Source: Siphonodentalium dalli (taxonomy: Eukaryota; Mollusca; Scaphopoda; Gadilida; Siphonodentaliidae). Taken from it: DNA of 64,000 nucleotides. Made by a program: the position numbers and the translations under genes. Shown one piece after another: positions 1 through 64,000 of the stretch; position 1 is the first letter of the stretch, and each line of letters opens with the position of its first letter. A model generated the notes under the pieces. It was not told where the DNA came from. It did not search any database and saw only the letters and a list, made by a program, of their open reading frames with translations. The stretch spans positions 133,689,282 to 133,753,281 of the forward strand of contig CP136062.1 of NCBI GenBank assembly GCA_032622095.1. The letters are read 5' to 3'.

Positions 1-319
1 AATATAGTTCTTTGGTTCTAGTGGGACTTTCCAAACTTAAGGTATGAAATCACACAATTTTTTTTTATCTTTTGTGTGCTTAACAAGGGCAGCATTTTGC
101 TCTGCTTGCTTAGTATATATCTTAATATTGCGGAAGTCCACCAAATGTGGGTAAAATGTCGCCGGTATCAGCGGTCTTACCGAGTCATCAAGGGAGGTAA
201 ACCCTGCATGGAGTTTGGTATTTTCCTTCGGCTGATTCCTGTAAACACTATTTATCTGTATTCTCTTGCATTATGCACTATTTCTGATCAACTGATGAAG
301 TATAATATCTTTTATTTAG

Positions 320-484
320 ACAACAGCTGCTGACTGCAAGGAGATTGTTGCAGCTTGTAAGAAGAATAACATTATATTTGCTGTGGCTCATGTGTTGCGG
401 TATACACCATGGGTCAGAAAGGTTAAAGAGGTCATAGAAAGTGGAAAAATTGGAGAGGTGACACACATAAGCCACACTGAACCA
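320..484 (+). CDS. Oxidoreductase exon (first one in the window)
   Basis: Acceptor TTTATTTAG precedes 320 and donor GTAAGA follows 484, giving 55 codons in phase 0. It reads [17 protein letters not shown] and then [20 protein letters not shown], ending in [12 protein letters not shown]. This is the end of the nucleotide-binding domain and the start of the second domain in Gfo/Idh/MocA proteins; the catalytic EKP-type segment would lie in the missing upstream exon. Bases 1-319 are the upstream intron. Confidence 0.9.
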
Positions 485-3400
485 GTAAGATTTTATCATT
501 AATATGCAATATCATGAATTTAAAAGCACTTTGTCTGACATAGTGAACATGAATGCATGAAAGAATACTGTTACTTCTCTTTTGTTAGTCTTTCTTCAAT
601 AAAAAACAAAAGAAAAAGAAAAGAATTTAAAAAGCGATGACCCCCCCCCCCCCTAGAAATTGCCATTACCTGGTAATGTGAAAACTGATTGAATTTATAA
701 CCCCCCCCCCCCCCCCCCCCCCCCCCACCTGCCAAAATCCAAAATATTGAGTATATACCGTATCCCCAATTACTACAATTAAATACATAAAGCCCAGAAC
801 TCGAGCTATCTCTCCAATGTACAGTAATTAATCATTTCTCAACTCGAACATCAATCAGTCGAACTTGAATTGAAATGTGTCTAACTAAAATCTTATATCT
901 GAACATCTTTCTTTAAAAACATGAGTGTTATGTTACCTAATCGCCAGCGGAATAACAGTCTACTTATTTCCTTAAAATAATTATGGCAGATTTAATATAA
1001 GCTATGCTTTCCTTAATGTCGCCAGTGAGATAGTGGCTAAAGTGGGATTATACATCACTTAGATTTCTGTATTTGTATTTTTGGCCAATCCTATTCGATT
1101 ATTTGATGAAGTTTCTGCATCTTTGCCAGCCAGTCAAGATAGATTCTTAGTGATCAGATATACTCTTTTTATTAACTGAACATTTTAATAAATTACTATT
1201 GTTCATGTTTTATGTCATAACAGAATAAATTATGATATTTCTCTAAATATATGAATATGATCACAAGGTCTGCTGATGTTGGGTGTTCAGATCAAGTTTC
1301 ATATGGAATTGTGTATGTTGTTTGTTGTTTTTTTTTTCAGTCATTGCAGTTCTTTTTACCTGTTGAATCACATTGTTTTGCCTGTTAGTTTCTAATTGAA
1401 AGGGCTTAGTCACAAGCCAAGGTTTTTGTAAGCCGGGCTGCAGAGGTTCCAAATAATACATATATAAACCCTTATATTATTTGCAGATTGGTTTTTGGCA
1501 CTTCGCACACTCGTATGTCAGAGGGAACTGGAGGAATGAGAAGGAGAGTTCAAATATCTTGCTGGCGAAATGCTGCCATGACGTCGATCTGATCAAATAC
1601 TGGATGGATGCCGAGTGTACTCAGGTGTCGTCATTCGGCAACCTCTTGCACTTTACTCCTGAAAATAAGGTTTGATTTCAGCACTATTTGCACAATATGC
1701 TCAACTTATGCAACATTCTCATCTACATTTCAGTGGCTTATGTATATCTAAATGTCTGACCACAGTGACTTCAATTTTCTAGTAATCAAGGGGGATACCC
1801 ATACATCGGTTGATAAAGTCCATTTCCGGAGGTGTGATTTTTGGCTAAAACACTCCTAAATTCTTCCCATCGAATTCTACTGGGTCATTGTTCATTCATT
1901 CCTGCGACTACGTCGCAATTTATCACTGCCTCCAGAAATGGCATATCCAAATCTACCAATAAACGCCATCCCCAGAAATATGTTGGTAGCTGTCTTGTAT
2001 TTTACTAAATCCTTTAGCACGCTCTAACACTAACATTTACCAATCAATTGATCCTAAACTTCATAGGGATCTTCGGAGTGACCTTTAGATGAGAGATATC
2101 AAACTTTTTTCGATCAAAAACATGGCCGGTGGCAGCCATCTTGGATTTCACTCTTTGCATTACTAAATCTTTGGCATGCTCTACAAACAACATTTTTTAT
2201 CTGATTCATCCCAATCTTCTTATGAATATGCAGGGTGACCTATCGATGGGAGCTATACAAGTTTTCTTAATTTCGTTGAAAAACATGTCTGTGAGTGGTC
2301 ATCTTGTTTTTCATATTTAAATCCACTGGCACACTCTGCAGCCAATATTTATTGGAGAAATGTTTTGAAAATTTATAAACATGTTCAGAATCACCTCTAG
2401 ATGGCAGCTATTGAATTTGAATGATTTCTGATTTAAAATGTGGCCGCTGACAGCCATCTTAGATTTTGCTCTTTGCATGACTAAATCCTTCGCCACACCC
2501 TATAATTGTTGCCTGTCCTATTGATCACAAACTTCATATTGGTCTCCGGTGACTCTAATATTACTTAAATATTTAAACTTTCCACATTCCTTATTGCTCC
2601 AGTGACTGTAATATATGAAATTATCCCCTCTCCATGTTGACTACAGTGTCATTGACACTTTAATTATACAAACCCTACTAAGGCCAACATAAAATAATTG
2701 CCATGTTTTCATCCACACTCACCTCTATTATTTAGTTCTGCCTGGCAAACATTTATTTAAAATGGCAATCAGACATGAAAATGCTTTCACATTCCCTCTT
2801 GAAGGAAGTAATTTATTCACATTGTTAACAACAACTTTGTAATGTTATAAACAAATAGGATGGTTTCTGCTACATTACGAATTGAATCTGCCAGGATCAT
2901 GAAAAATGGATATAGGTGCATGGTGGGCAATTCACTATTATGCTTCCCATCAATAACTAAGTTCTCATTGACTTTTAGACTGATCTTGCATTTCAATAAT
3001 GATATTGACTTTAAATAAAAATATTAAAATACTTCTGAAAAAAATTTGGATTAAAATCTAGGTATTTTTTGTTGTGGTCTAAAGTATATATATTTGTTGA
3101 TTTATCACTTACAGCCAACAGGAGCAGCATCTCGGTGCCTTGATTGTCCACAGAGTGTGGAAAGGAGATGTCCATATTCTGCCAAAAAAATCTACCTAGA
3201 ACGTGCCAAAATGGTAACTCATTGAATTATTTGTTATAAACTATAAATGTTTTGTTATCTCTTTTTTCGACCAAATAATTTTTGTTTATCAGTTTAATAT
3301 CTACATTTTGTTTAACCAAAATTTTTTTGAGATCCATTTCAGGCACTATGCCTCTGAGGCCATGAATGAATAAACAATACAAGGCCCCTGCTTGTACTTT

Positions 3401-6400
3401 AGCCAGAGCACTCGTTCATGTTCATGTTGTAAACATGTCGTATAATTCAACCAATCAAAACATTCATCAGAAAGATATATATTTTAATTTTCCCTTGCTT
3501 TGTATTTGTTACAGTATATCTATTATGTCCCTGACCCACGGAGGAGATCAGGGCATATATTCAATGGGAAAAGTGCCCTTCTGAATATTTTGCCTCCTTG
3601 CCCACAGAGCTTTCTTTTAATTCTAGTATACAAGTTTTATATAAAATATATAGTTGATTTTGAGGTGTTAAATGAACTAATGGTACTACATTTGTGAATC
3701 GGCCATGATAACAGTCTATACATGTATGTATATTCTCATTGATTGATGAACAGAGAGAAGTATTTTCTCTCAATTTGAATTTATTCTAGCAGAAGGTACT
3801 GCTGCCTCAATAATATCAACATCCTATCATGTTAGCTTATATTAAAGCCACTTGGCAGCTTATGCTCAAAATACACCTAGTATTATTCACTTTTTAATTT
3901 TGCCTGATATATAGATAGGTTGTTAAATCCTTGAAAAACCTTTATACAAGCATTTCAACACTTCAAGCACAAATAGTGGGAACCAAAATCTTAGTGTACC
4001 ATTCCAATTCATTCAAGTTCTGGAAATAGAATGGGACGATATGCATAACTGTCTAGATAAAGTATATTGTATTATCTTATAACACCCCGATCAGCCATCG
4101 ACCAATGAAAGTTATCCAATGAAATCCAGTGACTGACCTATATAACTATAAAGACCTTTAAGTAATCGCCTGCGCTATAAAATTGACTGTTGTGATTATG
4201 GGCCTTTGAAATGTCAAATGCGATAATTGCCAATCTTTTGACATTATGGATAGACCATAAATGGGACAAATATCTTACAAAATTGAAACGATTAATTCTG
4301 AGTTACATCAGGTTACATTGGAATAATATATTCAAATGGTGGTTGGGAAGCGATATTGGGACAACCAAGCCCCTCCCCAGATGGGAATGTTTCATGCTGG
4401 AAATCTAGTCCAAAGGTGGGCATTTGCTCTTTCGGCTATATCATGCAGTTAAGTTTCCTGAACAGTGGCACATTTGGTATATTTGCCCCCCAACCCCACA
4501 CTAACACAATCTCCACACAAATGTAAACATGACAAACCATTTTACAGTGCAGGTAATGACTAAAAGATATTTACAGTAAATAAATGTCAGCAACCGGACC
4601 TCATTGGATAACTTACATTGGACGAGAGCTGCTTGCGGTATTATAAATCTGGCTTCGAATTCATGTAATAAATGAATCTGATAACCAGGAATAATGCACA
4701 AAAGAAAATGGCTCCTCGGAAGAATTGCTATTAATATCTTTTAATCCAATATTCACGGAAAACATCAGATGGATCAGTGGTCGGATCATCATTTATATTC
4801 GTTAACTTTAGCTACATGTAAATGGATTCACGCAAGTTTCCTTGTAGAATCTTGGACAATGACACTGTACAATGACTCGATACACCCTTGGTGCAATTCC
4901 CGACATTGTCTGTCGGTTGCTATCTCAAAAGCACTGCACTAGTCACTGCAACAATACTTAATTGGTAATAAAAACTCATCACTGATTGTAATTTTTCTTG
5001 GGGTTGATTGGTTGTTATACATATGTTTTGAGAATGGCATCTGTTTTATCCATGATATGAACACCACACAGGTTGTGATCTTTATTTCATGTATAAAATG
5101 GATGCCATGCTTATACATTGTTTTTAATGGAAATTATTTTGACCTCATGTGCCACTTTCTCTTCATTATAATCATCACAGCTATATAGTTTTACAAACGT
5201 TTCAGAGCGATGATAATTCTGGATTTTCATCCAATACTCTACAATTGAAATTTTCCCAGCACTCAGAAGGTTAGCTAATTCCAAAATTTAAACTGACACA
5301 AAGGGAAGAAACTCCAATTAACGGAAAAAAATAAGAAACAAAACACTTTTTTCAGCACTATATTGACAAGTTCTTTTTGAAAGCTTCTGCGTACGTATCA
5401 TTTGAAATATCTCTTTTACCAAATTATATAATCATAATTTTGGGTTTCGAACAATCCGTGTCTGTTTAATGAAGTCTGGCTGCTCAGTGACACACTTATT
5501 TTTTGTTAGGGTCACCGTGGATGGCCATTGGATGTGGTTACCCCAGTGCCAGATATAGAGAATATCACTGAAGCTCTGAGGACTGGACCTTATGGACGAT
5601 GTGTTTACGAAAGTGATAATGATGTCGTCTCAAATCAGGTATGATATGACCAAATATTAACTACCATTATGTAGAATTTGGATTTTCAAATTTCAGAAGT
5701 TTTAGTATACTTTTAGTACTCACAATCAAGTGAGATTCCATCCACAGGTGCAAATTACCGGTAATCTATTTTTCCGCCAAGGAAAGCCCTTCAACTGAAC
5801 TATATAGATTGCGTCTCCGGCCTTGTGTCAATCAGGAGGGTTAAAATTTTATTGCTGTGCCGACCCCACTAACACCCGTGTTCAGATTAGTCACGCATGA
5901 TTATGCCCAGGTAAACCCCGCATTCTATCTATTATCTAGCCTGTTTTTATTCCTCCTGGCGTCGACAGGTTGCGTTTCTATTCTAAAGGTTGTATCTTTC
6001 TGTGTTGCGAGTTTATCGACTCAATATTTATTGTTGATAACAAACTTGCAATTTATTGTACCCGATAGTTAATTAATATTTCTCACATCCGCAACGGAAA
6101 CTTTTTCATTTCATTGTATCCGTAATTTGTTTCCGTGTTTTTTGTTTTCCTCATCAAGAGGTTACAATACACCAAATGATTTGCATAGGCCTCAGTGTTA
6201 ACAAATCCCGCTGGCCTGTATTCGCAGGAAAGCTTTGACCCTGCACGAGTATCAAACATTGAAGAATGTCCCTTTAGACGCACGAAAATGTGCCCAAAAG
6301 TACTTGTAAACGTGCTGGGTCACACTGCAGTTTTGACAAACGTCACACTACCCTTAAAATGGAGAAAAAAATGACATCGAAAAAACACCAACGCCTCCCA

Positions 6401-9400
6401 TAAATTATTTGCCAATTTGACAGCCGTAACTGTTCACCATGTGGCTATATTTGATGTTTCTCATCCATGTGTCATTGACCATTCAACTGCCAGAATTTTT
6501 TTTATGCTGATCCTAGCTTGGGGATCCCAGGGGATATCACTCTACTAATTTGTATTTGGTGTATTATATATTTCTCTCTAAACAATTGGAATTAAGATTG
6601 CCATCTTGACAATGACTAAAGAAGCACATAGCTTACTTGTGGCGAAAGCACATATTGCATTTGGTGCCACATATACGGCGTGATGACTATCATGACTTAC
6701 AATTGAGGACGCAACGTAGTACGGTATGCGAAGTCTCCTAATTTCGTGCTACACGTGTTCACTTTACATAAGTTTCCGATGACTCGCTTCGGTTATTTAA
6801 TAAGTTCTGTTGCTTTGTATCATAAAGTATACTGCCAAATCATACATGGAACTGCTCTGTTAATTCGCAGAAAGTTGCACAGGACAGCAATATCCTCCTT
6901 TGTAATAATTTACATAAATAATTACGAAGATAGTCCTTGTTGTCAGATGACAATTCACATTTCTTTCGACTGAGCGATCTGTAACATTGTTTTAACGATC
7001 AATACCTGCGAATCTACGCCCGCCAGTATGTATGAACGTGTGGTCTTGTATTAGACCCATGGCAAATGTAATAAGACATTACAGCGACTTCAAGGTATTT
7101 AGAAAATTCGGCCTTGTCTATCGCGATTACATATCCTTTAACTCATTGTATCATCAGTACAATAGTTACTAACACTCAGTAGCAGGGAGATTATATCCGT
7201 TATCCCATATATAAACACACTTCAGATGGGTGTGTTGTCTGTTACTATAAATATAGTGTTGCATTCTTTACATCCATATATGTACAGTATGGCTGTAACA
7301 GTTTGGGTTACTACGAGTCAGGCGATTGGTTTGATGGGGGCCTAGGGTAACCTGATATACAAGCATTGACGACAACCAATTTTCATTACAAATATCGATC
7401 AACGACTGCACAGAAGTGAAAATGTAGTAACCTGACACTCCAGCTACAATTGGCTCAAACACTGGTCTACTTGTGGCAAGTAACCATACCCAATGGGACC
7501 TTGGTAAACAAGGGAAAGCTTTGTCTTCAACACGGCGCACCTTGTTCATAAGGGGCATGGTCCGGGTGGTGCAACGATTTATCGGCTTGCCAGCATCTCA
7601 CTGAATTTCAATTAAATTGACGTTTCTCCTTGTTATCATCCGCCAGATGATTTAAGATTTACGCCGTCCACAGGTTAGTAATTTGAATTGTAAATCTTTG
7701 TGATGTAACGACTGTGATCAGACGATGTCACCAACTTGAAACATCTGACCTCTTATCCGTAGAACCTAATATGCATCGGAATTGATGAGTTTGCAACATG
7801 TATTGCATGCCGTAATAGTTCCATACATTGTACATGGCAATAATATGGTATCAGGGCCTCATGTATGCTGTCAGAACTGACTATGCTTATATATGGTGAA
7901 CAGTTTTCACCCCAATACTGACATACTTTGCGGTTTTCATCAGTGAATAATAACGGCAAACAGCGAAATAGAAAGCATAAATATTGTCACATGCTCCAGA
8001 ATCACTGCCAATAGTATTTCCAATAGAGTCCATCACTTGGCTCATTAACTTCTATTTCCACATATATCGAAACGATAATCTACCAAATAGCTTTCACTCA
8101 TGTATGCAGCGCAGTTACATGCAACACATTTATATTGCGCATGGACACTGACCTTATGATTTCCATAAAAGAGTCCAAACCCTGACTCTTTTCCTTCTAT
8201 TGCCACATATCCAAATGATTATCTGGCGAATATCAGAAAGGACTGCATTTGTATTGTCACAGGTCTAAAGCGAGATTACATGCACAGCGTTTATATTGCG
8301 CACATCCACTGCCAATATATATCCAATGATTATCTGGAAAATAGATGCGATACAAGCATAACAAAAATGAAGGTAAAATGAAGGAAACCGCCTAGTTCTT
8401 GCAGATGTGCATTAGGAACTCATCGTCCTCATAAACGAGAAAAGACAGTATCTTACCTGTAATTCAATTTATAGCAGGTAAGATGTGTGGCCAGGGGTAT
8501 AAAGTAATTTTTATACTAACCTTAATTTCCATTCAATAACCATCAGGCTGTATTGTATATTAACCTTACTTTGTTATAACTAACAGCGTGTCTTGCAGTC
8601 GAACGTGATTCAAATTTGATGGCCACACACTGTGCGGGTTGCTCAATCACGGGTGTATTACTTGTCATAGTTCGGGTGAGGGCATTTTAGTCAATAATTA
8701 CAAACTTTGAGCAACCAGTACCAGTCTTTACCTTGGGCAGGACCAGTTCTGGCCCCCCCTGTCCTGCTACGGCAGTCTGAACCAGTGGTAGGCTGGTGCT
8801 GCAATTGTTGATTCGGGAAACCAATCTTCAAGGGCGATTGCGCCGGCATCTTACTCTCAGGTGCCTAATGGTAGTGTCAGTACGATTATTAAATTTCGAG
8901 AAACCCATTGATACACTATTATTCCACATAGAGTGAAATTTCCATCAGTATTGTTGATTTCGGCCTGGTTTCCTGACAAGAGGATCTGTTTTTAGGATAT
9001 CACGGTTATTGGGCACCTGGGAGTAGCCTTTGGCGGCTGTTCTGGGTGGGGAAGACTCGTTGTCACGTGACGCTCTTGCTCATAGACATAGCGCACCAGC
9101 CAAATGGCCTTCTGATTATTCCCCACGGTGCAGTGGCCCACATCTACACGAGAGTGGGTCCAGTCGATCCCCTGGAATCGTAATACCTTCGGGATACATC
9201 CGGGCCTGCTCCTCCGCCGTCATAGTGGTATGTCATCGACATTTATTCCAGTTTGGTCAGGACCACCTGCATTTGGGGGATTTAATGGAGGGGGCTTCCT
9301 TTGGTCAAATGGCTCATCAGAACTTATTCCCTCTGCTCTTCTGGCCTTGGGGGCGCAGCCTATTATACATGGGCCATTGCTGATGCCCCAGAATTTTGGA

Positions 9401-12400
9401 GGGGGTTACCTTGGACAGGACATAGCTCCTTATCCAAAATGCAAGAGCATTTGTCTTGCGTCGAACAATTTCAGAGTAGGTCTCTTCCACAGTCTGGTAT
9501 CCCAACTTGATGCAGCCAATTATGTTGCTGGCATCGCCCCTGACATGCTTCTCTGCATCACATGGCGTCGGCAGGTTTGACGACGATGAGCAAGAATCGC
9601 GGGTCGACAGTGGGTCCCCAGGCACACTGTCGGACGAGGATTCTTTTAAGAGAGAGAAGAAAGAATAAAGAATAAATAAAAAGGAGAAAAAGAATGGAGG
9701 ATGTTCTGGGTGGGGAAGACTTGTTGTTGAGTGCCTCCAAGAGCTGCACCAGCCAACCAGCCTTCTGACTCTTCCCCACGATGCAGTGGCCCACATCTCC
9801 ACGAGAGTGGGTCCAGTCGATCCCCTGGAATCGTAATACCTTCCGGATACCTCCGGGCCTGCTCCTCCGCCGGTCATTTTGCAACTTCGATCATTCTGCT
9901 AAATTTTATCATTTTGAAATGTACCCGAAACTTGTCATGTGCGCCATCATTGATCACTGATGCTTCTATGCCTGTTCATCAAGTCCTCAGTGGTGTTCTC
10001 TACTCTCTATATATACTGGTATGCAATGATACCTTGGATAATGATTGCGTTCCCTGCTCTCTACATTATACGAGGCTGGAGTAGGGCTTTGTAGCATGAT
10101 ATAATCATACATCATACATCGCTATGATATCTGCGGCATATCATTTTATATCTGGTTTGTGTATCACAGGGAGCAAATTACTTTTGCAATTTTGATTAGC
10201 AAATAATCTCACATTGACATGATTAGATAGCATGTTATAACATCATATAAATATAAAAATTCCTAGCTATTATCCACCTTTCAGTAGCAAATTGTGATGC
10301 GATACCAGTAACTTTGCTCCCTGGTGTATCATACGCATCCTGATATCTTATGACATACACAATGGCTACATGTGACATCAGTTCAATATGTGAACTGTCG
10401 AGAGAGCGAAGAAGATGACAAAGAAAATAGGATGAAGCGACGGAAGAAGTGACGGGAAAGAAGTCTCTTCACAAGTTATACTTGCTCGGTTGTCTCACAA
10501 GCATGAATTATATGGCACTACCTGGGATGTTTCTTCCAAAAACAAGGGGGGGTCCACGTTTGAGCAATGTCGGAATCTGAATTGGGAGCTCTTTCACGTA
10601 ACATAATCATATCCGATTCATGACTAAATCACATTTACATGAAATCTGTTTCAGAAGAGTGCATTCCCATCGAATTTGGATATTAATTAACTTTATTGCT
10701 CGTGCCTCCTCCTGGGCTTGCATTCTAATCCATATAGTTCAGTTGAAGGGCTTTCCTTGGCGGAAAAATATAATTTTTAAAATTAAAATTAGTTTTTCCT
10801 TAAGGGAAGCCCGAAACTGAACTATCATAGATCCCTCCCATGGTGGTGCCATTCCCAACCCCGCGACTCGCAAATCTCATGATTAAGTCGGAAATAAAAA
10901 CTGGCTAGATAATAGATAGAATGCGTGGTTTACCTGGGCATATTCATGTGTGACTAATCTGAACACGGGTGTGAGTGGGGTCGGCACAGCAATAAAATTT
11001 TAACCCTCCTGATTGACACAAGGCCGGAGACGCAATCCATATAGTTCAGTTTTGGGCTTCCCTTAAGGAAAAACTAATTTTAATTAAAAAAATTATATAT
11101 CATGTTCACATGTCCGTCTCATAACCTTCATAGCAAAGTAGTTTTTATGGGAAAAGCAACCATAACCATCTTAGTAAAATTGACTGCTATTCAGTTCTAT
11201 TTAGACTAATCAATGTTGGAATTTATATATACAAAAATAATACCTCCCTTCCGGGCCTGACTGATTTTGAATAAAAAAAACTGTCTGTGAAACAAAATAA
11301 ACGTTTTTGCAGGCTTAGCATCTTCTTTCTTTAAGAGGGAAATAATATTAAGGGCCTTTAACTAGACATTAACCCTTTCTATACAAAATGGATTCTCCCA
11401 TACAGTTATAAAATTATGTAATGGAATGGTCTATTATTCATTAGAAGGGATGTTCTCGTAATAAAAGAAGATGACAGGCAGACAAAAAAATAAAAGTACA
11501 GATGAATTCATATTCATTGGTGCGAAATGTTCAAATAATAAGTTCAATAAAACCTTGAACTTATTATCTGATCATTCCTAAGGGAGCTACTCATCACAGT
11601 ATTTAGGCCATTAAAAATTAATGTCTGGGTTCACGGGCAATTATGTCTAAATTTTGTGATGAGGGAGGGAGGCTATTTATATTTATTATTTATTTTAAAT
11701 TCTTCAAAACATACCTCAAAATCAAATAATCTTTTTTCATGATTCCAGGTAATACAACTTGTCTCTGTGTAATCACATGTATAGCTCAATACTTGGGGAT
11801 ATTCTGACACAGCTTAATAAGCATCGCAAATTTTTCCAAACATACATCGAATATACGCAATAAACTACACACCATGTGACCGGAACAAGAACGGTATTAT
11901 CTCCCCGCATTATATTAAGAGTATAGTTTCTGGGGCGAAATACGGTAAAACCGGATATATTTTGTTCGTGTTCAATTTTTTTTTTTTTTAATATTTTGCG
12001 ATAAATAGTTTTGATGCGGCGGACTGTTAGTGATGCGGGCGGGGCCCGTGAACCCAGACATTAATTTTTAATGGCCTTAGTGTAGAAAGGTTACATTTGG
12101 GAATAACCCATCTGTTCGTCTTTGATGGATGTCGGTTTACATAAATTCCTACCTGCAGAAATTTGGTCTCAACTAATTGTTACGATATTAATTCTTTCTA
12201 TACTAAATACGCATTGATGAGTAGTTCCATAACAAATTATCATAGGCCATTTATTGAACTTATTTTCTGAAACTTTCCCACCAATGAATAGGAATTCTTC
12301 TGCACTTGTATTAGCTGTTTAACTGTTTGTCGTCTGCTTATAATTCCTGAGCATCCTTTCTGATGAATAATAGACCATTCCAATGTAGTCTTTTGTAACT

Positions 12401-15400
12401 GATGAGAAAATCCATTACTGAAGAAAGGGTTAAGTGATGGCTATTATATATTTATACAAATCTGATATATATAAATAAGGGCTATACTATTGTCACGGCA
12501 TTAAATAAAATAGCATAAATTAAATTTAAATGTTTGTTATTGTAATCATGTGATGTGGAACTCTTTAACATGAGAGATCTATTAAAATCAGCCCCACTTG
12601 TACAATGGGCAATGTTGGGCGATGAGAACCTTTTCAGATTCTTTCATCATTTTATTTTGAACAGGTAGTCAACTTCCAATTCGCTGGTGGAAAAACTGCT
12701 TCACTGACAATGATAGCATTCACAGAACAAATTTGCTCAAGACAAGTCAAAGTGTATGGCACAATGGTAAGAATTCTTAAACTATTTCATGATTTGTACC
12801 CTTCAGTAATGCCCTAAATAATCGACTCCTTAACCACAGCAGAATTATGGGTAACTTTCCAGGATTTAGTCGGAAATATGGCTTGCTGCCGTTCATCGGA
12901 AAGCTCTCACAGAACTTTCTGATGAATGGTAACAAGCCATATTTCTGACTAAATCCTGAAAAGTTACCCATACTTCTGCTGAGGTTAAGGAGTCGATTAT
13001 TTAGGGCATCACTGTGTATGTAGAATTTGGGTATTCCCGTCAAAGATACGTTACACACTGAACTACATGGTATATTCATCTTTATTCACAAGAAAGGATT
13101 CTATGAGATCCGTTTAAAATTTATTATTTTGGTACGAAATAGCTTAAGTACCTTTTGAATCATTATTATTATGACGTAGCAGGTCAAGGTCATTTGTCCA
13201 CTCGTTATGTATATAAGCAAGTGGACCCACAGTAATCGGCCTCTTTTTCTCTTGTGACAAGATTCGAAGGGAAGTAAAAACTAACGCTATGAGAAATGAA
13301 ACCACATATTATTGTCGGCTTCATTTAACAATTCCGTTCCACATTTTTTAACTTGTTGTGACATCGGTTCCATTTTGGAAACGACACAATAATTATTAAA
13401 TTAATATCAGAGTGACAATTTCATTCAATTTCCCTGTTTTATTTGTTTTAACGCAAATAAAATACAAAAACTATATTGTTCTGTTGAAAATTGTGGGTAA
13501 TTTCCCAACTTCCGGTTTCGGAACACGTGGTTTAGAATTCGGAATTAATTTCGGAATTGCACTTCGTCTGTTTATATGCAGCGGTTCACGTGTTGAACTT
13601 TCTGGGACAATGCCTATACAGCACAGTTGTTATGTTATCTCTGTTTCTTGTGGTTTTAGAATGTAAGTATTAGAACATTCAACCAGTGAGACAACATTGG
13701 TTTATAACTTTGTTTATGTTGAAATTGGCACGTGACAACATTCGTTTTGTTTACGTCGAAATTCTGAAATTGTCACTCACAAATCTGTTTCATGTTGACA
13801 TATGTAGCAAAATTAGGGATCAGGTTTGGGTCCCTTTTCGTTTATCTATGAATTAACTCACTTGTGTGGTTTTGCTTGGCTCATAGTTCACTATGAAATA
13901 ATTTACAATACATTGAGATTGTTTGCCAACAAAATAATTTTTTTGTCAGATCAATATGACACAATTTCACAAATAATAATGTGACGCATCAGTCACCTAC
14001 TTTCATGGTAAATTTTTGGGTCCCTTTCCTGATCCTTCTACATGTAACTGGTCATACCACAGGCTATTTTCTTCCTCGTGTGGCCTCGGTTTCAGTAACC
14101 CCATTGTCAAGCAGGTTCAGGCTAATCCAATTCCTCGTTCCATGCGGACCTTGAGGTGGCCCAGCCGCATACTTCACCATTGAATTCACTGTAGCCAGAC
14201 GCCATACTGTTCCGAGGGTGGGTTCCAGTGTTCACGGATCCGACCATGCTCGCCCGCTCCTGCTGGTTCCTACCTCAGATTTCGTCCTCCCACATCCCTT
14301 TCACAAGCATGTGCGATGTACAAAATCTGTCAGCCCCCTAGGGAGCAACTTAACTGGTATCGCATCCCAATTTGCCATCCAACCTTGGATAATAGCCATG
14401 CAATTTGGTATGAATTTTATGTCAACTTTGAGATTGAGAACAAAATACTATCTCATCATGTCCATGTGAGGCTATTTATTTGATAATCAAAATTTCCAAG
14501 TAAGTTGCTCCCTGGCGTCTACCCTCGGGTGGAATTGCTGTTAAGACCATTTCCCGGGACTCTGCTTGACCTTCAAATGCTTGCTATTTGGCGGGAGGCG
14601 AGTTGTACCAGTGTAGCCACTGGGGCGGTAGCGTTTCATAGTCACTGTCTTGGGGGGTGATACACGAATCGAGTAATATCTCAGATCTTGGGCTCGTGTC
14701 ATCTAAAAGTTTCGGTTCATTCTATGTATATTTGACTGCTCTGCCCATTCAACATGTAGTTCAATGCAGATTGTGTGCATTTAGAAACACTAGTGTGGTG
14801 TCGTCCTGTTGGTCCGGTTTTTGGATTCGTGTCTTGACCTAGTAGGTCGCCGCTGCCCTACTGGCTACACTGTATGATTCTGCTTCCTGTCAGGGTTTCA
14901 GCTGGCTCCGGTTAGGGGGGAATCAGTCTTCTCATTAATCACTCCTCGATGTCTCTTCCAAGGCTTACACAGTCCTGTTTATTCAGTTTTTTACTCTAAA
15001 GATAACAAAATCCATTGCTTGGATCTGACGATTCCACATTTAGATTACATTTCTAATTAACAGGGCTACTTGCCATCCAACGCGAATCCTGATTCTCACT
15101 TTGGATTTCGAAGAGCTCTTGCTGATTTTTCTTGTCTGTCACAAAGAACTAAGTTAAATGCAAGGCATCGAGGGGTTGCAGACGCAGTTTCTCTCCTCGG
15201 ATATGGGTCCTGGGGCCACCAGACAGCGCGCCGTCTAATGCCGGGTAATCTCGGGTGCTGTCTATAACAGTGAACATAGCGCAGTCATCGGTCGGGGCAG
15301 AGACTTTTAACAGACACTCAATTTGTTTTTTCATGCGGTTTTACCTGGGCTCAAACTTATTACCTTTCCACCTGTCACTGATTAGCATTGTCCTTTGTTT

Positions 15401-18400
15401 ATGGGTGACCGTTCGATTCTTCTAGGGGTAAATGTACACAGATCATCTTTCACCCTTACTACGGTACCATGGGGCATAACACCAAGCCTTGGATTCCTTC
15501 TAAGATTTTTGCGAGCATCACTCGGGCCTTCTGCGGTGTTGGGCTGGGTTTTTCTGCGAACCAAGTTGGGAATCATATTTCTCTTTGCGTAGAACATTCA
15601 TCATCTTTTGACTCTACAGCCTTAGGACAATCCCAATGAGCTTTCCCTGTAGTACCAGGATTAGATCTATTCTCGCTCAATATTATCACTTTACAGTTTG
15701 GGTTCGCTTATCGGGTTACGATATAGACAATTGAACTCACGCCAATCTTCTGGGGTGGCGGGTACTGTAGGTAATAACCTGTTCCATGGGAACAGGTGCA
15801 TTTCAGAACTTTGAGCCCTGCGTCATGCCAACAAAACTCTTTGATGCCCTGCTTGATTGAGTTGGGCGTTACTGTACTCAGTGCTCCTTTTTTGACAGGC
15901 TGTCTTGAATTACTACACAACAGACGAGCTATTCGTCTAACGGCGCACATGAGGCAATCATTGTTGGCGATGGAGTCTCTGCCCACGGGGAGGAACTAGG
16001 GTCCGGGTCCTCGCTGTATGAGCGGCAGACAACCGTCCGACCATGCACACATGTGATTGGTCTTCAGTAAAATGTGCCCTTCTGTTCACATTACTGGTGT
16101 ACCTCCTTGACCACATGTCGAATGGGTGTACAGTGGTGCTCGGGGTGTTTGGCCACGGCACAGTTGTGGGTGGTTTTTCGGGATTTGGTCGGTGGTGTGG
16201 CTTGTTGCTGTTCATCGGGGGGCTCTCGACGAGAGCTTTCCGATGGGTGGCGGCGGGCCGTGTTTTCGGTTGGGTCCTGGAGAGTTGCCCGTGGTTCTGC
16301 TGTGGTTGGGTGGTCGGTTGCTTTGGGCATTGCTGTGTACTTTCGCCTTGGTGGATGAGGTGAGCTACACACAGCTCATGGACCCGGGCCCTTCGTCTGT
16401 TAAGAACAATCAGTGAATAACAAGAAGATACAATCTTCTTGTTATCGACATTCTGGTTGTTTTTAGACCTTAATCATCCATGGCCTGTTCTTTCTTTCAG
16501 ATTGTTTGGAGTAGTTCCATCACGATGGGTCTCCTCCTTCTACACATTTTCTAATAAGTTACATGCAGACTGCAAAGTATTCCTTTCAATCATGTGTACA
16601 TGTAACTGCATACACTATTGGATTGACAGGCTGTGGAAGTAGTTTACAACTCAGGACTCTCCGAACTTTTTCTTCTCGATTGTTTCGATACCAGAAAACA
16701 TTTGGGACTTTCCAAGTCATTTGACCGACGGAATATGGCCTCTGTCTGGTGTATTTATTAACTGAAGTAAAATACTGTCATTTGACAGTCAGTCAGAAAA
16801 TACTTATTTTGCGCCTTGATCAGTTTGTCGATTTGGGGTTGCACATTTACTGACAGTCGGTCGCAGACCTTACAAGCATGATGCAGTGGCTATTTAACTC
16901 TGGGTTTTCTTCACCATACATGAGTTGGTGGTATGTTTCTAATCGTCTGTACAGTTGCTACTTCCTCGTGTTACATACAGATTGACCATTCAGGTAACAA
17001 TAGATTTCCTTCCTCTGGTGTCGAAACGTCGGGATATCTTGGTTCGTTCAGTCACAAACCATGGAGCTGGGTGACCTATGCTTTCTGCATATAACCCGCT
17101 TACTCCAGGGAGGAGGTGGCACATGCATGTACCTGCATATGAGATTTCACAATTACCGGTTTGTCTGACTTCAGAACCAAAGGGGGGGGGGGGGGAGGTG
17201 CAGAGTTTCAGCCATTGGGCTTATTCTCCCACTTTCTCCACTCTACCTGGTAGCATCAATAAAATCTGCAAATCAGTACCTTTTGATCCATTTGTTGCTA
17301 AAAAACTCAGCAGGTTCAAAAGAATTATTCTCAACTAAAATACAATAGTATCTCATTCCTCGCAGCCTCCTCCTATGAGTTGATTCTACCATGTAGTTCA
17401 GTGTGTAACGTATCTTTGACGGGAATATAACATTTTCAATAGAAAATACATATTCCCTAATAAGATACTTACACACTGAACTCACATGTCCCTCCCAAAT
17501 TGGGATTTTCCCTCCCCGCAGCTCGGTCACACCCCTCGAATCTTGTAAGAGGATAAAAAGAGGCCGATTACTGTGGGTCCACTTGCTTATATACATAACG
17601 AGTGGACAAATGACCTTGACCTGCTACGTCATAATAATAATGATTCAAAAGGTACTTAAGCTATTTCGTACCAAAATAATAAATTTTAAACGGATCTCAT
17701 AGAATCCTTTCTTGTGAATAAAGATGAATATACCATGTAGTTCAGTGTGTAAGTATCTTATTAGGGAATATGTATTTTCTATTGAAAATGTTATTTTCAA
17801 ATTGCAAAGGTCTTAGTAGTACAGTATTAGTACAAAGTTGTCAGTGAGAGGACCATGCTTTGATATCAACATCATTAGTATGGAATATAATCAGTGGGGG
17901 AAACAAGCAATTTTGTACATGCTTGATCAGTATAGTAATCAGAGACCCAGTTATCTCATTCAAGGAACAACTTGACTATTGCATCTTTGACAGGAATTTC
18001 CAGCATGACATTTACTAATACCAGAACTAACAGCCCAAATATGTCTTATATTCTTTGTTTATTTGATATTTGATTTTTGCTTCAGGGTGAATTAGAGATC
18101 TCTGATGGCTATAGTGTGAAGGTCACAGATTTCAGAGATGGAGATATTGGTTAGTATTGCCACCAATGAGGTCTGGGAGAGGTTGCTAGAGGGTCTCAGC
18201 TGCACCAGCCCCCCACCCCTCACACTTGAATCAGACAAAAAATTCCAAATCTGGGAAATTTGCATCCCTGCAGCTTGGGATGGAATCTTCCGCCTGGTAT
18301 CTCAAGCTCTCCAACTGTTGTAAATGTTCACCCTTTCGGCCCCCTATGGTTGGAATGGCCATTTCATAAAAAAAAAAATTGACAAAAAGTACTGGCAAGT

Positions 18401-21400
18401 AGGGAAATATTCAAATTTTGGTCTAAAAATAACAGATCTCCCACTAAATTCTGGTTAGGATATCAAACTACAAGAACAATTTCAATGTATCTTGGTCTGA
18501 AATATCAAACTGATTTTGTGTCAGGCATGAACATTCTAGCTGTTGAATATTTTGTCCAAAGAGGTGGTGTCAACACTATTATCCCCCCACACACACCCAC
18601 ACCCACAGCCATGAATGGGGTGGACTGCCAAAAGAGCTGTGTAAACCATTTATCAATGCTTTTGAAATTCTTAATATTAGTTGGCGTATACTGTTATATA
18701 AATAACACAAATATTTGCTATAACTTTATAACAATGGAAGCTTGAATGGACACAGCTGTCAATCATGTAATTATTAGCAGATATTTTATAGAATTCAGCG
18801 ACTGAGCCTGTAGTCGGATTCCTTATGTCATTTAGCATTTTTGGTTTGTTAAAAGCGATCTGAAAACGGATTATGTATGCCTAGTAGGTGTGTTTTCAGG
18901 ATTGACTTGTTTCCATTCTTGAATTTTGGCGGGTCGGCCTAAATCGGGGTCAACATAATTTAGAGAGCGTTTCGTATTTACAGAAAACGATAGATGGTGC
19001 CATCTGGCCTATGGTGGTCGGTGCGATTAGAAACTTCTTCAATCTACTAGATATGACAATTAGATGTATTTTTGAAAAATTTGATGTGATCGGTTCATTC
19101 TTGTTGGCTACAGTTGTGATCAAAATTTAACACTGATGCCTATGGAGATTCTAGTACTTTGGATAAATGGCGCCATTTTGCGTATGATGCTATACGCGTA
19201 CTGATATTCATAAAAAGCACTAAGTATGAAACACAGACGTAGTTTAAAAAAGAATGGATGTGATCAGATGATTTTTGCTGGCTACAGTTGCGATCAAAAT
19301 TTAACACTTAACCCAATGGAGAATTTCATGTTATGCTCAAACGTTGATTGTAATAACCACTTATTGGCAATCATGCGCAACTATATATGAAGTTTAACAT
19401 TCGTGTTTGACCCACTGAAACTATCCGTGATTTGATTAGTTGCAATATCTGATATAGATATGCCTCACGATACAGTAATTGGCAAAAGTAAGGGTCGAAT
19501 GGTTTCGTAGTTTCGATAATTTGCAGCCTGTTGAATCAAATGAAAATATTCACAACAAGACTGTTCACGATGTGATTACATATTATTTCATTGTTTTATT
19601 TGATACTGTCTTGTATGTCTTGTTGTCTACTGACTAGACAGTTTTAAAACCACATCGTTGATCATAACGGGATGTAGTGTCGCAAATACACAGGTATAGG
19701 TGGTAGTTGCTCGTTGTCATTAACTCACATGCACTGAGAGAATCTGTGTTTTTGCAGGATTTGTGCTACTGAAAAACCGACATTTCGGTGCAGCTGAGAT
19801 CTTTACTATAGCGGTATAGGATTTGTAGTCGGGCAGCTAGGTACACCCCTATGGAACCCCCAGGACTCATCCGGACCGATTTTTGTTATGTACCTGGACA
19901 CATCTAGAGTAGAATTCCGGACGTTAACAACAAATCAACGCTTCCCACGCCAGTTACGTTCAGTGCAGTGACTGAAACCCAACATTCACCATCAATATTC
20001 TGACCACAGCTAATCTCCACGATTCGTGCATAGCTGTGAAAATCAAGTAAATTCGTATTTCCACTAAAGTAGAGCTTAATGAGTAAAATAGTTATCGTCC
20101 ATAGTTGCATTTTCCTGCATTCCGAGTAGGTGCTTAGTAATCGTTACTATCGGGACCGGTAGCAAAGTCTCCCGATCTTATATTGATCAGTGGCCTATAT
20201 GCAGAACATGGCTACATATAGTTTTAGACATGCATGTGCCCAACTTTGAACAAAACCAGCACCATGTGATTAGACACTGACTAAATTAAGGCAATACCAA
20301 TGAATGATTAGTACACAATTGTGGTATTTGATTAACAACCGTTGCTAACCTTAAATAAGACACCTGGTTCACTTCGACGACCAGGTATACATCTCAAATT
20401 TCACATTTGGGTATTAACTGTATCGGAAACGCAAACGTCGAATTACGACCATATAAGCTATAATTGCAATTTCAAGTGAATTCCTGGTAATTTCCTAGAC
20501 TAAGTTTCTCGATCAATGGCCCATGGGGCACAAGTATGTACAGTTTCATATCTGTGTCACAATTTGAACATAACCAATACCATCTGACTATAGACACTAT
20601 CTAATTTTGCCTATTTATGCTGACAATTTATTGTTATTCTTGTGGCAAAGTATTTGAGGGAGAGATTTGTTGTGTTGACTAAGATATTAATTTAGTATGT
20701 GAAACATGTATCCCGGGGAGGTATCGAGTGGACGGAGTGTTTTCTTTATAATCAGATAAACATAATTTAATCTCGTGACCACCAAATACAAATTCGTGGC
20801 CACAAAATAACTAATTTAGTGGCCACAAAATACTAATTCGTGGCCAAGAAATAACTAATTCGTGGTCACGAAATACTAATTCGTGGCCACGAAATAACTG
20901 ATTGACCTTTGCATATATCCAGATACCTTTACGGTATGGTTACACTAACTTGATGCTGTTTTAGAAACAATGTGTACGATCGCAGAGAAGCTACTATAAA
21001 CCCCTTATGGTGTGGGACCCGGGCTCTATGGGTATTTGGGCGTCCTATATAAACTAGTCCAGAAAGAACGGGGAAACACGGGTCAGGTGGCTCCAAGACA
21101 AACTGAATATTCATTAGTTTTTACCACAAGGCCAAGGGATCGAATTGGAATGCCATTTCTCTTGGTATATTGGCCGATTTAAGTCGAATAAGGGGTTTTG
21201 TAGGGTGGGCCCAATACAAGCTTATAAATATTCACCCCTTTCAACCATCCCCGATCCAAAAAGGTCGCCACTCAGAAGGGGTCAAATGGGGTACACATTA
21301 TTTCTTGGTCACTTGACCAATATAGGTCAAATAATGGGTGCCGTGGCTCACAAAGCAAGCTAAATTTTCACACCTTCAGCCCACTCGAGCGAAAATGATA

Positions 21401-24400
21401 ACTGATCAAAGGGGACCATACATGGCACCATGCACCCCCCCCTTTTTAGGTTGAATACAGTGTGTTGTAGGGTGACCCCTGAGACAAACTAAATGTTCAC
21501 CCGCTTTTATCATCCCCGATCCTAAATGGCCACCCCAGATGGGTTCAAATCTGACACCTATACAATATCCCGACCCCTTATTTGATATGGTATAATTGGT
21601 GCTGTATCGTGGCCACAATATATACTGAATGTCGTGGGTGCCTATGTAACCCACCCCAGGACGGCGGCAACTTTGGATCGGGTTGGTGAAAGGGGTTATT
21701 ACTTAATTTGTTTTACGGGTCACCCTAAAACACTCTTTATCTCAAATCGCCGTGGCTCACGCCAAGATGGTGGACAATTACAACCAGATCATCTCTATTC
21801 GCTTCCACTACAACAATGGGACTGACGATCGTACATCACAATTAGTTGTTTCGTGGCCACGAATTATTTATTTCGAGACCACGAATTATTTATTTCATGG
21901 CCACGAATTAGTTATTTCGTGGTCACGAAATAAAAAAAATATTCCCATCTCCTAAAAGTTTTGACTGACACTTACATAAATATGACTCCCAGATTTGTTA
22001 GCACACAACTCCGTATTATGCGGTACTTCGTCCTGGCAATAAACATTAATTTTGTCAATTGATGAAAAAACACCATCAATCAATTTTACAACGACATCCT
22101 GAAACTGTACTACTGTACCAGCGGAGACTTATCTGACACCATTCTCAAAAATACATTTCAGAGTCATACTTGACATATGAGCACAATTTCAACTTGCACA
22201 ATTCATGAAAAGGCTAATCGTGTTAGTTAATATTTGTATAATCAGGAAACGCTCTTTAAATTTTTTAAACCGTCCAAACAATTTGTTTTCACTAAAATAT
22301 CAGACTGGAAACAAGTATACTCTGAAAGTAGACCACCATATTTGATACGTTTGTTAATTTCAACTCGCGCAGTCCACCAGAAGGTTAGTTATGAGGATTA
22401 ATATTTGTACAATAAGCAAACGCTCTTTAAATTCTTAAAACAGTCCAAAAACTCTTCTTTTTTTCAATAAAATTTCAACTGGACACATGTAAACTCTGAA
22501 AGTAGACACGCTGTTGATAAATAAACCGTTCGCATGTCGTCTTAGATAATCCGAAATGGCGCGACCGTTGTTTTCGACCAAAGGAATCTGACTTGTGAAA
22601 TCAGCGAGGGTGGGGGTAGGGTTAGCTTTTCTGCGATATCTTTACCAAAAATCGATGTATGGAAGTTTTTGTTTGTGAAATATGATCAAGATATCCTTGT
22701 AGATTGTTCATGTTCATCTATATGTGATATAGCTTATTTTAAGAACATACAATACCTTAATATTTGGGAAAGAAAATTGAAAATGCAGTCATAAATGCAA
22801 TTCGTCTGATGATTTTTGATAAAATTCCACATTAAGATATGTAATTAAGTAATTTGTGGCAAGATCCCCCCATATTTTTCTATTTCCAAGAACAAAGAAA
22901 ACCACTTACCGAACTTGCTGTGAGTAATAGCATGTTTGTATTACCAGGTGGACGGAAAAAAATATAGAGGGGTACACAAACAAAAGCCTCACACAAACCT
23001 GTTTCCACTAAAATATCAAGCTGGAAACAGGTAGATTCTGAAAACAGACACACTGGTGGTATAGAAACTGTTCTCATATCGCTTTTAACATTCCGAAAAC
23101 GCGCGACCATTTTTTTCGACATAAGGAATCCGACTACTGTTGCTTGTGACAATAAAAATTCTTTGTTCCATCTAATTTTGATATCTGCTCATATTTTCAG
23201 TGTAAAATTGTCTTTATTGTCCCCGACATTCTGTCGGAGGACTATAGTATTGACCGTCATCCACGCGTGTGCATCCGTCCGTCCATCCATCAATCATGTC
23301 CGTCCATCCATTCGTCAACAATTCTTTAAACATCTTCTTCTCCAGAATCATAACACTATTTGATGTGGCTGTTCCCTAGGTGACTCACATTAAGAAATTG
23401 TTCAAATGAGGTCACTGGGTCAAATAGTTGCAAAGCCAGGGCCATAACTCTTTCCCTCCATAATAATTCTTATAACAACTTATTCTCAAGCACCATTTTT
23501 TTTTTAAATGTGAATAATACATATTTTTTTGGGATTAAATTGTCAAAAACTATTGCCTTTATAACATCCACTGGGGTACTCCGAATCACTGCACCAAATT
23601 TGGTTGAAATCAGTCTAGGGTCTGGGAGAAAAATAAGGAACAGACAGATTATCCTTGCCATTTGAAGAGTCAAATACCCATACATGTATTACCTTGTTAT
23701 TAGCTCAACTTACTTTGTAAGTTTGAGCTATTGCCATGGGTTGGCGTCTGTCGTCCGTGTGTCTGTGTGTCCGTCAACAATTTCCTTTGGCGCGGGCTAC
23801 AGGTCGTACCTTTGGTCTGATCTTTATGAAATTTGTCATGAATGTTGACATTGACATGTAGATGGGAAAGAGTCATTTTGGGGTCATTCGGCCAAAAAAC
23901 ATGGCTGCTGGTGGCCATCTTTGATTTCAAAATTAAATCCATTGGCGCGGTCTACAGGTAGTACTGTTCGTCTGATCATCATGAAATTTGTCATGGATGT
24001 TAATATTGACATGTAGATGGGAACGAGTCATTTTGGGGTCGTTCTGTCAAAAACATGGCCGCCAGCAGCCATTTTGGATTTTACTCTTTGCATGACTAAA
24101 TCCTTTGGCGTGGGCTACAGGTCGTCGTAGCTTTGGTCGGATCTTCATAAAATTTGTCATGGATGTTAACAATGACATGTAGATGGGAACGAGTCATTAT
24201 GGGGTCATTTGGCCAAAACACATGGCCGCTGGCGGCCATCTTGGATTTAAAAATTCAATTCATTGGCGTGGGCTACAGGTCGTACTGTTCTTCTGATCAT
24301 CATGAAACTTGTCATGGATGTTAATATTGACATGTAGATGGGAACGAGTGATTTTGGGGTCGTTCGGCCAAAAAAACATGGCCGCCAGCAGCCATCTTGG

Positions 24401-27400
24401 ATTTTACTCTTTACATGACTAAATCCTTTGGTGCGGGCTACAGGTCGTAGCTTTGGTCAGAACTTCATGAAATTTGTCATGGATGTTAACAATGACATGT
24501 AGATTGGAACGAGTCATCTTGGGGTCGTTCGGCCAAAAAACATGGCCGCCAGCAGCCATCTTGGATTTTACTCTTTGCATGACTAAATCCTTTGGCGCGG
24601 GCTACAGGTCGTAGCTTTAGTCGGATCTTCATGAAATTTGTCATGGATGTTAACAATGACATGTAGACGGGAACGAGTCCTTTTGAGGTTATTCAGCCAA
24701 AAAACATGGCCGCTGGAGGCCATCTTGGATTTCAAAATTAAATCCATTGGTGCGGGTTACAGGTCGTACTATTCGACGGATAATCATGAAATTTGTCATG
24801 GATGTTAATATTGAAATGTAGATGGGAAACGAGTCATTTTGGGGTCGTTCGGCCAAAAAACATGGCCACCAGCAGCCATCTTGGATTTTACTCTTTACAT
24901 GACTAAATCCTTTGGCGCGGGCTGCAGGTCGTAGCTTTAATCGGATCTTCATGAAATTTGTCATGGATGTTAACAATGACATGTAGATGGGAACGGGTCA
25001 TTTTGAGGTCATTCAGCCAAAAAACATGGCCGCCAGCAGCCATCTTGGATTTTACTCTTTGCATGACTAAATCCTTTGGCACAGCTACATATAGGTTTAG
25101 ACATTTCAATTAGCACCTTTCCTATTCCTCCATTTACTGTCAACCATTACATTATTCCCTTACCTAAGTTGAGCTACAGTGTCATTGACACTTTCATTTC
25201 ACATTTCCAATGAAACTTAATTTCTTTGACAGGTCACGACTTTCACTATCAACAATAAGCTTAAAGGTACTCAATCCGATAAAACTCCTCTCAATTACTA
25301 TTTCAATGGCTTCGGGCGTCAAAAATATTTGATTCGAGTCGAGGAAGTCACCCATCAAAGCTCAGATTTGTTAGATATCGATTTTAGAAATCTATTATTT
25401 TTCATTATCGGGAATTCTTTCTGGCCCAGATGACAGTCAAAATTTCGTTATTATTACCCACTTGATTATAGAGTTATCCATCCTTGTCTGTTTGAATAGA
25501 ATTTTGGCGTAAAATCTCGAGCAGGTTACCAAATTGACGGCAGTTATTGGTACTCATCTCGAGAACATAAGAATTTTCAAAAATCAATATCTAATAACTC
25601 TGAGCTTTGTTTGATGGGTTCCTCGACTCGAATCAAATATTTTTTACCCCCAAAGCCAAAGAAATAGTAATATAGGACCCTCTGATCGGATTGTTGTTGT
25701 TGGAATCTATTGAGATGGGGACCCTCTTTACGGGTTGAGTACCTTTAATATCAAAAATAAGATTAATAAATCAACACATGCCACCCTCTCTCATGTGGTG
25801 GTAATTACAGATGTTATCTGACAGTTTGACAAAAAAATACCAGAAATTGGGGGGGGAATGGTTATCTGTGTTATTCATTTCAATTCCCATGTGTTTGCAG
25901 TTTGCAGTTGTATACCTCACAGATCTTACAATATTATTTATATAAGCCATTAACTCCTTTTCATCTATGCTGATGATATATCTTATTTATTATGTTGATA
26001 ATTTCAAGGATCAATTATCAGTGGTGAAATGATGATAACTAATAATTTTGTAACTACTTTTGAGAAAATTAATTCACTTCAGCTCCTAAAATATTCCCTT
26101 TGAGTTACTTGATCAATGGATCTGATAGATTGGGTTTTAAATTTGGTTCAAATAGGGGCAGATATAGGAGATTTACCCCAGATATATGGAGTTCATGGGT
26201 TGATTTATAAGCTGAGTTTAGAATCACTTAATTGGGGTGGGGTTCTGGTTTTTACCCCAACTTTGGTATTCAGTGGCAAATATGCTGTAATTAGACCAAC
26301 AAATGGCCACATTTAGAATATTTCTAACTTTATGAGGGATGTCATGTTGGAAATTTCCAACAGTTGGAGAGCTTGAAGTTCCAGTAGTAAAATATTGTTT
26401 ATTTTGTATCCCAGATTTATACAATAATTTACAAGATGATGTACATATATATACTTAAGTATGGTAAGTCTGAGAGAGAAAAGGATTTTACATCAAGCGC
26501 TAGGCACTTATATGGATACATATAATTTGATCCAGTTGGGAGTCGACTGGCTTTAAGTAAGAGGTTTGTCATTGGAAATTTTAAGTTGCCTCCAGCCTGA
26601 CAAAAAAGACCCTCAAGCTATGTCCCTGTTTATAACTACTTGTCTTAAAGTGATTTGACAAATACTGACTATTGTAGTCTTCAGAGTCCCAGTCATTAGC
26701 CTAATCGTGACCATGTAAGCCAGTGCATTCTTTTAGATATGCGAGGCTCCCATATACGAGGCTCCCTATGGGAGACTCACATATATAAGAGAATGTACTG
26801 CAACAGGATCTTTAATGCTGCACCAGCGTGGCTCCCGTCATGAAAGGGTTAAGATTAGATCATGGCATTGTGCTCGACTAATTTCTGGGAGTCAGGTGTG
26901 TTTCTGAACTCTTTAACACTGAACCATTTGGGAAATTGCTGATTTTGTTGTCTTTCTGATTCTATTTATACATATGCTCTCATTTCAGAAGTACACAACT
27001 GTCCAGGAAATACTAGTAATGCGCCTCCATCCCTAAGTGGACATGGCGGTGCAGATTATCATACAATCAGCGCATTTGTTGCTGCAGTACAGGTAATGTG
27101 CCTTATCTGTTACTTCTCACAATAATCTCTATATATAAAACCCAATATATGTCTGTAACTGTTTACATATCTGTAAGACATAGATATGCCGCTTTTATTC
27201 CACACCCATTGACGTGAGGCACATGTATTCAACGGAATCCCAGCCATTGAATACATAGTAGTGTATACCTCTAGTGGAATACAAGCCGGAACTGTTCTTG
27301 TTGACGTTGTCGCCAAGAAAGATGACGTACATTACGTCGATCATCCGCTTCCGGTGATCCCCCCATAATTACTGGCTATTTGTCAGACTTAAATCACAAT

Positions 27401-30400
27401 AAAGGTGGCTATAGTAACAATGGAGGTGACGTTCATGGATTGAACTTATCTGACTGAACAGTGTAGAATAAATGCAGAACACAACTTGCATCCTAATCTC
27501 GAATCTTTTATCGATCTCGTTGCGGAAGGCGCAAAGTTATATTTCGCTCGAGCTGCGATCTCGCGAAATATGTCCTTGCGCCATCCGCAACTCATTCGAT
27601 AAAAGATTCTCAATTAAGATGCGCGTTGTATTCTGTCTATATATTGCTAAAACGGTAGACAAATGAAATCACACTCATAAGACGAACACTCACTGGACGG
27701 TGAAGACAAAACATTGGTGCTTCAACAATGAGACTAATTTTCGTGGCCAGAATGTTCATTGTTTTTTTGCTGGTCTTTAATTACAGACACATCGCAATTA
27801 CCACTACCATCCAATGCATTGCAAAGGGGCAGGGGGATAGAGAAAATCATGAAAAGTTTATTTTATGCCCCCCCCCCACCCCCTGTAATGAAGTTATTGG
27901 AGGTATACTGGAATCAGTTTGTCTGTCCATCTGGTGGTCCAACTGTCCATGAACGCAACTTTGTCTGATCTTGTATTCCTTCATTTTTCAGTCAATTGTT
28001 TTGAATCTTGGCACATATATTCAGTACCAAGGGAACATTATGGGGTCTGTCTGACTTTTTTTCAACTTAGAAATATTTGCAACCTTTTAATTGTGTTCAA
28101 GCTTGTGTTGGTCATATTCGAGCGTGCAGGCTGTAGCCAGCTAGGCATTCACAGTAGAAAGCTGTAGGCCATCCACAGCTACAGCCAGCTAGGCACGCAC
28201 AGTAGAAAGTTACAGCAAGCCACAGCTGGTGGTCACTAAATATCATACCAGTAGGCTGTAACCCTGAGCTTGGAATGTGGTTGATAGATATATCGACAGA
28301 ATGCCATATCTATACACCAATGGTCATGCTCACTGAAGCAATCACGTTTGAAGCAATGAATTTTCATTAAGCAACCTTTGGCAATATTTTGGGTTTGGTC
28401 AGGTACCCCGGCCATTTTATATGGACACTTGCATTGTCAAATTGTTTACCAGTTGCGAAAAGGGTCATATATATGGTCACATATCCTACTCATTTATATA
28501 TCAGATTTATGGAGGCATGAACTCAGTACGAATGTTCATTGCTTCAAATGTTCTTGCTTCAGTGAGCTTGACCATTGGTGGATAGATATGGCAACATTAT
28601 CAACCACATTCCAAGATCAGGGTAGCGGTAAGATATTTAGTGACCACCAGCTGTAGCTTTCTACTGCACATGCCAAGCTGGCTGTAGACGATGCCAGCAT
28701 ACAGCTTTCTACTGCGCATGTCTAGCCGGCTACAGCTGGCTACAGCCTGCGTGCTCAAATATGTCCATTACTTGAATTATTAGTCATAGTTTTTTAATCT
28801 TGGCACAATTATTGACGATCCTAGGAACCTGTGCACCGGCAATTATGAGATCCATCCAAGCTTTTTATATGCCTGTTTGAAATAATGGTCGTATTATGTA
28901 ATCAGCCTGTCCCACCATCCTTCTGAACGTCTGTCCGCCATCAGTTAACACTTTTGGTTTTCGACTGATAACTCCAGTTTGGATTATTTGAGTCGTGATT
29001 TGTATTTCTCAGCCAAAAATACAGACCAAGTTAAAATTTGGGTTCCGTCCAATTATTATACAGCCTTTTTAAAAATGGGACATATTACATTTCGCTTCTG
29101 TCGGTCCATCCGTTCATAATTCGTTTCTTGGCGATAACTTTACTTCTACTGAATTAATGGAATGAAATGTGATATGTATGTTCACTATTTCAAATACTTT
29201 TCAGTTCTAACATAGCTCTATCAGGTGGAAGAAGTTTATTTACAGACATTGACTCTGTCATGGTCCGTCTTTGTATTGAAAATGGTCAATTTGAGTTAAA
29301 AATTTGGTAAAATTAAGTGTTTTGTGTGTGCAAACCAAGGGGCATAACGCAGTAATTTTTTATGAAGAAGCTAAAGTACAGACATTTGATTACACCTACA
29401 ATATCAAATAGAGCATACTTGATGGTACCCAGGCCAAAGATAATGGTTCAACATAGATTTGAAGTACAGTGTTGACCAAAATTGCTGGAAATTATGTGTT
29501 GCTGCCTTAAAGGGACTTTCAACCTCGATAAATTAGTAAAAATCTACTGAAATGTGTTATCTTTCCTATCTTCGTGTGTGAGTTACACAGTTTTGTATTG
29601 ATAAGTTTTGAGCTCTGAATTACTACCATTTGCTAGTACAGTAATGCCCAAAGTAATTGACCACTTAACCACAGCAGAATTATGGGTAATTTTTCAGGAT
29701 TTAGTCGGAAATATGGCTTGTTGCCATTCATTGGAAAGCTCTCGCCGAGAGCTTTCCGACTAAATCCTGAAAAATTACCCATAATTCTGCTGTGGTTAAG
29801 TGGTCAATTACTTTGGGCATTACTATACAGTATTTGTCTGAAGCTATAAATACTATGGATTTCAGCTTGGGGAGTGGGGAGGTGATGTGATTATATATGC
29901 ATCAGTTACTCCCTACGATTCGGGTGAAGTTTTGTGTTATTGTGTGTTACATAAAAATTACCTTCATTTAACAAAACGTGTTTCCACGCAATCATTTCCA
30001 CAATGAAATTCCTTGGATACCTGGTACGAAAAGCCATATTGGTTATTATTTGGTTGTGTTTCCGAATGACCGAGTAATGTCAAAACAAATACTAGAGAGG
30101 GGGGACAATTGGCTACTGATGTATCACGAACAGCGTATGTGCACCAGCACAATAAAGATATGTTATAAATAATTATATAGTGTGGATTTCAACTTGACAA
30201 GCCATTGAATGCACACCGATAGGGCAAAATTCAAATTCAAGGTAGGATGTTAAAAACATGGTTTACCTTGGGGGGGGGTGATTATATTTGCATGATTTAT
30301 TTCCTATGATTCGTTTGGGTACCATGTTTCAATTTGCCACAAGGTGGGTATGCAGCACTGCTGCACCACATGTGGTGCAACGTCTTGTTTGTATGACAAG

Positions 30401-30581
30401 ACCTGTGATTATCCTCGGCAAGGGTTTCCATCTCTTGTGACTCATTTATCTTTTTCATATACAGTCCAACAATCCAGATTTGGTGCTGACGGGACCCGAT
30501 GATACACTTAGCAGCCACCTCCTAGTGTTTGAAGCAGAGAAGTCAAGAGTGGAGAATCGAGTGGTTGATGTTAAACTCTGA
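320..30581 (+). CDS. Gfo/Idh/MocA-family oxidoreductase, split gene, 5'-partial
   Basis: Eight exons with consensus AG/GT borders join in one frame: 320-484, 1487-1669, 3115-3213, 5510-5638, 12665-12766, 18086-18149, 26989-27092 and 30465-30581 (TGA at 30579-30581). All introns are phase 0 except the phase-1 intron after 18149. The joined product is about 280 residues. It lacks the N-terminal Rossmann part, which must lie upstream, since family members run about 350-430 residues. Seen: [10 protein letters not shown] early on, a [11 protein letters not shown] stretch matching the conserved His-containing helix of the family's active site, a Cys cluster [31 protein letters not shown], and a C-terminal [18 protein letters not shown] helix. 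The family reduces or oxidises sugars, inositols or related substrates with NAD(P)(H), probably in the cytosol; the substrate cannot be told from sequence. Introns are 0.9-8.8 kb and full of transposons. A paralogous first exon lies at 58837. Confidence 0.9.
640..726. repeat. Two poly-C tracts in an intron
   Basis: An uninterrupted C run at 640-653 and a longer one at 701-726. The rest of intron 485-1486 shows no other recognisable element. Confidence 0.9.
1487..1669 (+). CDS. Oxidoreductase exon with the conserved active-site His region
   Basis: Acceptor TTATTTGCAG ends at 1486 and donor GTTTGA starts at 1670; 61 codons, phase 0. It begins [15 protein letters not shown] and contains [18 protein letters not shown], the position where the family keeps a catalytic or substrate-binding His/Asp. 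It ends at FTPENK. Confidence 0.92.
1960..2662 (+). mobile_element. Pearl/Helentron-like non-autonomous element, copy 1 (degenerate)
   Basis: About four diverged monomers spaced roughly 155-165 bp, each built around GCCATCTTGGATTT and GACTAAATCC, followed by the shared end CTACAGTGTCATTGACACTT at 2641-2660. The 5' end of the element is not recognisable, so this is an old partial copy. The better copies are at 23701 and 59727. Confidence 0.6.
3115..3213 (+). CDS. Oxidoreductase exon with Cys cluster
   Basis: Acceptor TTACAG ends at 3114 and donor GTAACT follows 3213; 33 codons. It reads [19 protein letters not shown] followed by [14 protein letters not shown]. The three cysteines could bind a metal or be structural; this insertion is shared by a subset of animal and bacterial family members. 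Confidence 0.9.
3214..5509 (+). other. Intron without recognised elements
   Basis: AT-rich intron between exons 3115-3213 and 5510-5638. I see no coding potential and no clear terminal repeats. The short ORFs on both strands have no recognisable domains. Confidence 0.6.
5510..5638 (+). CDS. Oxidoreductase exon ([15 protein letters not shown] block)
   Basis: Acceptor TTTTGTTAG ends at 5509 and donor GTATGA starts at 5639; 43 codons from [13 protein letters not shown] to DNDVVSNQ. The block is typical of the second domain. The intron that follows (5639-12664) is 7 kb and holds a DIRS-like element. Confidence 0.9.
5767..5958 (+). repeat. Left inverted terminal repeat of DIRS-like element 1
   Basis: The outer end starts TATTTTTCCGCCAAGG, and the inner part GCGTCTCCGGCCTTGTG is repeated inverted at 11014-11030. 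The outermost 40 bases occur again, complementary, in the internal region at 10732-10770. Confidence 0.85.
9033..9880. repeat. Direct duplication of about 185 bp inside DIRS-like element 1
   Basis: Segments 9033-9224 and 9697-9880 are near-identical direct repeats, sharing for example TGTTCTGGGTGGGGAAGAC and GTGGGTCCAGTCGATCCCC. The 9225-9696 segment lies between them. The pair is GC-richer than its surroundings. I do not recognise a protein in it. It could be an older insertion with terminal direct repeats or a tandem duplication. Confidence 0.75.
10732..10826 (+). repeat. Internal complementary region of DIRS-like element 1
   Basis: ATATAGTTCAGTTGAAGGGC and the following bases are the reverse complement of the element's left outer end. 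The second half, to 10826, is the reverse complement of its right outer end (11041-11098). The two halves meet at about 10770. In DIRS elements this region templates completion of the ends before circularisation. Confidence 0.85.
10889..11098 (+). repeat. Right inverted terminal repeat of DIRS-like element 1
   Basis: Reverse complement of the left repeat from GGAAATAAAAACTGGCTAG through GCCGGAGACGCAATCC, then a right-specific outer end with TTCCCTTAAGGAAAAAC, which is also represented in the internal region. Confidence 0.85.
11368..12434. mobile_element. MITE-like element with long (~230 bp) inverted repeats
   Basis: The left arm, from TTAACCCTTTCTATAC (11370), matches the reverse complement of the arm ending GAAGAAAGGGTTAA (12434). 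The match includes GAATGGTCTATTATTCAT on the left and its complement near 12370. The arms are diverged. A second element (11607-12080) is inserted in the middle. Related arm sequence recurs at 57967-58164, so this is a dispersed family. Confidence 0.75.
11607..12080. mobile_element. Nested ~475-bp element with 35-bp inverted repeats
   Basis: The left end reads TAGGCCATTAAAAATTAATG then TCTGGGTTCACGGGC, and the right end is its reverse complement (12046-12080, ending TTTTTAATGGCCTTA). It splits the longer inverted-repeat element at 11368-12434 and therefore inserted later. The superfamily is not recognised. Confidence 0.75.
12665..12766 (+). CDS. Oxidoreductase exon (beta-sheet strand block)
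   Basis: It reads [19 protein letters not shown] and then [15 protein letters not shown], 34 codons, phase 0. The acceptor AG is at 12663-12664 and the donor GTAAGA follows 12766. The block matches the large open beta-sheet of the second domain. A MITE lies 37 bp downstream of the exon. Confidence 0.9.
12804..13016. mobile_element. Palindromic MITE, copy A
   Basis: A near-perfect inverted repeat from CAGTAATGCCC to GGGCATCACTGTG, followed by TA. Arms share TTAACCACAGCAGAATTATG and GGATTTAGTCGGAAATATGG. Same family as 16131-16337 and 29639-29825. The ends and TA suggest a Tc1/mariner-type MITE. It ends only 15 bp before the left end of DIRS-like element 2. Confidence 0.85.
13032..13273 (+). 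repeat. Left inverted terminal repeat of DIRS-like element 2
   Basis: Starts TATTCCCGTCAAAGATACG. The inner part ACAAGAAAGGATTCTATGAG and onward is repeated inverted in 17537-17740 without differences I can see for about 190 bp. Confidence 0.88.
16131..16337. mobile_element. Palindromic MITE, copy B, A-to-G hypermutated
   Basis: Flanked by TA on both sides (16129-16130, 16338-16339) and alignable end to end with copies A and C, apart from one gap of about 8 bases in the left arm. Around 40 positions show G where the other copies have A, in both arms, against about two T-to-C changes by hand count. No AA or TA dinucleotide remains, and all remaining A bases follow C or G. The arms now face each other with G opposite T where A:T pairs once stood. 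The short ORFs that cross it are by-products of its base composition. Confidence 0.85.
17185..17196. repeat. Poly-G tract
   Basis: A run of about 12-13 G in the interior of DIRS-like element 2, followed by A and GG. Confidence 0.7.
17389..17482 (+). repeat. Internal complementary region of DIRS-like element 2
   Basis: CCATGTAGTTCAGTGTGTAA and onward to GACGGGAATA complements the left outer end (13032-13071). The following ACATTTTCAATAGAAAATAC to ACACACTGAACTCACATG complements the right outer end (17735-17793). The junction is near 17428. Confidence 0.88.
17537..17793 (+). repeat. Right inverted terminal repeat of DIRS-like element 2
   Basis: Reverse complement of the left repeat from CGAATCTTGT to ATACCATGTAGTTCAGTGTG, then a right-specific outer tail TATTTTCTATTGAAAATG. 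Confidence 0.88.
18086..18149 (+). CDS. Oxidoreductase exon (short, [11 protein letters not shown])
   Basis: The acceptor TTGCTTCAG ends at 18085. It reads [21 protein letters not shown] plus one base, with the donor GTTAGT after 18149. This is the only phase-1 junction, and it is matched by the two leading bases of the next exon. Confidence 0.88.
18150..20750 (+). other. Intron stretch, one weak local duplication
   Basis: Mostly unremarkable intron. Segments near 19075-19155 and 19259-19330 share GGCTACAGTTG and GATCAAAATTTAACACT, an old local duplication. No terminal repeats or coding domains recognised. Confidence 0.55.
20757..21945. mobile_element. ~1.2-kb element bounded by GTGGCCAC-type short tandem arrays
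   Basis: About 20770-20905 holds five or so units of ACTAATTCGTGGCCACGAAAT-type repeats (about 22 bp). About 21838-21932 holds an inverted-orientation array of the same unit. The unit contains the self-complementary CGTGGCCACG. The 930-bp interior shows no open reading frame of note. It looks like a non-autonomous element with satellite-like ends; the superfamily is unknown. Confidence 0.65.
22230..23150. repeat. Three diverged direct repeats
   Basis: Units beginning near 22230, 22385 and 22995 share AACGCTCTTTAAATT (first two), AAAATATCA(G/A)(G/C)CTGGAAACA (first and third) and a CGCGACC...TTTTCGAC block (second and third). Low identity suggests age. Confidence 0.6.
23190..23690. repeat. 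Interspersed repeat with TCCCCGACATTCTGTCGG hairpin
   Basis: CCCCGACATTCTGTCGGAGG forms a short stem, and CCGTCCGTCCATCCATC-type short repeats follow. The later text has the flavour of dispersed mollusc repeats. No coding domain. It abuts the pearl-like element at 23701. Confidence 0.45.
23701..25197 (+). mobile_element. Pearl/Helentron-like element, copy 2, ~8 monomers
   Basis: It begins TAGCTCAACTTACTTTGTAA then GTTTGAGCTATTGCC, and ends AAGTTGAGCTACAGTGTCAT then TGACACTTTCATT. Between them are about eight monomers of 155-167 bp that alternate between two types: one with ACTCTTTGCATGACTAAATC, the other with TTCAAAATTAAATCCATTGG. The short hairpin GTGTCATTGACAC close to the 3' end and the subterminal AGCTCAAC/GTTGAGCT pair fit non-autonomous Helitron/Helentron elements. 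ORFs through it are repeat artefacts. Confidence 0.75.
25265..25744. mobile_element. 480-bp TTAA-flanked MITE with long inverted repeats
   Basis: TTAA at 25261-25264 and 25745-25748 borders inverted repeats AGGTACTCAATCCG / CGGGTTGAGTACCT. The arms extend over about 140 bp, with GATTCGAGTCGAGGAAGTCA matched inverted near 25630. TTAA duplication is typical of piggyBac and Kolobok superfamilies. Confidence 0.8.
25800..26700 (+). other. Intron stretch without recognised elements
   Basis: AT-rich intron ahead of exon 26989. No domain, repeat or RNA gene recognised. Confidence 0.5.
26718..26802. repeat. Small palindromic repeat (GGCTCCC...GGGAGACTC)
   Basis: GCCAGTGCATTCTTTTAGAT at the left faces ATATAAGAGAATGTACTG at the right, with GAGGCTCCCTATGGGAGACT in the centre. 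Two more copies lie in the 3' flank of the gene near 30660-30705 and 30735-30812. Confidence 0.65.
26989..27092 (+). CDS. Oxidoreductase exon ([13 protein letters not shown])
   Basis: The acceptor CATTTCAG ends at 26988. Two bases complete the split Glu codon, then [20 protein letters not shown] and [14 protein letters not shown] follow, with donor GTAATG. The GGxD...F pattern is the conserved C-terminal helix of this family. Confidence 0.9.
27473..27641. repeat. ~170-bp palindrome (MITE-like) in an intron
   Basis: The left arm has GAATCTTTTATCGATCTCGT then TGCGGAAGGCGCAA. The right arm is its near reverse complement, TTGCGCCATCCGCAAC then TCATTCGATAAAAGATTCTC. The loop holds CTCGAGCTGCGATCTCGCG. 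The outer ends are AGAACACAAC and GTTGTATTCT. No clear target duplication. Confidence 0.75.
27868..27882. repeat. C-rich tract
   Basis: CCCCCCCCACCCCC within the intron that follows exon 26989-27092. Confidence 0.7.
28113..28763. mobile_element. ~650-bp element with ~230-bp inverted repeats
   Basis: The left end CATATTCGAGCGTGCAGGCT then GTAGCC faces GGCTACAGCCTGCGTGCTC then AAATATG at the right. Arms of about 230 bp share GAAAGCTGTA, ACCACATTCCAAG and TTCACTGAAGCAA-type blocks in inverted order. The middle of about 180 bp is unique. It is a non-autonomous DNA transposon of unrecognised superfamily. The left arm also carries an internal duplication (AGCCAGCTAGGCA twice). Confidence 0.75.
29639..29825. 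mobile_element. Palindromic MITE, copy C (unedited reference)
   Basis: CAGTAATGCCCAAAGTAATT to AATTACTTTGGGCATTACTA, flanked by TA at 29637-29638 and 29826-29827. The two arms are almost perfect complements, so this copy is close to the ancestral hairpin. The loop is short (CTCTCGCCGAGAG). Confidence 0.88.
30465..30581 (+). CDS. Oxidoreductase last exon with stop
   Basis: The acceptor CATATACAG ends at 30464. It reads [19 protein letters not shown] through [19 protein letters not shown], then TGA at 30579-30581. The bases around the stop recur further down in the 3' flank (about 30861 and 30958). A possible polyadenylation signal AATAAA occurs at 31680 and another at 32101; neither can be confirmed here. 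Confidence 0.9.
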   Translation, partial: SNNPDLVLTGPDDTLSSHLLVFEAEKSRVENRVVDVKL

Positions 30582-31020
30582 ATACCTATCAGGTGGTTGC
30601 CTGGTTGCTTTTAACTGTTTGATGACGGGAGCAGTGCTGATGCAGCATTAAAGATCCTATGCCAGTGCATCCCATAGGGAGCCTCGCATATATGAGAGAA
30701 TTCACTGGCTTACAAGGTCAAGGTAAATATTGTTAGGCCAATGCATTCTCTTATATATTTGAGGTTCCCTATGGGAGACTCACATATATAAAAGAATGCA
30801 TTGGCACAGGGTGTTCGCAAAATTTCAGGAAGCTCCAGTCATGGAAGGGCTAAACTCTGAATGCCTATCGAGTGGTTGATTTTAACACATTGAGTGCCAA
30901 CTATGAGTTATCTCATACTTTTTGCATGTAATTGAATGTGAGCCGGCACTCAATGTGTCAAACTCTGAATATCTTTGTGCATTACAACTTACACACTCAG
31001 GAATTAATCTCAGACATTGT
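30582..31020 (+). repeat. 3' flank with repeated stop-codon context and small hairpins
   Basis: AAACTCTGAATACCTATC, which includes the gene's TGA, recurs diverged at about 30862 (AAACTCTGAATGCCTATC) and 30959 (AAACTCTGAATATCT). Between them lie two copies of the GGCTCCC/GGGAGACTC palindrome also found at 26718. Short local duplications of the gene end are the simplest reading. Confidence 0.6.
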
Positions 31021-33137
31021 TGTTGATCTTACTGGTGCATGTTATTCTGAAATAGTTACCTTGAGTAATGTATAAACTTTATCGGGCTTTGAATGAGTTT
31101 CGACATAATTCTTTAATTGAACCAAATAGCAGTTATATAAATATTCTCAATTTTTAAATCCTATGTACTGTAATCAATATTTCCGAGATCCTGGGTACGG
31201 GATCAAAGCCATGAAAACTTGAGCAATTCAGCCTGTGTTAAATCAATATATTTCAGTGCACATCTCTATTCAATTTCCTGTTTCTCATGCCAAAATATTT
31301 TGAAAAATCTTATTTTTTATATCTGGTGCACACACCAACATAGTATTCCACCTCCATTTCAGCTAGCTGTAGGTCTATAGTTGCCAATTGCCAATAGTTC
31401 CCAAAGATATGTCAGTAAAAAGTTCATTGATCGATTGATTCTGTGTAATTTAATTTGTCCAAAATTACCCAATCAAGATTAACTAAAACACATTTTTGAC
31501 AAATTTGACTGAGATTGCAGGCACCATTCTTCACATTTACAACACATGTTTGAATGCAGTTACCAATTACAGTCATAATTTATAAGAAAATATGAACCAG
31601 GAACGGGTCTGTTTGATCTCACTTCAGTGAATGTTTGCATTAAATATGAACCACAATTATTTCATACAGATTTTCAACGAATAAAAAATTCAGAGTTTCG
31701 CGACCATGTGCAGGCCTGATTCATGGGAAATTTACTTTTCGAGGCTTAACAAACTGCAACATTTACTTCCTTTACGAACTTGATAATAAATTATCTGCTT
31801 TTGCCAGTTTTTGCTGGAATTATTGTTATCTCTGCAGCTGGTATTAAAGCTATGTACACGTCATACAACAATATATCTATACATGTACTTCTTTCACTAT
31901 AATGATATTTTTATATTTGTCGTATGATTTTATACCATTCAGCATATTTGTTATCATCTTGTATTGTTAAATATATTGCTAATATGGAAATGTATAACTC
32001 TCATTTAATTGTAGCTGTACTTTGAAAATCATGTTTGGTCAAGAAATTCATTTATTGGAACATTTTCATTTCATACTCTTCGTTTATTTGGGCAACTTTA
32101 AATAAAGGACAATTTTTCAGCCACACATCGTATTCAACTATACAGGTGAGAGGTGCATCATCATAATCCTGCACATAAAACATGAACACAACGCGATAAA
32201 ATATACTCAAGTTATCGCATCAGATCGCATATGTGTCTACGGACAAACAGACAAACCCGATGGTTGATCGAAACATTGGCATTATGGGTACCATACATGG
32301 TGTTAGTACATGTAACGAGAGGCCGATCACGATCAGCAGATGTTTAACCCATCCCTTGGTGATAATAAATTTCTAGGATCGAAATCATAATCTAGAATTT
32401 TGATGTGGAATTATAAGTATACTCTTGTGTACTACTTTACAAATGTACATAATAACACAACTTATTTGAATTTATGGGTCAAAAGAGAAAGGTTAATAGG
32501 AATTTATGATCAAAAGAGAAGGGTTAATGTAACATCTATAAAGCCTGTCACCACTATCATATTGTAAGCAGTTCTATTTATGTTGTTGCATCACTACAGG
32601 CTAGAGTAGAGCTCCATTGTTCTAGTTAAATAAATTCACCTGGCTCAGAAGTGGAGGTGCTAACAGAGCACCCTTTATAGACAAACAATAGTATCCATGC
32701 TCTGTGGAACCTTTGTTTATTCAATTGTCAGATAAGATAAAATCTGACATATCATTTGGTCAGGTAATTAATTGTGGGTATTGTTCTCAAAGCAATAAGA
32801 AAGTATAACTTTCACAAGGATTTGTGGTAGGAGGACGGATAAGGATAGGGAAGAGGAGGTGATGGTATGGGGGGGTTATTATTTATCTTTTTATTTAAGA
32901 CTTTTTTTTTTAATTGAACAAGAAGTTCAATCTTTTTTTTGGTCGAAAAAGGGCCATAACTCCTTTAAAATAAATCGGATCAAGCCCATATTCAAACTCG
33001 ATCTGTATTTCGGGTTGAGAAACCCATATACAAAATTTGGTTCCAATCGGATAGAAAATGTTTGAGTTATCGCATTATGCGTAAAATGTCTATGGACAAA
33101 CGGACGTTGACACTATGTGTACCATACTATGGTATGG
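31021..33137. other. Intergenic, no gene recognised
   Basis: AT-rich. AATAAA at 31680 and 32101 could end the upstream transcript. From about 32140 there are two diverged stretches of a dispersed repeat (GACAAACAGACAAACCCGA and GGACAAACGGACGTTGACAC, each followed by GTACCATA). No conserved protein. Confidence 0.5.
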
Positions 33138-33145
33138 GTACAAAT

Positions 33146-34440
33146 TAGGGCCCTGCGAACCTTATAATTTAGGTCGAACCGAACCTTGAAACCGAATCAT
33201 CGTCTTGGTTTCGAATCGAACCGAATCTCGAACCCAATTACCGACCGTGTCATTGAAGAGAGTCCAAGCGATGTACTCATAATACTAGTAGCCAGTTAGA
33301 ACGTATGTGGATCATTATAATAGTACAATCAACGTGTTATATACAAATTTATCGTATACGATATAAGATAATTACATGTTGAAGAATTATTTTATATTGG
33401 AGATGAATGACAATCCGATAAAACGTTGATTTTATGTTCCGTTTATGTCCATACATTATATTACATAACCCCGATTATCATTCTCCGTATATACCCGCGT
33501 CCGCTCACTGAGCATCACTCATGAAAAATCATAACTTATGACTTATTCTAACAGTAAGTGAGACAGATGTCTGATTGAATCATCAGTCAAGGTTCCAGTA
33601 GTACATATGTACAAGGTAAACAACGCGATAAACGACGCATTGAACTCCTAACACACTGACAGCATGAACGCGCCACGTGGCATAACTCGGTAACTATTAA
33701 CAGACTCGTCAATCTGTAACTGCGACAACACATGACAAAGATCAAAGCGTGCCGACGTCGCGTTGTAGCAATTAAGTGTCACAAGACCAAAGCACATCGG
33801 GTTACATAATCATGTCAATCATTTATGCTGATAAACAATGGCCACACCTTCTCCTCACTGTGACTGGTTGACTCCAATTGTTGACACAGAAGGCTGCCGG
33901 AAATACCTATTCACTTTCAGCCAGTTTACGGAATTCAAAAAAGCTTGTTCGATCTGTATTCGTCAATAATCATAACTTATTGTCTCGTTTGTTAGGTATA
34001 ATTATGTCTATTAGTAAAGTTATATGGAGAATAAAACAAACTTTGACGAGGTAGAACTTTGACTGAGATAGAAATGTTATAGTTTTACTAATTAATTATC
34101 ACGAATTTGACATGTCCGACTGGACCGTTTAGCGGGAGCGGAATAAAGTTATGCCAAAAGACCCGTTCAATGAAATATCACCCAGTTACCCCGCCCGAGT
34201 AATGATCAAAGTAATTATGTCCAATGTAAACATAAAATCATAGTATCACACAGTTGTATGTAAACCAATTAATATACGGTATATAATCAATAAACAATTC
34301 CCAGTACGCAAAATTTGCCCATTTTGCGGGACTAAAGAAAAGGTTCGATATAAACGAATCCCGTCTAAGGTTTCGAACCGGACCGAATCATCACAGCGGT
34401 TTCGAACCGAACCGAACCTCGAACGGTTCGCAGGGCCCTA
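33146..34440. mobile_element. hAT-like non-autonomous element with 8-bp target duplication
   Basis: The inverted ends TAGGGCCCTGCGAACC and GGTTCGCAGGGCCCTA are flanked by GTACAAAT at 33138-33145 and 34441-34448, a perfect 8-bp direct repeat. Subterminal GAACCGAACC-type repeats occur at both ends. The 1.3-kb length with no transposase frame makes it non-autonomous. A similar end (TAGGGCCCTGCAAATCG) occurs at 62877. Confidence 0.88.
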
Positions 34441-35159
34441 GTACAAATAAAAACGCACATGTCAAAAAAACTCACACTTATATATGGCCTACAGGTGTTT
34501 ACTAACTTATAGAAATCTCATGATAGAACAAAGTGGATCCCTGTATTTTTACATTCCTCATTCGATGAATGCTATAGGTGGCTATAAAATTGTTTGGTCG
34601 GTTCATTTAATGGGACCATTTCATAATCATTACTAATTTGGGTAACCTTGGATCATTTTAAAGATATGTATACATTATATTCAGGTTCATTTTTGGTCAG
34701 ATATTGTTATACATGTATAGGAACATCATACAAATCTATGATTTAACCTCAATGTTTAATAAAGTATATCTTAGGATAATGTTGACTTATTGGTGTATTG
34801 TCTCAAATAGACAAAGAGCGCACAACATACAAGGGCATTAAGGTGGAAATAGCGGCCCTTCAATAAATATTGACAGTCCTCCACCCTATTATCGACAATG
34901 TGATGTTTGGCTGTTAATAATTTCTGTTGGGCTGCAATAAACCTCGAAATTAATAGGGGAACTAAATTATTGAAGTGACATGTGGTTGTTCCTATAAGGC
35001 ACCTAACTATTTCAGTGCAAGTATTTTGAAAGAAAATAACATCACATGTGCGATTCTCTTCCTGTATAATCTATATACATTCTGGTCAAGTTAAAGTAAT
35101 TGATTCAGATTATGTTTATGCGAAAACAAGTATTCAATTATGCCCAAACTTTTCTACAA

Positions 35160-35677
35160 TAAATGCGGACTGTTGGCCCCATTTTCCAACAAAATTGGGG
35201 AAAATTCAATAGCTCCTATCAAGATGTCATCCCGAAGATCCATATGAAGTTTGGTGATGATCGGATAACAGATGTATATAGGGCATGCAGAAGGATTTAG
35301 TCATGCAAAGAGTAAATTTAAAATATTTTTATAACTCGTGTGAAGTTTGGGATCAAGCGGATGAAAATGTTAGCCGTCGGATGTGACGAAGGATTGAGTT
35401 CCCATTTAGAGGTGATTCTAAATATGCCTGTAAATTCTTAAAACATTTCTCCAATAAATGGGCTGCAGGGTGTGCTAATTAATTTGAATGTGAATTTCAA
35501 AAAGGCTGCTGGCAGCCATGTTTATCCATTTTTGAAAAAAAAAGGATGGCTCCCATTTAGAGGTCACCCCGATGATCCACATGAAGTTTGGTGATGATCG
35601 GATAAGGGATGTGGCCTGTATGGTGTGCTGAAGGAAATTGAAGGTAATAGCTCAAACTTGACTGTAAAGTCGAGCTA
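35160..35677 (-). mobile_element. Pearl/Helentron-like element, copy 3 (degenerate, minus strand)
   Basis: Read on the minus strand it starts TAGCTCGACTTTACAGTCAA then GTTTGAGCTATTACC, the same start as copies 2 and 4. Diverged monomers follow, with GACTAAATCC/GGATTTAGTC and a GAAGTTTGGTGATGATCGGA block. The 3' end with its hairpin is not recognisable. Confidence 0.6.
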
Positions 35678-35869
35678 AAAAAGGTTTTACAAGCAGTGGT
35701 ACTAGGTTGTTTGATACTTGTCAAAGATGATATTGAGAACTACTGGACAATGGATATAAAATCTTGATCTGATTCCTAAAATCCTTTTAATTATCCGTTT
35801 AGCTGGCAAGCCCCGGTGCCCTCGGCACATTGCCTGCCTACGCAGTTCAATGTGTCAACTGCCACTGCT

Positions 35870-36282
35870 TCCACTCCAGGGGATTTGACCGCACAGGTTC
35901 TGACCTGTCCTCCATTCGTCAACGTCTTTTCCGGCATCTGTCCCTCCCGGTTTTGGGGTGGGTATGTATCCCTATTATTCACCTGTGTTCTTTCCTCCAC
36001 CAGTGTGGCTTTGCTTTGTACAGTTTCTGGCCTCTTTTGGGCTCCTAGGCCAGAACTTAGACTTAGTTTCCTTTCCGAGGCTCCGGAATTTCTGGCCTCA
36101 TCAAACCAGGTGACCTGGTCGGGATACTTGCCCCTTTCCCCCCATCTCCGGGACGGACGGCGCTGTTCAGAGACGAGGACGTGCTGTCGCAACATCTCCT
36201 GGATTTGGCAGCGTTTGATGCGTGTCTCGAGTTCGCCATGCCCATCCGAGAGTGCCTTCCCTGAGGGTCATTTCGGATGGGT
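35870..36282 (+). mobile_element. DIRS-type gag-like fragment (fossil), inverted relative to its neighbour
   Basis: This stretch aligns, reverse-complemented and clearly diverged, with the start of the gag-like region of the minus-strand element (about 40600-41030). Shared blocks include CGTCTTTTCCGGC, GTTTTGGGG, AGAGACGAGGACGTGCT and TCGGATGGGTC. It is a leftover of a second element of the same family, broken; the similarity fades after about 36282. The long ORFs at 35791-36304 belong to this fossil and are not host genes. Confidence 0.7.
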
Positions 36283-36548
36283 CAGTCCTTCGGTCTTAGG
36301 ATAACAATTGCGCACAATTTTGCATGCATTACCAGCACGATACTAACAGCACAGAAAAAGGAAGAACAAACAGCGCCATTCTCTTGCTTCCTCCATTCAC
36401 ATGGAGCCTCCGCTGGAGTCGGTTGCGGGACATGCCTCCTCCTTATTGGTCGCGGCCTCCCGAGCCATCAGCAGAGAAGTACGCCTGTCTTCCACAACCG
36501 AAGGACTGCATGGGGCCCACATATCAAGAACAAAAACCAACGTGTGAC

Positions 36549-36899
36549 GATTTTCCTCTGCCAACTCGATACAGCCTGCGCAGCAGGCTCAGGGTCTGTT
36601 AGTGGTCATGCCTCCTCTATTTGTAGTCGCAGCTTCCACAACCTTCGCAGAGACGGTCAACAATGGATTTTCCTCTGCCAACTCGGTACAGTCTGCGCTG
36701 CAGGCTCGGAGTCTGTTGGTGGTCATGCCTCCTCTATTTGTAGTCGCGGCTTCCACAACCTTCGCAGAGACAGGAAACAATGAATTTTCCTCTGTCCACT
36801 CGATACAGCCTGCGCTGCCGGCTCGGAATCTGTTGGTGGTCATGCCTCCTCTATTTGTAGTCGTGGCTTCCACAACCTTCTCAGAGATGGGCAACAATG
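36549..36899. repeat. 117-bp tandem repeat, three copies
   Basis: The period is exactly 117 bp by position of TTTTCCTCTG(C/T)C (36551, 36668, 36785). Each unit contains GGTCATGCCTCCTCTATTTG and TTCCACAACCTTC. Because 117 is a multiple of three, frames stay open across copies on both strands, which explains the repetitive ORFs here. Confidence 0.92.
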
Positions 36900-36904
36900 A
36901 ATTT

Positions 36905-39900
36905 TCATTGAGACCTTTTAATTATCAATAAATGAATAGGAGATGGGTAGTGGGAGGGAAGCTGAGTTTTGGAGAGAAAACCAGGATGAGGAAGCAGGTC
37001 AGCTTCGAGGGCTGAAATTCGTAGACAACCCGGGGATGTTGATAGGGCATGAATCTCACTAACCCGACGCGCCGAAGCAAATGTAAGGAGAAATACTGTT
37101 TTTAAAGTCAAATTTACAAACGAGCATGTAGTATTTAAGGGGTTCGAAGGGAGGACCCTGTAAAAACGTGAGGACAAGACCGAGATTCCACTGTGGAGAC
37201 AACAATCTGGTACGTGGCCGGGACAGGGCACAACCAGCCAGGAGATCAGAAAGGGCTTGGCAAGTTGGCATGACCCAATCCAGTGAATGCCACGATGTTT
37301 GAAGGTATTGGATAACATGGACCGATAACCCTTGATGGCAATGACCGAGAGACCTTTGTGCTCGAATAAAAACAAAAAGAAGTCAGCCAAACGGCGGCGA
37401 GATGGAGACCTAAAGTCATAATGGTGATCCAAACACCACTGTACATACACGGACCACTGGTAGCGGGCGATAGTGGATCTGGTCTGGAAGAAATTATTCG
37501 AGCAGCAACTCGTCTTGAGAAACCGCGGCGCTAGAGGCCCGACCGGACAAAAGACAACCGTGTCGGCGGAGGTCTGGTCGCGGGTGATAAATGGGGGGGG
37601 GGGCGACCTTGGCTGAGAAGGTCCGAGGTGAGAGGGAGAGGAACCGGAGGGGCCCGAAGGAGGTGGGGAAGCTGGTTGGTCCAAGACCGACGAGGGTCCA
37701 ATGGGCAAACCATGAGGATCGTGCAAGGGGTGCAGCGAATCTTTTCCAGGACACTGGGAATAATGGCTGACGGAGGGAATGCATACCCGTAGAGATTGCA
37801 CCACGACAGAGATAGGGCGTCCACCCCTATCGCCAGAGGATCCGGACAAGGTGACACATAGCGAGGTAACTGGTGATTGAACCGAGTGACAAATAGGTCA
37901 GAGAGGGGCACCCCCACTGAGCACATAGTGCCTGAAATACTGATGGTTGGAGAGCCCATTCGGTTCCCACCGGAGCCTTCCCGCGCGACAATCGATCGGC
38001 CAGGACATTCAGACGGCCCTGAATGTGACGAACCGACAGGTGAATCTGTTGAGAGAGACAAAGATGGAACACCCGTTGGGTGAGTGAGCAGAGTTGAGGG
38101 GACCGGGTGCCCCCCAGATGTCGAAGGTAACTCACCACAGTGGTGTTGTCCGTGAGAATCAGAACAGACTTCCGTCTGAGATGTACCAGCCAGTGAATCA
38201 AGGACAGTAGAACGGCCAACAGTTCTTTGGTATTGATGTGTTCGGAACGTATTGAAGGATCCCAGGTGCCTTCCACCGTGAGGTGAGAAGGAAGGAGAAC
38301 ACCCCCACCCGTGAGAGCTGGCATCTGTTGCCAAGGTCAGCTCGGGCGGGGGAGAGACCAGAGGAATCCCCGATATTAACCAAGGGAAATCGGACCAAAT
38401 CAGAACAAACCTGCGGAGAGGAGGAACACGCTGGCTGAGGGGGTCGGTTGCATGACACCACCGACTCCGGAGATAGTACTGGAGGGGTCGGATAAACAAT
38501 CGACCGCACACAATGAGTTCCGCTGCTGAATTGACCATGCCCAGAAAACTGAGAAATTTTCGGGCCGACACCTCCGTTTTGGCAGACATGAACAATGCCT
38601 GAGTGTGCATGAGATTCTGCGCGCAAAATAGGAAGACCCGATTGAGATTCGTTTGAAAATGCATCCCAAGGTGAATGAAATCCTGGGATGGGATCAGAGA
38701 CGATTTTTTCCAGTTGACCAGAAACCCCAGGTGTAACAGAAGTCTGTCGAGGAACGAGTCCCGCTCTTGAGCCAAGAGCAGGGGGTCTAATTGAGTCAAA
38801 TATAGGTCGTCTAGGTACCCGATCGAGGTCACCTGCGACCATGTTCGGAAATGGGCCATAACCGCGTCCATAACCCGAACGAAGGCCCACGGACTGAAGT
38901 TTAGTCCGAAAGCGAAGGTCCGGAATTGGTAGACTATATATACCTCTGTAGCTGAAACGGATGTATCGACGAGAGGCGGGATGGAGCAAAATGTGAAAGT
39001 ACGCATCCTGTAAATCTATGCTGATTCCGAAACTCATTGGAAGGGTCAAGGGGCGAACAGTCTCTGGTGTGTCCATAGTGAAGTGCGGGGGATCTATGAA
39101 CTGATTGAGATTGGAGAGATCGATCACAGGTCTGAATTTTCCGGGACCCTTTGTTACCAGAAAAAGACGAGAGTAAAACCCCGGCGAAGAGGGGTCGTGA
39201 ACTATTTCCACAGCCTGCTTGTGTAATAACGTCTGAATTTCTAAATCCAACTGACGAGCTGCCTGCAATCTAGCGGAACCGCTGTTGGGATAGGACTCGA
39301 TGTGAGGGGAGGAGATGACTGAAACGTGACTTGCAATCCCTCCCTGATGGTGGCCGGAGCCACAGATCCTGATGGAAAAGACGAGTCACTCGGGAGCAAA
39401 TAAAGCTAGACGGCCGCCGACTGGATGAAGAACAGACTGTGAACGTCAAAAGCGACGTGCATTGCGGGAACCCCGACGACCCCCCGGCGAGCGAAAATAC
39501 TGTGAAGGCCTCGAACTCTGACTAGAACGACCCTGAGGATGATGTGAAGAATCCACAAGCGATTGTACATTCTGTACAATCTGCTGGGCATTGGATCGGA
39601 GCTGTTGTTCCCGATCTGCCCGAGGGATCCGCATAGGCTGAGAGGTGGCCGGAAAAGGCAATCCTGACGTCAAATCACCGGAGGTAAATTGAGGTTGGGA
39701 AGAACCCGATTGAGACTTCTTAGGCGGAAAGCTGTGACCAGAGGAAGTAGATTTTTTCTTGGCCTGAAAAGTCACCTTAGACCCGGGTCGCTTTCGACTG
39801 GAGGACGTGTTCTGAGACTTAAGCAGGGGAGCCTCTTGGGCCATCATGTCTCTAGTCTCGGCAACCTTATTATTAAATACAGCAGAACCACCGAGTGGTT

Positions 39901-41030
39901 GACCCATGAGATAATCTTTGTGATGAGGCGCCATCGATGCGCCCCTGAGGGAGGTATGGCGGAATAACAGGTCAAGATTAGTGGAAAGTGCGGTAACGGT
40001 GGACATGGCATGTCCGATGCTGCGATACAGGATCTTTGTGAGATCCGCGACATCTGTGGAGGATGAAGGGCTAGCCTGCCTATCCGCCATATAGAGTGCT
40101 GAAGTAGTTAAGTCTGCGAACGAGAGGACTTTTAATGTCTTTCTGTGGAGTTTTTGAACAGCCTCGAACTGATTCCGGGAGAGAAATATGGAGCCAGGGT
40201 CTGTAGCCCCGATACTGGACGCGTCGCGATCCAGTAACGGACCATGTTCCAGATCCACCGGGTTCAGGGTGGTATCGTAGGTGCGGCCAGAATAGCCCAG
40301 TAATTTTTCTGAAGGAGGCAACAGTAAGCCACTCTGCTGAGGTCCCCGGCACCTGAAAACACTGCCGCCACAGCTGCATTGTAATGATCATTCCATGATT
40401 TAATCTGAAGGGACTGAGGCAACTTCAGCTGAGAGACAGGATCCGGAGGAACGTCAGTTAGGATGTCGATACTAGACGAAACGCCTTGGCGAGTCGGGGG
40501 CGGAGGAGGCGGACACAAATCAGTTGGTAACAATTTATAGATGAGGGCCAACGAATCCTTATAGTCGCGGGTCAAAGGCCCAGCAATCGACGACCCATCC
40601 GAGAGTGACCCCACTTGTGAAGCACTCTCGGACGAGCAAGGATAACCCGGGTCAGCATCGAATGCTTCGCAATCCAGGGGGTGTATTGAGAGCACGTCCT
40701 CGTCTCTATTGGGCGTCGTCCGTCGAGGCGATGGAGCATGAGGAGGGCAAGCATCCCGGCTAGGCGGCCTGCTAGAACGAGGAACGAATTCCGGTGCCTC
40801 GGGGTTTAAGTTAGAAGCCTGTATTGGTTCTGGCTGAGGAGCCGAAGAAGGCCAGGAACCATAAGGCCAAGGCCACATCGGGGGGGGGGGGGGTGGCGCA
40901 AATGCAGGAGAATAGCCGGGATACGTACTGGCCCGCCCCAAAACCTGGAGGGACAGAAGCCGGAAAAGACCCGACGAATTGAGGACAGGTCATGGCCCGT
41001 GCGGTCGAGCCGCCTGGACTGGAGGCTTTA
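36905..41030 (-). mobile_element. DIRS-like retroelement 3 (coding fossil), minus strand
   Basis: Parts in order on the minus strand: gag-like region (about 41030-39446), reverse transcriptase (about 39268-38350, with IDLQDAYFHI), RNase H (about 38350-37990, with TDASSHGWG and NTKELLAV), and a tyrosine-recombinase-type region (about 37600-36930, with ARYQWSVYVQW). Order and flavour are those of DIRS-type tyrosine-recombinase retrotransposons; overlapping frames are usual in that family. The copy is broken in a handful of places but still easily read, so it is of moderate age. No inverted terminal repeats or internal complementary region are seen at its borders. Confidence 0.85.
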
Positions 41031-42109
41031 TTGTTATATATATTGTTGTCACCTTACCAAAGAAATCATCTCTGAGTTTCCTAATAAAACAGCAGAGTAA
41101 ACTCTCATCAATGGCCAGGAATGAAACTGCCATCCTCACCTCTGTTGGTCCATCTTTGCTTTTCTCAATCGATATCACACTGTAGTTGTTTACTAGGAAT
41201 ACAATACGAGATTCTGATCATCCATCAATATTGCAAAACATAACTACCCTATAGGGCCAGGGAATTTTTACATACCAGAGGGGGTAATAATGATTTCAAA
41301 AATATGAACGAAAACATTAACAGTATGACCGACCTGATAGTCATTTGTGGAACAGGGACCCGGAAATAGCTTCGAACAATTTGTGAATGACCCACATGCT
41401 GTCCTCTGATGGCTGGATGATCGCCTAGAGTAACAGAACGAAAGAAAGAACTGCGGGAGTTGCACTGAAAGTTAGCCGCGCCCAGAAACGCAAATCAGTT
41501 AAACACTCAAGAATTGACTAACGGAGCTCGCGATGTTGCTACAATTTTTTTATTTTTTTAAAAATATTTTTATTAGGATCCTGGTATGCATATCTCATAA
41601 ATAAGTGTATACACATTCATGTATATGTAATATGATGGTTAACAGCTTGAGATTTATTCTATTGAACATAAAGTATAAATTATATGTTTATATATTATTG
41701 CTTGTGCATAAAACTTTGTATAATTATAATAAAAAAATTAATTTGAGCATTCCATCTCAGTGGAGAATACATGTGAGCTAGATTTCATCCCCACACCCTT
41801 GCCTAGATGCATGCAAAAACATTAGTTGAATTTGGGATTGACGGTGATGTAAACAATTTCTTTCCAGTTTTCTGTTGACTTATTGATAATGTTAACAGTG
41901 GTTTCAAGTCTTCCCATCTTGTTTTATAATGAGCCGTACTGACTTCTAATTGACTGTGCTGAGACATGTAACAGAACGAAAGAGAGAACTGCAACCGTTA
42001 CACATGTTCCCTAATTGGCAAAAGTAAAATGAATCATTAACTCCCTTGTGCCAATGAGATATCTCGTCGCCCAACGTCATGCCATTCAACGCCGGCAACG
42101 ATATCTGTA
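41031..42109. other. Intergenic with one short duplicated segment
   Basis: AACGAAAGAAAGAACTGCGG (41437-41456) and AACGAAAGAGAGAACTGCAA (41974-41993) are a diverged direct pair. Otherwise AT-rich with no gene recognised. Confidence 0.5.
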
Positions 42110-42310
42110 TCTGTATCAATATGTCCCAGTGACCAGTTTGACTTTTATGGGATATTTTTCTCTCCGAGTGAGTGCCGCCTTGACTGTTTCAATATATGCA
42201 GCATTGACTGCATCGTCGTCAAGTTTATTCCAGTCCAGGATGGTGCGCGGAAAGAATGAATTCTTGAACTGGTCTGAGTTTGTCTGGATTGGTTTGAATG
42301 ATATACTAAT
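42110..42310 (-). pseudogene. LINE (CR1/L2/Jockey-like) ORF2 C-terminal fragment
   Basis: The minus strand reads NSFFPRTILDWNKLDDDAV, the FFPRT...WNxL motif that ends ORF2 of many non-LTR retrotransposons. About 60 residues remain, with no RT core, so it is a dead 3' fragment. Confidence 0.7.
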
Positions 42311-43173
42311 TGTTAGTTCTACAATGTTGGTATAATATCACAGTCCTCAAATTTCTTTGCCATGATGTTCCTTTTCGTTTGATTTGTTTGGTTTTCGTAG
42401 TTATCGGGTAATATTGCGGAGGCCGATCACTGAACCACTTTCTATAATAGGGCCAGGCATTTGTTTATAATTTTTCGAGCATTCTTGTGACACAGTCCTT
42501 ATCTAATGACATGTAGTCTCTGGTGATAAACTGTGCATCAATAATTATTTGGCCGTGTTGATATGTCATAGCCCATCGGCCATCGCCCGTTATTATGATC
42601 TTATTATGTTTCCACTGTATTCCTTTCCCACAGTTTGTTCTATTTATTTTGAGAAATAATACAAACTTATGATATTGAAATTATTACTCATTGACCAAAT
42701 ATAAAATGGTTTAGTGAAATCATATATTAAAACATATTTTTATATTATGGCAAAGATGCTGCTAGTATACAACCTGCAGTCTTGCTGATCACAGGGTCTG
42801 CAAAGAACAATTAATTTGACAACAATCTTCAGAAACAAGACAACTGATGGAAGGCATCAAACAATTTAATTTAGGACTTGGAAAATCAGGTTACCGTATA
42901 CCGTGCTGGTACCGGTATTGAGTTCTGAAAATAACTTTGGTATATCATGTGTTTGACAAAATAGTTGACGCAATAAGCCAATTAAAGCTACCATTGCAGT
43001 GCATGTAAGTCTGCGGCAGGCCAGCTAGAGCTAACATCCACCAATTCGAGGAGTTAATAGAAATTTTGAGAATGCCGGATACGGTACCGGTACCAATAAA
43101 AATTCATAGGAATGTCAGTGTTGCATATTGATATTGAAATTAAAAAAAAAATGTCGTCGATCGGGTCACTTAA

Positions 43174-43805
43174 AGAGGTACTGTACACAGAGATAGACAA
43201 TTTTTTTATTTACTCCCATTGACATAACTTTCAAGTTAGATTGTGTTCGTGTTATATGAGTTTCGTATAAACCTAATTTAGCGACGAAAATATTGATCTT
43301 GGAAATAAAAATATTACGATTTCAAACTACGCGCCATGTTTTGACCTTCACCGGAGAAGACGCAGGTTGCAGGATGAACCGGAAGTTTAATTGATGCCTG
43401 CAATCTCTTCCATCGAACAATCTCACCCCCTATAAAAAATACTTGACGCTTTATGAATCTTGTTTCTTCTCTTTTTCCCCAAATTGGTTATAGCGGGACT
43501 TCCTTTTGCGTGTAACATGTTTTGTTCGCAACTCAATAATGTTCGTCGTAAACGGCCGTCGATAAAAGACACCCAACATGTGAGATTTCAAGAACGGTAA
43601 CTCGTAATGGCATAATTCTCCATTTTATGACTCCAGCCATAAATTCATTTATATTAAATAATTCAATTTGACTTTTATGATAGCCTGTTAACCGGAACGT
43701 TTTCAGTAGACATCGTCGACTCAAATACGTTATTTTAAAATATAATATTGATATTAGATCGCAATTGTTACCGGGAATTTATTGAAATTGGTGTACAGTA
43801 CCCCT
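43174..43805. mobile_element. 632-bp TTAA-flanked MITE
   Basis: TTAA at 43170-43173 and 43806-43809 borders AGAGGTACTGTACAC and GTGTACAGTACCCCT. It shares the AGGTACT-type tip with the TTAA element at 25265, so both may be moved by one piggyBac- or Kolobok-type transposase. No transposase frame inside. Confidence 0.8.
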
Positions 43806-43889
43806 TTAATTAATTTAACTACTATTTCATTAGAAGTTTGATCTATGAAACTATAACCTGTAGGTGCACGTTGAACTTTGAAATTTGAA

Positions 43890-44260
43890 ATGAGTCCATG
43901 GTTAGATCAGCAATATATTATGGAGCGGAGGTATGGGACCCGTACAAGAAGGAAGATATCAAGACACTAGAGAAGGTTCAAAGAAGGGCTGCAGGGTTTA
44001 TCACCGGAAAGTATACAGACAGAAAAAAGGGTGCAGTTACATTAGAAAAATTAAGGCGAAAAACTTCCCAGGCTTTGAAACGACAAACATCATCGAAACT
44101 CAAATTCATTCGAGCAAATCAGAGTTGTAACACCACAGTACGAAAACTCGTTCTTTGTTCGTACAATTCTCGAGTGGAATAGCCTGGATGTGAGCGTATG
44201 TGAAGAAACAACAGACAAAACAGCTTATTAAAGTCCTCCCGACGGCGCACCTACAGTCGC
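43890..44260 (+). pseudogene. LINE (CR1/Jockey-like) ORF2 3' fragment
   Basis: It reads MVRSAIYYGAEVWDPYKKED then IKTLEKVQRRAAGFITGKYT, the tail of a non-LTR RT (VRPxLEYxxxVWDPY...LEKVQRRAARF). A shifted frame downstream gives SFFVRTILEWNSLDVSVCEE, ending at a stop near 44230. The copy is 5'-truncated and frameshifted. Its 3' end sits next to the fold-back element at 44283. Confidence 0.8.
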
Positions 44261-45589
44261 AAGGCTCCTGCGCTGAGATACTAGTCCGGCCGCCAGGTCA
44301 CGGATGCGTGTTTTTTTCTCTGCGGATTTTGTAGATTCAGGTATCCGACATCAAGATTTTATCGGCTGGCCATCTGTCAGCCTTGAGCAATTTTTTTTAT
44401 AGCGCCCTAAAAAGTATACCCCCCCCCCCCCCCAATTTTTTCCCAGACGTAAAACCAGTAACTTGGAATTTGTTGCAAATTCACATGACTAATCTAGTAA
44501 AATGTATATATTTTCATGAAGCTAAGACATAATGATACTAGTTTGGGCCAAAATTGAAACTCAACATCCAAGATGGCCACCACAATGGCCGCCGGAAGTT
44601 GAAAATATGACATTTTTTCACAAATATCTTCTAGATCAGTTCATGCTGTTTGGAACTGGTTCTGTAAAATGACTTTATTTTGTATTTTGTATATTAACTG
44701 ATCATTGGAGCAATTAAATATGCAATTATTGGGGTCCTATCCACTTGTGATCCCTCAAAAATTCGATTTTACAGAACGCGTTATAAAATTTCACCAAAAA
44801 ATCACAACTGGGATTCTAGTCATATTTCAACAAGAAATGAACAGAAGGTTGCAATTAAGTAAGGCATACCATTACCTATGAATATTCCAACTCACTGGAA
44901 CCAAAATTCTTACTTTGGCTCAAAATGGCCGCCAAAATATGGAAAAATGGTAAATATCGCCCTAGGGTGTCCTGCAATCGCTTACAAGTTGTGGTTGATG
45001 TACAAAATTGGCTATTATGCCTTCTATACATTGCATACTAACATGTCTGCTGCACCATGGTTAATTGTTACTGTTGCCACCACTGACATCACCAAAACTA
45101 TTGGACGTTTCTCTAAAAAACTTGACATAAATATCGGCAAAAATTTACTTTTCAGGTTTGGACCATTTTTCTAGTAATGTAATTATCTTTGGATTTAAAG
45201 GTGTTTATTGTATTGGTCTATCTTAAATGTGTTACACTACGGTGTTTATAGAACAAATTGCTCAAGATGGCTTCCAATATGGCAACCAAATTGGTAATAA
45301 GTTATTTTTTTTACATATATCATTATAACATTATATATATAACATTATTCTCTGCGTTATCCGAAAATGTACCAAATTGTGACTCACTTGGTTATTATAC
45401 GTGTTAGTTAATTAACTGACAACTAAATGTTCTATTATGGTTGTCCCAGTTCCGTATGGGGCATGACAAATTTATTTTAAAGTATGGAATTTTGCGGAGA
45501 ACCTCTTTTGTGATTCTGACCATATTATTGAAAGGAAATGGGCAGAACTTTGAGACGGAACTGAGATGAACCATAATACCCTTCACCGT

Positions 45590-45914
45590 GGTGTATTTGC
45601 CGTTCAGCCGCGGTGCCAGAGTTTGTAACTGCAGTTGAGCACCGCGGCCGAACGGCATGTACACTGCGGCCAAACGGCAAGTACACCTTGGCCGAAAGGC
45701 AACTACAACGCGGCCGAATGGCATGCACACCGTGGTTAGATTTCTGGTTTGTATCAGTTTAATGAACGTACACCGTGGCAACTACACTATGGTTGAATGG
45801 GAGGTACACCGCGGCCCAACTGTAGTTAGCCGGTGGAGCTGCGGTGTAGTAGCATTTCGGCCGCGGTGGCAACGCTAACCACACCTCGGTTAAGTGGACA
45901 CTTGATTTGTCCAG
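45590..45914. repeat. GC-rich ~21-bp repeat block in the left arm
   Basis: CGGCCGAACGGCAAGTACACC-type units (about 21 bp), ending CGGTTAAGTGGACACTTG. The same block occurs in the right arm at 47371-47718, but at a different place relative to neighbouring arm sequence. Confidence 0.8.
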
Positions 45915-47370
45915 CAGGTATGTGGCTCTTCTGTTCCATTATGATAAACCAATATCAACTGGATACAGGATGGATGCCAAGATGGTAGCCAGGGAGTTAC
46001 TCTATGAATATTTGAGGTGAATAGGTATGCATGGAGTTAGTGTATGTCTTGGATGATGTGAATATGCATACAATGAGTGACTATATGGTTATGAGTGTGT
46101 TGTCCATAGTGAGAAGTATAGGTATACAGGGAGATGTCATGGTCAGGTGTGGGGTGAATCGGTATGAATGGGGTGAGTGTATGGTGCATGGTTGTGTGTA
46201 TCTTGTACTGGTGCACCCGATGTGCCTGTATGGACATTGATGTGGTGTATGGTTATAGCTACATGGCCATCTATGTATTGATTATGTATATATGGAGTGA
46301 CTGTAAGGTCATGGGTGGGATGTACATGTGTTTTCTGTATGATCATGGATGGGGTGTGTGGATAAATCGTGAGTGAGTTTATGGTTACGGGCAATGTGTG
46401 TGGTATACGTGGAATGACTGTACTGTCATGATTGAAGTGTATATGTATAAGTGGAGTAAGCTGGTGGACATTATCGCGTGGGAGTGTCCTTGTGGTAACG
46501 GATGGGATGTATATGTTTATATCTCGTGGATGCATTATCATTGGTATGTGTGTAGGGATTAGCTGTATGATCATGGATGGCGTGTATGATTATACAGTAC
46601 GTTGCTGAACTGTCATGTGTGATGTATATATGCAAGTATGGATGATATGAGTGGTCGTGTGTGCGGGTTTTTTGTATATCTGGAAGGACTGAATGACCAG
46701 TGGTGAGGTGCATATGTATACCTGGAGTGACTCTATAGTCTATGGTGGGCTTCATATGTATATATCGAGTGGTTACATGTATATGACTGTGTGTGGAATT
46801 TGTATACAGGTAGTGACTGTATGGTCAATGGTGAAATGAGTACATGTAGGTATACAAGGAGTGACATCAATGTAATGAATATCTATGCCGGGAGTGACTA
46901 AATGGTCATGTGTCAGATGTGTGAGTATACCTGGTGTTCCTGCTTGGCGACTCGTGGCGGTATGGTTATGTGTAGGTTATGTGGATATACAATGATGTTG
47001 CTATATGGTCATGTGCGAGGTGTACATGTATGTGTATATAGCGAGTGGCTATATGGCCATGGATGATGTGCATATGCACATATGGAGTGACTATACTGAC
47101 ATGGCTGGGGTGTATTAGTATATATTGAGTTGCTATTCGGCTATGGTGTGACAAATAGGGATACAGTGAGTGACATGGCCAATGGTGAGGTAAATATGTA
47201 TACCATACACATTACCCGTAGCCATAAAATCACTCACTATTTATGCACACACCACATCCGTGATCATACAGAAACACATGTACATTCCACCCATGACCAT
47301 GTAGCTATATCCATACACCACCTCAATGTCCATACAGGCACACCGGGTGCACCCGTACAGTATACACACA

Positions 47371-47718
47371 AACAAGTGTCCACTTAACCACGGTGCGGTT
47401 AGCGTTGCCACCGCGGCCGAAATACAACAACACTGCGGCTCCACCGGCTAACTACAGTTGGGCCGCAGTGTACTTGCCATTCGGCCATGGTGTAGTTGCT
47501 GCGGTGTACGTTCATTAAACTGAAAAAAGATGATACAAATCAGAAATCTAACCACGGTGCACATGCCATTCGGCCGCGTTGTAGTTGCCTTTCGGCCATG
47601 GTGTACTTGCCGTTCGGCTTCAGTGTACTTGCTTTCGGCCGCAGTGCTCAACCGCAGTTACAAACGCTGACACCGCGGCCGAACGGCAAATACACCGCGG
47701 TGCCAATGGACACTTGTT
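47371..47718. mobile_element. GC-rich block in the right arm with its own short inverted ends
   Basis: It begins CAAGTGTCCACTTAACCACG and ends CGCGGTGCCAATGGACACTTG (last 20 shown from GCGG). The CAAGTGTCCA/TGGACACTTG ends make it look like an independent small element. Its interior is the same 21-bp-type repeat as 45590-45914. Confidence 0.65.
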
Positions 47719-49921
47719 TTGTCGAGCGGGGTACACCATACAGTCAACTCCATTCATACCGATTCACCACACACCTGACCATGACCTCTCCCTGTATACC
47801 TATACATCTCACTATGGACAACACACTCATAGCCATATAGTCACTCATTGTATGCATATTCACATCATTCATGACATACACTAACTCCATGTATACCTAT
47901 TCACCTCACCTATGACCATAGAGTAACTCCCTGGCTACCATATTGGCATCCATCCTGTATCCAGTTGATAGTTTTTATCATAATGGACCAGAAGAGTCAC
48001 ATATTATGGTTCATCTCAGTTCCGTCTCAAAGTTCTGCCCATTTCCTTCCAATAATATGGTCAGAATCACAAAAGAAGTTCTCCGCAAAATTCCATAATT
48101 TAAAATGAATTTGTCATGCCCCACACGGAACTGGTACAGCCATAATAGAACATTTAATTGTCAGTTAATTAACTAACACATATAATAACCAAATGGGTCA
48201 CAATTTGCTACATTTTCGGATAACGCAGAGAATAATTATATATATATAATGTTATAATGATATATGTAAAAAAAATAACTTATTACCAATTTGGTTGCCA
48301 TTTTGGAAGCCATCTTGAGCAATTTGTTATATAAACACCGTAGTGTGACACATTTAAGATAGACCAATACAATACACACCTTTCAATTCAAAGATAGTTA
48401 CAATATTACTAGAAAAAATTGTCCAAACCCGAAAAGTTAATTTTTGCCGATATTTATGTCAAGTTTTTGTGAGAAAAGTCCAATATTTTTGGTGATGTCA
48501 GTGATGACAACAGTAACAATTAACCATGATGCAGCAGACATGTTAGTATTCAATGTATAGAAGGCATAATAGCCAATTTTGTACATCAACCACAACTTGT
48601 AAGCGATTGCAGGACACCCTAGGGCAATATTTACCATTTTCCATATTTTGGCAGCCATTTTGAGCCAAAGTAAGAATTTTGGTTTCACTTAGTTGGAATA
48701 TTCATAGGTAATAGTATGCCTTACTTAATTGCAACCTTCTGTTCATTTCTTGTTGAAATATGACTAGAATCCCAGTTGTGATTTTTTGTGAAATTTTATA
48801 CCGTGTTCTGTAAAATCGAATTTTTGAGGGATCACAAGCAGGTAGGACCCCAATAATTGCATATTTAATTGATCCAATGATCAGTTAATATACAAAATAC
48901 AAAATAAAGTCATATTACTCAACCAGTTCCAAACAGCATGAACTGATCTAGAAGATATTTGTGAAAAAATGTCATATTTTAACTTCCGGTGGCCATTTTG
49001 GTAGCCATCTTGGATGGTGAGTTTCAATTTTGGCACGAAATAGTGTCATTATGTCTTAGCTTAATGAAAATATATACATTTTCCAGATTAGTCATGTGAA
49101 TTTGCAACAAATTCCAAGTAACTGGTTTCACGTCTGGGAAAAAATTGGGGGGGGGGGGGTATACTTTTTAGGGCGCTATAAAAAAAATTGCTCAAGGCTG
49201 ACAGATGGCCAGCCGATAAAATATTGATGTCGGATGACTGAATTAACAAAATCCGCAGAGAAAAAAACTTTATACGCCAAAACACGCATCCGTGAATTTC
49301 GGGGGTTTGGCGACCGGACTATACCTACAGATACAGATACAGATATTTCTCACGCAAATAATGGTTCTAAACATGTCAAACATGGTAGCCAGCTGATGCT
49401 AATAGCAGTAGTAATAATAGGCCTAAGCCAATAATTTGCGAAGGTGTGTCCACTAAATTTTAATTCTATTTTATTCATTGTAATCACCGTGTGAATATCC
49501 ACCGATCATCTTTTTGGGAGATTTCTGTTTTTCCATTTTATATAGAAAATAAAAATTCTGTAAAACGTTGTCAAGCACGCTCGCCGATAGATGGCGTTCA
49601 AACAGGTGCTCCTTTTTTCTTTTTGATGTGGCCTAAAAAGTGGGCGTCAACATTTTGTCACCGTGACTATTTTCCCAATTTCGCTGCTCGTTTGTGACTT
49701 GTGAGTGGAATTGTCCAACACACTGATAATTCTATTTTGTTTTATGCAATCATATAAGGAGTTCATTTATCAAATCTAGTTTTAAAACAGATCATTAAGA
49801 ATTTAAATTAAGATTACCATTTATATAAGACAACGAACTGCTGATTGTAAACAATAAATAGGCATCACATATTGCATTCTGTTGTTTTGGGCTATTTTTA
49901 GAAACGCGTCATATAAACTCA

Positions 49922-50095
49922 CCATAAGATAAGATAAGATAAGATAAGTTTATTGGCACTAGAATCATGAAACATTGTAACAGAGTAAGACAAGAAAACT
50001 ATAGTCAGAAATGGTAACGCCACCAATATCATATTATTAGCCATAAATATAAATTATAATACAATTATTCTATAAACTAGCTAGCTTTCAAATTT
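49922..50095 (-). repeat. TAAGA microsatellite tail and a segment shared with 52985-53092
   Basis: ATAAGATAAGATAAGATAAG next to TTTATTGGCACTAG looks, on the minus strand, like the tail of a LINE or SINE. The following 49985-50095, with ATAGTCAGAAATGGTAACGC, is repeated at 52985-53092 with small differences. Confidence 0.6.
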
Positions 50096-50214
50096 TATGT
50101 GGGAAATTTGCATACTTCCATATTTCAAGTTTTCCCGTTTCTCGTGTTATATACATTACTTTCTTCAAACTGTCTTCTTTATTACACAAGCTGATGGGCC
50201 CGACTTCGTCCGGG

Positions 50215-50770
50215 CTGTTTCCCATCTGATTTCCAGCGAAAGGCGCGATTTAAAATTGACCTTCAATTGACTATTTCGAAAGTCAAGGTCAGGTCAGGGT
50301 CATGATTTGACCTGTCCAAAACACACCACCCAGAGAAAAGTACCCCTAGGTATCAAATTTCGTCGAAATCCGTCCGTTTTACCCCACTTGACCTTTAATT
50401 AACAATTTTGAAGGTCAAGGTAAGGTCGGAGTCATGATTTGACGCGTCCAAAACACTCCCCGACAAAAGTACCCATAGGTATAAAATTTCGTTGAAATCC
50501 ATCCGTTTTACCCGATTTGACCTGTGAATGACCACATTGAAGGTCAAGGTCATGCAGATGTTACGATTTGACCCATTCAAAACACTCCCCGGACAAAAGT
50601 ATCCCTAGGTATCAAATTTCGCCGAAATTTGTCCGTTTTACCCAAATTGACCTTGCATTGACAGTTTTAAAGGTCAAGGTCATGTCGGGGTCACGATTTG
50701 ACCCGTCCAAAACACTTCCCGGACACAATTTATACCCATAAGTATCAAATTACGTTGAAATCTATAGAAA
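50215..50770. repeat. ~130-bp tandem repeat, about four copies
   Basis: AAGGTCAAGGTCA occurs at about 50279, 50411, 50540 and 50670. Each copy is followed by ATGATTTGAC(C/G)(T/C)GTCCAAAACAC and a GAAATCCGTCCGTTTTACCC block. Copies are diverged. Confidence 0.8.
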
Positions 50771-51229
50771 GCCGAAGAGGACATGTTAGTTGCTATTTGC
50801 TAGATATACGACGCACGACTTGTCGCGGTATTTTAAAGGTGTTTCAAACTAGGAGATAGAAGTATTCTGCGTTTCAAATGGTGATGAATTATAGTATTTT
50901 ATTCAAATTTTATGGCATAAATTGTTATTAAAACTGTATATACTATAAAAAAATGAATGACTCGAAAATTAAGTGGGCCTTTAAACAAAGTCACAATTGC
51001 AGTTAGGCTCATCTCATACTCGTCTATTCAGCGATATTCTGCTGCGCAGTTTGTTATAGCCTCCAGTATTCATTGAGCGTTATAGCCCCACTGTTATAAT
51101 TCGCCTTTAGCAGGCGTACTCTTGCCTCAGATTATTGAGATATTAGGTCACACGTAATGACATTTAAAAAAAATCGCATGGAAACATAGCAATTGTGTGG
51201 GCTGCTTGGCGTGAATATGTAATGAGAAA

Positions 51230-52000
51230 TAAGGTACGTAATGACATTAAACTCAAGAAAACCCGCGAAAACAAAACAAAATCACATTTAATGTTTTAAG
51301 TTATATCCTTCATAAAAAGAATCTTCGTGATAATGAGCCCTCTCAATACTTTAGAATATAGAATTAACCTTAAAATAACAAAAACCTTCGGAATATAGAA
51401 CCTTCGGAATAACGAACCTTCGGAATGGCGAACATTCAGAGAAATTTCGGAATAGTGGACCTTCGGGATAGTGAACCTTCGCAATAGATACATGCCCCCC
51501 AATATTGATATTATATGCCCAGAGTTCAAAGGTATGGGTCCATACAATTCTAAATTTGGCCCTTAAAATATTGAACTCCAAATTGGAGCCCACACAGACC
51601 ATCACTTAAGTCAACTGTACCTGTATCATGTCCCAATGCGGGAGGGTCCATATATACTACAACATTCATATTATATGCCAAGAATTCAAAGGTATGGGCC
51701 CACGTAATGACATTAAATCTCAAGAAAACCCGCGAAAACAAAACAAAATCACATTTAATGTTCTAAGTTAAGTTATTTCCTCCAGTATCTGTATCGGTAT
51801 GTGCGCAGGATCAGTTCGGATGTGAGTGCACACTCCATAAAAAGAATCTTTGTGATAATGAACCCTCTCAAATTAGTTTCAATACTTTAGAATATAGAAT
51901 TAACCTAAAAATAACAAAAACCTTCGGAATAGAGAACCTTCGGAATAGCGGACCTTCGTGATAGCGAACCTTCATAATAGAAACATGTCCCCACAATTAC
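51230..52000. repeat. Direct duplication (~280-bp units) with CCTTCGGAATAG motifs
   Basis: CGTAATGACATTAAA then AGAAAACCCGCGAAAACAAA occurs at about 51238 and 51703, and the block from CATAAAAAGAATCTT occurs at 51312 and 51836. Both units end in runs of AACCTTCGGAATAGCG-type motifs of about 17-18 bp. Confidence 0.8.
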
Positions 52001-52387
52001 ACCGGTGACGTAAACACATGTGCTAATCTTTGTCGTACTACCGTGACTCTATCGGTACGGTTTACTCAAGTACGAAATAACCATAATACAATCGCCCAGT
52101 GGATTATCGATCGACCGCATAATATGAAAAACTCTACACCAGCTTACACCACTGTGTGGCGTAAATAGGTAACATATGTATATGTGTTATATGAGGTTGC
52201 AAATGGAATAATAATCGCGTTGGCTGTCAGTATCTGGAAGATCTATGGGTAGATTAAGAGAGCCAGCTAGCTGGTATAACTGGATATTAACTGTTGATAG
52301 TACAACCAATATTTAGAGACAAATCTCGAGTAAATGGGTAATATATATAGACTTTAAATTACGGTACCTACATATGGGTATAAGCTG

Positions 52388-54092
52388 GTACATGCAGTTG
52401 CCGGTCCCACTATATACCAAGCAATACCGAGCAATACCAAGCAGTAGACAAATAATATATGCACAATATGTGCACAACTGCACATGCTGTATGGGGAATA
52501 AGGACAATAACGATGTAAATAAACATGGACATGGCCATGTGCAGACCCACTGAAATCATATCCACAAAGCCAACGGCATACTATAATATTTTGACTCGAG
52601 GAATTGTATAACTATAAGATAAATACTAGTAAATACATGATGTACATACCATAGAAATAATCCATTAGTCTATTGTTGACAGATTCGAGTTATTAATTTA
52701 CCGGCGCTAGCCTCAGCTCCACTGTCACGCTGTGACTGTCTCCAGTCCAGTGAAAAGAAAAGAAAATCTAATTATCTACTAGTACACTTCCAGTCACACA
52801 ATTTCGAGAAATTTGCAAATTGCAGGTCATCACAATTGAATAAACACTGAGCCAGACATTGACAATTGTAACCCTAAAACATAAGAATTAAAAACACGTA
52901 AGAAATTGTTACCAAATAATGTCCTTATGGCAGTGCTATTTCGTAGTGTTAACGTAGAGGGCGCTGTATGGAGTTTCGGCGTCGCCGTGTTAACAAGAAA
53001 ACCATAGTCAGAAATGGTAACGCCATATTATATTATTAGCCATAAATATAAATTATAATATAATTATAATATAAACTAGCTTTCAAATTCCATTTCAAAT
53101 AACACTGTTATGCAAATTCCGAATTAGTAACCATAAGTTACCAATAGAAACGGGACGGTGGAACAATACCGAACGTAATGACCGCACTTGCGTGTTATGC
53201 GATACAGGGTTAATTGGTGACTAATTTCATTACCTTCTCGTATGTACAAAAATGACCCAATGCCCGGCGCAGATTGTTACCAATGTTAACTGGCCGACGA
53301 CCTAATACAATATTGATGAGTGATTTACTCAACGACGACAATGTAACACATCTCCGCATTAAGTACAAATAACAACTGTGAGTCTCAATAACATAATACA
53401 ATTAGAGAACGAATGGAAATACTAAAGTTACAAGACTTGACTGACAGACTACAAGACATTGTGATATATGGACCAGCACAGAGATGTTAGAAGTGCTTTC
53501 TACGGTGCTGGCAGCTTCATGCTTGCACCAACTGCAAAGTCACTTTGTGTTCGCCATGAGACATGGGCACATTTAACAACTGACCGAACTCTAATGTACT
53601 GTGCAGATAGCTTATACTGTCTATTAGGTTCAAAACAGGAGAAACACAAGGAACCTCAAGGAAATGTTAAATACTTGTGATGAATAATTCGATGATGTGT
53701 CTTTATTTGATAGCCAACTGAATGGCAAAACAAAAACATATCTTTAAATCCGCCTGACTTATAGTCTGCTGGTCAAAAGCCTGGATAAAGTATGGTGGCA
53801 GTTAGTGTTTACGAGATATTGTTTCTAATTGGATTTTACAGCCCGTCGCCTTACTGCTTGGTATTTACGCTATATACCAAGCAGCAATTACCAAGCAGTA
53901 ATATTGGTCGGCTTAGTTGTTAGTGGTTTATAGGTCGAATATACATATAATATTAAATAAAACAACCCTTAGACTGTCCATGCATACAACCTTCTATGAC
54001 CTTCTACGATCTTCTACTTTCATTATTTGTCTACTGCTTGGTATTGCTTGGTATTGCTTGGTATATAGTGGGACCCTGCAGTTGCATGTAGT
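52388..54092. mobile_element. ~1.7-kb element with ~70-bp inverted repeats (ACCAAGCAATACCAAGCA)
   Basis: The left has GGTCCCACTATATACCAAGC followed by AATACCGAGCAATACC. The right has the reverse complement ending GCTTGGTATATAGTGGGACC. An inner partial copy lies at 53850-53905. ORFs of 63-70 codons inside have no recognisable domain. It is a non-autonomous DNA transposon candidate. Confidence 0.7.
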
Positions 54093-55320
54093 TTTCAAAA
54101 TAACATGGTAGCCTTAATAACCCAGCTCACATCTCTGTAGACCCCGAAGCCACGACAAATAGTTTTCATGGCTGGCTCAACTGATTTTCGTGGCTGGTTA
54201 GCTAGCTAAGCCGGCTCAGTCACGACGTTCGTGGCTGACGAAATATGGCGGCTCAGTCGGCTGAGATGTTATCATTCAGCGTATTTTCGTTTCCGAAATG
54301 TTCCTAATCCCCTGTTACCGGTTATAGACGCCGTTTTTTTAGCGTTTGTGGTGAACCCGTAGAATTCCAGACCACACGTAATCTTTTGATGTTGGGCTTT
54401 CCCATTATGGCGAAAATTCATGAAGGACTGGCATGGATATACTATGTAGTTTCCCATCTAATCAGTATAAGTAGTTACATTGGGACTTCTGTCGACTTCA
54501 GACTGCTATCATCACTGCCATCTTGCGATATATGCATGCATCATTGAATGATGAACCCGATAGTAATGATATATAATATTTCAAACTATTTTCTATTCTT
54601 ATGTGTATATATTGACAAATGCCAGTGGTGTCTGAGACTGGGTGTTGTCGATATAAACAATTTATATTTTAACCCTTTCAATACCGAATGGATGCGCCCA
54701 TTCAGCAATATGAAAGCATGCATTGGGATAGTCTATTCCACATTAAGGGGCCAGGTGTTCGGATAATATAACAACCATGCTGTGTCCATGCGAGTATGCC
54801 AATATTAGGCAATGTTGTTTAGTTCTTTGCGATTCACAGTACAGTTGTGCTTGACATATAAGCCCATGTACACGGCTCAGCCATTTTACAATTCCGGCGG
54901 CGGATATTTTTAATGTGGCTGGCGTTAGAAATAATATGGCAGGTGGCGGCTTGTGGCCAATATGGCTGGCGGCGTACGATGGCGGCTTCGGGCTCTACAT
55001 CTCTGTCTGATAAATATCCAACCTCCGTCTCATTTCTATCAACTATGTCTGATGACTCTGGAACTTGAACTGATTTCAGAGATGAAGGGGGAATCCCCAT
55101 TTTCTGAAAACTTGTTAAGGAGGAGGTCAAGTGACCAATTTTGAATGGGCATATCTTCTTCGTGTGACAGCTCGCTGTCATTTACTGACAATTATGAGCC
55201 GCCTGGAGGAGATTTTAGATTCCAAGACAATGTGCGTAGGACTCAATGGTGTTAGTTTGAGTCGAAAGATGTGGTGGTGGTAACATTCATTTTTGAGCGC
55301 CTAAATTTTGGTGGTCGATA
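54093..55320. other. Intergenic with minor repeats
   Basis: At 54150-54262 there are GCCACGA/TCGTGGC-type short inverted repeats. A TTAACCCTTTCAATACCGAA at 54668 resembles the tip of the 11368 family. A 36-codon Ser-rich frame occurs at 55145-55255. No gene confirmed. Confidence 0.5.
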
Positions 55321-57535
55321 TATTATTATTATTTTTTTTATTTTTTTTTTGTCGTTTCATGATATTAAAAGAAAAAAATTATTTACAGCTGTCAGTGTCT
55401 ATTTCTCAGTATTGTTGCGACGTTTTCTTTTGGCCATTATGGACTGCATCAATGATGATGAGAGCTGTGACTTGAATGTTTTGTTGTCTTCAATTATGCT
55501 TGTGGAGGGTGGTAACAGGTTAAATTCTGCTATGGTACGAGGATAGAATGAATAGAAATAGGAATCTTTATTAGCTCTGAGGGTGTGGAATGTTAGTTTA
55601 TTTTTCTTGCTGTATCTGCATGGTACGGACAGTTTTGTATTTTAATATGTCAGCTGGGTATATAGATAGTTGCCATTAGTTGGTGATGTACAATTTTATG
55701 GAAGACTGTTAGCCTGGTTTGTAGGCGGCGTTCTTGTAATGGTTGCCAATTTAGGGTCTGTAGCATATCAGTTACTGAGCTGATGTTATGGAAGCTGTTC
55801 ATGACATACCTTGCAGCTCTCCTTTGGACTGCCTCAATTTGTTTAATTTCTTTATCTGTATGTGGGTCCAGATTGATTTACAGTAATCTAGGATGGGTCT
55901 TACGAGAGATTGATATGCCCTCTCTTTGATTGTTCGGTTGGTGACCATTAAGTTTCGCTTGAGGAAGCCAAGAATTCGGTTTGCTTTGCCCGTGATGTTA
56001 TCGATATGTTCGTCCCACTTGAGATCATGCTGGATTGTTATACCCAAATATTTGGCAGAATTTATTTTTTCAAGTGGATGGCTATTTAGATTGTAGTTGT
56101 TTCGTATTGGTTCTTCTTTTCTGCTAATGGTAAGTAGGTTATATTTACTTGGGTGGCATGCCATTAGCCAATCTCTCTCCCAACGTGCTGAATTATTGAG
56201 ATTGTGTTGCAATTTAACTGTGTCAGAGTGGTCATGAATCCTACGGTAAATAATGCTGTCGTCAGCAAACAGTCTTAGAGAGCTATGTTTCAGATAAGTG
56301 TGGAAGTCGTTGATATCGAGCAGGAAGAGTATAGGGCCAAGTACAGAGACCTGGGGAACCCCAGAGGTTACTGGAATATGACAGGAAGAGTGTCCTTCGA
56401 GAACTACAGATTGGGTCGTACCATGTAGGAAACTGGAGATCCAATCACAGACTTGAGAGTTAATGCCGTAATAATTTAACTTGTAGATGAGGCGTGGGTG
56501 ATGAACATTGTCAAATGCTTTTGCAAAGTCCATTATGATTATGTCGGTTTGTATGGATTTATTATCATTTTCAGAGATTTCTTGTAGAAAGTCAATAAGT
56601 TGGGTTTCGCAGGAACATTTTCGTCGGAAGCCATGTTGTTTATTGTAGAGAATATTATTTGTTTCAAGGAAAGTCATTGTTTTGCTACTGATGATGTGTT
56701 CAAGGATTTTGCATGAGATGCAGGTGAGGGATATTGGGCGGTAGTTAATGGGGTCATGTTTGTTGCCCTTTTTGAAGATGGGGCTGACATTTGTGGTCTT
56801 CCAGTCTAGGGGGACTGTTCCAGTTGTCAGAGAAAGATTATATATGTGGGTCAGAATTAGGGCTATTGTGTTACTGAGATATTTTATAATGTGACCGTGT
56901 ATATACCATCGGGTCCCATAGCTTTCAAGTTGTGGGGGTCTATGTCGGCAAGAAGTTTCTCAACCCCGTTTTCAGTGATGGATATATCGTTCATGGTCAG
57001 GTAAGGACTTGTGCCTTTATCTGGGATGATGGTTGAGTCTAATTCTGTAGAGAAGGCCTTTTGAAACTGCTTGTTGAGTAACTCTGCTTTTTGGATTGGG
57101 TCGTACACCATTGTCCCAATTTTTTCGAGTGGTGGGATGTTTTGTGAGTCTGCCCTCTGGGATTTGATGTAAGAAAATTGTTTCTTGGGGTTTGACTTCT
57201 TTGTGTGTTCAAATGGTGTTTCTGGGCTTGGAACTGGGAGGTCGAGGATTTAGTTGTTTATATAGTCCCAATATAATTTCCTGGTTTCTCTCTGTACTTC
57301 TGATCTTAGTTTGTTGTACCGAGCTGTGTGTTTCTGATGTTTGAAAATTTTCTTAAGTTTTATCATCTTGCTTCTCAACTTTTGGTTGACCCAGGGCAAT
57401 TTATGTTGTTTCTTGATTGTTTTGCATGGGACATGTTTCTCGCATGATTTTAATAGATGCTCTTTAAAGGAGGACCAGATTTCATTGACATCTTTGTTTG
57501 TTTTTGATGCAAATCTCCACAGCAAAAGTTACAGA
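55321..57535 (-). pseudogene. LINE (CR1/L2/Jockey-like), 5'-truncated, broken RT
   Basis: On the minus strand, a linker region (57525-57250) and RT entry (57111-56884, LLADIDPHNLKAMGPDGIY) lead to the RT core (56677-55799): GFRRKCSCETQLIDFLQEIS, MDFAKAFDNVHH, TSGVPQVSVLGPILFL, RLFADDSIIYR, SAKYLGITIQHDLKWDEHI. The catalytic FADD is kept; the usual GVPQGS reads GVPQVS. Three open pieces are separated by frame breaks or stops, and the endonuclease is missing. The C-terminal tail continues to about 55400, and the A/T-rich tail lies at 55321-55352. Confidence 0.9.
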
Positions 57536-57966
57536 GTTGCAAATATTTATGGGCGTGACTTTTTGCGGTATTGAAAACAATACATATTTTTCTGGCAGGT
57601 CGGCTTGGAATATATTCCATTAGAAAGTTGGTTTATTTTATATCAATTTTTTTAAACTAGGTCAAGGTGACTCAACTCTATTTTGATTTTTTAAAACTAG
57701 GTCAAGTATACTCTACTCTATGTTTAGCTGGTTCAAGCAGGTCCGAAAAAAAAAATTATTCGGTATGAAATTAAATTTTTTTAAACTTATTTTCATGGCT
57801 GTTCATGTATTCTGCAAGATTGAGATATGATGAATTTTGATTTTATCTGTACCAGTATAAACTGTAATAAATACAATATGTTGACAGAAATAACCCATGC
57901 TGAGACATTGAAAAGATTTTTGTTTTGTATTTTTATAAACGACGAGCAAAACTTTAGGTAAGGGGT

Positions 57967-58164
57967 TTAAACCTTTCAATACATGTACTAAATGAATTTG
58001 AACAGTCTATTATTCAACTTGAGTGTTTTCAGGAAATATAAGCAGACAACAGATAATACAAGTGCAGAAGGATTCCTATTATTTGGTGGGAAATGTTCAG
58101 ATAAGTTATTGAGGACTTAGTAGTTGAATATTTCCTAAGGAGTCTATGCAACAATGAGTATTTA
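57967..58164. repeat. Arm of the 11368-12434 inverted-repeat family
   Basis: TAATACAAGTGCAGAAG and GAGTATTTAGTATAG match, inverted, the right arm of the element at 11368-12434. No matching second arm is seen nearby, so it is a partial copy. Confidence 0.6.
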
Positions 58165-58482
58165 GTATAGCTGAAGGGGTGATTGTCACTACATTTTTGG
58201 TGTTTTGGGTACCCAGCTTTGGGAATAGGTGTTTTGGGTACCCAACTTAATGACCTTTGCAGTTTTGTGTGATATATGTTGTCATAAATAATAAAAAAAA
58301 GCAATTATTAGTCAGAAATATCAATTTTTAATGTTAGTAATCAAGTGCCAATTGATAGCATGCAACATTTATTGGACAATTGTGTGCTCAAAACAATGCA
58401 AAGGTCAATTTCTTAAAGCTGGGTACCCAACACACCAAAATGTGACGACAATGACCCCTTCAGCTTTAGTATACATGTCAAG
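58150..58482. repeat. ~330-bp palindrome with TGGGTACCCA motifs
   Basis: GTATAGCTGAAGGGGTGATT at 58156 faces CAATGACCCCTTCAGCTTTA near 58468. TTTTGGGTACCCAGC occurs twice at the left and AGCTGGGTACCCAAC once at the right. MITE-like; no clear target duplication. Confidence 0.7.
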
Positions 58483-58828
58483 GACCAGTAACACTGAATT
58501 GGTTAAGTTAATCAAGTTCATTTGATTAGGGTACCCATGATCTCCAAATCATTGACTATTGTACCCATCATTTCCAAAACATTGACTAGCTAGAGTACCA
58601 AGGATCTCCAAATCTCACCCAATCGGCATGCGACTTCTAAGGGCTCTATCAAATAGACATGCAATAAACAAGTAAGATGGCTGCGATTTTGGAATATATA
58701 ATAATATAAGAACAGTTTTAATTATTCGGGCAGATTTATTATTGAAACATTTGATAAGATTTTTTATTTTATTTCAGACTAGTGACACGTATACATTAGA
58801 AACATTTTTTTTAAGTGTTTTGTTTCAG

Positions 58829-58941
58829 GCAACAGGATGTCGGCATCAAAGGAGAAATGCATAACAGCGGTGATAATAGGAGCAGGAAATCGAGGTCAGA
58901 GGTATGGCTCATTTGCAACGGCATATCCATCAAAAATGAAG
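58829..58941 (+). CDS. Gfo/Idh/MocA-family oxidoreductase, first coding exon of a second gene
   Basis: An acceptor (TTTTGTTTCAG) ends at 58828, eight bases before ATG at 58837, so a 5' untranslated exon probably lies upstream. The frame gives 35 codons: MSASKEKCITAVIIGAGNRG then QRYGSFATAYPSKMK, followed by donor GTATTT at 58942. GAGNRG is the Rossmann GxGxxG NAD(P)-binding loop at the position expected for this family, and the alternating hydrophobic strand AVIIG precedes it. The next exon is not found before 64000, so the first intron is over 5 kb. This is probably a tandem paralogue of the gene ending at 30581, in the same orientation. Confidence 0.85.
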
Positions 58942-59057
58942 GTATTTTATAGTTATTATTCCACACTTAAAGACATGGTGTCAGCTAATTTCAGTGAACA
59001 AAATAACAGGGGCATGCCATTGAAAACGAGCCATTTGTATAAATATATATCTAAATT

Positions 59058-62000
59058 CAGGGTTTCCGTCAGGCCGGCTGCGGGTCCGTCGCCCGGACCC
59101 ATTCCCCCTGCCGACCTTTGCCATGAAATCCCACTCATACACAAATAAATGACGTTATTAAAAACTTATTCAGTATTGTCTGTCTCAGCAGGCTATATAT
59201 GATATTTAACCTTATTTTAATTAATAATGCATGACCAAATGGAATCGACACAGTCCATCTTCAGAAAAAAAAAATAACAGCATGAACAAGCCATAAATAG
59301 TGACACCCCACAAATAGTTTGATCCACGGGATTCCCCCATCATGGCCATGTGATTGGTGGGGAATTTCCTATCAAGGGAGATATCATTGGTTCAATTTAC
59401 TTCAGAGTATGGGAACGTGGATCATAAAAACTGCCTCATTTATTATCTTGACGTGATTATTGATGAGGCGTTTGAACTAATTTATTCATCATTTTTCAAA
59501 CTTGTATAAAACATGTGAATAATTTGAGGCATGAGGAAACACACAAATATCGTATCATTTATAGTAATATAAAATTGCGACTTTGCTTATTGTCGCGAAC
59601 TGAAGCATGAAAACGCTTGGGCTAATGGCAATCATCATAAAAGAATCTTTGTGCAACATACACAAGTTCGCGGCTTCGCGTTAATGCCCCATTAAAGGAT
59701 AACACGCTGACCATGCATGCCCTTATTAGCTCAACTTACTTTTGTAAGTTTGAGCTATTGCCATGGTTTGGCGTCCGTCGTCTGTGTGTGCGTGTGTCCG
59801 TCAACAATTTCCTTTGGCGCGGGGTACAGGTCGTACCTTTGGTCTGATCTTTATGAAATTTGTCATGAATGTTGACATTGACATGTAGATGGGAACGAGT
59901 CATTTTGGGGTCATTCGGCCAAAAAACTTGGTCGCTGGCAGCCATCTTGGATTTCAAGATTCTATCCATTGGCGCGGGCTACAGGTCGTACTGTTCGTCT
60001 GATCATCATGAAATTTGTCATGGATGTTAATATTGACATGTAGATGGGAACGAGTCATTTTGGGGTCGTTCGGCCAAAAAACATGGCTGCCAGCAGCCAT
60101 CTTGGATTTTACTCTTTGCATGACTAAATACTTTGGCGTGGGCTACAGGTGGTTGCGTTGGTCGGAAGTTTATGAAATTTGTCATGGATGTTAACACTGA
60201 CATGTAGATAGGAATGAGTGATTTTGGAGTCGTTCGGCCAAAAAACATGGCCGCCAGCAGCCATCTTGGATTTTACTCTTTGCATGACTAAATCCTTTGG
60301 CGCGGGCTACAGGTTGTACCTTTGGTCTAATCTTTATAAAATTTGTCATGAATGTGTACATTGACATGTAGATGGGAAAGAATCATTGTGGGGTCATTCG
60401 GCCAAAAAATATGGCTGCTGGCGGCCATCTTAGATTTCAAAATTCAATCCATTGGCGCGGGCTACAGGTCGTACTGTTCGTCTGATCATCATGAAATTTG
60501 TCATGGATGTTAATATTGACATGTAGATGGGAACGAGTCATTTTGGGGTCGTTCGGCCAAAAAACATGGCCGCCAGCAGCCATCTTCGATTTTACTCTTT
60601 GCATGACTAAATCCTTTGGCGCGGGCTACAGGTCGTAGCTTTGATCGGAAGATCATGAAATTTGTCATGGATATTAACAATGACATGTAGATGGGAAACG
60701 AGTCATTTTGGGGTCGTTCGGCCAAATAACATGGCTGCCAGCAGCCATCTTGGATTTTACTCTTTGCATGACTAAATCCTTTGGCGCGGGCTACAGGTCG
60801 TACCTTGGTCTAATCTTTATGAAATTTGTCATGAATGTTGACATTGACATGTAGATGGGAATGAGTCATTTTGGGTCATTCGGCCAAATAACATGGCCGC
60901 TGGCAGCCATCTTGGATATCAAGTTTCAATCCATTGGCACGGGCTACAGGTTGTACTGTTCGTCTGATCATCATGAAATTTCTCATGGATGTTAATAATG
61001 ACATGTAGATGGGAACGAGTGATTTTGGGGTCGTTCGGCCAAAAAACATGGCTGCCAGCAGCCATCTTGGATTTTACTCGTTGCATGACTAAATCCTTTG
61101 GCGGGGGCTACAGGTCGTTGCGTTGGTCGGAAGTTTATGAAATTTGTCATGGATGTTAACACTGACATGTAGATGGGAACGAGTGATTTTGGAGTCGTTC
61201 AGCCAAAAAACATGGCCGCCAGCAGCCATCTTGGATTTTACTCTTTGCATGACTAAATCCTTTTGCGCGGGCTACAGGTTGTACCTTGGTCTAATCTTTA
61301 TGAAATTTGTCATGTATGTTGACATTGACATGTAGATGGGAATGAGTCATTTTGGGGTCATTCGGCCAAAAAACATGGCCGCTGGCAGCCATCTTGAATT
61401 TCAAGATTCAATCCATTGGCGCGGCCTACAGGTCGTACTGTTCGTCTGATCATCATGAAATTTGTCATGGATGTTAATAATGACATGTAGATGGGAACGA
61501 GTGATTTTGGGGTCGTTCGGCCAAAAAACATGGCCGCCAGCAGCTATCTTGGATTTTACTCTTTGCATGACTAAATCCTTTGGTGCGGGCTACAGGTCGT
61601 AACTTTGGTCAGATGGTCATGAAATTTGTCATGGATGATAACAAAGACATGTAGATGGGAACGAGTCGTTTTGGGGTCGTTCGGCCAAAAAACGTGGCCG
61701 CCAGCAGCCATCTTGTATTTTACTCTTTGCATCACTAAATCCTTTGGCGCAGGTTAGACATTTCAATTAGCACCTTTCCTATTCCTCCATTTACTGTCAA
61801 CCATTAAATTATTCCCCTACATAAGTTGAGCTACAGTGTCATTGACACTTTCATTAAGAGTAAGAGTTTGTCTAATGCTTAGATAATCATTCCGATGTGA
61901 CGTCATCCAGTAGAAATTTGCAGACACGTGCAGTTAACTGTGTCCCAATAATAAAGATAATCAAAGCTATTATACTGCTGTCATTGAATATCATGCACAT

Positions 62001-62464
62001 GTCCACAATTATTAGTCAGGTCAAGGACGACCAATGTTTTGCTGCTCTTTTGCAGTTGAATTATCAGATACTAATACATATAATTTGATATAAATGTGTG
62101 AGACAGGGAATAAAATAAAGACACACAGACACAGTGAGAATGGGTTTGTTTATTCTTTATTTTTTATATCGGATTTATCATCTTTTTAGATTTAGTTTGC
62201 GCCGGAATTTTGTCTTGTTGCTTACCAGTGATCGCCGTATGTTTCTCAAAATCCTGATGAAAAATACCCCTCATGACATACCGATCCATAAGTCACAGGA
62301 AGTTTTTAATAAGGGAAATTGAGTTAGAAAGTTGCGACTTATACACTGGCCGGTACGGTAAATGGCGAAATTACAGATAAATCGGTCTTCATTTATTTAA
62401 TTACTAGTATTTACTGGGTTTCCCAGCAACCGGACCCATCCCCCGACCCCTAGCGGAAACCCTG
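59058..62464. mobile_element. hAT-like element (3.4 kb) with nested pearl-like element
   Basis: The inverted tips CAGGGTTTCCGTCAGG and TAGCGGAAACCCTG are flanked by CTAAATT at 59051-59057 and 62465-62471. Subterminal GGGTCCG...CGGACCC segments are present at both ends. hAT elements make 8-bp duplications; here seven bases are clear. No transposase frame remains. A pearl-like element was inserted later at 59727-61855. It sits in the first intron of the second oxidoreductase gene. Confidence 0.8.
59727..61855 (+). mobile_element. Pearl/Helentron-like element, copy 4, ~12 monomers
   Basis: The same start (TAGCTCAACTTACTTTTGTA) and end (AAGTTGAGCTACAGTGTCAT then TGACACTTTCATT) as copy 2. About twelve GGCCATCTTGGATT-type monomers are spaced 153-167 bp and alternate between the two subtypes. 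The array is about four monomers longer than copy 2, so length varies between copies. Confidence 0.8.
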
Positions 62465-62465
62465 C

Positions 62466-62580
62466 TAAATTAAAAACCAGCACGCCACTTTAACAAATGC
62501 ATTGCTAAACGTGAACTCCCTTGTTAAGTATTATACCAATAGCGATGCATTTGTTAAAGTGGCGCACTCATTTTTAATTA
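62466..62580. repeat. ~110-bp palindrome
   Basis: CGCCACTTTAACAAATGCAT at the left and ATGCATTTGTTAAAGTGGCG at the right, with AAATTAAAAACC/TTTTTAATTAAG outside. It directly follows the hAT-like element and may share its flank. Confidence 0.75.
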
Positions 62581-62876
62581 AGATATTTTTTATTTATATT
62601 TTTACTCGTTTTTAACGACACTCCCCTGTGAACCAAATTATATATAAGCTTGAATACCCAGCACATTTCCCCCTAAAAAATTGTAGCATTCAACTGATAT
62701 CACCAAAATTGTCAGCTGCTCCAATCATACCATTTCAGAAAACGCAACGTCTAATCTCCGCACAATTGTAAACACTTATAGGACATCAAGGGGACATTGA
62801 TCCAAATTAATTTAAACATGCCACATATCCATTGACATGTCACATGTCATGCAACCCACATTTCTAACCTAATGAT

Positions 62877-62955
62877 TAGGGCCCTGCAAATCGATTCGAT
62901 TCGGAATCGTTTGTCTGATTCGATTCGATTTAGAAATCGGCTACCTGGGGTGTGC
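62877..62955. repeat. Solo end related to the hAT-like element at 33146
   Basis: TAGGGCCCTGCAAATCGATT resembles the TAGGGCCCTGCGAACC tip and is followed by GATTCGATTCG-type repeats. No matching right end occurs before 64000. Confidence 0.5.
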
Positions 62956-64000
62956 ATGATTCGGAGTTCGTCGAATCTTTGGTGACAGGTGCATTTCCAT
63001 GATTCTACGGGCCACAATGCTCTTACCAGAAAAGAAAATTCACTATAAGAACATAGTAAACGTCTTAAACGTACGCACATACCGTTATGTCCGATGGCAG
63101 GACATGCAATGTTATCGCCAAATAATTTAATCATACGCGGTCATTCCACAGAATATTATAAAACCACTGGTTGTCACACATTTAGCCATTGAAGTTACTT
63201 CTCGATAACCTAAATTTCTTGATTACTTCTGCTATTGATATTACAGCACTCATAGCAGCATCGTGCCAAATGACCACGCCTATATATTGCGTGCCTAAAA
63301 TGTACACGGAAACTATTCAATACTTTTTGCGATATAAAAGGGGATTCCGATGGTGCATACACATTCCTTCAGCTAGTATTGCTCTGCCATTACATTTACT
63401 GCTCATACCCATCAGTATTTAGGTGCATAAGTACCTAGAAACATCAACAAGACTCGATCAAGCTAACATTTGCAAAGATATGTAGTTTCAGAAACTTAAC
63501 AACTCATGTCACAGTACATGCAAAATATTTCTGGAACACCTGCTGTGGCAGTTAATTGATCAGTTGATCAATGTGTGTACACTGTTCACTAGCCAATCAA
63601 AAGCGATGAATTCATGACACCACTTGATCATGCACTGGTATTGATGTTTGATTGACAGCACTCATATCAATTTCAACTTTTGCGTGCGTCTTTTTGATGG
63701 CAATAATCTCAAAGTTTTACACTTCTGGTGATTATGGTGGTTCTCTTGTGAAATGGTGGATTAAATGATAAGAAATAACTCTTGTTTCGATTAAGGTTAT
63801 GAGTTATAACCGAAAGGTTTGAAGATAAATTTACTATAAAGTATGACAGCGCTACGCACGTTATAGAATTTATCTTCAAACTTTTGTCCTGAGTGTTTTT
63901 GTAAACATTGTAAGTCTGTCTGTTCAAGTGACAGATAACACAATCATCGCAAGTGTACATGTAGCGAAAAATACTGCGCTATTCAACAAAATGAAACAGG
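62956..64000 (+). other. Intron stretch with one small hairpin
   Basis: A hairpin at 63817-63888 (GGTTTGAAGATAAATTTAC against GAATTTATCTTCAAACTTT). Otherwise nothing recognised; it should be part of the first intron of the second oxidoreductase gene. Confidence 0.55.

Follow-up and report, generated by a model that had tools for sequence, protein, structure and literature searches.

A palindromic MITE at 16131-16337 (copy E; + strand, 207 nt) of the 64-kb window, by which we mean the whole stretch of DNA analysed, has had roughly three quarters of its adenines replaced by guanine on the + strand and in both arms, with a clear dependence on the 5' neighbour and with limits that coincide with those of the hairpin, and it lies inside an element with DIRS1-type ends. 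We consider it highly probable that ADAR hyperedited the MITE hairpin in the sense RNA of this DIRS-type element and that integration of the cDNA then made the edits permanent in the genome. RNA edits are ordinarily lost along with the RNA; a complete footprint of ADAR type in genomic DNA would demonstrate that such editing can enter the genome and would mark the strand that served as the RNA template. The preliminary description of this DNA had proposed the same route, an ADAR footprint passed to DNA via a DIRS-like element, and had named three findings that would speak against it: a GC-rich ancestral state, T-to-C changes as frequent as A-to-G and an excess running on into the flanks. None of these was found and the interpretation is supported, on an evidence base of three MITE copies, one copy of the host element and one 64-kb window.

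The three palindromic copies, 191-215 nt long as delimited, show the traits of a MITE in being short, non-coding and multicopy and in having inverted repeats. Two of them are unedited sisters, neither assigned to a strand: copy A at 12804-13018 (palindrome 12804-13014, with 89% self-complementarity across 211 nt) and copy B at 29639-29829, the subtype nearest to copy E. Copy A lies just to the left of the DIRS-type element in which copy E sits, ending about 15 nt outside the boundary at 13033, and the hairpin of copy B is asymmetric because about 24 nt are gone from one arm. As candidate target-site duplications, copy E has TGTA on either side and the flanks of copy B fit TA, with no clear one at copy A. 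Two open frames traverse the edited copy, one of 171 aa at 15958-16473 (-) and one of 113 aa at 16022-16360 (+); both probably owe their existence solely to the loss of stop codons through the base changes. An 18-mer of the MITE had no match in viral_contigs, and its five matches in genome_contigs were rejected as relatives: the similarity around the match spans just 18-31 nt, and about seven matches would be expected by chance when both strands of 257 billion bases are counted. A 19-mer from the edited copy and a 24-mer from the terminal repeat of the host element likewise each had zero matches in viral_contigs.

The element being a palindrome, either arm predicts its partner, and the arms can be tested against each other without any other copy. 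Across 94 aligned positions, those of copy E show 43 matches, 48 G·T oppositions, no A·C opposition and three transversions (p=7e-15), the G of the G·T lying in the first arm at 23 positions and in the second at 25. In the control arms, G·T, A·C and transversions number 4, 5 and 2 among 105 positions of copy A and 2, 0 and 5 among 88 of copy B, so that the earlier claim of G placed opposite T where the other copies pair A:T is confirmed. The folded RNAs tell the same story: copy E forms 12 A:U, 36 C:G and 40 G·U pairs, against 56, 38 and 4 in copy A and 50, 33 and 0 in copy B. The A:U and G·U pairs of copy E sum to 52, near the A:U count of the unedited copies, and the C:G pairs are about equally numerous; the simplest reading of these counts is that A became G opposite U and the C:G pairs were spared. 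Such a change, turning A:U into G·U and keeping C:G, leaves good folding to the + strand RNA of copy E only, and the predicted energies show this asymmetry, at -113.1 kcal/mol (z -10.3) for the + RNA and -41.1 kcal/mol (z -2.6) for the - RNA; copy B folds equally on both strands (-141.5 and -141.9 kcal/mol).

Comparison with an ancestor gives the direction of the changes. Taking a B-type palindromic sequence as ancestor and comparing 205 aligned bases, we count 56 substitutions in copy E: 47 A>G, four C>T, two A>T and one each of G>A, G>C and T>C. Guanine has replaced 47 of the 61 As, while just one of the 62 Ts has become C (p=7e-21), and the ratio of changed to unchanged As is 21:6 in one half of the palindrome and 26:6 in the other. 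A>G aside, copies B and E are near-matching, as in GGTCAATTACTTTGGGC versus GGTCGGTTGCTTTGGGC. Against the same ancestor, control copy A differs by 26 substitutions in a symmetric spectrum (A>G 4, T>C 6, C>T 5, G>A 4 and seven transversions). The result does not hinge on the ancestor chosen: raw alignments of copy E against four sister-copy orientations, which took in about 11 flanking bases per side, gave 42-50 A>G, 1-6 T>C and 6-10 C>T, and a consensus of the four orientations used as ancestor gave A>G at 46 of 61 As. With that consensus, C>T outnumbers G>A by six to zero (p=0.026), part of the C>T calls sitting at tied columns; with the B-type ancestor the figures are four and one (p=0.19), an excess that is left without explanation. 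The preliminary description had put the A-to-G changes of the + strand at about 40, in both arms and as the main difference, and the T-to-C changes at about two; the pattern stands, with about 47 of the former and, with the better, B-type ancestor, one of the latter.

The choice among adenines follows the neighbouring base. Under the B-type ancestor, the fraction changed is 13/13 after T, 20/24 after A, 10/15 after C and 4/9 after G, and the ratio of G to A outcomes is 33:3 after A or T and 14:9 after C or G (Fisher p=0.007, the two A>T omitted); with the consensus ancestor the ratios are 33:2 and 13:11 (p=0.0008). The 5' preference with G disfavoured that characterizes an ADAR footprint is thus present in copy E. 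The order also agrees with what is given for the enzyme in a passage of PMC8586724, where ADAR prefers 5' A, U or C over G, and with the depletion of G upstream of edited A that part of PMC5625713 describes for metazoan hyperediting. No AA or TA is left in copy E, and its 13 remaining As are preceded by C (6) or G (7), as had been reported; that none follows A or T comes about since the neighbours of unchanged As have themselves been changed. A run of five As in the ancestor has been altered alternately, from GAAAAATTA to GGAGAGTTG (GAGAG), and such alternation is expected if an edited 5' neighbour acts like G. On the 3' side the trend is not clear (A 19/23, T 15/20, C 6/7, G 7/11); the preference stated in the relevant section of PMC5625713 is for A in invertebrates and amphibians and for G in mammals and reptiles.

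The effect ends at the MITE ends, as the preliminary description had claimed, and within the window it is singular. The AA- and TA-free run at 16130-16337 (208 nt) is the longest in the 64 kb, the runner-up having 105 nt, and stops at most 2 bases from the hairpin ends; the longest such run in 200 Markov-1 simulations of 64 kb was 109. The excess does not enter the flanks: the 200 nt to the left contain 8 AA and 7 TA (15) and an equal length to the right has 9 of each (18), and a short imperfect hairpin beside copy E (16401-16465, +), which serves as an unedited comparison, retains both AA and TA. Among 2,126 folded tiles of 240 nt, with a mean of 8.7 G·U pairs per tile (sd 4.4), the highest counts belong to the + tiles starting at 16081 and 16141, with 46 and 40, followed by a minus-strand tile at 541 with 34, whose fold is weak. 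Among the best 30 of 93 inverted pairs, the two that involve copy E are the most one-sided, with mismatches of 44:2 and 31:1 and 8 and 0 transversions; next come pairs with 12:32, 21:44 and 33:14, carrying 86, 65 and 54 transversions. The pairing of copy E with itself is absent from these BLAST inverted pairs, the arm-versus-arm test having been done separately. One further segment of the host element, 14461-14900 (+), was considered as edited and rejected, as it is rich in G·U yet keeps its AA and TA; it may carry a milder or older trace of editing. The segment has a strong fold, -145.6 kcal/mol over 440 nt.

The element around copy E occupies 13033-17797 (+), with bounds accurate to a few bases. 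Its left inverted terminal repeat lies at 13033-13271 and its right one, together with a right extension (~17771-17797), at 17532-17797. The inverted match is exact over 198 nt (13051-13248 against 17555-17752) and holds in 232 of 241 alignment columns overall; all mismatches fall outside the exact block, and the duplex formed by the terminal repeats is unedited. Two adjoining internal complementary regions (ICRs) at 17387-17482, just inside the right repeat, are complementary to the two termini, 17387-17427 to the left end (41 nt exact) and 17427-17482 to the right end (56 nt exact). Matching NTT termini and a 3-bp circular junction are traits of DIRS1-like elements; here the exact matches share one base only, 17427, and at the chosen bounds the termini read ATT on the left and TTT on the right. 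Inverted terminal repeats, an extension on the right and, near the 3' end, a pair of ICRs are the features that, in the description given in PMC3266345, mark DIRS1-like retrotransposons, and the host element shares them all. In contrast to the elements described there, it has no recognised GAG, RT/RH/MT or YR domain, and it bears the MITE. Since the same account places the ICRs at the 3' end, and since here they lie near the right end, + is likely the sense strand, in agreement with the orientation proposed before. Base composition weakly supports this: the AT skew of the host (-0.146) is similar to that of a coding element elsewhere in the window whose ORFs reveal its sense strand (the second DIRS, -0.174), and the GC skews, -0.033 and -0.159, are unlike.

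A Pfam search of the whole host element in six frames found no coding domain, nor did searches of 13300-16130 in six frames and of 16338-18300 in the three + frames; the sensitivity of Pfam is low here, one of four tested ORFs of the coding second DIRS being recognised. Queried by tblastn with six overlapping ORFs of that element, the host gave nothing at E<=1, and it has no stop-free frame of at least 120 aa save the one through the edited MITE. Judged by its sequence, we describe the host as an element with DIRS1-type ends and not as a full member of the group, ORFs for GAG, RT/RH/MT and the tyrosine recombinase not being recognised, and of the earlier statement that the surrounding element is DIRS-like, the part concerning the end structure holds and a coding part was not found. 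The 198 identical bases of the terminal repeats suggest a young insertion, and the lack of coding is therefore probably not due to decay after insertion; we infer a non-autonomous element that moved recently.

An RNA edit can persist in a DNA element only if the RNA is copied into DNA, and a DIRS host provides that step, its terminal repeats and ICRs implying an RNA stage in the element's cycle. Under the favoured explanation, the palindromic MITE would first have inserted, as DNA, into the DIRS1-type retrotransposon. Sense (+) transcription would then have let the MITE fold back into a duplex of about 80-100 bp, in which ADAR, to which the chemistry and the base context point, would have deaminated about three quarters of the adenosines to inosine, sparing about one in two where the 5' neighbour was G and about one in three where it was C. 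A reverse transcriptase, presumably supplied in trans by an autonomous relative, would have read I as G, and integration of the cDNA, probably by a tyrosine recombinase, would have fixed the edits in the genome. The ceiling for ADAR editing in one round is generally near 50-60%; the 77% of copy E, with 47 of 61 As edited, is high for a single round and may reflect one heavy round or several.

Two properties of DIRS transcripts bear on this explanation. The sense RNA of DIRS-1, as outlined in a portion of PMC5633606, is missing most of the right terminal repeat together with a short piece of the left one; a similar RNA here would miss most of the right repeat, which would account, after the fact, for the unedited terminal-repeat duplex. 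For its part, the MITE hairpin, whose loop is a few bases long, can fold immediately. DIRS-1 is also transcribed antisense, according to the same portion of PMC5633606, and the + strand of the edits is therefore informative only together with the orientation of the ICRs.

Among the other explanations, it is possible, though in our judgement unlikely, that hyperediting of the MITE took place in an ordinary host transcript, part of which entered the DIRS element when the reverse transcriptase switched templates. The editing evidence fits such a history equally, as ADAR and reverse transcription are still required, and the interior of the element, without a recognised coding domain, may be captured material. 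However, the history needs one extra step, an unsystematic look around the MITE revealed no edge of a captured segment, and the TGTA on both sides, a candidate target-site duplication, gives the impression that the MITE was inserted there as DNA. We hold it to be very improbable that the MITE lay in an RNA:DNA hybrid (R-loop) whose DNA strand was edited by ADAR, without any reverse transcription. ADARs are reported to deaminate deoxyadenosine in RNA:DNA hybrids, and the base change and its context would be identical; nevertheless, a hybrid has no evident cause to start and stop at the MITE ends, and the change does. It is barely credible that the changes arose when the hairpin was copied by an error-prone DNA polymerase, such as one resembling polymerase eta. 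Enzymes of this type favour A>G at AA and TA, contexts overlapping with those of copy E, but their error rates are far below the change seen, G has replaced A at 33 of 37 WA sites with one A>T and no A>C there, the arms changed about equally and the ends are sharp. There is next to no chance that the G-rich copy is ancestral and the others lost G by deamination, or that ordinary divergence or gene conversion made the difference: we found no point in favour, the A versus B-type comparison is symmetric (above), and where copy E has G·U, in both arms, copies A and B have A:U and form near-perfect palindromes, so that, starting from a G-rich ancestor, G>A would have to have happened in parallel dozens of times, each time restoring the pairing by chance.

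Returning to editing of a sense DIRS-type RNA, several known systems come close. One is from Xenopus tropicalis, where the most edited repeat in RNA, in the survey data presented in PMC5625713, is a palindromic DNA repeat (Harbinger) of about 200 bp; like copy E, it is a palindrome of similar size that folds back and carries clustered edits with G depleted upstream, but its edits sit in RNA reads against an unedited genome, whereas those of copy E sit in DNA (the same passages of PMC5625713). ADAR-linked A-to-G hyperediting of the avian retroviruses RAV-1 and avian leukosis virus (as cited in PMC8586724) resembles our case in having ADAR-type clusters in an element that replicates via RNA and reverse transcription; judging from that brief citation, these are viral sequences, and copy E is the cargo hairpin of a genomic transposon. 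APOBEC editing of retrotransposons likewise leaves clustered changes of one type in genomic DNA as a product of the retroelement life cycle, although the enrichment reported in the pertinent part of a large trace survey is of G-to-A, unlike the A>G of copy E (PMC2873906). The survey also tallied A-to-G/T-to-C clusters in genomic traces (in human retroelements, for instance, 129 against 247), their origin from ADAR not being settled in that part of the text (PMC2873906). The copying of edited RNA back to DNA is itself part of a model of deaminase-driven reverse-transcriptase mutagenesis, which, going by the abstracts of PMC11817618 and PMC5704389, covers cancer genomes and antibody genes and not transposons as with copy E.

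The chemistry of the enzyme and the type of element are thus known; among the matches listed from open-access full text we noticed no report of their combination and place, nor of an ADAR footprint that had become fixed in a genome within a transposon. A review states that the RNA-based replication of DIRS elements is experimentally not fully proven (PMC5633606), and the edited MITE bears on this proposal. Our confidence is evenly divided on a wider reading, in which ADAR would, in this lineage, mutate retrotransposons heritably, as an A-to-G analogue of APOBEC hypermutation, with DIRS elements bearing palindromic MITEs recording its action; the 77% would then have built up over several rounds in which the element was transcribed, edited and re-integrated, and the scar would be direct sequence evidence of a DIRS sense RNA. 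Hairpin arms that oppose G to T, and never A to C, offer a handle to search for further scars of this kind.

The window holds several other elements. The second DIRS, at ~36905-40989 (-), has overlapping ORFs and a match to RVT_1 (E 2.9e-7) within 37531-39015; we take it to be a DIRS from the layout of its ORFs and its sequence, judged by eye. No clear pair of terminal repeats was found around it, and it is therefore unusable as an orientation control for the ICRs. A fragment resembling its first ORF lies in the opposite orientation at 35780-36304 (+), the similarity being 67% across 30 aa at 36133-36222. Searched with Pfam, the segment 57500-62000 gave a single match, TNFR_16_TM, under the curated cut-off. 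A reverse transcriptase that looks LINE-like by eye is encoded at 55799-56959 (-; RVT_1, E 6.3e-28). Finally, 11369-12433 forms an imperfect palindrome of 1.1 kb that is 61% self-complementary, and its mismatch types, 77:53 with 212 transversions, are not strongly one-sided.
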